This document shows positions 1-54,423 of a stretch of 54,423 nt of DNA, piece after piece. The stretch spans positions 1 through 54,423 of the forward strand of contig JAKSTW010000011.1 of the NCBI GenBank assembly GCA_024402405.1. The letters run 5' to 3'. The notes beneath the pieces are model-generated. The model saw only the letters and a list, made by a program, of their open reading frames with translations. It ran no database searches and was not told the origin of the DNA. Position 1 is the first letter of the stretch, and each line of letters starts with the position of its first letter. The DNA is from Spirochaetia bacterium (lineage in GTDB: Bacteria > Spirochaetota > Spirochaetia > CADAEX01). The position numbers were made by a program, and so were the translations under genes.

Positions 1-22
1 GGAGAGTAGGTCGTTGCCAGGC
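1..22 (+). rRNA. rrf: 5S ribosomal RNA, 3' end (partial)
   Basis: The first 22 bases match the conserved 3' end of bacterial 5S rRNA: the GAGAGTAGGTCG stretch followed by TTGCCAGGC, which closes the terminal helix. A T-rich run follows at once and would serve as terminator. Only the 3' tail is inside the window, so an rRNA operon reading rightwards lies to the left. The exact 3' end is inferred. Confidence 0.82.
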
Positions 23-116
23 TTTCTTTTTTCTTATCACCTTATCTCTATCGTTTTTTTTCTTTTCTTTTGAATCATTTTTTATATTTTACATATTTAG
101 CTCCATGGAGGTATTT

Positions 117-1670
117 ATGTTTGTACTTAACTATTGCCATGGAGGTTACGATGGGGATCTTGTCTTTGTAGAGGCTGATTTACGGACTGGTATTCCTGGT
201 ATTGATATTGTAGGTATGCCGGATGTGGCTGTCAGAGAATCAGCTGAGCGTGTCAGGATCGCTGTGAAAAATTCCGGTCTTGAATTCCCACATAATCGTG
301 TGGCTGTTAATCTCGCCCCTGCCGGAGTCAAAAAAGAAGGAGCTTATTTCGATCTGTCAATTGCTGTGGCTATTCTTGCTCAGCAGGAAGTAATAAAGAA
401 AAATAATTTTAAATTTATGGTTCTTGGTGAATTGGATTTATCAGGAACTATCCGGGCTGTCAAGGGAACTTTATCTGCTGTGATCGCGGGACGAAATGCT
501 GGTGTTGATTACTTTATAGTTCCTAATGATAATTTTCTTGAGGCTGCATCTGCACAGTCAGATAATATCTACCCATGCCGCACACTCCTGGAGGCTGTAA
601 ATACTATCAATGCACTGGCAGGAAGATATAAAGTTCATGTTGCCAGACCTATGCTTGTCTCTCATGATTATGATTCTGATTTTTGGGGTGATCTTTCAGA
701 TATAAAAGGTCATTCTTTCCTGAAACATTGTATGCTTGTGGCTGCTGCCGGTTTACATAATATCATGTTTTTCGGTCCTCCTGGAAGCGGCAAGACCATG
801 GCTGCCAGCCGCCTTGTAACCATTATGCCTGATTTGGAGCCGATGCAGTCGGTTGAGACGACGCGCATTCATTCCATAGCAGGAATATTGCAGCCAGGAA
901 CTGGGCTTGTATCCAGACCGCCATTACGGATGCCTCATCATACATCATCAATGGAAGGAATCATTGGTGGAGGGCGTCTCCTGAGACCAGGCGAGATATC
1001 ACTGGCACATAATGGTATTCTTTTTTTAGATGAGGCTCCTGAATTTCATAAGAATGTGCTTCAGAGTCTTAGGGAACCAGTGGAAAGACACAGAGTGGAT
1101 CTGGCCAGGGCAGGCAAAAATTATTGGTATCCTGCTAATTTCCAGCTTGTTCTGACTGCAAATCCATGTCCGTGCGGCAACAGAGGCAAAGAAGACAGTG
1201 TCTGTGTCTGTTCAAATGCTGAGATTTCCAGTTATTGGAAAAAACTGGGAGGTGCCCTTATGGACAGAATAGATATCCGTATTCCTGTTCTTCCTCTTTC
1301 TGCTGAAGAACTTGTTAGATCAGAAAATGACAGTCAGGCTGCTGTGACCAGTCATGATTACAGAGAGATGGTTCAGAAGGCTGTAGACATACAGAGATCA
1401 AGATATAAAAATGAGGATTACAAAAGGAACAGCAATATACCGGCAGGTAAGATCCGCCAGTATATTGAGCTGGATGATGAGAGCCAGCTCTTATTCTCAA
1501 AGGCAATAAAGAGTTTATCCCTTTCCACCAGGGCATGTCATTCAGTGCTTAAAGTGGCTCGTTCTGCGGCTGATGTTGCAGGTCATGATGACCGTATTGT
1601 AAGCAAAGAATACCTTTTGGAGGCTATCCAGATGCGAAGATATGGTGATAATGATTTTTTTTGGAATTGA
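117..1670 (+). CDS. comM: YifB/ComM family Mg-chelatase-like AAA+ ATPase
   Basis: A 517-aa protein of the YifB/ComM family, cytoplasmic AAA+ ATPases related to magnesium chelatase. In naturally competent bacteria ComM is a helicase that aids branch migration during transformation; in other bacteria the role is unclear. An N-terminal ChlI-like domain comes first (GIPGIDIVGMPD near residue 25). The Walker A GPPGSGKT lies near residue 220, Walker B is FLDEAPEF, and the C-terminal Mg-chelatase domain follows CPCGNRG. The start is set at 117 rather than the in-frame ATG at 105, because GGAGG at 107-111 sits correctly for 117 and overlaps the earlier ATG. It lies directly after the rRNA operon. Family assignment is firm; the role in this organism is not. 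Confidence 0.93.
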   Translation: MFVLNYCHGGYDGDLVFVEADLRTGIPGIDIVGMPDVAVRESAERVRIAVKNSGLEFPHNRVAVNLAPAGVKKEGAYFDLSIAVAILAQQEVIKKNNFKFMVLGELDLSGTIRAVKGTLSAVIAGRNAGVDYFIVPNDNFLEAASAQSDNIYPCRTLLEAVNTINALAGRYKVHVARPMLVSHDYDSDFWGDLSDIKGHSFLKHCMLVAAAGLHNIMFFGPPGSGKTMAASRLVTIMPDLEPMQSVETTRIHSIAGILQPGTGLVSRPPLRMPHHTSSMEGIIGGGRLLRPGEISLAHNGILFLDEAPEFHKNVLQSLREPVERHRVDLARAGKNYWYPANFQLVLTANPCPCGNRGKEDSVCVCSNAEISSYWKKLGGALMDRIDIRIPVLPLSAEELVRSENDSQAAVTSHDYREMVQKAVDIQRSRYKNEDYKRNSNIPAGKIRQYIELDDESQLLFSKAIKSLSLSTRACHSVLKVARSAADVAGHDDRIVSKEYLLEAIQMRRYGDNDFFWN

Positions 1671-1695
1671 ATATATTTTTTTTGTATATTAGATT
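1667..1695 (+). promoter_or_regulatory. Sigma70-like promoter, leaderless arrangement
   Basis: TTGAAT (1667-1672), a 17-nt spacer, then TAGATT (1690-1695). The -10 ends 6 nt before the ATG at 1702, so transcription should begin at or next to the start codon. It overlaps the end of yifB, and no ribosome binding site precedes 1702. Confidence 0.6.
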
Positions 1696-1701
1696 ATCCA
1701 T

Positions 1702-2454
1702 ATGCGATTACTTAAGAAATTCACAGTGCCTGTGATTGTTATTTTCCTGTGGTGGGCAGTTGTGCATGTATTCAATATCAATGCATTCCTTTTTCCTCCC
1801 CCTGAGAAAGTTCTGGCAGCATTTCATCATCTTATTGAAAAAGATATACTGCAGAAACATGTATGTGTCTCTTTTATCAGAGCTTTCAGAGGATTTTCCA
1901 TAACCATGCTCATCGCCATGCCGCTGGCAGTTTTCTTTCATATATTCAAACGCACATTCTCTTTCTTTGACGGATTTCTGAATTTTCTCAGAAGTGTTCC
2001 TCCTCTGGCTATGATTCCGCTTCTTATCCTGTGGTTCGGCATAGGGGAGGCTTCAAAATTATCTCTTATAATTCTTGCCTGTTTTTTCCCTATTTTCCTG
2101 AATACTCTGTCCGGACTGAACAATGTGGACAGCAAGCTTCTGGTAATGGGAGATTCCCTGGATCTGACAAAAATTGAAAAAATTCGTTATATAATGATTC
2201 CTGAGGCGGCTCCTGCTATCATAACTGGGCTTAGACTGGCACTGGGAAACAGCTGGCGTGCTCTTGTGGCAGCTGAGATGATTGCGGCATCCAGCGGAAT
2301 AGGATATATGATCCTGGACGCTGAGGAAATGGCCAAGACTGATGTGGTTTATGCCGGGATTCTTACAATAGGAATTCTTGGACTTCTTATGGATAAAATG
2401 TGCCTGATGATTATGGCCAAGCTGTGTCCATGGATGGAGGATCTGAAAAGATGA
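1702..2454 (+). CDS. ABC transporter permease, SsuC/TauC/ThiX type
   Basis: A 250-aa integral membrane permease of the binding-protein-dependent (BPD_transp_1) family. It has about six hydrophobic segments and the cytoplasmic EAA-type loop at residues 150-190 (GDSLDLTKIEKIRYIMIPEA), which docks the ATPase. Its closest family resemblance is to the sulfonate, taurine, nitrate and thiamine-precursor permeases. The ATPase gene follows with a 4-bp ATGA overlap, so the two are translationally coupled. No substrate-binding protein gene lies next to them, so the substrate cannot be named. No Shine-Dalgarno is present and the promoter implies a leaderless transcript. Confidence 0.88.
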   Translation: MRLLKKFTVPVIVIFLWWAVVHVFNINAFLFPPPEKVLAAFHHLIEKDILQKHVCVSFIRAFRGFSITMLIAMPLAVFFHIFKRTFSFFDGFLNFLRSVPPLAMIPLLILWFGIGEASKLSLIILACFFPIFLNTLSGLNNVDSKLLVMGDSLDLTKIEKIRYIMIPEAAPAIITGLRLALGNSWRALVAAEMIAASSGIGYMILDAEEMAKTDVVYAGILTIGILGLLMDKMCLMIMAKLCPWMEDLKR

Positions 2455-3185
2455 GCGATATTTCCCTGTCTGATGTAAATAAAAGTTTTGTTCTGCGAGA
2501 TCGTACAGTAGATGCTGTCAGCAATTTTTCCCTTACCATTGAGGATGGAACTTTTGTCTCTGTGATAGGTCCCAGCGGATGTGGCAAAAGCACACTTCTC
2601 AGTATTATCGGAGGACTGCTGAAACCTGATTCAGGAACTGTTTCCATAAACCGCGGAGAAAAACGCTGTGGCTTTGTATTCCAGGAGCCAAGACTGCTGA
2701 ACAGTTGTACAGTGAAGGAAAATATGATTCTCGGAATGAAGCACATAAAGAGCAATTCTGCCAGAAATCAGGTGCTGGCCGATGTGCTTGAACTTCTTGA
2801 GCTGACAGAATTCATCAATGCCTATCCTTACCAGCTTTCAGGAGGAATGGCACAGCGTGCTGCCCTGGGACGTGCTTTGTGCCGCCAGCCTGGAATCCTG
2901 CTGATGGATGAGCCTTTCAGCTCATTGGATGCCATGCTGCGTAAAAAGCTTCAGAATGAGCTTGTCAGTCTTTATCTTAAAAAGAATCTTACCATTGTTT
3001 TTGTGACCCATGATGTAAGCGAGGCTGTTTTTCTTGGACGGAAAGTAGTGATCATGAATGACGGTCAGCTTATACGGCAGCAGAAAATAGATCTGGAATA
3101 TCCCAGAAATACCAGCAGTCCTGAGTTTATATCGCTGTGTGATTCGATTATGGAAACCATATCATATTCCAGATATCAGGTTTGA
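2451..3185 (+). CDS. ABC transporter ATP-binding protein, SsuB/TauB type
   Basis: A 244-aa cytoplasmic ATPase that powers the preceding permease. Walker A is GPSGCGKST (residues 40-48), Walker B is ILLMDEP, the signature is LSGGM with Met in place of the usual Gln, and the switch region reads FVTHD. The start at 2451 overlaps the permease stop as ATGA; an in-frame ATG at 2400 would add a non-homologous extension and is rejected. The gene's stop codon overlaps the -35 hexamer of the ptsI promoter. The two-gene system lacks an adjacent binding protein, which may be encoded elsewhere. Confidence 0.9.
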   Translation: MSDISLSDVNKSFVLRDRTVDAVSNFSLTIEDGTFVSVIGPSGCGKSTLLSIIGGLLKPDSGTVSINRGEKRCGFVFQEPRLLNSCTVKENMILGMKHIKSNSARNQVLADVLELLELTEFINAYPYQLSGGMAQRAALGRALCRQPGILLMDEPFSSLDAMLRKKLQNELVSLYLKKNLTIVFVTHDVSEAVFLGRKVVIMNDGQLIRQQKIDLEYPRNTSSPEFISLCDSIMETISYSRYQV

Positions 3186-3209
3186 CAAGAGTCCAAAAAA
3201 CTATATAAT
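3182..3209 (+). promoter_or_regulatory. Consensus sigma70 promoter of ptsI, leaderless
   Basis: Both hexamers are perfect: TTGACA (3182-3187), a 16-nt spacer, TATAAT (3204-3209). The start codon ATG at 3215, followed at once by a second ATG at 3218, lies 5 nt after the -10. Initiation would fall on the start codon itself. It is the strongest promoter I can see in the window and drives ptsI-der-ybaK. Confidence 0.75.
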
Positions 3210-3214
3210 TAATA

Positions 3215-4960
3215 ATGATGGAAAAGTTGAAAGGAATCCCTGCTTCGCCAGGTATATACATAGGCAAAGCGTTTCTTTATCAGGAACAGCGGATCGATAT
3301 TCCGATGTATTCTGTTAAGGCAGATGAGATAGAAAATGAGCTTCAGAGGCTGGACAATGCCTTTGAAATGGCTCAGGTAGAGCTTGAGAACCTGAAGATC
3401 ATCAACAGCTCGGTACTTTCCAACGGTGAGAACCTTCTTGTAGATACACATATTCTGATGCTCTCAGATCCTGAGTTCCAGAATAATATCAAGAATTATC
3501 TGATGCAGAATTTTGTGAATGCTGAGTCCGCAGTTTATTCCACCACCAAGGAATTCATAGGAGAGCTGAGCCTTTCCAACAACACTTATGCGAAGGAAAG
3601 AGCCAGTGATTTCAGAGATGTGGCCAGAAGGGTCCTTGGTATGCTGACTTCCCAGCGTCTGCGCAATCTGTCAGAACTGGCAGAGGAGTGCGTGGTCACT
3701 GCTAAGGATATACTTCCATCAGATGCCATTATCATGGATAAGAAGAAAGTCCACGGAATTGTTCTTGAAGCTGGTGGCCGTACATCTCATACAGCTATCA
3801 TTGCCAGGGCTTTCGGTATTCCAGCTGTTCTTGGTGTTGCCGGTGTGCTCCAGAAAGTCAAGACAGGGCATCCTATCATCGTAGACGGTGACACTGGTAC
3901 CATTATAATAGATCCGGACAGCAAGACTCTGGATGAATACAGACATTATATTGAAAAAAATCAGGAGATCACTGATTCTCTCAAACGTTATACAAAGAAA
4001 GTGGCCGAGACTGATGACGGTAAGCGTGTTATTCTGAAGGCCAATATCGAGATTCTCAATGAGGTTGAGAATGTGAAAGCTCAGGGTGCTGAGGGTATCG
4101 GTCTCTTCAGATCTGAATTCCTTCTGATGCAGAATGAATATCAGCAGAGTGAGAAAAAACAGTTTGAGGTTTATAAGGCGCTGCTGGAGAATTTTCCGGG
4201 ACAGCCGGTGACTATCAGAACTCTCGACATCGGTGGAGATAAGATTTTTGCTGATCTGGGAGATCACAATGAGAAGAATCCTCTGCTTGGATGGCGTGGA
4301 ATAAGGTTCAGTCTGTCTGTGCAGGATATTTTCAGACGTCAGCTCAGAGCACTTTTCAGAGCTTCTGTATATGGCGATCTCAAGATCATGTTTCCTATGA
4401 TATCTTCCATGGAGGAGCTGGATTCTGTGCTGGATATCATCAGCCAGGTCAAGAATGAGCTGTCTGCGGCTGGAATCAGTTTCAGCCATGATGTCAAGAT
4501 CGGAATGATGGTGGAGGTGCCTTCTGCTGTTCTTGAGGCGGACAATATGGCAAAGAAAGTTGATTTCTTCTCTATCGGAACCAATGACCTTATACAGTAT
4601 TCTATTGCTGTGGACAGGGGCAATGAGAAGGTTGCTTACCTCTATCAGCCGTTCAATCCTGCCATTATCAGACTGCTTAAGATGACAGCCGATGCTGCCC
4701 ATAGAAATAATATAACTGTTTCTGTATGTGGTGAGGCTGCTGCTGATCCGCTGATGGCCATCCTTCTTCTGGGCATGGGTATAGATGAGCTCAGCATGAG
4801 TTCACAGAGCATTTCTGTCATCAAAAAGATAATCAGAAATGTGACTTATGATGAGGCAAAGGCTACTCTTTCAGCTGTGTGCGAAATGAAAAGAGGAAGC
4901 GAAATAAATAATTATCTCAGGACAAAATACAATGACAGATTCGGAATTTATTTCCAGTAA
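3215..4960 (+). CDS. ptsI: PTS enzyme I (phosphoenolpyruvate-protein phosphotransferase)
   Basis: A 581-aa cytoplasmic enzyme I, close to the usual 570-575 aa. It transfers phosphate from PEP to HPr. The N-terminal HPr-binding and swivelling domain carries the phosphorylated histidine in GGRTSHTAI (His192). The C-terminal PEP-binding barrel carries GIGLFRSEFL and the active-site cysteine region VSVCGEAA. The double ATG (3215 and 3218) leaves a one-residue doubt about the start. No Shine-Dalgarno is present, and the perfect promoter just upstream implies a leaderless mRNA. The 3' end overlaps der by 29 bp. HPr and HPr kinase are not in the window. Two other PTS-related proteins are: the EIIC-like protein at 7264 and the EIIA domain at 34540-34866. 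Confidence 0.96.
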   Translation: MMEKLKGIPASPGIYIGKAFLYQEQRIDIPMYSVKADEIENELQRLDNAFEMAQVELENLKIINSSVLSNGENLLVDTHILMLSDPEFQNNIKNYLMQNFVNAESAVYSTTKEFIGELSLSNNTYAKERASDFRDVARRVLGMLTSQRLRNLSELAEECVVTAKDILPSDAIIMDKKKVHGIVLEAGGRTSHTAIIARAFGIPAVLGVAGVLQKVKTGHPIIVDGDTGTIIIDPDSKTLDEYRHYIEKNQEITDSLKRYTKKVAETDDGKRVILKANIEILNEVENVKAQGAEGIGLFRSEFLLMQNEYQQSEKKQFEVYKALLENFPGQPVTIRTLDIGGDKIFADLGDHNEKNPLLGWRGIRFSLSVQDIFRRQLRALFRASVYGDLKIMFPMISSMEELDSVLDIISQVKNELSAAGISFSHDVKIGMMVEVPSAVLEADNMAKKVDFFSIGTNDLIQYSIAVDRGNEKVAYLYQPFNPAIIRLLKMTADAAHRNNITVSVCGEAAADPLMAILLLGMGIDELSMSSQSISVIKKIIRNVTYDEAKATLSAVCEMKRGSEINNYLRTKYNDRFGIYFQ

Positions 4961-6344
4961 GAAATATCCCTGCGTGGTGATCGCCGGCAGGCCTAATGTA
5001 GGAAAATCAACATTATTCAACAGGCTTCTCAGACAGCGTCGTTCTATCACTGACCCTGTTCCGGGAGTCACCAGAGATCCTGTCAGCAGTATCTGGGATC
5101 TTGATGGACACAAAATAACACTTACCGATACAGGCGGAATTGATTATTCTGATGCTGACTTTGCATCTCTTATCACGGATAAGAGTTTTCAGACTCTGGA
5201 AAAAGGTGATGTTATCCTTCTTCTGTTGGACGGAAAGGAACTGACCGGTGAGGATGAATTTGTCATCCAGAAAATGAGAAGATTCACCGATAAGATCATC
5301 CTTGTCATAAATAAACTGGATTCCCCTGAAAAAGATGATCTGCTCTGGAATTTTAAGGGCATGGGATTTTCCAGAATTGTAGGTATATCTTCGTCTCAGG
5401 GTCGTAATATTGACGTGCTGACAGATGAGATAAAAAAGCTGCTGGCTGATAGATTCACTGCATGTGATGACGGAGACAATGGTGCTGACGATGATGCAGA
5501 TGGGCAGAATGAGGATCTTGTGAATGCCAGGATCAGCCATATAAAACTTTCCATCATAGGAAAGCCGAATACCGGTAAATCTACCCTGCTGAACCGCCTT
5601 ACCGGAGATGATAGATCCATTGTCTCTGATATTCCAGGTACGACCAGAGATGTCATTGAGGGGACATTCTCCTACCGTGATATAAAATATACTGTATATG
5701 ATACAGCTGGAATCCGCAGAAAGAAAAAGGTCACAGATGACATTGAATATTATTCTGTGAACCGTGCTATCGGCAGCATAGATCATGCTGAGGTTGTGCT
5801 TCTGATGATTGACAGTCTGGAAGGTCTGACTGATCAGGATAAGAAGATAGCTTATCAGATCGTGAAAAAGGGACGCGGTGTAGTCATTGTCCTGAACAAA
5901 TGGGATATGATGCCTCATACTCCCAATGCCGAGAGAGCTATGCGTGACAGACTCAGTTTTCTGTTTCCGATCCTTGATTTTGCTCCTGTTGTGACTATTT
6001 CTGCAAGAGAGGGACAGGGAATTGACAAACTCATGGATACGATCTTCAAAGTCAGAAGGCAGCTTTTCACAAGAATAAGCACTTCGGAGCTGAATAAGGC
6101 TGTACGTGAATGGGTGGATGACTATCCTGTTCCTTCGGCAAAGGGTATCAGATATAAGATCCGATATGCTACTCAGGCTGAGGTCTTTCCTTCAAGATTC
6201 CTTCTGTTTGTAAACCGTCCGGAGAGATTTCCTGATGCCTATGTCAGCTATATTAAAAACAAGATCAGAAAGAGATTCAGACTCACAATGATTCCTTTTG
6301 AAGTGGAAATCCGTGAGAGTGTCAGCAGGCCCAGAGAAGAATGA
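4932..6344 (+). CDS. der: Ribosome biogenesis GTPase Der (EngA)
   Basis: A 470-aa double GTPase required for maturation of the large ribosomal subunit. The first G domain has GRPNVGKST from residue 19, DTGG and NKLD. A short acidic linker rich in Asp follows (near residues 178-192), then the second G domain with GKPNTGKST (residue 210), DTAG and NKWD. The C-terminal KH-like domain ends the protein. The length and order are standard. It starts 29 bp inside ptsI and ends in an ATGA overlap with the next gene, so all three are likely co-transcribed. Confidence 0.96.
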   Translation: MTDSEFISSKKYPCVVIAGRPNVGKSTLFNRLLRQRRSITDPVPGVTRDPVSSIWDLDGHKITLTDTGGIDYSDADFASLITDKSFQTLEKGDVILLLLDGKELTGEDEFVIQKMRRFTDKIILVINKLDSPEKDDLLWNFKGMGFSRIVGISSSQGRNIDVLTDEIKKLLADRFTACDDGDNGADDDADGQNEDLVNARISHIKLSIIGKPNTGKSTLLNRLTGDDRSIVSDIPGTTRDVIEGTFSYRDIKYTVYDTAGIRRKKKVTDDIEYYSVNRAIGSIDHAEVVLLMIDSLEGLTDQDKKIAYQIVKKGRGVVIVLNKWDMMPHTPNAERAMRDRLSFLFPILDFAPVVTISAREGQGIDKLMDTIFKVRRQLFTRISTSELNKAVREWVDDYPVPSAKGIRYKIRYATQAEVFPSRFLLFVNRPERFPDAYVSYIKNKIRKRFRLTMIPFEVEIRESVSRPREE

Positions 6345-6817
6345 ACCAGAAAAAGACTAATGTTATGAGGATTTTTGAATCCCATAATATTGATTTCACC
6401 GTGGCAGAATATGAAGTGGATGAGAATAACCTGGATGCCGTATCTGCTGCCAGAAAGGCAGGGCTTGATCCATCCGTTGTGTTCAAGACCATTGTGATGC
6501 GGAATGATAAAAATATGATTTTCGTGTTCTGTGTCAATGCCGAGTCAGAAGTGAATCTGAAAAAGGCCAGGGCTGTAACAGGCAGCCGTGAGATAAAGCC
6601 TGTGAAAATGACAGAATTGCTGCAGCTGACAGGATATATCCGTGGAGGATGTTCTCCGGTGGGAATGAAAAAAGTATATCCTGTATATATAGATGAGACA
6701 GCACAGCTTTTTGACAGGATTTATGTGAGTGCCGGTCTCAGAGGTATGCAGGTGTGCGTCAGTCCTGATGATCTGGCTGCTGTTGTGAATGGCGAATTTG
6801 CGGACATCGCCTCCTGA
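6341..6817 (+). CDS. ybaK: YbaK-type Cys-tRNA(Pro)/aminoacyl-tRNA deacylase
   Basis: A 158-aa cytoplasmic editing-domain protein. The family hydrolyses mischarged tRNA, classically Cys-tRNA(Pro). Visible family features are VFKTIVMRNDK near residue 45, the GSREIKPVK segment and YIRGGCSPVGMKK near residue 100, which forms the substrate pocket. The length matches YbaK (about 159 aa). It starts in a 4-bp overlap with der and ends one base before the stop of the convergent gene at 6818, so there is no room for a terminator between them. Confidence 0.9.
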   Translation: MNQKKTNVMRIFESHNIDFTVAEYEVDENNLDAVSAARKAGLDPSVVFKTIVMRNDKNMIFVFCVNAESEVNLKKARAVTGSREIKPVKMTELLQLTGYIRGGCSPVGMKKVYPVYIDETAQLFDRIYVSAGLRGMQVCVSPDDLAAVVNGEFADIAS

Positions 6818-7159
6818 TTATTTTTCCTGGCTGGCAATCTGACTGCAGAAATTTTCGTCATAGCCGGCTGATGCTTTTTTACCTGAAATTATTATTGGTG
6901 TCTTCAGAAGAAGCTGATCTTCAAAAAGTTCCTGTGCACAGTCAAATTCCATGAAGGTCATACCACGTTTTTTATATTCTCTGGAATCTGTGTCCAGCAG
7001 ATTTTCAGCGGGCAGTATCTTCAGTATATTGTTCAGCTCTCCTGCTGTCAGTTCTCTCTCATCCAGATCGTTATACTGAAATTTTATATTTCTTTCCTTG
7101 AAAAATCGCTGGGCCTTCTTGGTCTTATTGCATTTGTTTCTACCTATGATTCTTATCAT
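6818..7159 (-). CDS. ArsC/Spx-family thioredoxin-fold protein
   Basis: A 113-aa protein of the ArsC/Spx/YffB family. The N-terminal motif C-N-K-T (Cys10) follows the first beta strand, as in glutaredoxin-like reductases, and KKAQRFF continues the first helix. The cis-Pro region reads LLKTPIIISG, where Spx and YffB usually have Arg before Pro; here it is Lys-Thr-Pro. It could be a reductase or a transcription regulator, and I cannot decide which. The upstream region lacks a Shine-Dalgarno but has TTGTGA-N17-TAATTT ending 7 nt before the ATG, so its transcript may be leaderless. Confidence 0.82.
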   Translation of the reverse strand: MIRIIGRNKCNKTKKAQRFFKERNIKFQYNDLDERELTAGELNNILKILPAENLLDTDSREYKKRGMTFMEFDCAQELFEDQLLLKTPIIISGKKASAGYDENFCSQIASQEK

Positions 7160-7166
7160 ATTTATA

Positions 7167-7195
7167 AAATTAACATAAAGAAATATTTTTCACAA
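7167..7195 (-). promoter_or_regulatory. Promoter of ArsC-like gene, leaderless arrangement
   Basis: On the minus strand: TTGTGA (7195-7190), 17-nt spacer, TAATTT (7172-7167), then 7 nt to the ATG at 7159. There is no ribosome binding site between promoter and gene. Confidence 0.45.
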
Positions 7196-7263
7196 TATCT
7201 TGAAAATTTTCTTATATTATATGAATATGAGAGTGATTTTATTTTGTCCGGGAGGAAAATGAA

Positions 7264-8346
7264 ATGGCAAAAAATGATGATAATTTTTTGAAACGATATT
7301 CATATCATATATTTATTGATGGGCTTTCTGGTATGGCAGTGGGACTTTTCTCCACACTCATTGTAGGTACTATTCTTACACAGGTCGGTGTTCTGTTCGG
7401 AGGAAGCATAGGCAAATTCATTTCCTGTGCTGCTGCTGTTGCCAAGGGACTCACAGGTGCAGGTATTGCTGTCGGTGTTGCATATAAATATAAAGTTGCT
7501 CCGCTGGTTGCTATTTCTGCTGCTGTTGCCGGTATGTGCCGTGCTTTTGCCGGATCGATCCTCAGTGGCGCTGCTTTTTCACAGGGGGCACTTGTGCTGA
7601 AGGGACCTGGTGAGCCATTGGGAGCCTTTGTGGCAGCTTTTGCCGGTATCGAGCTTGGACGTCTGGTATCTGGCAAGACCAAACTGGATATTCTTGTCAC
7701 CCCTTTTGTCACGATCATTGCAGGTTCCGTAGTCGGATTTCTTGTGGGACCTCCTATATCAAATATGCTGACAGCACTTGGTGCTCTGATCAACTGGGGA
7801 ACAGAGCAGCAGCCAATACTTATGGGTATCCTGGTCTCTGTGATCATGGGAATGTGCCTGACTCTGCCTATCAGTTCTGCTGCACTTGGAATAATTCTTG
7901 GACTTTCAGGAATTGCCGGAGGTGCTGCAGTAGTAGGTTGCAGTGCCCAGATGGTTGGATTTGCTGTAATGAGTTACCGCGAGAACAGAATGGGCGGTCT
8001 GCTGGCCCAGGGTATCGGTACTTCAATGCTTCAGATGCCTAATATAGTGAAAAAACCAGTGATATGGCTTCCTGTGATTATTGCCAGTGCAATTCTTGGA
8101 CCTATATCCTCAAAAGTGCTGGGAATGACATGTACCCCGGTGGGAAGTGGTATGGGAACTTCTGGAATCATCGGACAGATCATGACATATCAGTCCATGT
8201 CTGCTGATGGTGTCGGTTTAGGTATTATCCTGACTGAAATACTTATAATGCATGTTCTGGCTCCTGCAGTGATAACACTGGCTATATCTGAATTCATGCG
8301 CAAGAAAGGTTGGATATCTTCTGAAGATCTCAAACTGGATATCTGA
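7264..8346 (+). CDS. PTS EIIC-like membrane protein (PF13303-type)
   Basis: A 360-aa polytopic membrane protein rich in Gly, Ala and Ile, with about ten hydrophobic segments. The sequence (FIDGLSGMAVGLFSTLIVGT near residue 17, GLTGAGIAVGVAYKYKVAP near residue 65) fits the PTS_EIIC_2 family. That family consists of stand-alone EIIC-like proteins whose substrate is mostly unknown. No EIIA or EIIB gene adjoins it. A good ribosome binding site (GGGAGGAAA) precedes ATG 7264. It overlaps the TPR gene by one base. Family recognition is by eye; transport of a sugar is inference. Confidence 0.82.
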   Translation: MAKNDDNFLKRYSYHIFIDGLSGMAVGLFSTLIVGTILTQVGVLFGGSIGKFISCAAAVAKGLTGAGIAVGVAYKYKVAPLVAISAAVAGMCRAFAGSILSGAAFSQGALVLKGPGEPLGAFVAAFAGIELGRLVSGKTKLDILVTPFVTIIAGSVVGFLVGPPISNMLTALGALINWGTEQQPILMGILVSVIMGMCLTLPISSAALGIILGLSGIAGGAAVVGCSAQMVGFAVMSYRENRMGGLLAQGIGTSMLQMPNIVKKPVIWLPVIIASAILGPISSKVLGMTCTPVGSGMGTSGIIGQIMTYQSMSADGVGLGIILTEILIMHVLAPAVITLAISEFMRKKGWISSEDLKLDI

Positions 8347-8855
8347 TGGCAGAAAGAAGAAGATCACCAGAAATGACAAAGGCCTCCGGGGCATTCAGAA
8401 ACGGTAATTTTACAAAGGTTCTGAAACTGCTGGAGCCTCATGTCTATGAACACAGAACAGATTCTCTGTATTATCATTACATGGGATATGCATCCCTTTA
8501 TACCGGTGATTTTCTGAATGCCAGCACATATCTGCAGCGTTCCCTGCAGCTGGATCCGCTGGATGCTGATCTGCTTTACGGACTTGCTGTCCTGCATCTG
8601 AAGCGGAATGAACCTGGTGATGCGGTTCGGCTGTGGCTGAAGATCCTGGAGAGCAACCGAGAGGATGAATGTGCCATAAAAGGACTGAATTTCCTGAAAA
8701 GTGTGGACAGCCGTGATATGCAGGAAAAACTTACCCTGCGGCAGTGTATGGAACTGCTTCCTTACAGCAGAAACCGGAAAAGGACTGTTATGCATTGGAT
8801 CTTTTTCTTTTCTGTATGTACAGTTCTGATCCTTCTTTTTCTTTTTATATTTTGA
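8346..8855 (+). CDS. TPR protein with C-terminal membrane anchor
   Basis: A 169-aa protein. Residues 15-125 form about three tetratricopeptide-like helix pairs (for example YYHYMGYASLYTGDFLNAST and LLYGLAVLHLKRNEPGDAVR). A single hydrophobic C-terminal segment of about 20 residues (IFFFSVCTVLILLFLFIF) would anchor it with the TPR domain in the cytoplasm. The start overlaps the stop of the EIIC-like gene by one base (TGATG), so it is translationally coupled. TPR domains bind proteins; no enzymatic function is apparent. Confidence 0.8.
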   Translation: MAERRRSPEMTKASGAFRNGNFTKVLKLLEPHVYEHRTDSLYYHYMGYASLYTGDFLNASTYLQRSLQLDPLDADLLYGLAVLHLKRNEPGDAVRLWLKILESNREDECAIKGLNFLKSVDSRDMQEKLTLRQCMELLPYSRNRKRTVMHWIFFFSVCTVLILLFLFIF

Positions 8856-8867
8856 TCGGAGAAAATT

Positions 8868-9317
8868 ATGCGTGCAGTTGTTCAGCGTGTGTATGATGCG
8901 GAAGTCAGAGTGGATGGCGATGTTACAGGGCATATTGACCGCGGTATTCTAGTTTATCTTGGTGTGCATTGTAATGATACCGATAAGGATCTGGAATATA
9001 TTGCTGATAAGATCGTCAATCTGAGGATATTTTCTGATGATGCCGGGAAAATGAATCTGTCATTGCTGGATGTGAAAGGTGATATTCTTCTGGTTTCTCA
9101 GTTCACATTGTATGGTGATGCGAGACGCGGACGCCGTCCCTCATACGGTGATGCTGCCGGTGGAGATAAGGGGAGAGACTTCTATGATAAGCTTATTTCG
9201 CTCCTCCGGGGCAGTGGAATTCATGTTGAGACCGGCTGTTTCGGCGCTGATATGAAGGTTCGGTATACTAATGACGGGCCTGTCACCATTTTGCTGGATT
9301 CTTTTAAGAATTTCTGA
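8868..9317 (+). CDS. dtd: D-aminoacyl-tRNA deacylase
   Basis: A 149-aa cytoplasmic enzyme that removes D-amino acids (and glycine from tRNA-Ala) from mischarged tRNA. The N-terminus MRAVVQRV is typical. Both catalytic-site motifs are present: SQFTLYGDARRGRRPS (near residue 79) and NDGPVTILLDS (near residue 134), the latter holding the Gly-cisPro selectivity element. The length matches the family (about 145-150 aa). The start has a GGAG 8 nt upstream. It lies 12 bp after the TPR gene, probably in the same operon. Confidence 0.95.
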   Translation: MRAVVQRVYDAEVRVDGDVTGHIDRGILVYLGVHCNDTDKDLEYIADKIVNLRIFSDDAGKMNLSLLDVKGDILLVSQFTLYGDARRGRRPSYGDAAGGDKGRDFYDKLISLLRGSGIHVETGCFGADMKVRYTNDGPVTILLDSFKNF

Positions 9318-9389
9318 AATAAAGGTATATTTTTTTTTGATTTTGAAGCATAATGTATAAATAGAGCATTTATCAGACAGGAGGCTATT

Positions 9390-10496
9390 ATGGTCAAAAA
9401 AGATGAAATGGACAAAAAGTCAGGAACTGATGAAAAGAAGATGGCTTTAGAGGCTGTCAGACTCCAGATGGAAAAACAGTTTGGTAAAGGCTCCATCATG
9501 CGGCTTGGTGAGAAGGTCGCAAATGCAGGAGTGCAGGTGATACCTTCTGGTGCCATCACACTGGATGCAGCTCTTGGGATCGGTGGTTATCCACGTGGAA
9601 GGATCATAGAGATCTATGGTCCGGAATCTTCAGGCAAGACAACACTTGCACTTCATGCCATAGCAGAGACCCAGAAACAGGGTGGAATCGCAGCTTTTAT
9701 AGATGCTGAACATGCACTGGATCCTGTGTATGCTGGAAATCTGGGGGTGAATACTGATGATCTTTGGGTATCACAGCCTGATACCGGAGAGCAGGCTCTG
9801 GAAATAGCAGAGCATCTGGTGCGTTCCGGTGCTGTGGATATTATTGTTATTGACTCTGTGGCTGCCCTTACTCCGCAGGCTGAGATCGAAGGTGATATGG
9901 GGGATTCCCATGTGGGACTTCAGGCCAGACTTATGAGCCAGGCTCTCAGAAAGCTTACAGGTATTCTGGCAAAATCCAATACATGCCTTATTTTTATCAA
10001 TCAGCTGAGAATGAAGATCGGAATCATGTTCGGTAATCCGGAGACAACTACCGGTGGAAATGCTCTGAAGTTCTATTCTTCCGTACGTATGGAAGTCAGA
10101 AAGATCGAGACTATCGAACGCGGCGCTGAGGATGTGATCGGAAACAGGGTCAGGGTGAAGATCGTCAAGAATAAGGTTGCTCCGCCATTCAAGAAAGTTG
10201 AGCTGGAGATCATGTTCGGCAAAGGTATTTCTGTGGCTGCTGCACTTATAGATGCATCAATAAATTATGGTATAATCCAGAAAAGTGGCAGCTGGTATGC
10301 CTATATGGGGGAGAAGATCGGGCAGGGCAAGGAGAATGTCAAACAGTTCCTCGATGCTAACCCTGAGATTTTCAGTGAGATAGAGAAAAAAGTCAGGGCT
10401 GTGCTTTTCCCTGATCAGCAGCAGACAGCACCAGATTCTCAGAATGCAAAAGCTGAGAATGCTAAAAACGCTGATATTCAGACAATAGAAATCTGA
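9390..10496 (+). CDS. recA: Recombinase RecA
   Basis: A 368-aa recombinase that forms the strand-exchange filament in homologous recombination. Walker A is GPESSGKTT (residues 77-85), followed by the MAW-like [15 protein letters not shown] region, Walker [13 protein letters not shown], loop L1/L2 residues and [11 protein letters not shown] with [14 protein letters not shown]. The C-terminal tail is acidic and rich in Asn, Ala and Lys, as is common. AGGAGG lies 5-6 nt before ATG 9390. I see no LexA-type box upstream. The gene is likely transcribed from its own promoter in the 72-bp spacer after dtd. Confidence 0.98.
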
Positions 10497-10519
10497 TGTG
10501 ATCTTTACTTGGAATAACT

Positions 10520-11674
10520 ATGAGTGATATGACCGTTGATGAATTTTATGATATAAGACCTTATGAGGGAAAGGATTTCACAGATGCTCTCGGGCGTCTT
10601 CTTGAAAACCGGGATCTGATCTCTGCTTTCAGAAAGCAGGTGTTTCCTAATATACCTAAATTCATGGGACAGCCTTTTGACCGTCTGTGCCATATTTATC
10701 TCAAAAGTTACCTTGGAAAGGTTCAGACTCCCAATGAGCTTCATAAAAAAATTCTTGTGAAGCTTATTGATTTTGTTATAAAAAGTACGATGACCGGATA
10801 TTCTGAGACTGGCAGTGAGAATCTGACGGGAGATAAAAATTATCTTTATATCTCAAATCACCGTGATATTGCCATGGATCCTGTCATTATCGTCTACAAG
10901 CTGCTGAAAAAAGGGTTTCCGTGCTTTCAGGTGGCATTCGGAGACAACCTTCTGGGAAATCAGACAGTTTCTGATGCCATCAGGGTGAACAAAGCTTTTA
11001 TTGTAAAGCGTGATGTGGCACCTATGGAGCAGATGAAGACCTCCATGCAGCTTTCCAGATATATACGGGAGACCATACAGAATAAGGATTCAATATGGAT
11101 CGCACAGAGGGAAGGACGGGCCAAGGATGGAGATGATAAGACCAATCCTGCCATTATAAAGATGTTTGCTCTGTGCAACCGGCAGACAGGACTGACATTC
11201 TCTCAGTTCATCAACAGCCTTAATATCACACCGGTGGCTGTCTCCTATGAGTTTGATCCATGTGACAGGCTGAAGGCCAGAGAGGCAGTCCGCCGGGCTG
11301 AGAAAGCTGCCAGAGATGAGTCTTATGTCAAACGCAGCAGTGAGGACAAGATCAGCATTGTCCTTGGTATCAAGGGCAAAAAAGGGCGGGTGCATGTCTC
11401 TTATGGTCAGCCTCTGTGCCGTGAGAGCTGGAAAAATGCCAGAGAAGTTGCTGAGGCCATTGATCAGTTTGTTCTGACTAATTATAAGCTGTGGCCGTGC
11501 AACTATCTTTCTTATGATATGGTGAATGAGACTGATAAGTACAGCAGCCATTATACTGCAAAATATAAAAAGGACTTTTTGAAACGTTTCAGAAGGTTGC
11601 CTGAGAATGTCAGGAAAGTGGCACTTCAGATGTATGCCAAACCTGTGGAAAATGCGGAAAAATATGCGTATTAA
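10520..11674 (+). CDS. Glycerol acyltransferase family protein (PlsC-like)
   Basis: A 384-aa protein of the lysophospholipid acyltransferase superfamily, which acylates glycerol-3-phosphate or lysophosphatidate during phospholipid synthesis. The catalytic motif is NHRDIAMDP (near residue 114), where His and the downstream Asp are six positions apart instead of the classical five (HX4D). The acceptor-binding motif is REGRAKDGDDKT (near residue 196). The size is larger than PlsC (about 240 aa) and suggests a distinct subfamily; no transmembrane segment is obvious. The start at 10520 has only a weak GGA upstream. Substrate specificity cannot be told from sequence. Confidence 0.82.
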   Translation: MSDMTVDEFYDIRPYEGKDFTDALGRLLENRDLISAFRKQVFPNIPKFMGQPFDRLCHIYLKSYLGKVQTPNELHKKILVKLIDFVIKSTMTGYSETGSENLTGDKNYLYISNHRDIAMDPVIIVYKLLKKGFPCFQVAFGDNLLGNQTVSDAIRVNKAFIVKRDVAPMEQMKTSMQLSRYIRETIQNKDSIWIAQREGRAKDGDDKTNPAIIKMFALCNRQTGLTFSQFINSLNITPVAVSYEFDPCDRLKAREAVRRAEKAARDESYVKRSSEDKISIVLGIKGKKGRVHVSYGQPLCRESWKNAREVAEAIDQFVLTNYKLWPCNYLSYDMVNETDKYSSHYTAKYKKDFLKRFRRLPENVRKVALQMYAKPVENAEKYAY

Positions 11675-12320
11675 ATTTATTTCTATCATTATTTTAGTAT
11701 TTGCTTTCTGTGGATGCAATGAGAATCCGCCAGAGATAAGACAGGTTTTCTGGCAGTTCAATGTGTTCCATGACCAGGAGACTGGCGGAAGCTGTGAGAC
11801 TCTGAGCCTCTATGTTCTGGCTGATGACAAGGATGGTACCAATGACATTGAGTCCATGTATCTGATCAATGATGCCGAGGAACTGTACTGGAAGATCTCT
11901 GGCAGTGACCTTCATATTGAGAGCTATGGAGACAGCGAGACATGGATAGGATGCAGCAATATAAGAATCAGTGGGTGCATCTCCGGAACCGGGGAGCTTC
12001 TTCCTGACTCTCATATTCCTGACGGACCATGCAGGATAATTCTCATAGATTCTTCCGGTGAGCGGGATGAGACATCTGTGACACTTAAGAATGGTATACA
12101 GACACTGGATCATAAGTGGCCGGCACTGACACGTAATGGCAATGTATGTACAGTTTCTGGGGATGCAGATTTCATATGGGGATTCAGTGCTGATCATACT
12201 TTTGTAAGTGAGTTCAGCGGAAAAAGTGAACAGACTATCACAAACAAAACCATAAAAAATTTTTATCTCTACAGATTTCTTCCTGAACAGGGAATCGGAC
12301 TGATAAACGGACCGTTCTGA
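11664..12320 (+). CDS. Putative lipoprotein of unknown function
   Basis: A 218-aa predicted lipoprotein. MRIKF is followed by a hydrophobic stretch and FAFCGCN, where either cysteine could be the lipidation site; spirochaetal lipoboxes tolerate this looseness. The mature part has several cysteines (C31-like TGGSCETL, WIGCSNIRISGC, GPCRII) and alternates beta-prone and polar segments. I do not recognise a family. The ATG at 11664 is preferred over 11652 because GCGGAA sits 5 nt upstream. It overlaps the acyltransferase by 11 bp and is followed by a strong terminator. Confidence 0.7.
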   Translation: MRIKFISIIILVFAFCGCNENPPEIRQVFWQFNVFHDQETGGSCETLSLYVLADDKDGTNDIESMYLINDAEELYWKISGSDLHIESYGDSETWIGCSNIRISGCISGTGELLPDSHIPDGPCRIILIDSSGERDETSVTLKNGIQTLDHKWPALTRNGNVCTVSGDADFIWGFSADHTFVSEFSGKSEQTITNKTIKNFYLYRFLPEQGIGLINGPF

Positions 12321-12333
12321 AATATCATAATGC

Positions 12334-12367
12334 AAAAAAAAGGGGAAGCTCAGCTTCCCCCTTTTTT
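12334..12367. terminator. Bidirectional rho-independent terminator
   Basis: A perfect inverted repeat, GGGGAAGCT / AGCTTCCCC (12342-12360), flanked by an A7 run on the left and a T7 run on the right. It lies between the convergent lipoprotein gene and nhaC and can stop transcription from both sides. Confidence 0.92.
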
Positions 12368-12377
12368 TATCAGTTAG

Positions 12378-13877
12378 TTATTTATTATACCGCTTTGTCT
12401 TTATCAGGAAGATCATAAGCATAAGGACAAATCCGAAAGTCAGACATATAAAAGCGTTATGTACAAATCCAGCCAGTATATATGTTATGAAAGAGATACC
12501 GGCAACTGTGATCGCATAAGGAAGCTGTGTGGCCACATGGTTGACATGATCACACTGAGCACCGGCACTGGCCATGATCGTGGTATCTGAGATCGGTGAG
12601 CAGTGGTCACCGCATACAGCACCAGCCATGCAGGCTGAGATCGAGATTATTCTCAGTGCATCTCCGGAGTCTGCAAATACTGTCAGACAGATCGGAATGA
12701 GGATACCGAAAGTTCCCCATGAAGTACCTGTTGCAAATGCCAGGGCACATGCGATCAGGAAGATGATGGCTGGAAGGAAACTCATGAGGTTTCCTGCACT
12801 GTTGGAGACAATACCTGCCACATATTCTGCACATCCCAGGCTGTCTGTCATAGCCTTCAATGTCCATGCCAGTGTCAGAATCAGAATGGCCGGAACCATG
12901 GCTTTGACACCTTCCGGAACACAGCTCATGCAGTCTTTGATAGAAAGTACTCTTCTGAAGAGATAGAATATCAGGGTAAGGATAAGTGCACCCATGGAAC
13001 CGATTACCAGACCTACAGAGGCATCGCTGTTGGCGAATGCATCTATAAAACCTGTTTTGTCTTCTCCTGATGCAAAGAATCCGCCGGTATAGATCATACC
13101 TGCAACACACATTATAATAAGTGTGATGATCGGGAAGATAAGGTCGATGACCTTGCCTTTTCCTATTGCTGCTTTTTCCGCATCATCTTCTTCATTTGTG
13201 ACGCGTGCCACTGCATCCTCAAATTTTTTCATAGGACCGAAATCCAGATTGAATACAGATAGCATGATCATCATTATTATAGTGAACAGCGCATAAAAAT
13301 TGTATGGGATGGCTTTGCAGAACAGAGCTATTCCATTTTCGCCTGCGCTTACAAATCCTACTACAGCTGCAGCCCAGGAACTGATTGGTGCTATTATACA
13401 GATAGGCGCCGCAGTAGAATCAATGAGGTAAGCCAGTTTTTCTTTTGATACTCCGAATTTGTCTGTGACAGGCTTCATGACACTTCCGACTGTGAGACAA
13501 TTGAAATAATCATCAATAAAAATAAGCATGCCAAGGATGATCGTTGCCAGCTGTGCACCTGTTTTTGTCTTTATGTGTTTCTTTGCCCAGTGACCGAAAG
13601 CTGCGGAACCACCTGCCTTGTTCAGCAGACAAACCATTATTCCCAGGATACAGAGGAAAATCAGTATACCTACATTCCAGCTGTCTGAAAGTTGGGCAAC
13701 CATTCCATCCTGGAGCACATGGTTGAAAAATACGGTGAAAGAACCACCTGCGTAAAATGCACCTCCGATAAGGATTCCTATGAACAGAGAGGAATATACT
13801 TCCTTTGTCAGGAGTGCCAGTGCAATGGCGATGATCGGCGGCAGAACCGATATAAAGCCAAAGTTCATATTTTCCAT
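12378..13877 (-). CDS. nhaC: Na+/H+ antiporter, NhaC family
   Basis: A 499-aa polytopic inner-membrane antiporter with about 11-12 hydrophobic segments. It exchanges sodium for protons. Family signatures include FIDDYFNCLTVGSVMKPVTD (near residue 121), IAPISSWAAAVVGF, FATGTSWGTFGI and GAVCGDHCSPISDTTIMAS near residue 420, which carries the conserved polar cluster. A clear AAGGAG lies 6 nt upstream of ATG 13877. Transcribed alone; it ends at the bidirectional terminator. Some members of the family exchange malate or lactate, so the substrate is inferred from family naming. Confidence 0.92.
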   Translation of the reverse strand: MENMNFGFISVLPPIIAIALALLTKEVYSSLFIGILIGGAFYAGGSFTVFFNHVLQDGMVAQLSDSWNVGILIFLCILGIMVCLLNKAGGSAAFGHWAKKHIKTKTGAQLATIILGMLIFIDDYFNCLTVGSVMKPVTDKFGVSKEKLAYLIDSTAAPICIIAPISSWAAAVVGFVSAGENGIALFCKAIPYNFYALFTIIMMIMLSVFNLDFGPMKKFEDAVARVTNEEDDAEKAAIGKGKVIDLIFPIITLIIMCVAGMIYTGGFFASGEDKTGFIDAFANSDASVGLVIGSMGALILTLIFYLFRRVLSIKDCMSCVPEGVKAMVPAILILTLAWTLKAMTDSLGCAEYVAGIVSNSAGNLMSFLPAIIFLIACALAFATGTSWGTFGILIPICLTVFADSGDALRIISISACMAGAVCGDHCSPISDTTIMASAGAQCDHVNHVATQLPYAITVAGISFITYILAGFVHNAFICLTFGFVLMLMIFLIKTKRYNK

Positions 13878-13936
13878 AAATACTCCTTAATTTTTTTTGA
13901 TTATAACATTTTATGTCCAATTTTCAAATAAATATT

Positions 13937-14947
13937 TCAATATTTTTCATCACTGTTTGCTTTTCCGAATGAGAATTTTGAAGTTGGTACTGTATGCCAA
14001 TCATCTGTTGAGTCAGTGTCATCTGAACTGCTGTTTCTCCCCATGGATCTGGTGGCTGTGGATTCTGCAGAATTTATGCAGTCCTCAGGTGCTATCTGAT
14101 CCCCTTTGAATTTCCAGCATCCTTCATCAGCTATCTCATCTGCCTGCAGCATGAATTTCGTGCTTCCGAATCCCCTGTAGTTTGTGTCTGACTCAGATGT
14201 CCTGTTGGTATATATGACAGCATCAATAATTTTTCCATAAGGATTATCATATAAAGTGAGTGCACCGTTGTTTCCTGACAGTCCGCTGCCTTCTCTTACC
14301 CAGAAATCCCAGGCTGTGTCAGAAGTATCATATCCTGCTGATTCTTTTTTGTTATGGATCTCGTCAATTTCAGTTTCCAGTCCCTGCGGTTTGAAATGTA
14401 TTATGATATAGTCGCCTGCCCTGACTTTCAGGTCTGGAAATATTATTTTATCACCATAGGTGGTCTTGGTTCCTGCATATAATGTGACTCCGGCCATGTT
14501 ACCGTCAGTTCTTACATAAAGTTCAGCCAGATCAGGGTGTTTCCCGGAGCCGTTGGTTGTGAATTCATTGACCAGCACTTCCGGCACGTCCGGATTATAT
14601 CCGTAAAAAGTGGCACCCAGAGTGGTGGAGTTGCTGCCGGTATCAGTGACAGTCCCTTTTATGAAATATTCCTGCCCGGGGGACAGTGATTCCTCAGGCT
14701 GTATGCACAGTCTGTTGCCTTCTGCCGTTATGCTTGTGATGACGGTTTCCGGTACCAGCATGAAACTGTCTGCTGAAGGTTTTATTTCCTTGTCAAATGT
14801 AAGAAGTATCTGATCCGGTGTGCTGCTGTAGACCTCCTGGATCACTGGCGGAAAATCATGTTCTGCCGTGTTTTTCTTTTCTGTCTGGATTGGAGAGCAG
14901 GCTGATGTTGCGGCGATGAACAGAAGAATTGATAGATTTTTTAACAT
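13937..14947 (-). CDS. Putative lipoprotein with Ig-like and lamin-tail-like regions
   Basis: A 336-aa exported protein. MLKNLSILLFIAATSACSP gives a signal peptide with lipobox TSAC (Cys17). Residues 30-110 look like a bacterial Ig-like (SbsA-type) fold: PPVIQEVYSS..QILLTFDKEI. Residues 120-230 resemble a lamin-tail domain: VLVNEFTTNG, DLAELYV, GVTLYAG, DYIIIHF. The C-terminal part contains CWKFKGDQIAPEDC. The start at 14947 is fixed by AAGGAGA 7 nt upstream; an ATG 51 bp earlier is rejected. Likely surface or periplasmic; no enzyme signature. Domain names are by eye only. Confidence 0.75.
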   Translation of the reverse strand: MLKNLSILLFIAATSACSPIQTEKKNTAEHDFPPVIQEVYSSTPDQILLTFDKEIKPSADSFMLVPETVITSITAEGNRLCIQPEESLSPGQEYFIKGTVTDTGSNSTTLGATFYGYNPDVPEVLVNEFTTNGSGKHPDLAELYVRTDGNMAGVTLYAGTKTTYGDKIIFPDLKVRAGDYIIIHFKPQGLETEIDEIHNKKESAGYDTSDTAWDFWVREGSGLSGNNGALTLYDNPYGKIIDAVIYTNRTSESDTNYRGFGSTKFMLQADEIADEGCWKFKGDQIAPEDCINSAESTATRSMGRNSSSDDTDSTDDWHTVPTSKFSFGKANSDEKY

Positions 14948-15054
14948 TTTAGATCTCCTTTTCCATATATAAAAGAAAAAAATCTGATTTTGATTCAAAT
15001 TTTTGTCATTCTGCCGATGATTAGAATAGGAATACTGAAAATTGAGGGAATGAC

Positions 15055-16878
15055 ATGTGTGGAATTATTGGTTACTGCGGTAAGAAAGCTTCATCTGAAG
15101 TTCTGCTGGAAGGTTTGAAAAGACTGGAGTACAGAGGATATGACTCATCCGGGATCTGCGTTGATTCTCCTGAGGGATTCAAGATAATCAAGAAAACAGG
15201 AAAGCTTAAAAATCTTCTTTCAATAGTTCCGGAACGTCCTTTCGGTCACAATGGTATAGGACACACACGCTGGGCTACTCATGGCGGTGTCACTGATGCC
15301 AATGCGCACCCTCATACAGACTGTACAGGAAAAATTTCAATTGTCCATAATGGAATCATTGAGAATTATGAGACACTGCGCCGACTTCTGAAAGAGAAGG
15401 GACATACTTTTAAATCAGATACAGATACTGAGGTCATCGCACATCTTATTGAGAGCTGCTATAAGGGAAACCTGACAAAAGCTGTGCTGGAAGCTCTCAG
15501 TCTGCTGAAAGGAACTTATGGTCTGGTGGTAATGCATCAGGATCATCCGGATGTTCTGGTCGGTGCCAGAAACGGTTCTCCACTCATTATGGGAATCGGA
15601 GACGGTGAGATGTTCCTGGCTTCTGATGCTGCTGCCATAATTTCTTATACAAAGCAGGTGATCTATCTGAAGGACGGTGAGGTGGTCACTGTCACTCCTG
15701 ATGGATTCCAGACTGTGGATCTGGATGAGAAAGCAGTGGAAAAAGATATTGATGTGGTGGAATGGGAAGCTGAGGCTTATGAGAAAGGTAAATATCCTTA
15801 TTTCATGCTGAAAGAGATATATGAGCAGAGCAAGTCCATACAGCGGGGAATGAACGGACGTATAGATATGGAGCTGGCGACAGGACATCTTGGCGGTCTG
15901 AATATGACTCCTGAGGAACTGCTGAAAGTGGAACGGGTGGTGATCATAGCTGCCGGAACTTCATATCATGCAGGACTGGTAGCAGCACTGCTGCTGGAGA
16001 ATCTTGCCAGAATTCCTGCCCATGCTGAAATCGCGTCTGAGATCCGTTACAGAAATCCGATTATCGAGAAAAATACCCTTTATTTTGCTATCTCACAGTC
16101 CGGAGAGACAGCTGACACTCTGTATGCCATGAGGGAACTCCAGAGGAAAGGGGCCAGAGTTCTGGGAATCTGTAATGTGGTAGGCTCCACGATTGCCAGG
16201 GAGTCTGACGGAGGTGTCTACATCCATTCCGGTCCGGAGATCGCAGTTGCATCTACAAAGGCTTTCACCTCGCAGCTGACAGCCATGTATATCTTCACTC
16301 TGATCATGGCCAGACTGAGAAGTATGTCCTATGAGGATGGTTCTGAATTTATAAAGGAACTGACCGCTGTTCCTGCGAAGATCGAGAAGATATTCAGAAA
16401 TGTTGAGAATATAAATATCATAGCAAAGAAATACTGTCATACCGAGAGTTTCCTTTTCCTGGGCCGCGGGCTGAACTATCCTGTTGCTATGGAAGGTGCT
16501 CTGAAACTGAAGGAGATCTCATATATACATGCTGAGGGCTTTTCTGCCGCTGAGATAAAACATGGTCCTATTGCCCTTATAAATGAGAGGACTCCGTCTC
16601 TGTTCCTTGTACCAGACGACAGGCTTCATGATAAGATCATATCTAATATGAAGGAAGTGAAATCCCGTGGTGGTAAGATCATTGCTGTGGCAGTTGAGAA
16701 TGATGAGGCTGTTAAAGGAATAGCTGATGATGTCATTGAGATCCCAAGAGCATCCGAATATATGTATCCGTTCCTTATGAGCATACCGCTGCAGTTCCTG
16801 GCATATTATGCAGCCCTTGAACTTGGGCGTGATGTGGATCAGCCGAACAATCTGGCTAAAAGTGTGACAGTTGAGTGA
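15055..16878 (+). CDS. glmS: Glutamine--fructose-6-phosphate aminotransferase (isomerizing)
   Basis: A 607-aa cytoplasmic enzyme that makes glucosamine-6-phosphate from fructose-6-phosphate and glutamine, the first step towards UDP-GlcNAc for peptidoglycan. Met is followed directly by the nucleophile in MCGIIGYCG. The glutaminase domain has THGGVTDANAHPH and SDTDTEVIAHL; two SIS domains follow (SQSGETADT, STKAFTSQL). The protein ends in NLAKSVTVE, the canonical C-terminus with the catalytic loop. GAGGG lies 7 nt upstream. The short leader shows no glmS ribozyme. Confidence 0.97.
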   Translation: MCGIIGYCGKKASSEVLLEGLKRLEYRGYDSSGICVDSPEGFKIIKKTGKLKNLLSIVPERPFGHNGIGHTRWATHGGVTDANAHPHTDCTGKISIVHNGIIENYETLRRLLKEKGHTFKSDTDTEVIAHLIESCYKGNLTKAVLEALSLLKGTYGLVVMHQDHPDVLVGARNGSPLIMGIGDGEMFLASDAAAIISYTKQVIYLKDGEVVTVTPDGFQTVDLDEKAVEKDIDVVEWEAEAYEKGKYPYFMLKEIYEQSKSIQRGMNGRIDMELATGHLGGLNMTPEELLKVERVVIIAAGTSYHAGLVAALLLENLARIPAHAEIASEIRYRNPIIEKNTLYFAISQSGETADTLYAMRELQRKGARVLGICNVVGSTIARESDGGVYIHSGPEIAVASTKAFTSQLTAMYIFTLIMARLRSMSYEDGSEFIKELTAVPAKIEKIFRNVENINIIAKKYCHTESFLFLGRGLNYPVAMEGALKLKEISYIHAEGFSAAEIKHGPIALINERTPSLFLVPDDRLHDKIISNMKEVKSRGGKIIAVAVENDEAVKGIADDVIEIPRASEYMYPFLMSIPLQFLAYYAALELGRDVDQPNNLAKSVTVE

Positions 16879-16886
16879 GCTGGTGC

Positions 16887-17465
16887 TCAGGCATCTTGTT
16901 TCTGCTTAGCTGCCTTTTTTGCTTCTTTTTCAGCCTGCTTTTCCTGTCTGGCCTGGATCTTTGCTTCTTTTTTCTCTCTTTTTGCCTGCTGTCTCTCCAG
17001 CTTTTCCTGCTCTTTCTCATTGGCAAAAGTCTGGTCAACTGTGCCTAGATCCGGATGGAATATTTTTTTCAGCAATGGTTTTTTCTCTTCTGCCTGAATA
17101 TTTGCCAGAAGTTTACCGCTGAGAGTCCTTGGCCATTCAGGATAATAGATCGCCTCATCTGTCTGATATTTGTCCAGAAGCTGTGACAGCCGTTCTGCTG
17201 CATCATCATATTTGTGCTGCTTATATTTTATGAAGGCGATCTCATATTCTGCCTCGATGACTTTTCCTTTCATATCCGGATAACGGTTTATGAATTCCTC
17301 ATAATACCTGATGGCTGCATTGTATTTGTTCCAGTTGATGACCCCTTCCTGGGCTTTCTGGAAGAACTCTTCAGGTGTCAGATTAGGATCTTTCAGATCT
17401 TTGCTGACAGAAGAGCATGAGCTGAGAAATATAATAAGAAGTGCTGATACTAAAAATTTTTTCAT
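16887..17465 (-). CDS. BamD/YfiO-like TPR lipoprotein
   Basis: A 192-aa lipoprotein. MKKFLVSALLIIFLSSCSS has a lipobox with Cys17. Residues 25-135 carry TPR-like repeats (AAIRYYEEFINRYPDM, EAEYEIAFIKYKQHKYDDAA), as in BamD, the outer-membrane assembly factor. The last 50 residues are almost only Lys, Glu, Gln, Arg and Ala and would form a long charged helix or coiled coil, unusual for BamD. AGGGAAA precedes ATG 17465. BamD is the best guess, consistent with a diderm spirochaete; another TPR lipoprotein is possible. It converges on glmS with an 8-bp gap. Confidence 0.75.
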   Translation of the reverse strand: MKKFLVSALLIIFLSSCSSVSKDLKDPNLTPEEFFQKAQEGVINWNKYNAAIRYYEEFINRYPDMKGKVIEAEYEIAFIKYKQHKYDDAAERLSQLLDKYQTDEAIYYPEWPRTLSGKLLANIQAEEKKPLLKKIFHPDLGTVDQTFANEKEQEKLERQQAKREKKEAKIQARQEKQAEKEAKKAAKQKQDA

Positions 17466-17517
17466 ATTTTCCCTACCGGATATCATACTAACATAACCTT
17501 GTTTTTATTGTCTACCA

Positions 17518-18192
17518 TCAGAAGAAATAATAAATTTCAGGCTCGAATTCTTTTTCAGGTCTGATATAATCATAATTCATATCAGTGAAATTTCCTGAAA
17601 TATTATTTATCTTCCATTTTTCGCCTTCTTTCTTCATGAAAAACTCACAGCAGCTTATTCCGCCGTCTTTGTAACTTCGCACATTGACTTTGGCGGTGTC
17701 TCCGTTTTTGTATTCCCTGCCTATTCTTGCAGCTTCGGGAAAGAGTCCCTCTGAGCTCCATTCCTGAAAAAGCATGGAGAGAAATGTGGCATTTTCTGCT
17801 GTGAAAAATGCTGATGGCTGGAAATTATTCTTTGAATAAGCCTGCAGAAATGATATGACTGCATGTTCCGGTGAGCCGGCTGCTGTTCCGGATGTGCTCA
17901 GCTCTCCTATGGTGAAATCCATAGGGGTGATCCCGTGGCTGTCGGACTTTAACAGGAATCGCTTGTTGCTGTAATTGTCCTGTGATACTTTGTTCTTCTG
18001 TATCACAGACTGATTTCTGGAACTAAGTATTGACTTTTCTATCTCGTTGACCCGGTCCTGCACTTTTTCTGAAGTGCTGTCAGATTCCTCTGGATAGACC
18101 TGAGGGGCTGATGCGCTGCTGTCGCTTCGGACTTTACCGTCTGAACATGAGACAAAAGATATTGCAACAAGAAAAATCAGGATTTTTTTCAT
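17518..18192 (-). CDS. Putative lipoprotein of unknown function
   Basis: A 224-aa predicted lipoprotein: MKKILIFLVAISFVSCSDG with lipobox VSC (Cys16). A polar, Ser-rich segment follows (residues 18-60), then a compact C-terminal domain (residues 95-224). Its pattern, with PEHAVISFLQAYSKNN, an aromatic helix region and EGEKWKINNISGNF, resembles NTF2/DUF4878-like lumazine-fold lipoproteins. That resemblance is weak and by eye. No Shine-Dalgarno is seen before ATG 18192; TTCTCA-N17-TATCTT ends 7 nt before it, so the transcript may be leaderless. It diverges from fba. Confidence 0.7.
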   Translation of the reverse strand: MKKILIFLVAISFVSCSDGKVRSDSSASAPQVYPEESDSTSEKVQDRVNEIEKSILSSRNQSVIQKNKVSQDNYSNKRFLLKSDSHGITPMDFTIGELSTSGTAAGSPEHAVISFLQAYSKNNFQPSAFFTAENATFLSMLFQEWSSEGLFPEAARIGREYKNGDTAKVNVRSYKDGGISCCEFFMKKEGEKWKINNISGNFTDMNYDYIRPEKEFEPEIYYFF

Positions 18193-18199
18193 TTTATTT

Positions 18200-18228
18200 A
18201 AGATAACATATTCTTTTATCTTTGAGAA
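18200..18228 (-). promoter_or_regulatory. Possible leaderless promoter of lipoprotein gene
   Basis: Minus strand: TTCTCA (18228-18223), 17-nt spacer, TATCTT (18205-18200), 7 nt to the ATG at 18192. The -35 matches consensus at only four positions, so this is the weakest of the leaderless candidates. Confidence 0.35.
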
Positions 18229-18248
18229 TATATGGAAATGACTCTGTA

Positions 18249-18277
18249 TTGAATAATAAAGTGATTTGTGTTACAAT
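18249..18277 (+). promoter_or_regulatory. Sigma70-like promoter of fba
   Basis: TTGAAT (18249-18254), 17-nt spacer, TACAAT (18272-18277). Unlike the leaderless cases it leaves a leader of about 27 nt with GGAG 8 nt before the ATG at 18311, so it is a useful contrast. Confidence 0.6.
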
Positions 18278-18310
18278 TTATAAAATTTAATAAATATGGA
18301 GCGTGCTATT

Positions 18311-19303
18311 ATGACAAGTTATAAAGAGCTTGGATTGGTGAACACAAGGAAAATGTTCGAGAAAGCTGTAAAAGAAGCTTATGCTGTTCCTGCCTATAAT
18401 TTTAACAACCTCGAGCAGCTTCAGGCCATTATCATGGCTTGTGTTGAGACAAAATCTCCTGTGATCATTCAGGTTTCATCAGGAGCAAGAAAGTATGCCA
18501 ACGCAAACCTTCTTAAGAATATGGCCAGAGGTGCTGTAGAATATGCCCATGAGCTGGGATATGATATTCCTATCTGCCTCCACTTGGATCACGGTGATAC
18601 ATTCGAGCTCTGCAAGGATTGTATCGAGAAGGGTTTCTCTTCTGTAATGATCGATGGTTCCAGCAAATCTTTTGAGGATAACATTGCTATCACAAAGAAA
18701 GTTGTTGATTATGCACATCAGTTCGATGTAACTGTTGAGGGTGAGCTTGGAGTTCTTGCCGGTGTTGAGGATGATGTTGCTGCAGAAAAATCACACTATA
18801 CAAGACCTGAGGATGTTGAGGAATTCGTAAAGAGAACTGGTGTTGACTCACTGGCTATCTCCATCGGAACTTCCCATGGCGCCAACAAGTTCAGACCTGA
18901 GCAGTGTGTGAGAAATGAGGAGGGAATCCTTATTCCACCTCCACTCCGCCATGATATCCTGAAAGAGATCGAGAAAAGGATCCCTGGATTCCCTATCGTT
19001 CTTCACGGATCATCCTCTGTACCACAGGAATATGTCAAGACAATCAATTCTTACGGCGGAAAGCTGAAGGATTCTGTAGGTATTCCTGAGGAAGAGCTGA
19101 AGAAAGCTGTAAAATCTGCTGTCTGCAAAGTAAACATCGACTCTGACGGAAGACTGGCTATGACAGCTGCTATCAGAAAGTACCTGGTTGATGATCCTGC
19201 CGCTTTCGACCCTAGAAAATACCTTTCACCTGCAAGAGAAGAGCTTAAGAAGCTTTATATGCACAAGAACATCGACGTTCTCTTCTCAGCTGGCAAGGCT
19301 TGA
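18311..19303 (+). CDS. fba: Class II fructose-1,6-bisphosphate aldolase
   Basis: A 330-aa cytoplasmic zinc aldolase that cleaves fructose-1,6-bisphosphate in glycolysis. The catalytic Asp and zinc ligand lie in LHLDHGD (near residue 93), further metal-site residues in GELGVLAG and SHGANKF, and the phosphate loop includes VLHGSSSVP. Codon choice is more regular than in neighbours (many AAG, GAG, ATC), typical of a highly expressed gene. The start is set at 18311 by GGAG 8 nt upstream; the in-frame ATG at 18296 overlaps that ribosome binding site and is rejected. It ends 25 bp before a terminator. Confidence 0.95.
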   Translation: MTSYKELGLVNTRKMFEKAVKEAYAVPAYNFNNLEQLQAIIMACVETKSPVIIQVSSGARKYANANLLKNMARGAVEYAHELGYDIPICLHLDHGDTFELCKDCIEKGFSSVMIDGSSKSFEDNIAITKKVVDYAHQFDVTVEGELGVLAGVEDDVAAEKSHYTRPEDVEEFVKRTGVDSLAISIGTSHGANKFRPEQCVRNEEGILIPPPLRHDILKEIEKRIPGFPIVLHGSSSVPQEYVKTINSYGGKLKDSVGIPEEELKKAVKSAVCKVNIDSDGRLAMTAAIRKYLVDDPAAFDPRKYLSPAREELKKLYMHKNIDVLFSAGKA

Positions 19304-19327
19304 TCTAACTGTACGCTGATTAGAAAA

Positions 19328-19363
19328 TAAAAAAACCGTCATCCTTGGATGGCGGTTTTTTTT
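19328..19363. terminator. Bidirectional rho-independent terminator
   Basis: Stem CCGTCATCC (19336-19344) with GGATGGCGG (19347-19355), including one G-U pair. It is preceded by an A run and followed by T8. It lies between the convergent fba and the amino-acid ABC operon. Confidence 0.9.
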
Positions 19364-19383
19364 GTTCACTGTTATTGCAGATA

Positions 19384-20124
19384 TTACAGAATTGCTTTCA
19401 GAAATTGTCTGAGACGCTCACTTTGGGGATGATTGAATATCTCGTCTGGGGTTCCCTGTTCTTCAATGACTCCACCATGGATGAACAGGATCCGGTCAGC
19501 AACTTCACGGGCAAATCCCATCTCATGTGTGACGACAAGCATGGTCATTCCCTGTTTTGCCAGATCTTTCATTACATTGAGGACCTCACCTACCATTTCC
19601 GGATCAAGGGCACTTGTAGGCTCATCAAACAGCATCACATCTGGATTCATTGCCAGGGAGCGCACTATGGCGATTCTCTGCTTCTGCCCGCCTGACAGTG
19701 TTGACGGATATTTATCCATCTTATCTTCGAGACCGACTTTCTTAAGAAGTTCAAAACCGATTTTTTTAGCCTCTTCTTCTGTCTTGAGCTTGAGGGTCAC
19801 CGGAGCAAGGGTAAGATTCTGCATGATCGTAAGGTGTGGAAACAGATTGAAATGCTGGAACACCATTCCCATCTTCTGCCGCTGCAGATCCATGTTTACA
19901 TTGCTGTCTGTCACATCCACACCCTCGAAAGTTATAGTTCCTCCGGTAGGTTCCTCCAGCCTGTTGATACAGCGCAGGAATGTACTTTTGCCGCATCCTG
20001 ACGGTCCAATTATTACGATCTTTTCTCCACGGCGGATATCAATTGAGATGTCGCTGAGAACATTCCGTCCTCCGTTGAATGCTTTCTGGAGATGGCTTAC
20101 TTTAATAAGAATTTCATCTTTCAC
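19384..20124 (-). CDS. glnQ: Polar amino-acid ABC transporter ATP-binding protein (GlnQ/HisP type)
   Basis: A 246-aa cytoplasmic ATPase, last gene of a three-gene amino-acid uptake operon. Walker A is GPSGCGKST, the signature is [16 protein letters not shown], Walker B is [14 protein letters not shown], and [15 protein letters not shown] is typical of GlnQ/HisP. The start is read as GTG at 20124, with AAAAGG 10 nt upstream; it lies inside the permease gene, giving an 11-bp overlap. An ATG at 20151 would extend the overlap and add an atypical N-terminus. The operon ends at the terminator at 19328-19363. Confidence 0.92.
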
Positions 20125-20779
20125 TTTTTGCCATCCTTTTTTCAAATCCACCGAAAACTTTTGTAAGTCCCAGTGTTAAGATGAGGTAGATGACCGCACA
20201 TGTCAAGAGCGGGATCCATGCATTGTATGTTGAGTTTCGGATCATATCTCCTGCCTTGGTCATATCCATTACCGCAATGAAGCTGGCAACTGATGTCTCT
20301 TTTATGAGAACGATGAACTCACTGGTATATGTAGGCAGAACAGCTTTTGCAGCCTGCGGAAGAATGATCTTGAAAAGTGTCTGCTTCTTGCTGAGTCCAA
20401 GTGAACGTCCTGCTTCTGTCTGTCCTCTGTCAACGCCCTGGATTCCGGCTCTGAATATTTCAGTGCAATATGCGCCTGAGTTCAGTCCGTAAGCTAATAT
20501 TGCCACCAGGAGTTTTGGAAGGTGAAGCGGGGCAAAGACGATAAAATAGAAAATCATCAGCTGCGTAGCCAATGGAAGACCTCTGAGCACAGTTGTGTAC
20601 AATGTACCTATGACTCTGAGAAGCTTGCTGTCTGATATCTTCATCAGTGCCAGGATACAGCCCAGTACTGTTCCGATAATAATAGCACAGACTGCAATGA
20701 GAATGGTTACGCCCAAACCTTGAAGGATAAGGACGTACCGTTCTCCCTCAATCATTGTTTCATAGAATGACTGGATCAT
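20114..20779 (-). CDS. Polar amino-acid ABC transporter permease (HisM/GlnP type)
   Basis: A 221-aa membrane permease with about five hydrophobic segments. The conserved HisM/GlnP region reads [19 protein letters not shown] followed by [12 protein letters not shown] (EAA loop, residues 100-140). An N-terminal segment ([20 protein letters not shown]) matches the first helix of the family. The start overlaps the binding-protein stop by 4 bp (ATGA). With one permease gene, the transporter probably works as a homodimer. Confidence 0.92.
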
Positions 20780-21555
20780 TTTTTAATGATTATTACCTGT
20801 TCTGAAGCATAATAAGGAACTGAGAAATCTACATTCTTTTTTCTTTCTTCTGTCACAGACATTCCTGCTGCGATGAAATCGATTGTTCCTGCCTGAAGTG
20901 CTGGGATAAGACTGTCAAATGACATATTTACGACTTCAAGCTTTTTTCCTGCCTTTGTGGCGATATATTCACCCATTGCAATATCAAAGCCTGCATAGTT
21001 CTTTCCATCTACATATTCGAATGGAGGGAAAGCTGCACTTGTTCCAAGTTTGATAGTTTCAGATGCTTCAGGTGCCTTGTATGTAGGAACCACGATTTTT
21101 CCATCGATAGGCATGAATGCTTCAATAAGGGATTCATAAACTCCGTTTTCTTTTGTCTCTTTGATAGTTGCATTGATGATGTCAAGGATTTCCTGATTTC
21201 CTTTCTTTACAGCAATTGCATATTCCTCTTTATTTGCAGCAAAAAAAGGATCTCTGATGATCTGAAGGTCAGCATTTTTCTTTACTACTGAAGTTGCAGG
21301 AAGTTCATCAAGAACCACACAGTCAATAGCACCGATCTTAAGGTCAAGTGCTGCGTCGATACCAGCTTTAAAAGAAGACAGTTTCACTTTATTTACATTT
21401 TTCTGAACCCAGGCTTCACCTGTTGTTCCTGACTGCACACCTATTTTCTTTCCATCCAGATCCTGAATTCCTGTGATCTGAACTTTTGTTTTTCCGAAAC
21501 ATGTAAAAGAACATGCCAGAAGAAGCACCATAAACATAGTTAAAAATTTTTTCAT
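20776..21555 (-). CDS. Amino-acid ABC transporter binding protein, circularly permuted
   Basis: A 259-aa exported binding protein of the SBP_bac_3 family, but with its two halves in reversed order. After the signal sequence (lipobox-like LLLAC, Cys15), residues 27-150 are the segment that is normally C-terminal: QDLDGKKIGVQSGTTGEAW, VVLDELPA, EYAIAVKKGN. Residues 166-259 are the segment that normally starts the mature protein: ETIKLGTSAAFPPFEYVDG, AGMSVTEERKK, VDFSVPYY, ending at VIIIKK, the hinge strand. Ligand residues appear kept: Arg in TEERKK, the GTT of lobe 2, Asp in VVLD. The start at 21555 is fixed by GGAGG 5 nt upstream. It is first in the operon. Function as amino-acid receptor is inferred from family and context. 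Confidence 0.9.
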   Translation of the reverse strand: MKKFLTMFMVLLLACSFTCFGKTKVQITGIQDLDGKKIGVQSGTTGEAWVQKNVNKVKLSSFKAGIDAALDLKIGAIDCVVLDELPATSVVKKNADLQIIRDPFFAANKEEYAIAVKKGNQEILDIINATIKETKENGVYESLIEAFMPIDGKIVVPTYKAPEASETIKLGTSAAFPPFEYVDGKNYAGFDIAMGEYIATKAGKKLEVVNMSFDSLIPALQAGTIDFIAAGMSVTEERKKNVDFSVPYYASEQVIIIKK

Positions 21556-21717
21556 TTTTCCTCCATGATGATAAAAAATCATTACATATATGAACTGGAA
21601 TAAAATTATAACAGATGATGTATAAATTCTCAATGGATGATATGAATTTAACTTGTTTTTATTTCTTAATTTTTTTAATTTCAATTATAAATATTATTTT
21701 TGATGATAACTGATCAC

Positions 21718-22629
21718 TTATTTTTTTCTGAACTGAAATTTTGTCTCGGCCAGAATGACTGCTGTGAAGATCAGGATACATCCGGTACCCATCCGCAGTG
21801 TTATGCTTTCCCGGAGCAGCCAGGTACTGAACAGCACACCGAAGACGCACTCAAAGGATAGAAGCAGGGAAGCGATGGCCGGTTGGACGAACTTCAGCCC
21901 CAGGTTCTGCAGTGAGAATGCTACCATGGTACTGAAAAGTCCCAGATACAGCATGGAGGATATCACCCGAAGGTTACACAGTGCCGGTGCGGGAAAGCTA
22001 CCGTCATACAGTGGGGCAAGCAGCCAGCCCAGCATCGCACAGCAGGTGAACTGCAGCATGGTCATCAGCAGCGGGTCATCTCCGCGGTCATTGTATCTGG
22101 CGGTCCACACGATGTGAAGAGCATAGAAAACTCCGCACACCAGGGTCAGCGCATCTCCTTTATTGAGTCCGCCGGTGTCGTCTGCTCCCAGTGCCAGCAG
22201 TCCTATTCCGGCCAATGCCAGTGCGGCGGCTGTGAAAATATGCCATCCCGGGCGCTTCCTGTATAGAAACCAGGATATCATCGGTATGAGTATCACATAT
22301 ATGGTTGTGAGAAATGCGTTTTTTCCTGCTGTGGTATAATCGCATCCTATGGTCTGTGTGGCATATGCCATAAAGAGAAAAATTCCGGTAATGATACCAT
22401 GTGTCATGTATTGCCGGTTCAGCAGTCTGAGCTTCCGGAAGAATATTGCCATCATGGTGCCTGCTGCCAGTGTGAATCGGAAAGCTATCATGTAGATGGC
22501 CCCCACATAATCCAGACTGTCTTTTACTACAACAAAGGCAAATCCCCATATTGCTGCGGTAAAAAGGAGCCCGGCACTGGCAGCCAGTGATATCTCCCTG
22601 CGGTTCAGTCTTTTCTGTAAAGGTTCCAT
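21718..22629 (-). CDS. DMT superfamily transporter (EamA)
   Basis: A 303-aa inner-membrane protein with about ten hydrophobic segments in two EamA repeats (first repeat near residues 12-145, second 155-295; GLFSTMVAFSLQNLGLKFVQ is in the second). The family exports metabolites such as amino acids or nucleosides, but the substrate cannot be assigned. The ATG at 22629 lies 25 bp inside galE, so the two genes are likely co-transcribed, with DMT second. Confidence 0.88.
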   Translation of the reverse strand: MEPLQKRLNRREISLAASAGLLFTAAIWGFAFVVVKDSLDYVGAIYMIAFRFTLAAGTMMAIFFRKLRLLNRQYMTHGIITGIFLFMAYATQTIGCDYTTAGKNAFLTTIYVILIPMISWFLYRKRPGWHIFTAAALALAGIGLLALGADDTGGLNKGDALTLVCGVFYALHIVWTARYNDRGDDPLLMTMLQFTCCAMLGWLLAPLYDGSFPAPALCNLRVISSMLYLGLFSTMVAFSLQNLGLKFVQPAIASLLLSFECVFGVLFSTWLLRESITLRMGTGCILIFTAVILAETKFQFRKK

Positions 22630-23573
22630 GATGTTGATATAAGATTCTCTGCGCTGCTGTTTACAGCTTTCCAGCCAAGAAGCTGATATGCCAGGTCAGA
22701 TTTTGCCACCAGCACTGCCGGATCTCCTGGACGTCGGTCTGTATATACAGCAGGTATTGCCTGACCTGTTACTTTGCGTGCCAGTTCTGTCATTTCCCTT
22801 ACACTGATTCCATTGCCTGTTCCCAGATTCACAGTGATATTTTTTCCTGTCCTCAGGATATATTCTGCCGCTGCCAGATGTCCGGTGGCCAGGTCTGTCA
22901 CATGGATGTAGTCTCTTATGCAGGTGCCGTCAGCAGTTGGGTAGTCATTGCCGAAGATAGAAAGCTTCTCTCTTTTTCCGCAGGCGACCTCCATTATTAT
23001 AGGGAGCAGATTGGCCGGGTTCTTCTCAAGACCTTTTATGCGTCCCTTTGCGTCATAACCTGCCGCATTGAAATATCTGAGAGCTGCGAATTTCAGTCCC
23101 TTCAGTTTGCTGTACCAGCCCAGGAACCGTTCTATTTCCAGCTTGGTGAAACCATAGTAGTTTTCAGGATTCAGGGGATGACCTTCGTCTGCCGGAACAT
23201 ACTGTGGTTCTCCATATACAGCGGCAGAAGAGGAAAATACGATTGCACCTATGCCAGCCTTTACCGCGCTGTTGAGTATGTTGATGGTTCCAGTGATATT
23301 GTTCACAGAATATTTCTCTGGATTTATCATGGATTCTCCGGCTGCCTTGAAAGCCGCCAGATGTATGATGAGGTCAAAACCTTCCTTCATCGCATCATCC
23401 AGCTGCCGGGTGTTCAGAATGTCACCAAGAATAAATTTCTCGTCAGAAAAAATATTTATTTTCTGTCCTGTGGAAAGATTGTCAAATACTGTCACTTTGT
23501 GGTTGTTATCCAAAAAATGGCGTGCCACATGGGATCCTATATAACCGGCTCCGCCTATGATTAAAACGTTCAT
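22605..23573 (-). CDS. galE: UDP-glucose 4-epimerase
   Basis: A 322-aa cytoplasmic short-chain dehydrogenase-type epimerase that interconverts UDP-glucose and UDP-galactose. The NAD-binding motif GGAGYIGSH lies at residues 7-15. The catalytic Ser region is FSSSAAVYGEP and YxxxK is Tyr140/Lys144 (YYGFTK). The LRYFNAAGYD segment and TADGTCIRDYIHV are diagnostic of GalE rather than other epimerases. AGGAG precedes the ATG. Divergent from the gene at 23685. Confidence 0.95.
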   Translation of the reverse strand: MNVLIIGGAGYIGSHVARHFLDNNHKVTVFDNLSTGQKINIFSDEKFILGDILNTRQLDDAMKEGFDLIIHLAAFKAAGESMINPEKYSVNNITGTINILNSAVKAGIGAIVFSSSAAVYGEPQYVPADEGHPLNPENYYGFTKLEIERFLGWYSKLKGLKFAALRYFNAAGYDAKGRIKGLEKNPANLLPIIMEVACGKREKLSIFGNDYPTADGTCIRDYIHVTDLATGHLAAAEYILRTGKNITVNLGTGNGISVREMTELARKVTGQAIPAVYTDRRPGDPAVLVAKSDLAYQLLGWKAVNSSAENLISTSWNLYRKD

Positions 23574-23648
23574 GTTTATCTCCTGATCATATCATTTAAG
23601 ATACAAAGCTTTCCTGTTTTTTACAACCCGGAAGGTTATGAAAAACAT

Positions 23649-23677
23649 TTGTATTTTTCCTTCCGAAAGCATATACT
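23649..23677 (+). promoter_or_regulatory. Sigma70-like promoter, leaderless arrangement
   Basis: TTGTAT (23649-23654), 17-nt spacer, TATACT (23672-23677), 7 nt to the ATG at 23685. No ribosome binding site precedes the gene, so the mRNA would begin at the start codon. Confidence 0.6.
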
Positions 23678-23684
23678 GTAAGTT

Positions 23685-24551
23685 ATGAGACGAAAACTTT
23701 TTTTTGCACTGTTTATACTCTGTTTCCAGGTGATTTCTGCCTGGTGTGAAGAGATCGTGATCGCTTCCTGGAACATAAGACATCCGGGAGAGTATCAGAA
23801 GGAATTTCTTGCTGAGGCAGGTCTGCTGGTAAGTAAGAATGATATAGATATTCTGGCTCTGCAGGAGGTGAATCCGTATTGGGGAAAATTCACTGATGCC
23901 ATAAGAGATGCGCTGGAGCAGGCTACTGATGTGAAATGGGGATATTTCAGTTCTGATGTGAATCAGCATATCAAGGATGCTGCTGTAGGAAAAGAGTATT
24001 ACAATTCTTTCCGTTATGACCAGACTAATGTGATTTTTTACAGGACGGACAGATTTACCGGCAGCAACAGGTATAAGGATTATTCCTTCCATAAATTTTA
24101 TGAATGTGACTATAAGGTAGATAAGAATTCTCTGCTGGTGGTCAGTCTCAGAGAGATACAGACAGGAATCAATTTCAATCTGGTGAATATACATCTGCCT
24201 GCCGGCAACAGCGAGCACCGTTACAGGGATTTTGACACAGTGCAGTCTCTTTTTGACAGCCTGCCTGACAGAAATGGAAAGATCATGATGGGTGACTTCA
24301 ATTTGAATTACAACGAAGTGTATGGGCATTTTCCTTATGTTGGAGTCAAGGAGCCTACTACGCTAAGGACCAAAGGGGGATTTGCCAATGATTATGATCA
24401 CTTTGCCTACAATAAGGCGGTGAACAGCCATATTGTCATGAGACCGGCCAGAGTTAAAAAGGGCGGAAAGTATGTGATAGGAGCTCCTGATTTCAAGGAG
24501 ATGATTTCTGACCATGCGCCGGTCATAATGTCCGTGGATTTCAGTAAATGA
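23685..24551 (+). CDS. Secreted endonuclease/exonuclease/phosphatase-fold protein
   Basis: A 288-aa protein with a cleavable signal peptide (MRRKLFFALFILCF..SAWCEE; cleavage near residue 21). The mature part is a DNase I-like hydrolase with the expected metal and catalytic motifs: ASWNIRHPG, ALQEVNPYWG (Glu), VNIHLPAG (His), GDFNLN (Asp and Asn) and ISDHAPV (Asp-His). The substrate could be DNA, phospholipid or a phosphoester; the sequence does not say which. No Shine-Dalgarno; leaderless promoter just upstream. Its stop overlaps the sbcD start as ATGA, so it heads the sbcDC operon, an uncommon position for a secreted hydrolase. Confidence 0.85.
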   Translation: MRRKLFFALFILCFQVISAWCEEIVIASWNIRHPGEYQKEFLAEAGLLVSKNDIDILALQEVNPYWGKFTDAIRDALEQATDVKWGYFSSDVNQHIKDAAVGKEYYNSFRYDQTNVIFYRTDRFTGSNRYKDYSFHKFYECDYKVDKNSLLVVSLREIQTGINFNLVNIHLPAGNSEHRYRDFDTVQSLFDSLPDRNGKIMMGDFNLNYNEVYGHFPYVGVKEPTTLRTKGGFANDYDHFAYNKAVNSHIVMRPARVKKGGKYVIGAPDFKEMISDHAPVIMSVDFSK

Positions 24552-25678
24552 GAATACTCCATACTTCAGACTGGCATCTGGGGATATCTCTGCACAATAT
24601 GTCTCTTCTGAAAGAGCAGGAATTTTTCATAGAGCAGATCGGACAGATCGTAATGGATAACAGGATAGATGCTGTGATCATTGCCGGCGATGTTTATGAC
24701 ACCAGCATATCCAGCAGTGAGGCCATGAGACTTTTTAACAGAGCTATGACGATTCTGTGCCTGGAACAGAAAGTGCAGGTCCTGATAATTGCCGGGAACC
24801 ATGACGGTGCTGCCAGACTGTCGATATGCAGTGATCTTCTGCGGACATCAGGGCTCCATATAACCGGCCGTCTGGTACATGACATCGTTCCTGTTGTCAT
24901 TGGAAATTGTGCTTTTTATTGTATTCCTTATTTTAATATTGACGAGGTCCGTTATCTTTATCCTGAGATCCGTATCGATAATTACAGCCAGGCCATGCAG
25001 ACCGTGCTGGAAGATATCAGGAAAAATATGAATACAGATCTGAAAAATATCGTGATATCCCATTCATTTGTAAGCGGTGCCGAACTTTCTGACAGTGATC
25101 ATGGTGCAATGGTTGGTACTGCCAATATGGTGCCGGGCAGCATATTTGACGGATTTTATTATGTTGCTCTGGGACATCTGCACCGTCCGCAGAAACTGGG
25201 AGACAGGATGTATTACAGCGGGAGTCCTTTCAAATATTCTTTCAGTGAAGCTGGAATTGATAAATCTGTGCTGATGATCGACACTGATGCAGACTCAGTT
25301 GATAAGATTTCTCTGCCATGTCTTCATGATGTCAGGGAAATTTCCGGTACATATAATGATATTGTGGCTTTTGCGGCACAGGACAGCAGACGTGATGACT
25401 ATGTATCAGTTCATATCACTGACAGATATGCCACCGGGGAACTGCATGATTTTTTCCGTGGATTATATCCTCATATGGCATTTTTTTCCGGACAGCATGG
25501 AGAAGAGTGCGGTATTAGTGCAGGTTCTCTCAGCTCTTCAGATGTGGAACGCCTGGATGCAGAGGCACTGATGAAACTTTTCATGCAGGATGTTTTTCCT
25601 GATTTCAAGCTGGAGACTGAGCAGATGGAACTGTTTCGGCAGGCCTGTCTGGATGTGGAGCAGGAGGACCGATCATGA
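24548..25678 (+). CDS. sbcD: Exonuclease SbcCD subunit D (Mre11-like)
   Basis: A 376-aa metallophosphoesterase subunit of the SbcCD complex, which cleaves DNA hairpins and processes double-strand breaks. All phosphoesterase motifs are present in order: SDWHLG (residue 7), GDVYD, GNHDG, VISHSF and GHLHRPQ. The length is close to the usual 380-400 aa. It is coupled to the preceding secreted hydrolase and to sbcC by 4-bp overlaps on both sides. Confidence 0.94.
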   Translation: MRILHTSDWHLGISLHNMSLLKEQEFFIEQIGQIVMDNRIDAVIIAGDVYDTSISSSEAMRLFNRAMTILCLEQKVQVLIIAGNHDGAARLSICSDLLRTSGLHITGRLVHDIVPVVIGNCAFYCIPYFNIDEVRYLYPEIRIDNYSQAMQTVLEDIRKNMNTDLKNIVISHSFVSGAELSDSDHGAMVGTANMVPGSIFDGFYYVALGHLHRPQKLGDRMYYSGSPFKYSFSEAGIDKSVLMIDTDADSVDKISLPCLHDVREISGTYNDIVAFAAQDSRRDDYVSVHITDRYATGELHDFFRGLYPHMAFFSGQHGEECGISAGSLSSSDVERLDAEALMKLFMQDVFPDFKLETEQMELFRQACLDVEQEDRS

Positions 25679-28600
25679 GACCTGTTATTCTCAGAATGAC
25701 TGCTTTCGGACCTTATGCTGATGAGCAGACTGTTGATTTCCGCAGATTGCCAGCCAACGGCATTTTCCTTATAAATGGAAACACAGGCAGCGGTAAGACA
25801 GTCATTCTTGACGGTATGACTTTTGCACTGTATGGCGAAAGCAGCGGAGGAACCAGAGGCGATTTCACGGCAATGCGCTGTCAGTATGCTCCTGATTCCA
25901 GAGATACAGAGCTTGAGTTCACATTTGAATCTGGTGAACATGTGTATAAATTTGTCCGTACTCTGAAAGTTCATGTGAAGAAGAACGGGACAAAAGAGCT
26001 GCAGCAGAAGCAGAATGTCATGAGCCTTGAGAATGGCGGTTTTAAACCTATGTTTGCCAATCCTAAAAAAAATGATCTCTCTGAAACGGCTGAGAAGATT
26101 CTGGGATTGAATGCCCAGCAGTTTCGGCTGGTGACTATTCTTCCCCAGGGAAAGTTTGAGCAGTTTCTGGTGGCGAATTCGGATGACAGAGGGGGAATTC
26201 TCTCTTCATTGTTCAACACAGCCAGATGGAACCGCATTGCTGTTGCTGTGAAGGATAGGGTCACAGCTGAGGGAAACAGAATTTCAGGTGAAGAGGAAGT
26301 CATAAAGGGAAATCTTTCGCAGCTGGGATGTGCTGATGTAAAGGAACTGGATGCCCTTATTGCCTCCAGAATTACAGAATCAGAGGAATGTGGCAGAGAA
26401 CTGAGTCGGTTGGGACAGAAAAAAAATGATGCATTTTCAGCATACAGCGATGGCAAGAAAACAGATGCTTTTTTCCGCGAGCAGTCATCTTTGCGGCAGA
26501 GACTCTCTGATCTGCGATCTGATGAACAGAGAATATCTGATGCCATGGAGCTTATGGGTCGGATTGACAATGCTGAGAAAATAAAACCTGAATTTGACTG
26601 TTATGTAACTGGAAAGAAAAATCTTGAAAGCCGGATATCTGACTATGACCTGGCAGTGGCTGCCAATGATGCTGAGAAGAATAAGCTTGAGACTGCCAGA
26701 GCCAGATGCATGGATCTTGATTCTGCCAAGGATGGATTTGACAGAAAAAAAGAACTGCTTGCTGATTATGAGAGCAAAAAAGAGTTATACAGACAGCTGG
26801 AAGATAACAGGCTGAAAAAAAATACAGCTGAAATGGTTTTCGTATCTGCTGAAAAAGAGAAAAATATGCTTGCTGCCTGCCGTGAGAAACTGGATAAAAA
26901 TATAAGACGGCTCACGGATTCTAGAAATATTGTAATAAATGAGTTCCTTTTGAAGCTTGCTGGCTATAAAGAGGAAAGATCTGACCTTGAGAAATCAAAA
27001 GATGTGATGAGGCAGATTGCTGATGCCGAGAATATTATGGAAAAACTGGAGCAAGAGAAAGCCGGGCTTGCTGCACGGCTGGAGAGATCCAGATGTATTG
27101 CGGCGGAATATGCCGCTGATTATAAGAGACAGCATCAGATATTCATTGATAATATAAGCAGTACTCTGGCTGCTTCCTTAAGAGCTGATACGCCGTGTCC
27201 TGTATGTGGAAGTGTGCATCATCCGGAGCCTGCATGTGTCACTGATCCTGACAGACATATAGACTCAGAATATCTTGAGGAGCTGTCTGCCAGACAGATC
27301 GAGATCGAGAAAGAAAATTCCGGTCTTGAGGCAAAACTTACCGGTATAGAACAGAAAATTGCAGAGACAGCTGAAGATATAAAACTGCTGAAAGAAAAAA
27401 TGGATACATTGTCTGAGTATTCTGCAGAAAGACTTGCCGAGGTCGATTTATGGCTGAAGAATGCAGATGGGCAGATCGATAAACTGCCAGAGCTGGAACT
27501 GGATCTGAAAAAGATGGATGAAGAGCTGAAGAAAACTGATGCTGAATTTAAAACTGCAGAAGGAAAAGCTCTGGATGCTGACAGAGAGTGCAGTTCGCTG
27601 AAAGCTGTCATTGAGAATCTGGAGACTGGTCTTCCGCCTGATATTCCTGATGAAAAGTCGCTGGAGCAGAAGATCGGAACTCTTCGTACTGCCATAGAGA
27701 CTTATCTGAATGATACTGAATACGCTGCATCTGTTCTGAAACAGACTGCCGCTGATTTTGCGGCGGCATCGGCTGTTCTTGAGGTCAGAAAAACGGAATT
27801 GGACCTGGCCAGAGCCGCAGCAGCTGATGCCGAGGAAAAATTCTGTGAATGTCTGCGGACAATGAATTTTTCAGACAGGCAGGATTTTGAGAGGATATTG
27901 AGTGAGAGTATTCATAAAAAGGCATTGTCTGAAGAGATAACGCAATATAAGGCTGAATTATCCCATACGATTTCCAGACTGGATGAGCTTGGGCAGATCA
28001 TCGGTGATGCAGTTCCTCCGAATCTTCAGCAGCTGGAACAGAACTACAGGACGCTGGAGATAGGTTATAATGAGATTTCTGGACATAAATGCATTGTGGA
28101 CAATGAGATATCTGAACTTAAGAATGTCTCTGAAAAACTGGGTGAACGGATCCTGAAACTTGATGCTGATAAGGAAAAATACAGCCGGAATCTGATTTTC
28201 TCCAGATCTCTGTCAGGAGAAATTTCTCCATATATAAATCTCCAGAGATATATTACCGGCGTCATGTTTGACAGCATAACAGAAGAGGCAAACCGACTGC
28301 TGGACAGCATTTATGGAGGCAGATATCTGATATATAAAAGTACTGAGGTGAAAGGGCGTGATAAGAAGGCCGGACTGGATATTCTGGTCTATGACAGATT
28401 TTATAACACCAGCAGAGCTCCTGGTAGCCTGTCTGGCGGCGAGAAGTTCCTGGTCTCTCTTGCCCTGTCCCTGGCTCTCTCTTCAGTGGTTCAGAACAGC
28501 AGTGGCGGTACCAGGCTTGAGTCCATGTTCATTGATGAGGGATTCGGCACTCTTGATTCCGACACCATAAATGATGCTATTGCTGTCCTTATGAATGTCA

Positions 28601-28722
28601 AGAAAAAGAGCGGTTTCGTCGGGATAATCTCACATGTTGAACTGCTGAAAGAAAATATTTCGGCACAGATAATCGTTGAGAAAAAAGAACGGGGAAGTAC
28701 TCTGCGCATCACAGGATGCTGA
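25675..28722 (+). CDS. sbcC: Exonuclease SbcCD subunit C (Rad50-like)
   Basis: A 1015-aa SMC-like ATPase that partners SbcD. Walker A GNTGSGKT lies at residues 35-42, two long coiled coils flank the zinc hook CPVCG (Cys508 and Cys511), and the C-terminal lobe carries LSGGEKFLVSLALSLALS and Walker B MFIDEGFGTLD. The length is typical (about 1000-1050 aa). The start overlaps sbcD by 4 bp. After its stop at 28722 there are 20 bp before the alr promoter. Confidence 0.95.
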   Translation: MRPVILRMTAFGPYADEQTVDFRRLPANGIFLINGNTGSGKTVILDGMTFALYGESSGGTRGDFTAMRCQYAPDSRDTELEFTFESGEHVYKFVRTLKVHVKKNGTKELQQKQNVMSLENGGFKPMFANPKKNDLSETAEKILGLNAQQFRLVTILPQGKFEQFLVANSDDRGGILSSLFNTARWNRIAVAVKDRVTAEGNRISGEEEVIKGNLSQLGCADVKELDALIASRITESEECGRELSRLGQKKNDAFSAYSDGKKTDAFFREQSSLRQRLSDLRSDEQRISDAMELMGRIDNAEKIKPEFDCYVTGKKNLESRISDYDLAVAANDAEKNKLETARARCMDLDSAKDGFDRKKELLADYESKKELYRQLEDNRLKKNTAEMVFVSAEKEKNMLAACREKLDKNIRRLTDSRNIVINEFLLKLAGYKEERSDLEKSKDVMRQIADAENIMEKLEQEKAGLAARLERSRCIAAEYAADYKRQHQIFIDNISSTLAASLRADTPCPVCGSVHHPEPACVTDPDRHIDSEYLEELSARQIEIEKENSGLEAKLTGIEQKIAETAEDIKLLKEKMDTLSEYSAERLAEVDLWLKNADGQIDKLPELELDLKKMDEELKKTDAEFKTAEGKALDADRECSSLKAVIENLETGLPPDIPDEKSLEQKIGTLRTAIETYLNDTEYAASVLKQTAADFAAASAVLEVRKTELDLARAAAADAEEKFCECLRTMNFSDRQDFERILSESIHKKALSEEITQYKAELSHTISRLDELGQIIGDAVPPNLQQLEQNYRTLEIGYNEISGHKCIVDNEISELKNVSEKLGERILKLDADKEKYSRNLIFSRSLSGEISPYINLQRYITGVMFDSITEEANRLLDSIYGGRYLIYKSTEVKGRDKKAGLDILVYDRFYNTSRAPGSLSGGEKFLVSLALSLALSSVVQNSSGGTRLESMFIDEGFGTLDSDTINDAIAVLMNVKKKSGFVGIISHVELLKENISAQIIVEKKERGSTLRITGC

Positions 28723-28742
28723 GCAGATTTTTCTTCTTATTA

Positions 28743-28771
28743 TTGACTGTCTTATGGGCGGGTGGTATATT
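28743..28771 (+). promoter_or_regulatory. Sigma70-like promoter of alr, leaderless arrangement
   Basis: TTGACT (28743-28748), 17-nt spacer, TATATT (28766-28771), then 6 nt to the ATG at 28778. The good match to consensus and the 6-nt gap both favour 28778 as the true start. Confidence 0.65.
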
Positions 28772-28777
28772 TTTCCC

Positions 28778-29899
28778 ATGCCTGTTACTTATGCAAGAAT
28801 CAATATTTCAAATTTCCTTCATAACCTGGCCGCAGTGAAAAAACTGACAGGTAAGAAGATATGTATGGCCGCAAAAGCTGATTGCTATGGTCATGGTTCG
28901 GAAATGCTGGTGAAAGCAGGGGCTGAGTCCGGTCTGTTGGATGCGGCAGGGGTCGCTGATATAGGAGAGGGGATCAGAATGCGCCAGAGCGGAATCAATA
29001 TTCCTATTCTGGTTTTTCGTGGATGTATGGAACCTGATTTTCCTCTGCTGGTAGATTATAACATACAGCCTTTTGTCTCTGATCTTCAGTATGTCCAGAT
29101 GCTGGAGAAATGTGTTGCTGAGAAAGGCAGACATCTTTCTGTGCATCTGAAGATAGATTCAGGAATGAGCAGGGCAGGATGCCGCCCGGAGGATGCTCTG
29201 GAGCTGGCAAAATATATTGCCGGAAGTCCATGTCTGACACGGGAGGGGGTGTGCACTCATTTCGCTGTTGCTGACAGCCTGGCGAAGGAATGCGTGGCAG
29301 ACACAACGAAAGAGATCCGTATGTTTGAGAAATGTGTCCGTGATATAAAAAATGCAGGAATAGAGGTCAAGACTGTGCATTGTGCTGCCTCAGGGGCTAT
29401 CTTGGGTTATCCTGAGACATACTATGATATGGTCCGTCCTGGTATAATCCTCTATGGATATCCTCCTAGCCGGGAATATGCGGGACGGCTTGATCTGCGT
29501 CCTGTAATGGATTTTGTATCTCATGTCATTCTGGTGAAGAAGATCAAGAAAGGTGAGAAGGTGTCTTACGGCTTTATCTGGAAGGCAATGCAGGATACAT
29601 ATATAGCTGTGGTCGGCGCAGGATATGCTGACGGATATAACAGGCTTATGTCAAACCAGGGCAAGGTTACTATCGGAGGCAACAGTTATCCTGTGGTTGG
29701 CCGTATCTGTATGGATCAGTTCATGGTGGATCTTGGCGAGAATTCCGCAGGTGTCAGAGTTGGGGATGAGACTGTCCTTTTCGGCAGCGGAGAGAATACC
29801 ATGGATGCCTTTGATGCTGCTGAGGTGTGCGGAACCATTTCCTATGAACTTCTGTGCAACATCAACAAGAGAGTCCCAAGAGTTTATATCAACGGCTGA
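28778..29899 (+). CDS. alr: Alanine racemase
   Basis: A 373-aa PLP enzyme that makes D-alanine for peptidoglycan. The PLP lysine is Lys33 in KADCYGHG, and the second catalytic base is Tyr264 in VSYGF. MVRPGIILYG, GYADGYNR and VGRICMDQFMVDLG are family hallmarks. In-frame ATGs upstream (28676, 28754) give non-homologous extensions. MPVTYARINI matches the usual N-terminus, and the leaderless promoter agrees. Its 3' end overlaps the convergent Fe-S gene by 11 bp. Confidence 0.95.
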   Translation: MPVTYARINISNFLHNLAAVKKLTGKKICMAAKADCYGHGSEMLVKAGAESGLLDAAGVADIGEGIRMRQSGINIPILVFRGCMEPDFPLLVDYNIQPFVSDLQYVQMLEKCVAEKGRHLSVHLKIDSGMSRAGCRPEDALELAKYIAGSPCLTREGVCTHFAVADSLAKECVADTTKEIRMFEKCVRDIKNAGIEVKTVHCAASGAILGYPETYYDMVRPGIILYGYPPSREYAGRLDLRPVMDFVSHVILVKKIKKGEKVSYGFIWKAMQDTYIAVVGAGYADGYNRLMSNQGKVTIGGNSYPVVGRICMDQFMVDLGENSAGVRVGDETVLFGSGENTMDAFDAAEVCGTISYELLCNINKRVPRVYING

Positions 29900-30476
29900 G
29901 TGATTTTCTGTTTCTGGCCTTGCATATAAGCTGGGTCATTGTACCCATAGGACAGAATGTGCACCAGGATCTTGGTCTGAAGAATACCATTGTTATCAGT
30001 CCCACCAGGAGGGAAGTCAGCATAAGACTGTAGAAACCGAAACTGAACTGTGCTATCCAGCCAGGGACTGTTCCTGCAGTATATGTCCAGCCCCATGGGA
30101 TTCTGAATGTCCATAGCAGCATGATCGTTTCCTGCAGATCTCTTGCTCCTGCAGCTACCAGATAGGTCTGAAACAGCATATTGACGAACATGGTCATGAA
30201 GAATGCCAGAAAACCGTATCTGAACCATTTTGAAGCAAAGAAAGCCGGTGTATTCTTGTTGATCGAACATTTATTCTCATGTCCCAGAATGTTGTACAGC
30301 TGACCTCTTCCGCAGAGATGATTGCAGAAGAATTTTCCTCCTCCGAAGATTGCGATCAACAGAGGAAGGAGAAAATCAAGCATTCCCAGCCAGGCAAACA
30401 GAATATTGAAGAATCCCATAGTGAAGTATGCGATTTCCCATATCCAAAGATGATCATACCAGTGCTTCTGTTTCAT
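29889..30476 (-). CDS. Membrane Fe-S protein, NapH-like (Fer4_5-type)
   Basis: A 195-aa membrane protein with four or five hydrophobic segments and two short cysteine motifs, FCNHLCGRGQLY (near residue 56) and SWCTFCPMGT (near residue 170). These resemble the CxxxCP motifs of NapH and related quinol-facing proteins, although each loop has fewer cysteines than classical NapH. The start at 30476 overlaps the ferredoxin stop (ATGA). The pair probably moves electrons between a soluble ferredoxin and the membrane. The redox partner is unknown. The 3' end overlaps alr by 11 bp. Confidence 0.75.
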   Translation of the reverse strand: MKQKHWYDHLWIWEIAYFTMGFFNILFAWLGMLDFLLPLLIAIFGGGKFFCNHLCGRGQLYNILGHENKCSINKNTPAFFASKWFRYGFLAFFMTMFVNMLFQTYLVAAGARDLQETIMLLWTFRIPWGWTYTAGTVPGWIAQFSFGFYSLMLTSLLVGLITMVFFRPRSWCTFCPMGTMTQLICKARNRKSLSR

Positions 30477-30673
30477 TTTACATCCGTTTCCCTTATTTCT
30501 ATGATGCACGCCGGACAGATCTTTGCACATTTCCCGCATCCGATGCATTTTTCAGGTGATACAGCTGCAAAACATCCCCTGTAAACTTTGATTGCTCCGG
30601 ATGGACATTCATTCTCGCAGGCTCCGCAGGCTGCACAACGGTCAATATTCACATATGATAATTTTCCTGCCAT
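30473..30673 (-). CDS. 2[4Fe-4S] ferredoxin
   Basis: A 66-aa bacterial-type ferredoxin with two complete cluster motifs: CAACGACENECP (near residue 13) and CIGCGKCAKICP (near residue 41). Each 4Fe-4S cluster takes three cysteines from its own motif and one from the other. The spacer between the motifs (about 16 residues) is typical of dicluster ferredoxins. The stop overlaps the NapH-like gene, so the two are a unit. No dedicated oxidoreductase adjoins. Confidence 0.9.
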   Translation of the reverse strand: MAGKLSYVNIDRCAACGACENECPSGAIKVYRGCFAAVSPEKCIGCGKCAKICPACIIEIRETDVK

Positions 30674-30700
30674 TCAACACCTCTGTTGTTTGCTTAAAAT

Positions 30701-31351
30701 TCAGAGCTTGAAAAGTTCCTTGAATTTTGTCAGATCGTCGATTTTTCTTATGACTGGCGCAGGAAAATTCTCGCTGTTGTGAGTCTGGTATTCATCCACA
30801 AGGATTTCCTTGCCGCCCATCTCCATGAATGTCAGTATCGTCCTGGGGGCATCGTCTATTATCATCACCTCTTCCGGTGCAAGCCTGAGGTCTGCCAGGA
30901 CTTTCTTCATGGAATAGGGATCAGGCTTACCTATGTAATCGCAGAATCTGAGATCATATATCTTGTTGAAAAACTTTCCTATCTCAAGATAATTTATAAC
31001 ATTTTCTGCATGCACAGACCATGAGTTAGTGAATATCGAGCATGGAATGTTGATTTTTGAGAACATTTCTTTTAAAAATGGATTCTTTGGAAAGAAATCG
31101 GTAAAATTTGTAGGATGTATGGCTTTGAAATATGCCAGTTCGTCTTTAAATTTGTATTTTTTCTGCAAAAGCTCCAATGTCGAATTATATTGGGTCGTGT
31201 CCCTGTTTCTGCGTAATTCCGCAGCCTCTTCCACGGATATGTGAAGGTAATCTGATACAAACTCATTTATCCTTCTTATCATCTCCGGTTCCAGATTGGA
31301 TGATCTTGGGTAGAGCGTATGGTCCACATCCACCAGTATATGCTTTATCAT
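30701..31351 (-). CDS. HAD-family hydrolase, pyrimidine 5'-nucleotidase-like
   Basis: A 216-aa HAD hydrolase. Motif I is DVDHTLYP (nucleophile Asp8), motif II is the Thr/Ser-containing CSIFTNSW, the Lys lies in GKPDPYSMKKVL, and the acidic motif IV reads MIIDDAPR. The helical cap between residues 20 and 90 is the type seen in the YjjG/SDT1 nucleotidases. Substrate unknown. It begins one base after the TatD stop, so the two are co-translated. Confidence 0.85.
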   Translation of the reverse strand: MIKHILVDVDHTLYPRSSNLEPEMIRRINEFVSDYLHISVEEAAELRRNRDTTQYNSTLELLQKKYKFKDELAYFKAIHPTNFTDFFPKNPFLKEMFSKINIPCSIFTNSWSVHAENVINYLEIGKFFNKIYDLRFCDYIGKPDPYSMKKVLADLRLAPEEVMIIDDAPRTILTFMEMGGKEILVDEYQTHNSENFPAPVIRKIDDLTKFKELFKL

Positions 31352-31352
31352 A

Positions 31353-32183
31353 TCAGAATCCTGTGAGAGTCCTGAAATTCTCTCTTATCTGTGGTATCAG
31401 ATCTTCCGCTGTACAGCCTCTTGTCTGGGCTATGAAATCATAGGTGTACCCCATGAATCCTGAGAAATTAGGATATTTCCTGACTTTCTGTGGGGTGAGA
31501 AAAGGGGCGTCTGTCTCTGCCAGGATCGCTGTGGCCGGAATCTTTGCCGCAGTCTCAACTATGCTGTCTGACCTTTTATAAGTTATATTGCCTGAGAATG
31601 ATATATAAAAACCCAGATCCATATATTTCTTGGCCCATTCGTAATTACTGGAAAAACAGTGTATGATGCCACCTCTGGAAAGCTTGAATGATGAAAGTAT
31701 ATCATAGGTGTCGCTGTCGGCCTCTCTGGTATGTATCACGACCGGCAGATCGTATTGCCGTGCTATTTCCATCTGTGCTGCGAACAGTTTTTTCTGCTTC
31801 TCGATTCCTCCATATAAAATATGATTGTCCAGCCCGATCTCTCCTATGCCTACAAGCTTGGGATCTGATATGTTCTCAGAGACCTGTTTTTCCAGATCAT
31901 CCAGTCTGCGCTTTATATCTGCGTCTTCCAGTGCGGATTTGCTTACTGACAGTCCGTCTGTCATGACGACCTGTGGGAACTTTGAGCACATATCCAGACG
32001 CGTACAGAATGTGTCAGTGTTGGTCCCGATATCCATAGCCACTTCCAGTCCGCTGCTGATACATGCGCGCAGAAGTCTTTCCCACTCAAGATTTTTTGTC
32101 TGGAGCAGTATCAGGTGAGTGTGTGAATCCAGCACTCCTGGATAAAGGTGTATTTTTTCTATCAGTTCGTCAGTTTCATTCAT
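31353..32183 (-). CDS. tatD: TatD-family metal-dependent hydrolase
   Basis: A 276-aa TIM-barrel hydrolase of the TatD DNase family. Metal ligands are visible in DSHTHL (near residue 19), GEIGLD (Glu), VVIHTREAD (His), IIHCFSS (His) and AETDAPFLTP (Asp). Known members are 3'-5' exonucleases with a part in DNA repair. The start at 32183 is chosen because AAGGGA lies upstream and the protein then begins just before the barrel. An ATG at 32261 overlaps the tRNA-Leu promoter region and adds no homology. Confidence 0.88.
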   Translation of the reverse strand: MNETDELIEKIHLYPGVLDSHTHLILLQTKNLEWERLLRACISSGLEVAMDIGTNTDTFCTRLDMCSKFPQVVMTDGLSVSKSALEDADIKRRLDDLEKQVSENISDPKLVGIGEIGLDNHILYGGIEKQKKLFAAQMEIARQYDLPVVIHTREADSDTYDILSSFKLSRGGIIHCFSSNYEWAKKYMDLGFYISFSGNITYKRSDSIVETAAKIPATAILAETDAPFLTPQKVRKYPNFSGFMGYTYDFIAQTRGCTAEDLIPQIRENFRTLTGF

Positions 32184-32266
32184 GGTTTTATGGTATCCCT
32201 TTTTTATTATTATATCTTGACCCGTACCCATTTGAAAAGGTAATATATGAATATCTCTCATATTTT

Positions 32267-32352
32267 GCCGAAGTGGTGGAACTGGTAGACACAGGGGACT
32301 TAAAATCCCCCGGCCGTCAAAAGCCTTGCGGATTCGATTTCCGCCTTCGGCA
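32267..32352 (+). tRNA. tRNA-Leu (anticodon TAA)
   Basis: The 7-bp acceptor stem GCCGAAG / CTTCGGC closes the fold. D-arm, anticodon loop CTTAAAA with anticodon TAA, a long class II variable arm (CGGCCGTCAAAAGCCTTGCG region) and T-arm with GATTCGATTT are all in place. A T-rich stretch follows. CCA is not encoded. Confidence 0.95.
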
Positions 32353-32388
32353 TTATTTTTTTTAAATCTTAAATTCTTTTATTGAATC

Positions 32389-32417
32389 TTGACATTATTT
32401 TCTAATCTTGATAAAAA
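32389..32417 (+). promoter_or_regulatory. Possible promoter for tRNA-Lys and tRNA-Glu
   Basis: A perfect TTGACA (32389-32394), a 17-nt spacer and TAAAAA (32412-32417), 23 bp before tRNA-Lys. The -10 is weak (four of six). Confidence 0.45.
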
Positions 32418-32440
32418 TATATTGTTGTTTCACAACAGTT

Positions 32441-32513
32441 GGGCTGCTAGCTCAGTAGGTAGAGCAACGCCCTTTTAAGGCGTGGGTCAATGGTTCGAAC
32501 CCATTGCAGCTCA
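32441..32513 (+). tRNA. tRNA-Lys (anticodon TTT)
   Basis: 73 nt with acceptor GGGCTGC / GCAGCTC (one G-U pair) and discriminator A. The D-arm contains AGCTCAGTAGGTAGAGC, the anticodon loop is CTTTTAA in stem ACGCC / GGCGT, and the T-arm is TGGTTCGAACCCA. CCA is not encoded. Confidence 0.96.
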
Positions 32514-32514
32514 A

Positions 32515-32536
32515 ACCACAGATTTCGGTCTGTGGT
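32515..32536 (+). other. Spacer hairpin between tRNA-Lys and tRNA-Glu
   Basis: A perfect 8-bp inverted repeat ACCACAGA / TCTGTGGT around TTTCGG fills almost the whole spacer between the two tRNAs. No T-run follows, so it is not a standard terminator. It may keep the two tRNAs apart or guide their processing. Confidence 0.55.
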
Positions 32537-32539
32537 AGT

Positions 32540-32611
32540 GTCTCCTTCGTCTAGGGGTTAGGACAACGGGTTTTCATCCCGTCAACACTGGTTCGATTCC
32601 AGTAGGAGATG
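32540..32611 (+). tRNA. tRNA-Glu (anticodon TTC)
   Basis: 72 nt, aligned on the conserved TTCGTCTAG start of tRNA-Glu. Acceptor GTCTCCT / AGGAGAT with one G-U pair and discriminator G. Anticodon loop TTTTCAT in stem CGGG / CCCG, T-arm CTGGTTCGATTCCAG. It is followed by a terminator. Confidence 0.95.
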
Positions 32612-32614
32612 TGC

Positions 32615-32646
32615 AATCCTTGCAGAAATGCAAGGATTTTTTTTTG
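32615..32646 (+). terminator. Rho-independent terminator of tRNA cluster
   Basis: Perfect 10-bp stem AATCCTTGCA / TGCAAGGATT with a GAAA tetraloop (32615-32638), followed by a run of nine or more T. It starts four bases after tRNA-Glu. Confidence 0.94.
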
Positions 32647-32796
32647 TTTTGATATATATTTTATCGTAATTATTATAATAATTTAAAATTTTTATATTTT
32701 TCAGTTGTTTTTATTTGAATATTTTGTTTTATTTATTCATATTATTACTTCTATAGTCTATTTATTATAGAAAGTTTTTTTAGGAGCAGCAATTTT

Positions 32797-34866
32797 ATGG
32801 AAGAAGAAATTACAGGTCTTATGACGCAACTGGTTCTGCAAATTGGTGTAATTATTTTCTCTGTAAGATTTCTTGGCAAACTGACAGAAAAAATAGGAAT
32901 TCCTTCAGTAATAGGTGAGCTTCTGGCCGGTGTCATTATCGGTCCATATGCATTGGGTGCCATTCCGTTGCCTGGATTTCCTAACGGACTTTTTCCTGTC
33001 CATTCGCTGAATCTTGCAGTGACTCCGGAATTGTACGGTTTTGCAATGCTGGCCTCTGTCATTCTTTTGTTTTCATCAGGTCTTGAGACTGACCTTGGAC
33101 TTTTCATCAGATATTCCGTGGCTGGCGGCGGTATCGGTATCAGCGGTGTAGTATTTTCATTCCTTTTCGGTGACATAACAGCTATGCTGCTTCTGAATGC
33201 CGGATTTATGGATCTTCGCTGTCTTTTCTTCGGTATCATGTCTACTGCCACATCTGTCGGTATCACAGCCAGGATACTGTCAGACAGGAGAAAGATGAAC
33301 ACTCCTGAGGGTGTCACTATAATCGCGGCAGCGGTTTTTGATGATGTACTGGGTATCATCCTGCTGGCAGTTGTCATGGGTATTGCTGCAGTTGTGAACG
33401 GAAAGGCAGGACATACCATAAGCACAGGGGCAATTGTCGGAATTGCTGCCAGAGCTTTTGGAATATGGCTGGGATTCACAGCGCTGGGACTTATTTTTTC
33501 AAAAAAAATTGCCTGGCTGCTGAAACGGTTCAAAAATTCTTATGATTTCTCCATCTGTTCTCTGGGTATCGCACTGATCCTTGCCGGTTTCTTTGAGAAG
33601 CAGGGAATGGCTATGATCATCGGTGCCTACATAGCCGGTCTCTCACTTTCCAATACTGATATTGCTGCTGTCATCCATGAGAATATCGTGGGACTTTATG
33701 ATTTCTTCGTTCCTATTTTCTTTGCGGTCATGGGTATGATGGTAAATGTCTCCAAGCTGTGCAGCCGGGATATTCTGATCTTCGGAGGAATATACACACT
33801 GACATGTATCCTGTCAAAAGTCATTGGATGCGGTATTCCGGCCATGTTCCTTGGATTCAATCTCCATGGTGCTCTGAGAATCGGAAGCGGAATGGTTCCT
33901 CGTGGTGAGGTTGCACTGATCATTGCCGGTATCGGACTTACATCAGGTATTCTTGATGAACAGCTTTTCGGTGTCATTATCATGATGACACTGATGACAA
34001 CCATAGTGGCTCCTCCACTTCTTAATTTTTTCCTGAATATGGCTGCCATGGGTACAAAGAAAACACAGAAGACATCTGATACTGTCTCTTATTCATGGGA
34101 TTTTAAATCCGATGAGATAGCCGGACTTGTCAATTATATGTTCCTGAAGACTCTGAAGAATGATGGATTTTTCATCACATCCATTGATGATGAGATTTCC
34201 ACTGCGAGAATGAATAAAAACTTTCTGACAATAAAAGAAAATGGGGCTCATATTACGGTAGAGGCAGCTGTGGATAATCTGTGTCTGGCCAAAACTGCCA
34301 TGTATGAGGTCATGCTCAAATTCATTGATTCTGAGCGTCCTGCCAATAAGACTGTATTTCAGGAAGTCAAGCAGAATATTGCCCATGGTGATAATAAGAT
34401 CGATGTCTCTGTACTTAGAGGCAGACTGTCTGAGAATACAATATCTCTGGAACTCCATGGCGACACGAAGGAAGATGTTCTGAAGGAGATGGTGCTGGTC
34501 ATGTGCAACTCCGGTGTGGTATGTAACTGGAGACAGCTGCTGGCCGATATAAATATGCGGGAGAATATGATGAGTACCGGTATGGAGATGGGAGTCGCAT
34601 TCCCTCATGCCAGATCCAGCGGAGTCAATGATCTCTGTGTCGCAATTGGTGTCAAGAAAGAGGGAGTTGATTTCAAATCCATTGATGGTGAGCCTGCCAG
34701 AATATTTGTTTTGATAGTGGCTCCGAAGGACAGTTCTGTACCTCATCTGCAGGTTCTCAGCACATTGTCCGGTATACTCCGTGATGCTGATATCAGGAAA
34801 AAGATCCTTGCTGCTGAGCATGCTGATGAGATACTCGGTGCTTTCAGGGATTTTAATATCAGATGA
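32797..34866 (+). CDS. CPA2 cation/proton antiporter fused to PTS EIIA domain
   Basis: A 689-aa fusion. Residues 1-415 form a polytopic Kef/NapA-type antiporter with about 12-13 hydrophobic segments and the paired aspartates Asp182-Asp183 (FDDVLG), a mark of electrogenic Na+/H+ exchangers. A middle region follows (about 430-560). Residues 565-689 are a PTS EIIA domain of the fructose/Ntr type, with the phosphorylatable His604 in GVAFPHARS and a PHLQVLSTL segment. The EIIA part suggests that PTS phosphorylation controls ion transport. ptsI is in this window; HPr is not seen. TAGGAG lies 8-9 nt upstream of the ATG. Known as an architecture in some gut bacteria, to my recollection; control by PTS is inference. 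Confidence 0.9.
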   Translation: MEEEITGLMTQLVLQIGVIIFSVRFLGKLTEKIGIPSVIGELLAGVIIGPYALGAIPLPGFPNGLFPVHSLNLAVTPELYGFAMLASVILLFSSGLETDLGLFIRYSVAGGGIGISGVVFSFLFGDITAMLLLNAGFMDLRCLFFGIMSTATSVGITARILSDRRKMNTPEGVTIIAAAVFDDVLGIILLAVVMGIAAVVNGKAGHTISTGAIVGIAARAFGIWLGFTALGLIFSKKIAWLLKRFKNSYDFSICSLGIALILAGFFEKQGMAMIIGAYIAGLSLSNTDIAAVIHENIVGLYDFFVPIFFAVMGMMVNVSKLCSRDILIFGGIYTLTCILSKVIGCGIPAMFLGFNLHGALRIGSGMVPRGEVALIIAGIGLTSGILDEQLFGVIIMMTLMTTIVAPPLLNFFLNMAAMGTKKTQKTSDTVSYSWDFKSDEIAGLVNYMFLKTLKNDGFFITSIDDEISTARMNKNFLTIKENGAHITVEAAVDNLCLAKTAMYEVMLKFIDSERPANKTVFQEVKQNIAHGDNKIDVSVLRGRLSENTISLELHGDTKEDVLKEMVLVMCNSGVVCNWRQLLADINMRENMMSTGMEMGVAFPHARSSGVNDLCVAIGVKKEGVDFKSIDGEPARIFVLIVAPKDSSVPHLQVLSTLSGILRDADIRKKILAAEHADEILGAFRDFNIR

Positions 34867-34869
34867 TAT

Positions 34870-36195
34870 ATGGAAAAGCCATATGCTCTTCTGATCGCAC
34901 CTCCTGTCTATGATTTTGCATTATATGATCTGTTCCTCAAGCCTTATGCTCTCCTGAAGATCGGCAGATGGCTGGAACTGAACGGATGGCAGGTGTCGCT
35001 TCTAAACTGTCTGGATTATTCAGACCAGGAGACTTTGGCTGTTTCCAAAAAGCTCCGGAGAAAACCTGACGGAACAGGCAAATTCTTCAAGACTTTCTCA
35101 AAAAATCCACCATGCCTGGATGGTGTCGGAAAGTATCTTTCCCGTTATGGCATATCCAGGGAGAGCTTCAGTCATAGACTTTCAGAATGCAGGAGACCTG
35201 ATATTGTTCTAATCGCATCGGGGATGACATATTGGTATTACGGTGTGATCGAGGCTGTGGAGGCTGTGCGCCGGCAGTGGGGGCCTGTTCCTGTGGCTGT
35301 AGGTGGAATATATGCTACACTTATGACTGAACACTGCAGGAATGTCAGCGGTGCTGATTTTGTCATAAAGGGCGATGCACAGAGTGAGACAGGACTGAAT
35401 CAGATTTTCAGAAAACTGGATTTGCCTGAATGTGATGTGCCGTGGAACGATGATATGCTGGTGCATCCTGTGCTGAGGGATGCGGCGGTACTCAGAATGA
35501 ACAGAGGCTGTCCATGTCATTGCAGCTACTGTGCCTCTAGGCAGATAAGCTCATTTGAGAAAGGTTCTCCTGAGCTGGCTTTTGCTCTGATGGAGAAGAT
35601 ACACAGACAGCTGGGCACTGTAAACTTTGCATTTTATGATGATGCCATTCTGGTGAAGAAAGAGGAAGTGTTCATTCCTTTTCTAAGAATGGTGGAGAGA
35701 TCAGGTTATAAATTCAATTTCTATCTCCCTAATGCCCTGCATCTGGACCGGCTTGATCCTGACACTGCTGCTCTTATGGTCAGGTGCGGATTCCGGGAGA
35801 TACGCATAGGATTTGAAAGCTCTGATATCCGATTCCATGACCAGAATGACAGGAAACTGGATCTTCAGACTTTCCCGGAGAAAGTTGATATGCTGTTCAG
35901 ATGCGGATTTTCCAAGGAAAATATCGGTATCTATGTTCTGGCAGGGCTGCCAGGGCAGTATGCCGGAGAGGTGGAGGATTCACTGCATTATCTGGCAGAG
36001 TATGGCCTCCGCGGCAATATAGCTGAGTACTCAACTGTTCCTGGAACTATCCTCTGGGATGAATGCGTGAGAAAAAGTAAATTTCCTGTGGAAACAGAAC
36101 CTATCTGCCACAATAACTCCATTTTCCCAATGCAGTGGGATGGCTTTACTGTGGCAGATATGGAAAGACTCAAACGGCTGTCCAAGACATTGTGA
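34870..36195 (+). CDS. Radical SAM protein with B12-binding-like N-terminus
   Basis: A 441-aa protein. The radical SAM cluster motif is CPCHCSYC (CX3CX2C, near residue 215), and the barrel continues with FYDDAILVKKEE, IRIGFES and VLAGLPGQ. The N-terminal 190 residues are Rossmann-like (DIVLIASGMT, VAVGGIYATL), as in cobalamin-dependent radical SAM enzymes, but the DxHxxG cobalamin motif is absent. The reaction is unknown. It starts 3 bp after the antiporter stop without a clear ribosome binding site, so it may be translationally coupled. It converges on pepF with an 8-bp gap. Confidence 0.82.
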   Translation: MEKPYALLIAPPVYDFALYDLFLKPYALLKIGRWLELNGWQVSLLNCLDYSDQETLAVSKKLRRKPDGTGKFFKTFSKNPPCLDGVGKYLSRYGISRESFSHRLSECRRPDIVLIASGMTYWYYGVIEAVEAVRRQWGPVPVAVGGIYATLMTEHCRNVSGADFVIKGDAQSETGLNQIFRKLDLPECDVPWNDDMLVHPVLRDAAVLRMNRGCPCHCSYCASRQISSFEKGSPELAFALMEKIHRQLGTVNFAFYDDAILVKKEEVFIPFLRMVERSGYKFNFYLPNALHLDRLDPDTAALMVRCGFREIRIGFESSDIRFHDQNDRKLDLQTFPEKVDMLFRCGFSKENIGIYVLAGLPGQYAGEVEDSLHYLAEYGLRGNIAEYSTVPGTILWDECVRKSKFPVETEPICHNNSIFPMQWDGFTVADMERLKRLSKTL

Positions 36196-36203
36196 CCGTA
36201 TTG

Positions 36204-38021
36204 TTATTTCTGTGAGTCATTGCAGAATGAATCTATCATGTTTGTAATGAACTTCATGCTTTTCTGGAAAAATTCCTTTGACTCCACATCCAGTCCTGCG
36301 ATCATGGCCACATCTTTTATATCTTTGCGGCCTGTCATTTTAAGCATCTCTTTATAGATCTCAGGGAACTTTTCAGGGTCTTCCATATATTTCTGATATA
36401 ATGCTATTGAGAAAAGCTGTCCGAAAGCATACGGATAATTGTAGAATCCCAGGTCCGGATTGTAATAATGGCATTTCACAGCCCACATATATTCATGAAG
36501 ATTGTTGGAATCCAGTGCATCACCATAGGTCTGTTTCTGGGCTTCTGTCATAAGGATCGAGAATTCCTGCGGTGTAAGATTTCCCTGCCCGATTTTGTCG
36601 AACACATTCTTCTCGAAATAATATCTGCACAGAATATCCACTATTACCTGAGTCACTTCCTGAAGGAAGATCTCTGTGAGGTATAATTTTTCAAATCCCT
36701 CGGCCTTGTTTATGGCCTTGTTGAAGATCAGTGTCTCTGAGAAGATCGATGCTGTCTCAGCCAGTGTCATCGGATATGCTCTTGCAATGGCACCCTCATC
36801 TTTCAGCAGGTGATGGTGATAGGCATGTCCCAGCTCATGGGCTACTGTGGAAACTGCAGAGAATGTGAATCCGTAGTTGCAGAGTACTCTTGATTCGCCG
36901 GCCAGCGGAAATGATGTACAGTATGCTCCGCCAGTCTTGCCATGACGCGGCATTGCATCTATCCATTCGTTTTTGAATGCGTTTTTGGCAAAGCGTCCCA
37001 TGTCAGGAGAGAATTCAGCAAAATTGTCTGATATGAATTTTTTTGCCGCACTGTAGCTCCATTTCTTTATCTTGCATCCGGTCTTTGTGATTGGTGCGAA
37101 AAGATCATAGAAGGCAAGTTTCTTGACTCCGATAAGCTCTGCTTTTCTGTTCAGATATTTTCTGAAGGCAGGCAGTGATTCCTCCATGACCTGGAGCATC
37201 ATATTCAGTGTCTGCTCTGACATCCTGGACTGGAACAGTGTTTTCTCAATAGGTGATTTCCATCCGCGTCTGGTATCCAGTACGAATGCAGTCTTTTTGA
37301 CTCCGTTCAGTGCATAAGCCAGGGGGGTCTCCATTTTCCTCCAGGCTTTTATCTCCTTTGAATAGGCTCTCTTTCTGACAGATCTGCTGCTGTCATAAGC
37401 CATGTTGCGGAGCTCATTGACAGTCCTGATATCTTTCACATTTCCGGATTTCTTTCCCCAGTTGCATTCAAGCTCTGCAGATACTGCCTCCTGAAGTCTT
37501 CCCCATGCCTGACCACCTGCATTGCTCAGCTCTTCTGCAAGTCTTTCTTCCGGGTCTGACATCCGGTGCTGTGCCTCAATAAGCGCCTCATTTATATAGA
37601 GCTGATATCCTGACAGATATTCACTCTCTGACAGGATCTGAGGTATATAAGGTTTGAGTTTGCTGATCTGTTTCATGAACAGAAGTTCTGTCTCTGTCAT
37701 CTGCAGTCTGTAGTTCTCAAGCCTGTCAAGTTCTTTCAGAACAATAGAATTTCCTGTTTCAGTGGAAAAAATAGCATAGATATAAGAATAGAGATTCTCA
37801 TATATGTCCTGTTCCTTTTCTATGAGCCTGATCACATTTTCCAGGTAGGATGTTCTTTTGTCTGCTTTGATGATTCTGGTGGCAAGGAGCTTTTTCAGTT
37901 CCTCACCTGTTGTTTTTAAAAGTTCGATGTCATTTTTATATGCATCGTCATTGAAGTTTTTGTAGATTGCTTCCAGATTCCATGTTGGAAGCTGTTTTTT
38001 CATTGAAAATTCTGATAACAT
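36204..38021 (-). CDS. pepF: Oligoendopeptidase F (M3 family metallopeptidase)
   Basis: A 605-aa cytoplasmic zinc peptidase that degrades oligopeptides. The zinc motif HELGHAYHHH begins at His395, with the third ligand in the downstream SIFSETLIF (Glu). The N-terminal helical domain (residues 20-190) and length match PepF. Two starts are possible, ATG 38021 and ATG 38003; neither has a ribosome binding site. 38021 is chosen because the -10 of a good promoter ends 6 nt upstream, which implies a leaderless mRNA. Confidence 0.94.
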   Translation of the reverse strand: MLSEFSMKKQLPTWNLEAIYKNFNDDAYKNDIELLKTTGEELKKLLATRIIKADKRTSYLENVIRLIEKEQDIYENLYSYIYAIFSTETGNSIVLKELDRLENYRLQMTETELLFMKQISKLKPYIPQILSESEYLSGYQLYINEALIEAQHRMSDPEERLAEELSNAGGQAWGRLQEAVSAELECNWGKKSGNVKDIRTVNELRNMAYDSSRSVRKRAYSKEIKAWRKMETPLAYALNGVKKTAFVLDTRRGWKSPIEKTLFQSRMSEQTLNMMLQVMEESLPAFRKYLNRKAELIGVKKLAFYDLFAPITKTGCKIKKWSYSAAKKFISDNFAEFSPDMGRFAKNAFKNEWIDAMPRHGKTGGAYCTSFPLAGESRVLCNYGFTFSAVSTVAHELGHAYHHHLLKDEGAIARAYPMTLAETASIFSETLIFNKAINKAEGFEKLYLTEIFLQEVTQVIVDILCRYYFEKNVFDKIGQGNLTPQEFSILMTEAQKQTYGDALDSNNLHEYMWAVKCHYYNPDLGFYNYPYAFGQLFSIALYQKYMEDPEKFPEIYKEMLKMTGRKDIKDVAMIAGLDVESKEFFQKSMKFITNMIDSFCNDSQK

Positions 38022-38027
38022 ATTAAT

Positions 38028-38056
38028 AAAATAATTGTTTAATGTTTTTTGTTCAA
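38028..38056 (-). promoter_or_regulatory. Promoter of pepF, leaderless arrangement
   Basis: Minus strand: TTGAAC (38056-38051), 17-nt spacer, TATTTT (38033-38028), 6 nt to ATG 38021. Confidence 0.5.
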
Positions 38057-38076
38057 TAATGATGTTTTTTTATAGA

Positions 38077-38106
38077 TAAAAAAAGCGGAGCTGTCTGGCT
38101 CCGCTT
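38077..38106 (-). terminator. Rho-independent terminator of DUF1508 gene
   Basis: Read on the minus strand: perfect 9-bp stem AAGCGGAGC / GCTCCGCTT with a 6-nt loop (38083-38106), followed by a T-run. It begins 9 bp after the stop of the DUF1508 gene. Confidence 0.9.
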
Positions 38107-38114
38107 CTGTGTTT

Positions 38115-38489
38115 TTATTCTTCTATTTTTTCTATCGGTGCATCAGGTGCATTGCGGCGGATAGAGTCGATTCCCTTGAGACATGAAGGTTTTGCCTTGT
38201 AGCCCTGTCCGACTGCAATGATCTCTCCATTGCGGGCTTTCAGACGGAAACGGAATTCTCCGGCATTGTCAGTGTAGACCTCGAATTTTGGATTTGTAAC
38301 TGTCTCGAAATTCTCAACTGTCTGATCTTCAAGCTTTGCGATGACTGCATTTTTCTTGATGCTTTCAATGCCGCCCATACATGCTGCTTCTGATGCATAG
38401 ACCTGGCTCTTGAGGATAATTTCTCCATTACCAGCCTTCAGGTTGAATACAAGACCGGATTTTCCATTTTTGACAACAAATTTGCCCAT
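38115..38489 (-). CDS. DUF1508 (YegP-like) protein, two repeats
   Basis: A 124-aa small cytoplasmic protein made of two tandem DUF1508 repeats of about 55 residues. Repeat 1 has GLVFNLKAGNGEIILKSQVY and repeat 2 has FRFRLKARNGEIIAVGQGY; each ends in the helix motif GIxSIxxNA. Repeats are alike in length and spacing. The family is widespread (YegP in E. coli) and of unknown biochemical function. A GAGGTG precedes the ATG, and the gene is followed by its own terminator, so it is probably monocistronic. Confidence 0.88.
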   Translation of the reverse strand: MGKFVVKNGKSGLVFNLKAGNGEIILKSQVYASEAACMGGIESIKKNAVIAKLEDQTVENFETVTNPKFEVYTDNAGEFRFRLKARNGEIIAVGQGYKAKPSCLKGIDSIRRNAPDAPIEKIEE

Positions 38490-38633
38490 TTACAACACCT
38501 CATTATTATTATGATTATTTTGCAAATTATAACATGGCTGTGTGTGATTCGCAATAATTTATTCAGATACTTCAATGAAAAAATGGATATATGTTATCGA
38601 TATGGTGTATGGAAATATAAATTTGTCAGGGTG

Positions 38634-38663
38634 AATAAAAAAAGCAGGACCGAAGTCCTGCTT
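38634..38663 (-). terminator. Rho-independent terminator of aquaporin operon
   Basis: Read on the minus strand: perfect 9-bp stem AAGCAGGAC / GTCCTGCTT with loop TTCG on that strand (38642-38663), followed by a T-run. It ends the unit that contains the 75-aa small protein and the aquaporin. Confidence 0.9.
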
Positions 38664-38686
38664 GCTGATCCAAAAAGCTGAATCAA

Positions 38687-38914
38687 TTATTTCTTGCCGA
38701 AAAGTCCGCCCAGATTTCCAAGAACGGAGCTGGCTGCGCTCATTGCCATTTTGGCCTTTACGCCGTCGACCAGACTGCTCATTGTGTCATTAGGAAGGCT
38801 GATGCCTACCAGCTGTTTTACAACAGATACAGGATCTGTCTTGAACTTTGCAAGAAGTGACTTGTCTGCCATGAGCTTTGCAACGATTTCTTCAATTTTT
38901 GCTTTGATGTCCAT
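38687..38914 (-). CDS. Small leader-peptide-like protein of unknown function
   Basis: A 75-aa protein. The N-terminal 50 residues are helical and charged (MDIKAKIEEIVAKLMADKSL, FKTDPVSVVKQLVGISLP). The phrase DPxxVVKxLxGIxLP recalls the leader part of nitrile-hydratase/Nif11-like RiPP precursors. The C-terminal part is Ala, Ser and Gly rich and ends in GNLGGLFGKK. No maturation enzyme is close by, so a RiPP role is speculative. It follows the aquaporin by 11 bp and ends at a strong terminator. A GGAG precedes the ATG (TAAGGAGAAAAAC). Confidence 0.8.
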   Translation of the reverse strand: MDIKAKIEEIVAKLMADKSLLAKFKTDPVSVVKQLVGISLPNDTMSSLVDGVKAKMAMSAASSVLGNLGGLFGKK

Positions 38915-38925
38915 TGTTTTTCTCC

Positions 38926-39612
38926 TTATTTCTCAAGAAATTTATATACAGCTGCAGCCAGAGCTCCGCCAGCCAGAGGACCCACGATGAATACCCAGAG
39001 GCATGAGAGTGGGGCAGGGTTGCCGGAAATTGCAGCTATAAGTGCAGGGCCGATACTGCGGGCAGGGTTTACAGATGTGCCTGTAAGACCGATTCCCAGA
39101 ATGTGGACCAGAACCAGTGTCAGACCGATGACAAGGCCAGCAAAGGAGCCGTGACCTGCTTTGGAAGATGTGACACCCAGAATTGCCATGACGAAGATGA
39201 ATGTGAGTACGATCTCGACCAGAAGACCTGCTGCTGCATTTCCATTGACTCCTGCGAGACCATTGGAACCGAAACCGCCTGTCATGTCAGTCACTCCGCC
39301 AAGTCCGAAGATAGCAGCCAGAATGACAGCTCCTGCGATCGCACCAAGAACCTGTGAGATGATATATCCTGCGAAATCTTTTGTCTTCATACCGCCGCTG
39401 AGGAGCACACCGATGGAGACTGCCGGATTGATATGGCAGCCTGAGATATTGCCGATGGAATATGCCATTGCGACAATAACAAGACCAAAGGCCAGTGCTG
39501 TAAGCAGATAGCCTGAGCCGCTGGCAGCATCACAGCCTACCAGCATTGCAGTTCCGCATCCAAGGGTGACAAGGACTGCTGTACCGATAAATTCAGAAAT
39601 GTATTTTTTCAA
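38926..39612 (-). CDS. aqpZ: Aquaporin, MIP family (AqpZ-like)
   Basis: A 228-aa membrane channel with six hydrophobic segments and two half-helix NPA motifs, SGCHINPAVS (near residue 62) and GTSVNPARSIG (near residue 178). SVNPARS without the Asp of glycerol facilitators favours a water channel of the AqpZ type. The start codon is read as TTG at 39612, preceded by GGGGGAAG. The small-protein gene follows 11 bp downstream, so they are likely co-transcribed. Confidence 0.9.
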   Translation of the reverse strand: MKKYISEFIGTAVLVTLGCGTAMLVGCDAASGSGYLLTALAFGLVIVAMAYSIGNISGCHINPAVSIGVLLSGGMKTKDFAGYIISQVLGAIAGAVILAAIFGLGGVTDMTGGFGSNGLAGVNGNAAAGLLVEIVLTFIFVMAILGVTSSKAGHGSFAGLVIGLTLVLVHILGIGLTGTSVNPARSIGPALIAAISGNPAPLSCLWVFIVGPLAGGALAAAVYKFLEK

Positions 39613-39684
39613 AATAACTTCCCCCTTAGAAAGAATTTTAGAAAATAATATTATTATTGTGATAATTATTCAAGAAAAAAATAA

Positions 39685-39718
39685 AAAAGGGAAGACAAAA
39701 CTGTCTCCCCTTTTTTAT
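39685..39718 (-). terminator. Rho-independent terminator of perR-rubrerythrin operon
   Basis: On the minus strand: GGGGAGAC, loop AGTTTT, GTCTTCCC (one G-U pair), flanked by A and T runs. It lies 22 bp after the rubrerythrin stop and before the aquaporin gene. Confidence 0.85.
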
Positions 39719-39740
39719 TGTGATCTATGGCAGTGTTGGA

Positions 39741-40286
39741 TCAGCCGAAATATCTCTTCAGCAGACCTGCAAGTGCTTTTCCGTGGCGTGCCTCATCCTT
39801 GGCCATCTCATGAACTGTGTCATGAATTGCATCCAGGTTTGCAGCCTTTGCTCTGTTTGCCAGATCTGTCTTGCCCAGTGTGGCTCCGTTCTCTGCATCG
39901 ACTCTCATCTGAAGGTTCTTCTTTGTGCTGTCTGTCACAACTTCTCCCAGAAGTTCTGCAAACTTTGCCGCATGTTCAGCTTCCTCATAAGCTGCTTTTT
40001 CCCAGTAGAGACCGATCTCAGGATATCCCTCTCTGTGTGCAACTCTTGCCATTGCCAGATACATACCTACCTCGCAGCACTCACCGTTGAAGTTTGCTCT
40101 GAGGTCTCTGATGATGTCCTCGCTGGCACCTTTTGCGATTCCTACGATATGTTCTGCAGCCCATGTCATTTCCTTCTGCTCAGTGAATTTTGAAGCAGGA
40201 GCCTTGCATACAGGACACTTGAAATCAGCAGGAAGAGAATCTCCCTCGTAAACATAACCACATACCATACAAACGAATTTAGCCAT
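39741..40286 (-). CDS. Reverse-type rubrerythrin
   Basis: A 181-aa peroxide-detoxifying diiron protein. Here the rubredoxin domain is N-terminal (Cys6, Cys9, Cys24, Cys27: CMVCG and CPVC), the reverse of classical rubrerythrin. A four-helix ferritin-like domain follows with ExxH-type ligands in EEAEHAAKF and [10 protein letters not shown]. The same order is known in clostridia as reverse rubrerythrin. AGGAGGG lies just upstream, inside the end of the regulator gene, with an 8-bp gene overlap. Regulator and target thus share one transcript. Confidence 0.92.
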
Positions 40287-40674
40287 TTTTCCCTCCTAAT
40301 TTTTCTCTGCAGTTTCTGCAGATACCTTCCAGTGTTACAGTCAGATGACTGCATTCAATGCCTGTCTGGTGCAGCACATCATCCTTCAGCTTCCCGAAAT
40401 CATAGCTGTAGTCAGCAGCCATGCCGCAGAAAGTGCAGATTATATGATGGTGCGGGGTGGTGTTCCCATCAAAGCGGTCAGCTCCGCCAGGGACAGCGAC
40501 TTTTCTGATCGCACCGGACTGAGAGAGAAGATTCAGGTTTCTGTATACAGTTCCCAGGCTTATTGTGGGATCCTGCGCGTGGACAAGGGCATACACCTCA
40601 TCTGCTGTGGGATGTATGAGATTTGTCTGAACCGTTTTCAATATCAGCTCTCTCTGCCTTGAATATCTGGTCAT
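40279..40674 (-). CDS. perR: Fur-family regulator, PerR-like
   Basis: A 131-aa metalloregulator. The winged-helix domain (residues 1-75) contains [11 protein letters not shown] and [11 protein letters not shown] (recognition helix). The second half has the [10 protein letters not shown] metal region and the two CxxC pairs (CTFC and CRNC) of the structural zinc site. Linkage to rubrerythrin, an 8-bp overlap, argues for PerR (peroxide sensing) rather than Fur or Zur. A 21-bp perfect palindrome lies 11 bp upstream of the ATG, fitting autoregulation. AAGGAA precedes the start. Confidence 0.9.
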
Positions 40675-40684
40675 CTGATTTCCT

Positions 40685-40705
40685 TAATAGTAATTATTAC
40701 TATTA
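40685..40705. promoter_or_regulatory. Putative PerR operator (21-bp perfect palindrome)
   Basis: Two perfect half-sites, TAATAGTAAT and its reverse complement, around a central T. It lies immediately before the ATG of the Fur-family gene at 40674, like PerR/Fur boxes, which are AT-rich 7-1-7 type palindromes. Confidence 0.75.
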
Positions 40706-40744
40706 TTAGTATAAGCATATTACAGTTTTTGTCAACATCCTGGA

Positions 40745-42055
40745 TCAGAATTTTGTCCGCTGGGTCCTGAGCATGAGGTATCCTGCCTCTGCATACATGG
40801 CTATGATGTAGCTGATCACGGCAATTGTTATTCCTTTCATGGTGAAACATGTATTCATGACGGTGATGGCCAGAAATACTGCAGCCAGGTTCATTGCCAC
40901 AGAGAATCCGATATTCCGTGTGGTCTTGCTGTTTATGTTCACAGCCCTCAGCCATGCGATGATCGGGAAGGAGAGGAGCACCGGAGTTATGAGCATAAAT
41001 GGTGCGGCGGCCATATCAGCCAGGTTCTGCGGAAGTCCTGACAGTGTTATGAATATGTATTCCCTGACCGGAGGAATGAATGCCCAGCTGAAGCAGATGA
41101 CACAGGCTGCCACTCCGATCCCCATGACAGAGTGCATGAGGATCCTGTTGTTCTCCCTGGTGCTGAACAGTGCTATGGAGGCCTCCTGGGTGGATGTGCA
41201 TATTCCTCTGAAGATTGCCACCAGGGATATTATGACTGACCATAGTGCCAGTGATTCCATAGGGAGGAGTCCTCTGGAGATTCCTGCTGCGATTATAGGT
41301 CTGTCCGCCTCGGTGACAAAGGAGGTGAGTGCCAGCGGAAGATAGAACAATATAAGTTCTTTCCAGCCTATTGTCTTTTTGAGCGATCGTGTTTCTGATG
41401 AGTCATATTCATGCTTCTGTTTTCTTAAGGTAGGCAGTGCCAGCAGATAAGCTGAGAGCGCACCTGAGAATACTCCCAGGGAAAGTGCGATGGATGCAGC
41501 ATAGCAGCCTCTGATCGAGGAGAGATTCAGCATGAGTATAAGCACTGAAAGTGTGACCACTATTCTGATGAGTGTGACAAAAGATACCGCAATGGTATGA
41601 CCTGCCCTTATCATGACTCCCTGCCACATGCGGCGCAGTCCGATGGTCGGCACCCATGGGATCATCAGTAAAAATGCTGTTCGTGCAGGTGCGATGTATT
41701 CAGGTTCCAGCTTCATTATTCTGGTGGATATGAAATGGAATGGTCCCGGAAGTGCACAGGCTGCATGGATGCCTGTCAGTATGGCCAGAAATGCCAGCAG
41801 AAAGTGCTTCAGCCTCAGATAGTTGTTCCATGAGTCCGCCAGTGCTGTGGCGGCAGAAAGAAACTGTATGATCGGTCCCTCCAGCAGCAGTGAAAGGGAA
41901 GTGACCACAGTGAAGATGGCCAGATTCTCCTTTATGTCACCGGCTCTGGATATGAATGCTATGGCCAGCGGAAATTCAAAATTTATGATGATCTGCATTA
42001 TTGCCAGCGGCAGCCAGAAACGCAGGAATGTCGATACTTTCAGACGGTTTTCCAT
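40745..42055 (-). CDS. MATE/ANK-like multispanning membrane protein
   Basis: A 436-aa inner-membrane protein with about 12 hydrophobic segments in two repeats. The repeat starts are alike: FWLPLAIMQIIINFEFPLA (residue 13) and FYLPLALTSFVTEADRPIIA (near residue 237), each followed by a Leu-Ala-rich helix. This pattern fits the MOP/MATE superfamily and, to my eye, the ANK (progressive ankylosis) branch. The substrate is unknown. There is no clear Shine-Dalgarno; TAATAT ends 7 nt before the ATG but the -35 is weak. Alternative: polysaccharide flippase. Confidence 0.7.
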   Translation of the reverse strand: MENRLKVSTFLRFWLPLAIMQIIINFEFPLAIAFISRAGDIKENLAIFTVVTSLSLLLEGPIIQFLSAATALADSWNNYLRLKHFLLAFLAILTGIHAACALPGPFHFISTRIMKLEPEYIAPARTAFLLMIPWVPTIGLRRMWQGVMIRAGHTIAVSFVTLIRIVVTLSVLILMLNLSSIRGCYAASIALSLGVFSGALSAYLLALPTLRKQKHEYDSSETRSLKKTIGWKELILFYLPLALTSFVTEADRPIIAAGISRGLLPMESLALWSVIISLVAIFRGICTSTQEASIALFSTRENNRILMHSVMGIGVAACVICFSWAFIPPVREYIFITLSGLPQNLADMAAAPFMLITPVLLSFPIIAWLRAVNINSKTTRNIGFSVAMNLAAVFLAITVMNTCFTMKGITIAVISYIIAMYAEAGYLMLRTQRTKF

Positions 42056-42160
42056 TTCAATGATATTATTTTCCGAAATAGAATTCGTGTAAAGATTTTA
42101 TTTGAATTATAAATGAGTTTATTTATAATATCGGACATCTGTATGCAATACCATGATGGA

Positions 42161-43585
42161 TCATCCTACAAAGAAAAATTTTATTATAAAAAGTACGCAC
42201 AGTATCCATGTGAATACGGGAACTTCTTTGGCTTTGCCTGACATCACCATGACGGCTGAGTATGTGATAAGTCCTAATCCAATGGCGTGACCGATGGAGC
42301 CTGATACCGGCATGGCAATAAGCATGATTGCCGCAGGGACAAGTTCAGACGGATTCTCAAAGTCCAGTTTTTTCAAAGTTGATACCATGGATATACCGAC
42401 ATATATGAGAGCTGCTGAGGTTGCTGCAGGCGGAATGACAGCCGCAAGCGGAGCCACGAAAATGCAGAGCATAAAAAGCACTGCAGTCGTTATGCTTGTG
42501 AGACCTGTCCGTCCTCCGATGGCAACTCCTGCTGCTGATTCTACAAATGTGGTGACTGTGCTGGTTCCGGTTGCTGATCCTATCACTGTTCCTATGGCAT
42601 CTGAGAGCAGTGCACCTTTCATTCCGGGCATGTTTCCATTTTTATCCATCATATCGGCCTTGGTGGCAGTACCTACAAGAGTACCCAGTGTGTCAAACAT
42701 ATCGATTATACAGAAACTGATTATGAGTGTGACAGCTGTCAGCCAGCCTATATTCAGCAGACCGTTGAAATCATATTTGAAAAGCGTATTTTCAGCCATA
42801 TCCCTGAATGGAGGAATAAAAGAGACATTATGGAGGCTGTCAAATGGGTCTATATGCAGGAAAAAATATTCGCAGCTCCAATATATTACAGATGCACCAA
42901 GCATTCCCAGAAGAACTGCGCCATGGATGTGTCTGCGGTTTAGGTAAAATATAAGAGCCATTCCAATGAATACTGTGATGACTGTAAGCACCATGGCAGG
43001 CCATGCATCTCCCATTTTGCTTCTGGCGAAATCTGCACCCAGAGCGCCAAAGAAATCCTGCATCATATAGAAAGAATTGCCATCAGAATTGAAAATACCT
43101 GCATTTGATCCGAAACCTATATGGATAAGCATGGTACCCAGTGCAGGGCCTATTGATGTGCGCACTGCGAAAGGTATGGCATTTACGATTTTCTCACGGG
43201 CATCCAGAATTGAAAGTACTGTAAACAGAAGACCCTCGAACAGGATTATGACCAGTACGGTACGGAAACTCTCCAGATAACTCATTCCTGTAAGTGCTGC
43301 AAGGCTTGCGGCAACTGCTGCAAAATATGTGTTCAGTCCCATTCCAGGAGCCATGGCAAAGGGTTTGTTTGACAGAAGCCCCATGAGCAGTGTGCCTGAA
43401 GCGGCCGAGATACATGTGGCTAGAAAAACAGCGTTCCACAGTCCCTGACCTTCAGCTCCGAAACCGGTGAGCAGATTAGGATTAAGGGCGATTATATACG
43501 CCATTGTCATAAAAGTTGCCACACCTGCGGAAATTTCAGTACGCACAGTGGTGTTATTTTCTTTCAGATGGAAAAAATCATGCAT
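42161..43585 (-). CDS. Purine permease, AzgA/GhxP-type (NCS2-related)
   Basis: A 474-aa inner-membrane permease, probably for adenine, guanine or hypoxanthine. Hallmarks are TEISAGVATFMTMAYIIALN (residue 14), ALATCISAASGTLLMGLL-like LATCISAASG, APGMGLNTYFA, ISFCIIDMFDTLGTLVG and ESAAGVAIGGRTGLTS. About 12-13 hydrophobic segments are present. The start at 43585 is set by AGAGGA upstream; the 38-residue extension to 43699 is rejected. No purine riboswitch is recognisable in the leader. Confidence 0.92.
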   Translation of the reverse strand: MHDFFHLKENNTTVRTEISAGVATFMTMAYIIALNPNLLTGFGAEGQGLWNAVFLATCISAASGTLLMGLLSNKPFAMAPGMGLNTYFAAVAASLAALTGMSYLESFRTVLVIILFEGLLFTVLSILDAREKIVNAIPFAVRTSIGPALGTMLIHIGFGSNAGIFNSDGNSFYMMQDFFGALGADFARSKMGDAWPAMVLTVITVFIGMALIFYLNRRHIHGAVLLGMLGASVIYWSCEYFFLHIDPFDSLHNVSFIPPFRDMAENTLFKYDFNGLLNIGWLTAVTLIISFCIIDMFDTLGTLVGTATKADMMDKNGNMPGMKGALLSDAIGTVIGSATGTSTVTTFVESAAGVAIGGRTGLTSITTAVLFMLCIFVAPLAAVIPPAATSAALIYVGISMVSTLKKLDFENPSELVPAAIMLIAMPVSGSIGHAIGLGLITYSAVMVMSGKAKEVPVFTWILCVLFIIKFFFVG

Positions 43586-43691
43586 AGTTATCCTCTTTTT
43601 ATTTTGTATAATTTGTATAATCCATAAAAATAATTTTATCAATATTATATGGCTGAATATCTGAATACAATGTGTGTGATTGTTCCTGTTA

Positions 43692-43720
43692 TTGACCATG
43701 TTTTATTATTCCACTATTCT
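43692..43720 (+). promoter_or_regulatory. Sigma70-like promoter of AGCS gene, very short leader
   Basis: TTGACC (43692-43697), 17-nt spacer, TATTCT (43715-43720), 11 nt to the GTG at 43732. The leader would be about 5 nt, too short for a ribosome binding site, and none is seen. Confidence 0.55.
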
Positions 43721-43731
43721 GAAAAAAACTG

Positions 43732-45141
43732 GTGTTGGGAGTTTTCTTGAAATTCATTGTTGATTTTCTTCTTTATCTGACCGGATGGCCACTGGCGTTT
43801 GTGCTTTTTTTCGGCGGAATTTATTTTACTGTACGTACAAAGTTTATCCAGACAAGACTTTTTAAGGAATCTATACTGGCTGTCAGCGAAAAGCCTGCTA
43901 AAGAGGGTGCCATTTCTTCTTTCGGCGCTCTTATGATCTCCACCGCATCCCGTGTAGGCACCGGAACCATTGTAGGTGTGTCCACAGCGATCTGCTATGG
44001 CGGGCCCGGGGCTGTCTTCTGGATGTGGGTCACCACACTTCTGGGCGGCGCTACAGCATTCGTGGAGTCGACCCTTGCACAGATCTATAAGAAGAGAGAT
44101 GCAGACGGAGGTTCTTATGGAGGACCTGCCTATTATATCGAAGCTGCCCTTCACAGCCGTAAACTGGCGGTCGTTTTCTCAGTTGCCCTGATCTTTACAT
44201 ATGGTGTCGGATACAATATGCTGGCCTCATACAATTTTCAGTCTTCGTTTGCGGGATTCAGTTTCTACGGAGACAGGGCTCCTGCTGTGATCGGAGCTGT
44301 CATAGCACTTCTGTCGCTTTACTGTCTTCTGGGCGGAGGCAGAAGAATTGCTAAGATCACCGGAATACTTGTGCCTGTTATGGGTATTCTGTATGTCTTC
44401 CTTGCCATTGTGTCCCTCATGGTCAATTACATGAATGTTCCTGAAATGTTCAGGATGATATTTTCAGATGCTTTTGATTTTAAAGCTATTTTCGGAGGCT
44501 TTTTCGGCTCCTGCATGATGCTTGGCTTCAAACGCGGTCTGTATTCCAATGAGGCTGGTATAGGTTCTGCTCCAAATGCGGCTGCGGCTGCCGATATCTC
44601 TCATCCTGCCAAACAGGGACTGGTGCAGATGCTTTCCGTATTCATTGATACACTGCTTTTGTGCACAGCAACTGCCTTTATGTGTCTGTGTTCCGGCGTT
44701 GTACCGGAGACAGAACTTGCCGGAGTGCTGTTTGTGCAGAAGGCCATGTCTTCGACTTTTGGTCCTGCCGGACCTTCTTTCATTGTTGTGGCCATGCTCC
44801 TTTTCGCATTCACAACTCTTTTGGGAAACTTCTACTATATTGAGAATTGCTTCGCTTATATGCTCAGAAAGACTCCGTCCCGAAGATTTATGAATACGGT
44901 GCGTGTCATAGGTGCTGTCTTTATTTTCCTTGGGGCGACCATTTCATTTGGTTTTGCATGGGATCTGGCTGATATTGCGCAGTGCATTCTGGCTTTCATA
45001 AATATACCGGTGTGCGTGCTTCTCGGTGGAGTGGCTTTCCGTGCATTGGATGATTATACCGCACAGAAGAAAGCAGGAAAGAATCCTGTGTATAAGGCTG
45101 CGGATGCGGGAGTCAAGGAACCTACTGATTTCTGGAAATAA
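43732..45141 (+). CDS. Sodium:alanine symporter family protein (AGCS)
   Basis: A 469-aa membrane symporter for alanine or glycine with sodium. About ten hydrophobic segments; signatures are GIYFTVRTKFIQTRLF, SRVGTGTIVGVSTAICYGGP, GGSYGGPAYYIE and the FKRGLYSNEAGIGSAPNAAA motif (near residue 270). The start is read as GTG at 43732, because no ATG occurs until well inside the first helices. No ribosome binding site is present. It converges on the MutT gene with a 15-bp gap and no visible terminator. Confidence 0.92.
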   Translation: MLGVFLKFIVDFLLYLTGWPLAFVLFFGGIYFTVRTKFIQTRLFKESILAVSEKPAKEGAISSFGALMISTASRVGTGTIVGVSTAICYGGPGAVFWMWVTTLLGGATAFVESTLAQIYKKRDADGGSYGGPAYYIEAALHSRKLAVVFSVALIFTYGVGYNMLASYNFQSSFAGFSFYGDRAPAVIGAVIALLSLYCLLGGGRRIAKITGILVPVMGILYVFLAIVSLMVNYMNVPEMFRMIFSDAFDFKAIFGGFFGSCMMLGFKRGLYSNEAGIGSAPNAAAAADISHPAKQGLVQMLSVFIDTLLLCTATAFMCLCSGVVPETELAGVLFVQKAMSSTFGPAGPSFIVVAMLLFAFTTLLGNFYYIENCFAYMLRKTPSRRFMNTVRVIGAVFIFLGATISFGFAWDLADIAQCILAFINIPVCVLLGGVAFRALDDYTAQKKAGKNPVYKAADAGVKEPTDFWK

Positions 45142-45156
45142 GTATAAAATATGCTC

Positions 45157-45558
45157 TTAGGATAGCAGTGGGGCAACTCTGTCCATTATGAGAAGATCTG
45201 CCGGGAGCCAATCAACTGAATGCAGAGTTTCCCTGTTGAGCCATTTTGAATCTTTGTGTTCGAGGAGTTTTAGATCACCGGAGACGATAGTGCAGAGAAT
45301 GCAATGCATTGTCAGATGAAAAGCCGGATAATCATAATCCACGACACCAAGGATCTTTTCGGCTTTTATTTCTGTTGCAAGTTCTTCACGGATCTCGCGA
45401 ACGATGCACTGTTCCGGAGTCTCTCCCGGCTCCAGCTTGCCTCCCGGGAATTCCCAGCCGCCTTTGAAATCGCCGTAGCCCCGCTGGGTGGCGAAGACTT
45501 CTTTCGTGCCGTTATTTTCGCGCAGGATGATTGCGCCACTTACTGTTACTTGTTTCAT
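45157..45558 (-). CDS. mutT: NUDIX hydrolase, MutT-like
   Basis: A 133-aa NUDIX hydrolase of the MutT (8-oxo-dGTP diphosphatase) type. The Nudix box starts at GGKLEPGETPEQC and ends REIREELATEI, with all glutamates in place; WEFPGGK precedes it, as in MutT. It lies 2 bp downstream of the PLD/helicase gene on the same strand, with GAGG upstream, so the two are an operon. Base composition is like the rest of the chromosome, unlike the helicase. Substrate by analogy only. Confidence 0.9.
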   Translation of the reverse strand: MKQVTVSGAIILRENNGTKEVFATQRGYGDFKGGWEFPGGKLEPGETPEQCIVREIREELATEIKAEKILGVVDYDYPAFHLTMHCILCTIVSGDLKLLEHKDSKWLNRETLHSVDWLPADLLIMDRVAPLLS

Positions 45559-45560
45559 TT

Positions 45561-48512
45561 TTAAGCCTCGATTCTAGTTTTATCGACATCAGTTATAAAG
45601 TCATTATATAAGTCTGCTGGAACTTCTTGAATTGCAAAATTCATAGTTACAGGACAATCTCCTTTTGCTGTTCCGGGCATTGTTGAAACTTCACCTAAAT
45701 AAATGAACTCCTGTGGGATACCTTCAACTTCTTTAAACTTTCGGACAAATAAATGAAGATGAGTATGACGAGCAGTGTTTTTAATTACATCTAAGCCTCG
45801 ATCACTATCCTGAGTCATGTTATTTGGAGATTGCCACTGGAAAACATTTGAAGTAATGAACTTATCGTGATAATTGATTTCTTCGCGGATGTCGTCTGCT
45901 TTGTATAAATCAACAAAAATAAAATATTGAGGTTTTGCACTTGTGAGTAATCCTGAACCGCGGAAAGAACTGTGGATTTTTTCGTAATTACAAAGTGGGG
46001 CAATACTTCGCATTGAATATTTTCCATAAGGTTTTAAAAATGGGAATCCAAAATCGGCTCGGCCAAATTCTTCATCATATCTTAATAAAGCATATTCAAT
46101 ATAATCGTTTATCCATTTACAGATTTCTTCTTTGTTAGGTGCAGAGAAAAGCTTTGTAACGTTCTGATTTAATGAAATTGTGTTTCCATCGAAGTTCATA
46201 ATTACATCACCGTAAGTTTTTTCTTCTGTAGAGTCAAAGAATTTTCCGGCAAGAAAATTACATGCATTCAGGATGTTATCTTCTTTGCAGTAATCAACAT
46301 ATTTTTTCAAACTGTTTTTTATATCATCAATTGTTGTTGAATTATTAGCGCTGGATACAAGATTATTGATGATACACCATTCTTCAATTCGTTTTGCAGG
46401 AAGTAGCGAATCTAAGAGACGTATGAAAGTTCCAAAAACTTTACTCTGGGAAAGTTGATTTAAAATTACTGATTCTTTGGATGTAATTTCATTTTCTGCA
46501 CTTACAACAAATTCAAAATATGAATGATAGAGAAGATTTCCTTTTTTGATTTTACTAAATACACATGGATCCAAATCAGAACCGTGTTTAATATAATCTG
46601 TCAGATAAGGCATGCGGTTTCCATTATCTTTTCTGAAAACAAAATAAGCTTTTTTCTGATTCACATCGGACATGAATTTTTCTTTATCAATCTGATTCAG
46701 AATCTGCTCTTTCACAATTTTATCAAAGTGAATAAATGTATCACCTGGAATATCAATAAAGTCTGTAGCAACTTCACGAAGTCGAGTCTTCTTATCAGGA
46801 TTTGGATCTTTTGAGAAAACACTGGTCATCAAGAAAGATTTTTGGTAGTTGCCAATAAAGTCTAAAACTGTAAGGAATTCTTTTCCCTTGATTTTACGAA
46901 GGCCACGACCAAGTTGCTGAGTAAATACAATTGAAGATTGAGTTGGACGGAGCATTAAAACAAGATTTACATCCTGAACATCAATACCTTCATTAAAAAT
47001 ATCACGAGAGAAAATATATTGAAGTTTTGAATCATCATCTTCCAGTTGCTGCAAATATTTTTGTCGTTCCGAAACTGAGTTTTCACCAGAAAGAGCAATA
47101 GCATAACCGTCGCCAAGTTTCTTATTAAACTCATCGGCCATAAATTTTGCATGTTCAACAGTTGCACAGAAGCCTAAACATTTTGTTTTGTCTCCATCAT
47201 GGCCATAAAATTTAATCTTTTCAAAAATATAATCTGCACGATTGCTTCGCATAAGCATGCGGGCAACTTCATTAAGATATTCCTCTCCATCATCTGGTGA
47301 ATGAGTAAGTTTTGAATAATCAATTCCTTCTACATCAGTAATTCCAAAATAATGGAAAGGACAAACCAAGTCTTTTTCAAGAGAATCACGAAGACGAATA
47401 TTTACAGCACGGTTAAAATCAAAAATACTGAAAATATCTTTTCCATCAGTTCGATCAGGAGTTGCAGTAAGACCAAGAAGGAACTTTGGTTTGAAGTAAT
47501 TTAAGATTTTTGTATAAGAGTTGTCAGCAGCGTGATGTGCTTCATCAATGATAATGTAATCGAATTCATCAGGAGTAAAATCTTCAAGGTGAATGGCAAG
47601 AGTGCTTTCAGTTACAAAAAGATATTTGCTGTTTTTATTTCCCTTTGAACCTTCATAACGATCAGAAGAATAATCAGGAATAGTTTTTCCAAGAACGTTA
47701 TCAAAAGATTCCTGAGCTTTAATAAGAATGTCTCCACGATGAACAACAAACAGCGCTTTTTTAGGATTGACCTGCATTGCATCAAAAACCGACATATAAG
47801 TTTTTCCAGTTCCAGTTGCTGCAATTGCAAGAGCTTTTGTCTGATTCATTTTACGAAGAGTATTCAATTTTACTATTGCTTCACTTTGCATTTCATTAGG
47901 TTTAATAACCCTTTCTTCAAAGCTGAAAACATCTTTATGTTCTTTCTGAACTTTTTTGATTCCGGCAAGATAGTCGCGGTATTGGATTAAAAATTCATCA
48001 GAAAAATCTTTAGAGTGAGGATCGTTCCAAAGTTCATTAAATTCTTCTAAAACAGATTTAGCAAAAACACCAGGCTTGCGGTTTTCTAAAACTTCTTCGT
48101 TATTGATAACATTCCATTCAACATTCTTTTTAAAGGCTGCACCAGAAATATTTGATGAACCAATAATAATGGTCCATTTTTCTTTATTGTTTTCTTCAGG
48201 ATTTAAAAATAGATAGCCTTTTGCATGAAAGCCTTGATCGCTAGTAGAAGTAAAAATCTTAAGCTGGATATTTTCAAAAGAATTAAGCATTTCAAGAGCC
48301 TGAGGCTGAGTAACATTTATGTAAGTAGAAGCAAGAATCTGGCCTTTTACACCTTTAGCGTTTAAGTCTTTAAGAAGATCCATTAATAGCTGAACACCAC
48401 TTATTCGAATAAACGAAACACAGATTTTAAACTCAGTGCAAGTAGAAAGATTTTCAGTGAGAGTAGTAAAAAAGTTTTTGTTTATTTCATTGGTGATAAG
48501 CTGATTGTTCAT
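45561..48512 (-). CDS. PLD-like plus SF2 helicase protein with DUF3427-type C-terminus
   Basis: A 983-aa multidomain protein. Residues 1-170 resemble a phospholipase D-type nuclease (GFHAKGYLF, an HxK motif at 96-98, and IIIGSSNISG). Next comes an SF2 helicase: Walker A AATGTGKT (231-238), DEAHH (323-327), LTATPDRTDG and motif VI QQLGRGLRKIKG. The last 330 residues match the DUF3427 type. The gene is visibly richer in A+T than its neighbours, with different codon choice (GAA, AAA, ATT), so transfer is likely. Such proteins occur in defence-like settings, but I know of no proof for this one. The partner MutT follows by 2 bp. Confidence 0.88.
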   Translation of the reverse strand: MNNQLITNEINKNFFTTLTENLSTCTEFKICVSFIRISGVQLLMDLLKDLNAKGVKGQILASTYINVTQPQALEMLNSFENIQLKIFTSTSDQGFHAKGYLFLNPEENNKEKWTIIIGSSNISGAAFKKNVEWNVINNEEVLENRKPGVFAKSVLEEFNELWNDPHSKDFSDEFLIQYRDYLAGIKKVQKEHKDVFSFEERVIKPNEMQSEAIVKLNTLRKMNQTKALAIAATGTGKTYMSVFDAMQVNPKKALFVVHRGDILIKAQESFDNVLGKTIPDYSSDRYEGSKGNKNSKYLFVTESTLAIHLEDFTPDEFDYIIIDEAHHAADNSYTKILNYFKPKFLLGLTATPDRTDGKDIFSIFDFNRAVNIRLRDSLEKDLVCPFHYFGITDVEGIDYSKLTHSPDDGEEYLNEVARMLMRSNRADYIFEKIKFYGHDGDKTKCLGFCATVEHAKFMADEFNKKLGDGYAIALSGENSVSERQKYLQQLEDDDSKLQYIFSRDIFNEGIDVQDVNLVLMLRPTQSSIVFTQQLGRGLRKIKGKEFLTVLDFIGNYQKSFLMTSVFSKDPNPDKKTRLREVATDFIDIPGDTFIHFDKIVKEQILNQIDKEKFMSDVNQKKAYFVFRKDNGNRMPYLTDYIKHGSDLDPCVFSKIKKGNLLYHSYFEFVVSAENEITSKESVILNQLSQSKVFGTFIRLLDSLLPAKRIEEWCIINNLVSSANNSTTIDDIKNSLKKYVDYCKEDNILNACNFLAGKFFDSTEEKTYGDVIMNFDGNTISLNQNVTKLFSAPNKEEICKWINDYIEYALLRYDEEFGRADFGFPFLKPYGKYSMRSIAPLCNYEKIHSSFRGSGLLTSAKPQYFIFVDLYKADDIREEINYHDKFITSNVFQWQSPNNMTQDSDRGLDVIKNTARHTHLHLFVRKFKEVEGIPQEFIYLGEVSTMPGTAKGDCPVTMNFAIQEVPADLYNDFITDVDKTRIEA

Positions 48513-48724
48513 ACTTGCAGCTTATCAGGAATTTTAGAATTGGACCAGATCGCATAATCATATATCATGAAAATATGATATATTTGATATTATAAAATAA
48601 TAACAATGATTTAAAATCATAGATACACCATTCAAAACAGGTGACTATGGTATTCTCAATTAGATTTGCTAATTTTTTATATTGGAAAAAATAGTAAAAA
48701 CACTTATTTTGGATATAATTTTAG
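48513..48724. other. AT-rich spacer upstream of helicase gene
   Basis: Very AT-rich, with no ORF of note. It holds the inverted repeat at 48560-48583 and an -10-like TATAAT on the minus strand near 48590. Composition shifts to the chromosome average at about 48730, which is probably the edge of the acquired segment. Confidence 0.5.
48560..48583. repeat. Inverted repeat upstream of helicase gene
   Basis: Perfect 9-bp arms ATATATCAT and ATGATATAT separated by GAAAAT, 48 bp upstream of the helicase ATG. It could be an operator. There is no following T-run that would make it a terminator for known genes. Confidence 0.5.
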
Positions 48725-48835
48725 TGGGAGTGCTTCATCACCGGACGGAACCGTGAGCGTAGGCTGGACACTGTTGCCGGTGAGCTTGCACTCTGGCTTG
48801 AAGAGGGTTTGGCAGAATCATACATTGAATTTTGA
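48725..48835 (+). pseudogene. Possible remnant of a protein C-terminus
   Basis: Between a stop at 48722-48724 and a TGA at 48833-48835 lies a 36-codon open frame without a start codon. It encodes a sensible, charged helical tail (ITGRNRERRLDTVAGE, LALWLEEGLAESYIEF). G+C and codon choice look coding, unlike the AT-rich sequence before it. I read it as the truncated end of a gene cut when the helicase segment arrived. I do not recognise the family; it may also be chance. Confidence 0.4.
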
Positions 48836-48838
48836 AGG

Positions 48839-48867
48839 TTGCAACTATTGCTGAAAATGGGTATATT
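48839..48867 (+). promoter_or_regulatory. Promoter of copper locus, leaderless arrangement
   Basis: TTGCAA (48839-48844), 17-nt spacer, TATATT (48862-48867), 6 nt to the ATG at 48874. No ribosome binding site and no obvious CsoR/CueR operator. Confidence 0.55.
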
Positions 48868-48873
48868 TGAATC

Positions 48874-49107
48874 ATGAAGACTACATTACAGATTGCCGGT
48901 ATGCGGTGCGCCGGTTGTTCATCTGCCTGCGAGAAGGCCCTGAAGAAAGTGAACGGGGTCATCTCCGCATCTGTGAACCTGGCTGCTGCCAAAGCTGATA
49001 TAGAATTTGACGATAAGATCGCCACTGTGGATGATTTCTGCGATGCCATTGAGGACGCAGGTTTCGCTGTGGTTGACGATATCGAAGAAGAAAAAAAAAA
49101 GAACTGA
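48874..49107 (+). CDS. Heavy-metal-associated domain, CopZ-like (zero-frame product)
   Basis: A 77-aa protein that is a single HMA domain: [20 protein letters not shown] with the Cu(I)-binding CAGC at residues 12-15, then the ferredoxin-like fold ending near residue 68. A Glu/Lys tail follows and the frame stops at TGA 49105-49107, straight after a run of ten A. Alone this is the size of a CopZ copper chaperone. The same domain is also the N-terminus of the following ATPase if ribosomes shift -1 at 49095-49101. The promoter implies a leaderless mRNA. Confidence 0.85.
49095..49101 (+). promoter_or_regulatory. -1 frameshift slippery heptamer A AAA AAG
   Basis: Zero-frame codons are AAA (49096-49098) and AAG (49099-49101), preceded by A at 49095: the canonical X XXY YYZ heptamer, the same as in E. 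coli dnaX. After a -1 slip the next codons are GAA CTG AAA GCT GCT GAG, which read straight into the ATPase without a stop. Possible downstream pairings are CTGAAA (49104-49109) with TTTCAG (49142-49147) or GCTGA (49113-49117) with TCAGC (49144-49148). Confidence 0.6.
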
Positions 49108-51014
49108 AAGCTGCTGAGCGACGCCTGATCCGGGCCGCCTGTTTCAGCATACCTCTTTTCCTCATCGCCATGGTTCCCATGCTTCTGGGAATCACATTTC
49201 CTTTATGTCCGTATATCTGCCTGATCCTGGTGCTGCCTGTGATGTTTATCGGACGCAGATATTACACTGCCGGATTCCGGAATCTGTTCAGACTTGCTCC
49301 CAATATGGATTCCCTGATCGCTGTCAGTACTGCCGCGTCATTCCTCTATTCCTGCTGGTCACTCATATCCGGGGGACATCATTTCTACTTTGAGAGCATC
49401 GGAATGATCATCACTCTGGTCATGCTGGGAAAATATCTGGAGAGCCGTTCTGTGGCACATTCTGGTGAGACCCTGAAGAAGCTGATGCAGCTGATTCCTG
49501 ATAAAGTGACTGTCATACGCCGCGGACGTGAGCGTGAGATCGATGTGGCTAAGATTCTGGTGGGAGATACTGTGCTGATCCATCCGGGGGAGCGTATTCC
49601 TGTAGATGGCACAGTGACTGAAGGTGCCTCCTGTGTGGATGAGTCGATTCTCACCGGAGAGAGTATGCCTGTGGAGAAAAATCCCGGCGACAGGGTCATC
49701 GGCGGCACTGGCAATATAGACGGAATGCTCAGATTCAGGGCAGAGAAGGTGGGGCGTGATACTGTGCTTTCCGGCATAATACGCATGGTGGAGAAAGCCC
49801 AGAGTTCCAAGCCCAGGATCGCCCGGCTGGCAGATGTCATATCAGGGTATTTCACAGTATTTGTCATGATAGCCGCACTGCTGGCTGCCGTCATCTGGTT
49901 CCTTGCAGGTCAGACACATGAATTCATACTACGGGTCTTTGTTTCTGTGCTGGTCATTGCCTGTCCGTGTGCACTTGGTCTGGCTACACCTGTAGCTGTC
50001 ATTACCGGAGTGGGGCGGGGTGCTGAGGCTGGGCTGTTGTTTAAAAGTGCCTCTGTGTTTGAAGTCTTTTCCAGAATAAAAGTGATTTTCTTTGATAAGA
50101 CCGGTACGCTTACAGTGGGCAGACCTGAGGTGACAGATGTGGTTCCTGTTGATATGACAGCTGACACTCTGCTGTCATTGGCGGCGGCTGTGGAGAAATA
50201 TTCAGAGCATCCTCTGGGGAAGGCTCTGGTGGCTTACTGCGAAAAAAAGGGAATCGATATTCCTGAAGCTGCCGATTTCAGGTCTGAGGCCGGACTGGGG
50301 GTCAGATGCATTGCTGACGGTAAGTCTGTAGCAGCAGGAAATGCCAGATTTATGGGAACTATGGGGATAACACCTGATACCCGTGATTCCGGTACCTGCA
50401 TTTATATCGCTGTGGATGGCAGGCTGGCCGGTACTGTATATTTTGCAGATACGATGAAGCCGGAAAGTGCGGACACTGTGGCTGCATTCCGTAAACATGG
50501 GATCCGGACTGTGATGCTGACCGGTGACAACCGTGATGCCGCATCTGCCATGGCTGCTGAATGCGGTGTGGACGGATACCGGGATTCTCTGATGCCTGAG
50601 GAGAAAGAGGCCTGCATAAGGGAATACCGTGAGAAACTGAGTCCTGTGGCCATGGTGGGAGATGGTGTGAATGATGCAGTGGCCATGGCTGCCGCTGATG
50701 TGAGCATTGCTGTGGGCACCGGGGCTGACTGCACACGGGAGCTGTCTGATGTGGTGATCGTGAAAGATGATGTGACCGGCGTTTATGAGGCCATGGATTT
50801 GAGCTGTGCTGTCATGAGGAATATCAGGCAGAATCTGGCGTGGGCTTTCGGTTACAACCTGCTGATGATACCGGTGGCTGCCGGTGCTCTGTACCCTGTG
50901 TGCGGACTGCTGCTGAATCCTATGATCGCGGCTGCCGCCATGTCCTGCTCATCTCTTACTGTGGTGGGCAATGCTCTGAGACTGCGGAAATGGCGTCCTG
51001 CATCTGCTGCCTGA
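49098..51014 (+). CDS. copA: Copper-transporting P-type ATPase CopA (-1 frame part)
   Basis: The ATPase frame is open from before 49083 to 51014; an ATG at 49170 (614 aa) is the first start inside it, but sequence before it ([15 protein letters not shown]) is clearly CopA-like, so the natural N-terminus is the HMA domain joined by frameshift (713 aa total). Motifs: [22 protein letters not shown] (transmembrane CPC at 49972-49980), DKTGTLT (Asp at 50094), SEHPLGKAL (HP motif), [11 protein letters not shown] and GYN near 50850. It exports Cu(I) across the inner membrane. The start lies after the poly-A run; a true indel or sequencing error is the alternative. Confidence 0.9.
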
Positions 51015-51019
51015 GAACG

Positions 51020-52849
51020 TCAGTCCTCAAGCCTCTCTGACATCTTCCTTTCCATTCTGTTCAGGATCTTCTTTCTGAGTCGGATCGAGGATGGTGTGAA
51101 TTCCACCAGCTCATCGTCCCTGATGATGGTCAGTGCTCTCTCTATCGTCATCGGAAGCACAGGAGTCAGTATGACGTTGGTATCTTTTCCTGATGCACGC
51201 ATATTGGAAAGCTGCTTGGTCTTGGTTGGGTTCAGATAAAGGTCGAATTCCCTGTTGTGCTCTCCTACGATCATTCCCTCGTAGACCGGGTCTCCCGGAA
51301 CTATGAACATCTTGCCTCTTGGCTCCAGGTTGAAGATTCCGTAGGCAACGGCCTCTCCGCTTCTGTCTGCCACCAGAGATCCTGTGAGACGGGTAGGGAA
51401 GTCTCCCTTGTATTCACTGTATCCTGTGAAATAGGAGTTCATTATTCCTGTTCCTTTTGTATCTGTGAGGAACTTGTCCCTGTATCCTATGAGTGCTCTG
51501 GATGGGATGGAGAATTCCAGTGTTATATGGTCTCCCTGTCCGGCAGAGTAGTTCTCGATTATTCCCTTTCTCATCATAAGTGTCTCTGAGACGACGCCGG
51601 AATAATCTTTATTCACATTGATGACAACGTGCTCCATAGGCTCCAGCTTGTTGCCGTTCTCATCAGTCTTGAATATGACTTTTGCACGGCCTACGCAGAA
51701 TTCGTATCCCTCACGGCGCATGGTCTCGATAAGAATTGCCATCTGGAACTCTCCGCGGCCCTTGACGATATAACCACCGTCGCTGTCAGTTGCTTCCTCC
51801 ACCTGCAGAGCCACATTGCGCAGTGTCTCTTTCTTCAGCCGTTCCAGTATCTTGCTGCCCTGGACGAATTTTCCCTCTCTGCCTGAAAGAGGAGAGTTGT
51901 TGTGGAGAAAACGCATGGAGACAGTAGGTTCGTCCACTTCGATCCTTGGCAGTGCCTCTGGTTCCAGTGCGGAACAGATCGTGTCTCCTATGAAAATATT
52001 GCTGACTCCTGACATGATCACTATGTCACCGGCTGTGGCTGCATCCACTACCTGCAGCTCTGTCCCTTTGTATACCTGGAGCTGTGAGACTTTGAACGGT
52101 TTTGGCTGTCCGTCCTTGCCTATTATTGCCAGTCGGTCATTGTTTGTGACTTTACCGCTGTTGATCTTTCCTATGGCCATTCTGCCCAGATAATCGGAGT
52201 AGTCCAGATCTGCCACCAGCATCTGGAATGGTTTGTCCACATTGCATTCCGGAGCAGGAATGTGCTCTATGATTGTGTCCATGAGAGGTGCCAGATTGTC
52301 TGACTCATCCTCCAGGCTGAACTTGGCTATACCTTTCTTTCCGTTTGCATACAGCACCGGAGCATCCAGATAATGATCGTCAGCTCCCAGATCCAGCAGA
52401 AGTTCCAGAACATCGTTGTACACTTCCTCCGGGCGGGCATCTTCCCTGTCGATCTTGTTTATGAGGATAATGAGCTCCAGCTTCAGTGCCAGGGCTTTTG
52501 AAAGGACGAATCTGGTCTGCGGAAGCGGTCCCTCTGCCGCATCCACCAGCAATACTACACCATCTACCATGGAAAGAGCTCTCTCCACCTCTCCGCCGAA
52601 ATCTGAGTGACCCGGTGTGTCCAGAATGTTGATCTTCTTGTCTTTCCAGAGCACCTCGCAGTTTTTGGCTGAGATAGTTATTCCTCTCTCTCGTTCGATG
52701 TCGCCGCTGTCCATGACACGGTCGCACATTTTGTCCAGATCCTTGAAGGTTCCGCTCTGTCTGAACATGGCATCCACCAGTGTGGTCTTGCCGTGGTCTA
52801 CATGAGCTATGATAGCTATATTCCTGATTGATTCATTCCTCGAGTCCAT
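51020..52849 (-). CDS. typA: Translational GTPase TypA/BipA
   Basis: A 609-aa ribosome-associated GTPase related to EF-G. It helps ribosome assembly and stress adaptation. G1 is AHVDHGKTT (residues 15-23), G3 DTPGHSDFGGEVERAL, G4 NKIDRED. The GREGKF and RGEFQMAILIETMRREGYEF segments (EF-G-like domains) and the C-terminal domain with KTKQLSNMRASGKD are typical. Length matches the family (about 605-615 aa). GGAG precedes the ATG. It converges on copA with a 5-bp gap. Confidence 0.97.
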   Translation of the reverse strand: MDSRNESIRNIAIIAHVDHGKTTLVDAMFRQSGTFKDLDKMCDRVMDSGDIERERGITISAKNCEVLWKDKKINILDTPGHSDFGGEVERALSMVDGVVLLVDAAEGPLPQTRFVLSKALALKLELIILINKIDREDARPEEVYNDVLELLLDLGADDHYLDAPVLYANGKKGIAKFSLEDESDNLAPLMDTIIEHIPAPECNVDKPFQMLVADLDYSDYLGRMAIGKINSGKVTNNDRLAIIGKDGQPKPFKVSQLQVYKGTELQVVDAATAGDIVIMSGVSNIFIGDTICSALEPEALPRIEVDEPTVSMRFLHNNSPLSGREGKFVQGSKILERLKKETLRNVALQVEEATDSDGGYIVKGRGEFQMAILIETMRREGYEFCVGRAKVIFKTDENGNKLEPMEHVVINVNKDYSGVVSETLMMRKGIIENYSAGQGDHITLEFSIPSRALIGYRDKFLTDTKGTGIMNSYFTGYSEYKGDFPTRLTGSLVADRSGEAVAYGIFNLEPRGKMFIVPGDPVYEGMIVGEHNREFDLYLNPTKTKQLSNMRASGKDTNVILTPVLPMTIERALTIIRDDELVEFTPSSIRLRKKILNRMERKMSERLED

Positions 52850-52973
52850 TGTTTTTTCTCCGATCCAAAAAAGGATATATCATACAGATGATTAAAACAA
52901 GAAGATTAGGGGAATTTCTTTACTAATTATTATAATTATGAAATAATGACTTAGTTTTTCACAGGTTATAGAT

Positions 52974-54026
52974 TTGATAGTTCGTTATTATAAGAATGCC
53001 AGAGGAAAGGCCGTTAAGCTGGCCGAAATTTATGCGAAAGAAGAACATGGCATTAAGAAAGAGAATATAGATTCCAATGTTTTTTATATATGTGACAGGC
53101 TCCGTGATGCCGGTTACGAAGCTTATGTGGTAGGCGGAGCAGTCCGTGATCTCATCTCAGGGCATACTCCAAAGGATTTTGATATCGTCACAGATGCCTA
53201 TCCCAAGAAGATAAGAAAGCTGTTCAGGACTGCCAGGATCATCGGCAAACGTTTTCTGCTGGTTCATGTGGTGCTGGACAATGTCATATATGAGATCTCA
53301 ACTTTCAGGGCATCCAACTCTGTGTCCGGGGACAACAACTGTTTCGGCACCATCAGGGAGGATGTATGGAGGAGGGATTTCTCCATCAATGCCCTTTACT
53401 ATGACACCAGGAATGAGACAGTCATTGACTTTGTGGGAGGGTTCAGAGACCTGAAACGCAAGGTCGTCCGTCCTCTGATTCCGCTGAACATAATATTCAG
53501 GGAAGATCCTGTGCGGCTGATCCGTGCTGTGAAATACTCTGTCATGATAGGCGGTGACATACCGCTGTTTCTGAAGATAAGCATGATGCGCAATGCTTCC
53601 AAGATCGTCTCCTGCTCATCGTCCAGACTTACAGAAGAGATCTTCAAGATAATGAAGATGCCTGACACCTGCCTGGTGTTCCGCCGTCTGGCCAAGCTGA
53701 ATCTGCTCAGATATATTCTGCCAGGTGTGTACGAGATGCAGAAAAACAGCCTTTTTTATGAGACTCTGGAGAATTTTGACATAAGGAAAAGTTCCGGCAA
53801 GCTGGATCTGAGCAGAAATTCAGTGCTGGTGAAACCTCTTATCGTGGATTATATGGAGACTGTTGTTTTCTACGATGATGTGGCAGGGGAGCCTTTCAAT
53901 GATGTCATTGCCCAGCTGAAGACTTTCCTCCGTCCTATGATTCCGCCTAATGCGGCGCTGATAGAGGCTGTGCGTCAGATCATGTCCAGTGAGGGATTCA
54001 GGATCAGACTGAAGAAAAAGTCCTGA
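52974..54026 (+). CDS. pcnB: Poly(A) polymerase / tRNA nucleotidyltransferase family protein
   Basis: A 350-aa nucleotidyltransferase. The head domain has YVVGGAVRDLISGHTPKDFD (GGAVRD at 54-59, catalytic Asp68 and Asp70) and REDVWRRDFSINALYYD, then the RNA-binding region with FREDPVRLIRAVKYS. Bacterial members add either CCA to tRNA or poly(A) to RNA; the sequence context, with the tail lacking HD domain, favours PcnB. The frame has no ATG near its start, so a TTG at 52974 is used. AGG lies upstream. Stop adjoins the next, convergent gene. Confidence 0.85.
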   Translation: MIVRYYKNARGKAVKLAEIYAKEEHGIKKENIDSNVFYICDRLRDAGYEAYVVGGAVRDLISGHTPKDFDIVTDAYPKKIRKLFRTARIIGKRFLLVHVVLDNVIYEISTFRASNSVSGDNNCFGTIREDVWRRDFSINALYYDTRNETVIDFVGGFRDLKRKVVRPLIPLNIIFREDPVRLIRAVKYSVMIGGDIPLFLKISMMRNASKIVSCSSSRLTEEIFKIMKMPDTCLVFRRLAKLNLLRYILPGVYEMQKNSLFYETLENFDIRKSSGKLDLSRNSVLVKPLIVDYMETVVFYDDVAGEPFNDVIAQLKTFLRPMIPPNAALIEAVRQIMSSEGFRIRLKKKS

Positions 54027-54423
54027 TCATTTTTTCTCCAGATTGGAGACCTCTATATTCATCTCTTTTATGATGATTCCTGTGTAGCGTGAGAGATGCT
54101 GCACCAGATAGCTCTGGAAATTGTGGAAATTGCCTGAAAGCTGTGTCTTGTACGGTGCCGCTATGAACAGCTTGATCCTGTAGTTTCCTGCTGAATCCTG
54201 GTTTATCTTGATTTTGCGGACCTTGATGTTGGAGTCGAACTCGTCGGCACAGTGAATGATCATCTGAGTCATGGCAGTCTGGGATATGGTGATTTTTCCC
54301 ATATTAGGCTGGTTGTTGAAACTTGGACGCACCACCGTTTTTTCCAGCTTCTTCTCCTTTTTGAAAAGGAAAAGCCCCTTCTGTGCCACATCCCTTATGG
54401 AGTTGGTGATGATGTCAGCATAG
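54027..54423 (-). CDS. Asp23/Gls24-like (AmaP-type) protein, partial at window end
   Basis: At least 131 codons; the frame is open to the window edge (upstream codons read ADIITNSIRDVAQKG), so the N-terminus lies outside. The residues from about GKITISQTAMTQMII to the end (VKEMNIEVSNLEKK-like) resemble the Asp23/AmaP fold: a short beta-alpha-beta with alternating pattern KVRKIKINQD, YRIKLFIAAP. In the family it is an envelope or alkaline shock protein. Assignment is moderate. Its stop directly abuts that of pcnB. Confidence 0.65.
   Translation of the reverse strand, partial: YADIITNSIRDVAQKGLFLFKKEKKLEKTVVRPSFNNQPNMGKITISQTAMTQMIIHCADEFDSNIKVRKIKINQDSAGNYRIKLFIAAPYKTQLSGNFHNFQSYLVQHLSRYTGIIIKEMNIEVSNLEKK

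Follow-up and report, generated by a model that had tools for sequence, protein, structure and literature searches.

The stretch of DNA analyzed here, referred to as the window, is a contig of 54,423 nucleotides (G+C content of 44%) from a Spirochaetia bacterium with a draft genome of 53 contigs and 1.52 Mb. On its forward strand, an open reading frame of 77 amino acids (48874 to 49107) starts with ATG at 48874, encodes a single CopZ-like HMA domain (PF00403, E value of 1e-13) with a GMRCAGC motif, and ends in KKKN ahead of a TGA stop at 49105 to 49107. This was the only HMA match in the genome. Read directly, the 3' end of this zero frame is GAA GAA GAA AAA AAA AAG AAC TGA. It contains a homopolymer of ten A residues (A10, positions 49091 to 49100, forward strand), which is a candidate site of slippage or of an indel and, placed at the frame junction, belongs to the size class of poly(A) slippage sites (about 8 to 9 or more A residues). 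Overlapping the run, and in register with the zero frame, is the heptamer A_AAA_AAG (49095 to 49101, forward strand), a dnaX-type slippery sequence of the form X_XXY_YYZ that is followed early by the zero-frame stop. The -1 frame of the same strand is open from 49077 up to a stop at 51012 to 51014 and encodes a CopA P1B-type ATPase, with 637 amino acids counted from 49101. The two frames share just 31 bases (49077 to 49107), and the A10 run lies inside this overlap. Direct reading thus confirmed what an earlier note on this DNA had described: a 77-amino-acid HMA frame, a -1 frame that continues without a stop into a P-type ATPase, and an in-register heptamer within a run of ten A residues.

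Independent initiation of the ATPase was considered and rejected. Its first start codon (ATG at 49170) lies in the middle of TM1 and lacks a Shine-Dalgarno (SD) sequence, and no ATG, GTG, or TTG was found in the -1 frame upstream of that position, so separate initiation is unlikely. Since the ATPase has no usable start of its own, we treat copA as one gene in two frames, not as two genes. The ATPase scored 589 bits against TIGR01511 (cutoff, 397 bits), and its best match among solved structures was 3j08, a copper-exporting P-type ATPase. The motifs CPC, DKTGTLT, HP, GDGVND, and MSCSS were all found, and the gene showed the full set of features of a P1B-type copper ATPase (CopA), namely CPC in TM6, DKTGT, HP, GDGxND, YN, MxxSS, and an N-terminal HMA domain with CxxC. 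At its GDGVND stretch the ATPase departed from the GDGINDAPAL consensus.

Named genomes and the class supplied homologues of the ATPase, and the alignment comprised 112 sequences, that of the window among them. In all homologues with a readable N terminus, the HMA domain (when present) and the ATPase were in one frame. The sister-genus orthologues (48 to 49% identity) were likewise fused in one frame, with a linker of EEKSEKEKNEL versus EEEKKK/EL in the window; the sister-genus stretch reads FTPVEAEEKSEKEKNELAIMARDLIF. In one sister genome, the gene was divided over two contigs, whose overlapping ends form a single continuous frame. When all homologue loci were searched for conservation of the heptamer and of the split, A-rich linkers were encountered and the frames were intact. 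Judged from these alignments, an A-rich linker is common to the window gene and its relatives but the split is not; it is private to this genome among the readable homologues, sister-genus orthologues included. No readable relative keeps the split, and a single genome, from a 53-contig assembly, carries it. Genomes of the same genus had a different CopA, 44 to 45% identical to the product of the window gene, whose own closest named relative in the set was a Treponema sequence (57%). This kinship fits the spirochaete origin given in the earlier note. The conserved neighbor of copA is typA (51020 to 52849, reverse strand). Two genomes of the same genus retain the typA-pcnB block (TypA 85 to 86% identical) but lack copA in it, including on this side of typA. 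From this gene content, the window copA appears to be accessory in the lineage. Searches for close copA relatives in viral contigs, in plasmids, and by DNA comparison with relatives gave nothing usable.

All readable relatives being fused, the true gene could be a single open frame that was split by an assembly or consensus error in A10. Homopolymers are the usual place of indel errors, and such an origin would agree with a multicontig draft and with an ATPase that lacks its own start. However, an A14 run and several A9 runs of the same assembly sit in intact frames, and homopolymer errors are therefore not general in this assembly; we regard this explanation as unlikely. The earlier note had taken a run of either 9 or 11 A residues as the mark of a single open frame, which is half wrong, as one A fewer opens the third frame and not that of the ATPase. 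The A10 run was the only A run of at least 9 residues within any protein-coding gene of the window. Across the 1.52 Mb of the genome, a search for runs of A9 or longer returned 43 distinct runs, most of them intergenic or within intact frames, and each was screened for one frame ending and another opening at the run. Only copA was convincingly broken in this manner. Two other candidates were rejected: L115 resembles a pair of neighboring genes, and in L118 the break lies away from its A run. L118 (G000:C16:2269-5277) carries at about 1400 to 1740 a cytidylate-kinase-like frame, a name given from inspection only, with more than one frame change just 3' of an in-frame A9, and it appears to be a decaying gene of the same genome. 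Two further runs were unusually long for this genome: an A18 run at position 2000 of L155 (G000:C34:54749-58766), for which the same strand offers no long frame, and the A14 run at about position 1500 of L124, which codes for KKKKK near the C terminus of an intact gene.

The earlier note had interpreted the junction as programmed -1 ribosomal frameshifting at A_AAA_AAG, which would yield CopZ and CopA in a fixed ratio from one gene. The in-register heptamer, the presence of only one HMA domain in the genome, and a possible hairpin that starts about 10 nucleotides 3' of the heptamer (49112 to 49149, forward strand; -15.5 to -15.7 kcal/mol) are consistent with this. However, the hairpin was of unexceptional stability (near the 9th percentile among windows of equal length in the gene, with a z score of about -1 to -1.8), and no SD-like GGAG element was found 5' of the heptamer. 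The exact register had been put forward as setting the junction apart from just any indel, an argument that carries little weight because any A run plus G that ends a frame gives this register one time in three. It is further weakened by the frequency of in-frame A_AAA_AAG, which was about as common as codon usage predicts: 18 were observed across 170 coding sequences of the genome, a sample biased towards the surroundings of A runs and tRNA genes, versus 22.3 ± 4.2 expected from within-gene shuffling of synonymous codons. The heptamer is thus not avoided. Seven more in-register copies were found in other reading frames of the window, one of them within the ATPase frame itself, and A_AAA_AAG in register is not special in this genome.

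In E. coli, A_AAA_AAG is strongly shifty and is under-represented, with the deficit greatest in genes of high expression (PMC5009743, PMC3711429); it owes its high shiftiness to the weak pairing of the only tRNA-Lys with AAG (PMC5009743). The genome studied here encodes both tRNA-Lys(CUU) and tRNA-Lys(UUU), so that the latter is not the sole lysine tRNA, and by analogy the former should weaken dnaX-type slippage at A_AAA_AAG. This point counts against programming, but motifs of this kind serve many insertion sequences in species with tRNA-Lys(CUU) as well (PMC4066793). The dnaX gene of the same genome was considered as a precedent for use of the heptamer and rejected, being one intact frame without an A_AAA_AAG site. 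With a second lysine tRNA, a heptamer that is not avoided, unconvincing stimulators, a dnaX gene without the site, and a split kept in no readable relative, programmed -1 ribosomal frameshifting of the dnaX type is unsupported and, in our judgment, very improbable. The part of the original proposal that the anatomy of the locus does back is the potential of one gene for two products, an HMA-only protein and an HMA-ATPase.

A real indel in A10 might instead have turned the pump off, either as a recent loss of function that left the CopZ part or through a reversible, phase-variable run. Homopolymers are mutable, this genome alone among the readable ones has the split, and the sequence of the ATPase points in the same direction. 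At 142 positions that were each at least 90% conserved in the other aligned ATPases, the truncated fragment L098 being left out of the count, the window ATPase was altered at 21; the median of the others was 4, and similarly isolated sequences mostly had 6 to 17 changes. Additionally, its N-domain (nucleotide-binding) loop was shorter than usual by about 9 residues. The TypA encoded by the same genome was not accelerated (changes at 7 of 250 positions). The excess of conserved-site changes and the short loop mean that the constraint on the ATPase looks loosened, and, on the sequence comparison, the protein may be losing function. The broken appearance of L118 also fits inactivation. On the other hand, no stop or second frameshift was found within the 637 ATPase codons and the catalytic motifs were kept, some slippage on A10 is hard to avoid, and no other A run of at least 9 residues convincingly breaks a gene here. 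The absence of a further lesion across the 637 codons also disfavors a long-standing neutral pseudogene. Overall, a pump switched off by the indel is possible but somewhat unlikely.

The explanation that we favor, tentatively and with a little less than even confidence, is a lineage-specific indel in the A10 run of one copA gene, with RNA polymerase slippage probably yielding some full-length CopA. Sequence and relatives show a single gene for an HMA domain, a linker, and a P1B-type ATPase, accessory in the lineage and located beside typA. In its A-rich Glu/Lys linker, a net one-base change has created the A10 run and shifted the ATPase to the -1 frame. Normal decoding would then give the 77-amino-acid CopZ-like protein, which is seen as an open reading frame and is presumably produced. 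RNA polymerase would slip on A10, giving a minority of transcripts with an extra A from which full-length CopA could be made, with a small further amount perhaps coming from -1 slippage of the ribosome on this run. Both kinds of slippage are proposed because A9 to A11 runs elsewhere behave in this way: the A9 run of Thermus dnaX slips in transcription (PMC3711429, PMC5009743), and the A11 run of Citrobacter tssM1 does so at 20 to 25% (PMC4256274). Transcriptional slippage at A10 is a more likely recoding route than a ribosomal frameshift. Either an extra-A transcript or a -1 ribosomal slip would create the identical junction peptide EEEKKKEL, and its detection by mass spectrometry would therefore show recoding but not the route by which it occurs. 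The A10 split is not demonstrably selected as a switch, and we see in it a real split with a weak case for programming.

Among known systems, tssM1 of Citrobacter rodentium, an interrupted gene rescued by transcriptional slippage at A11 (PMC4256274), resembles copA in several respects. Both genes are interrupted just 3' of a poly(A) run and have homologues that are normally uninterrupted, and in both the default product is short, while the full-length protein would come from an A added in transcription. In contrast to the putative slippage at copA, slippage and function of tssM1 were demonstrated by reporter, mass spectrometry, and phenotype; the run here also is A10 and the gene encodes a copper ATPase. 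In insect endosymbionts, genes with poly(A) runs yield 12 to 50% corrected transcripts (reviewed in PMC5009743), and there, too, a gene with a frameshift is retained and carries a long A stretch at which slippage in transcription can correct it. Unlike the genomes of those endosymbionts, the present one has 1.5 Mb and is not extremely AT rich, with the mid-range G+C content of the window. The comparison with the dnaX tau/gamma products is mixed. The heptamer is that of E. coli and the run is of the Thermus A9 type, and Thermus, which like the present genome has two lysine tRNAs, relies for dnaX on slippage in transcription and not on the ribosome (PMC5009743). However, the zero frame encodes the long product in both E. 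coli and Thermus dnaX, and the SD and stem-loop stimulators of E. coli dnaX have no convincing counterparts at copA.

A -1 ribosomal frameshift is also known from E. coli copA, where it gives CopA(Z) (Meydan 2017 and Drees 2017, as cited in PMC9548414). In both genes, the first HMA domain of a single copA can be released as a protein of chaperone size, and no other HMA chaperone gene was found in the genome. The slippery heptamer of E. coli copA differs from A_AAA_AAG. The full-length pump of E. coli is read in the zero frame, and its short chaperone results from the -1 shift (PMC5009743), whereas here the zero frame is short, the pump needs the shift, and the site is A10. With this reversed topology, the locus is not a simple independent version of the E. 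coli gene, as had been suggested. A stronger reading would be standing slippage at A10, with the chaperone as the default product, the pump recoded, and the pump level set by slippage. This would be a CopZ/CopA recoding system that evolved separately, probably in a spirochaete; we consider this reading decidedly doubtful. Were the split real and both products formed, the CopZ/CopA pair would have arisen from a single gene on more than one occasion, through different slippage mechanisms with opposite default products, and the reason for this could be put to a simple test. Should it prove to be an indel or an error, the split would illustrate that an in-register slippery heptamer alone proves little where such heptamers are common.

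Beside copA, on the reverse strand (45561 to 48512) and in DNA of low G+C content (33%), is a gene for a 983-amino-acid helicase/restriction-like protein with an EcoAI R-type/RadD-like match. Both this gene and copA are absent beside typA in the two same-genus genomes, and the stretch that carries them may be a lineage-specific insertion. Within the AT-rich intergenic DNA 5' of copA, a short patch richer in G+C (48730 to 48850) resembles a remnant of coding sequence.
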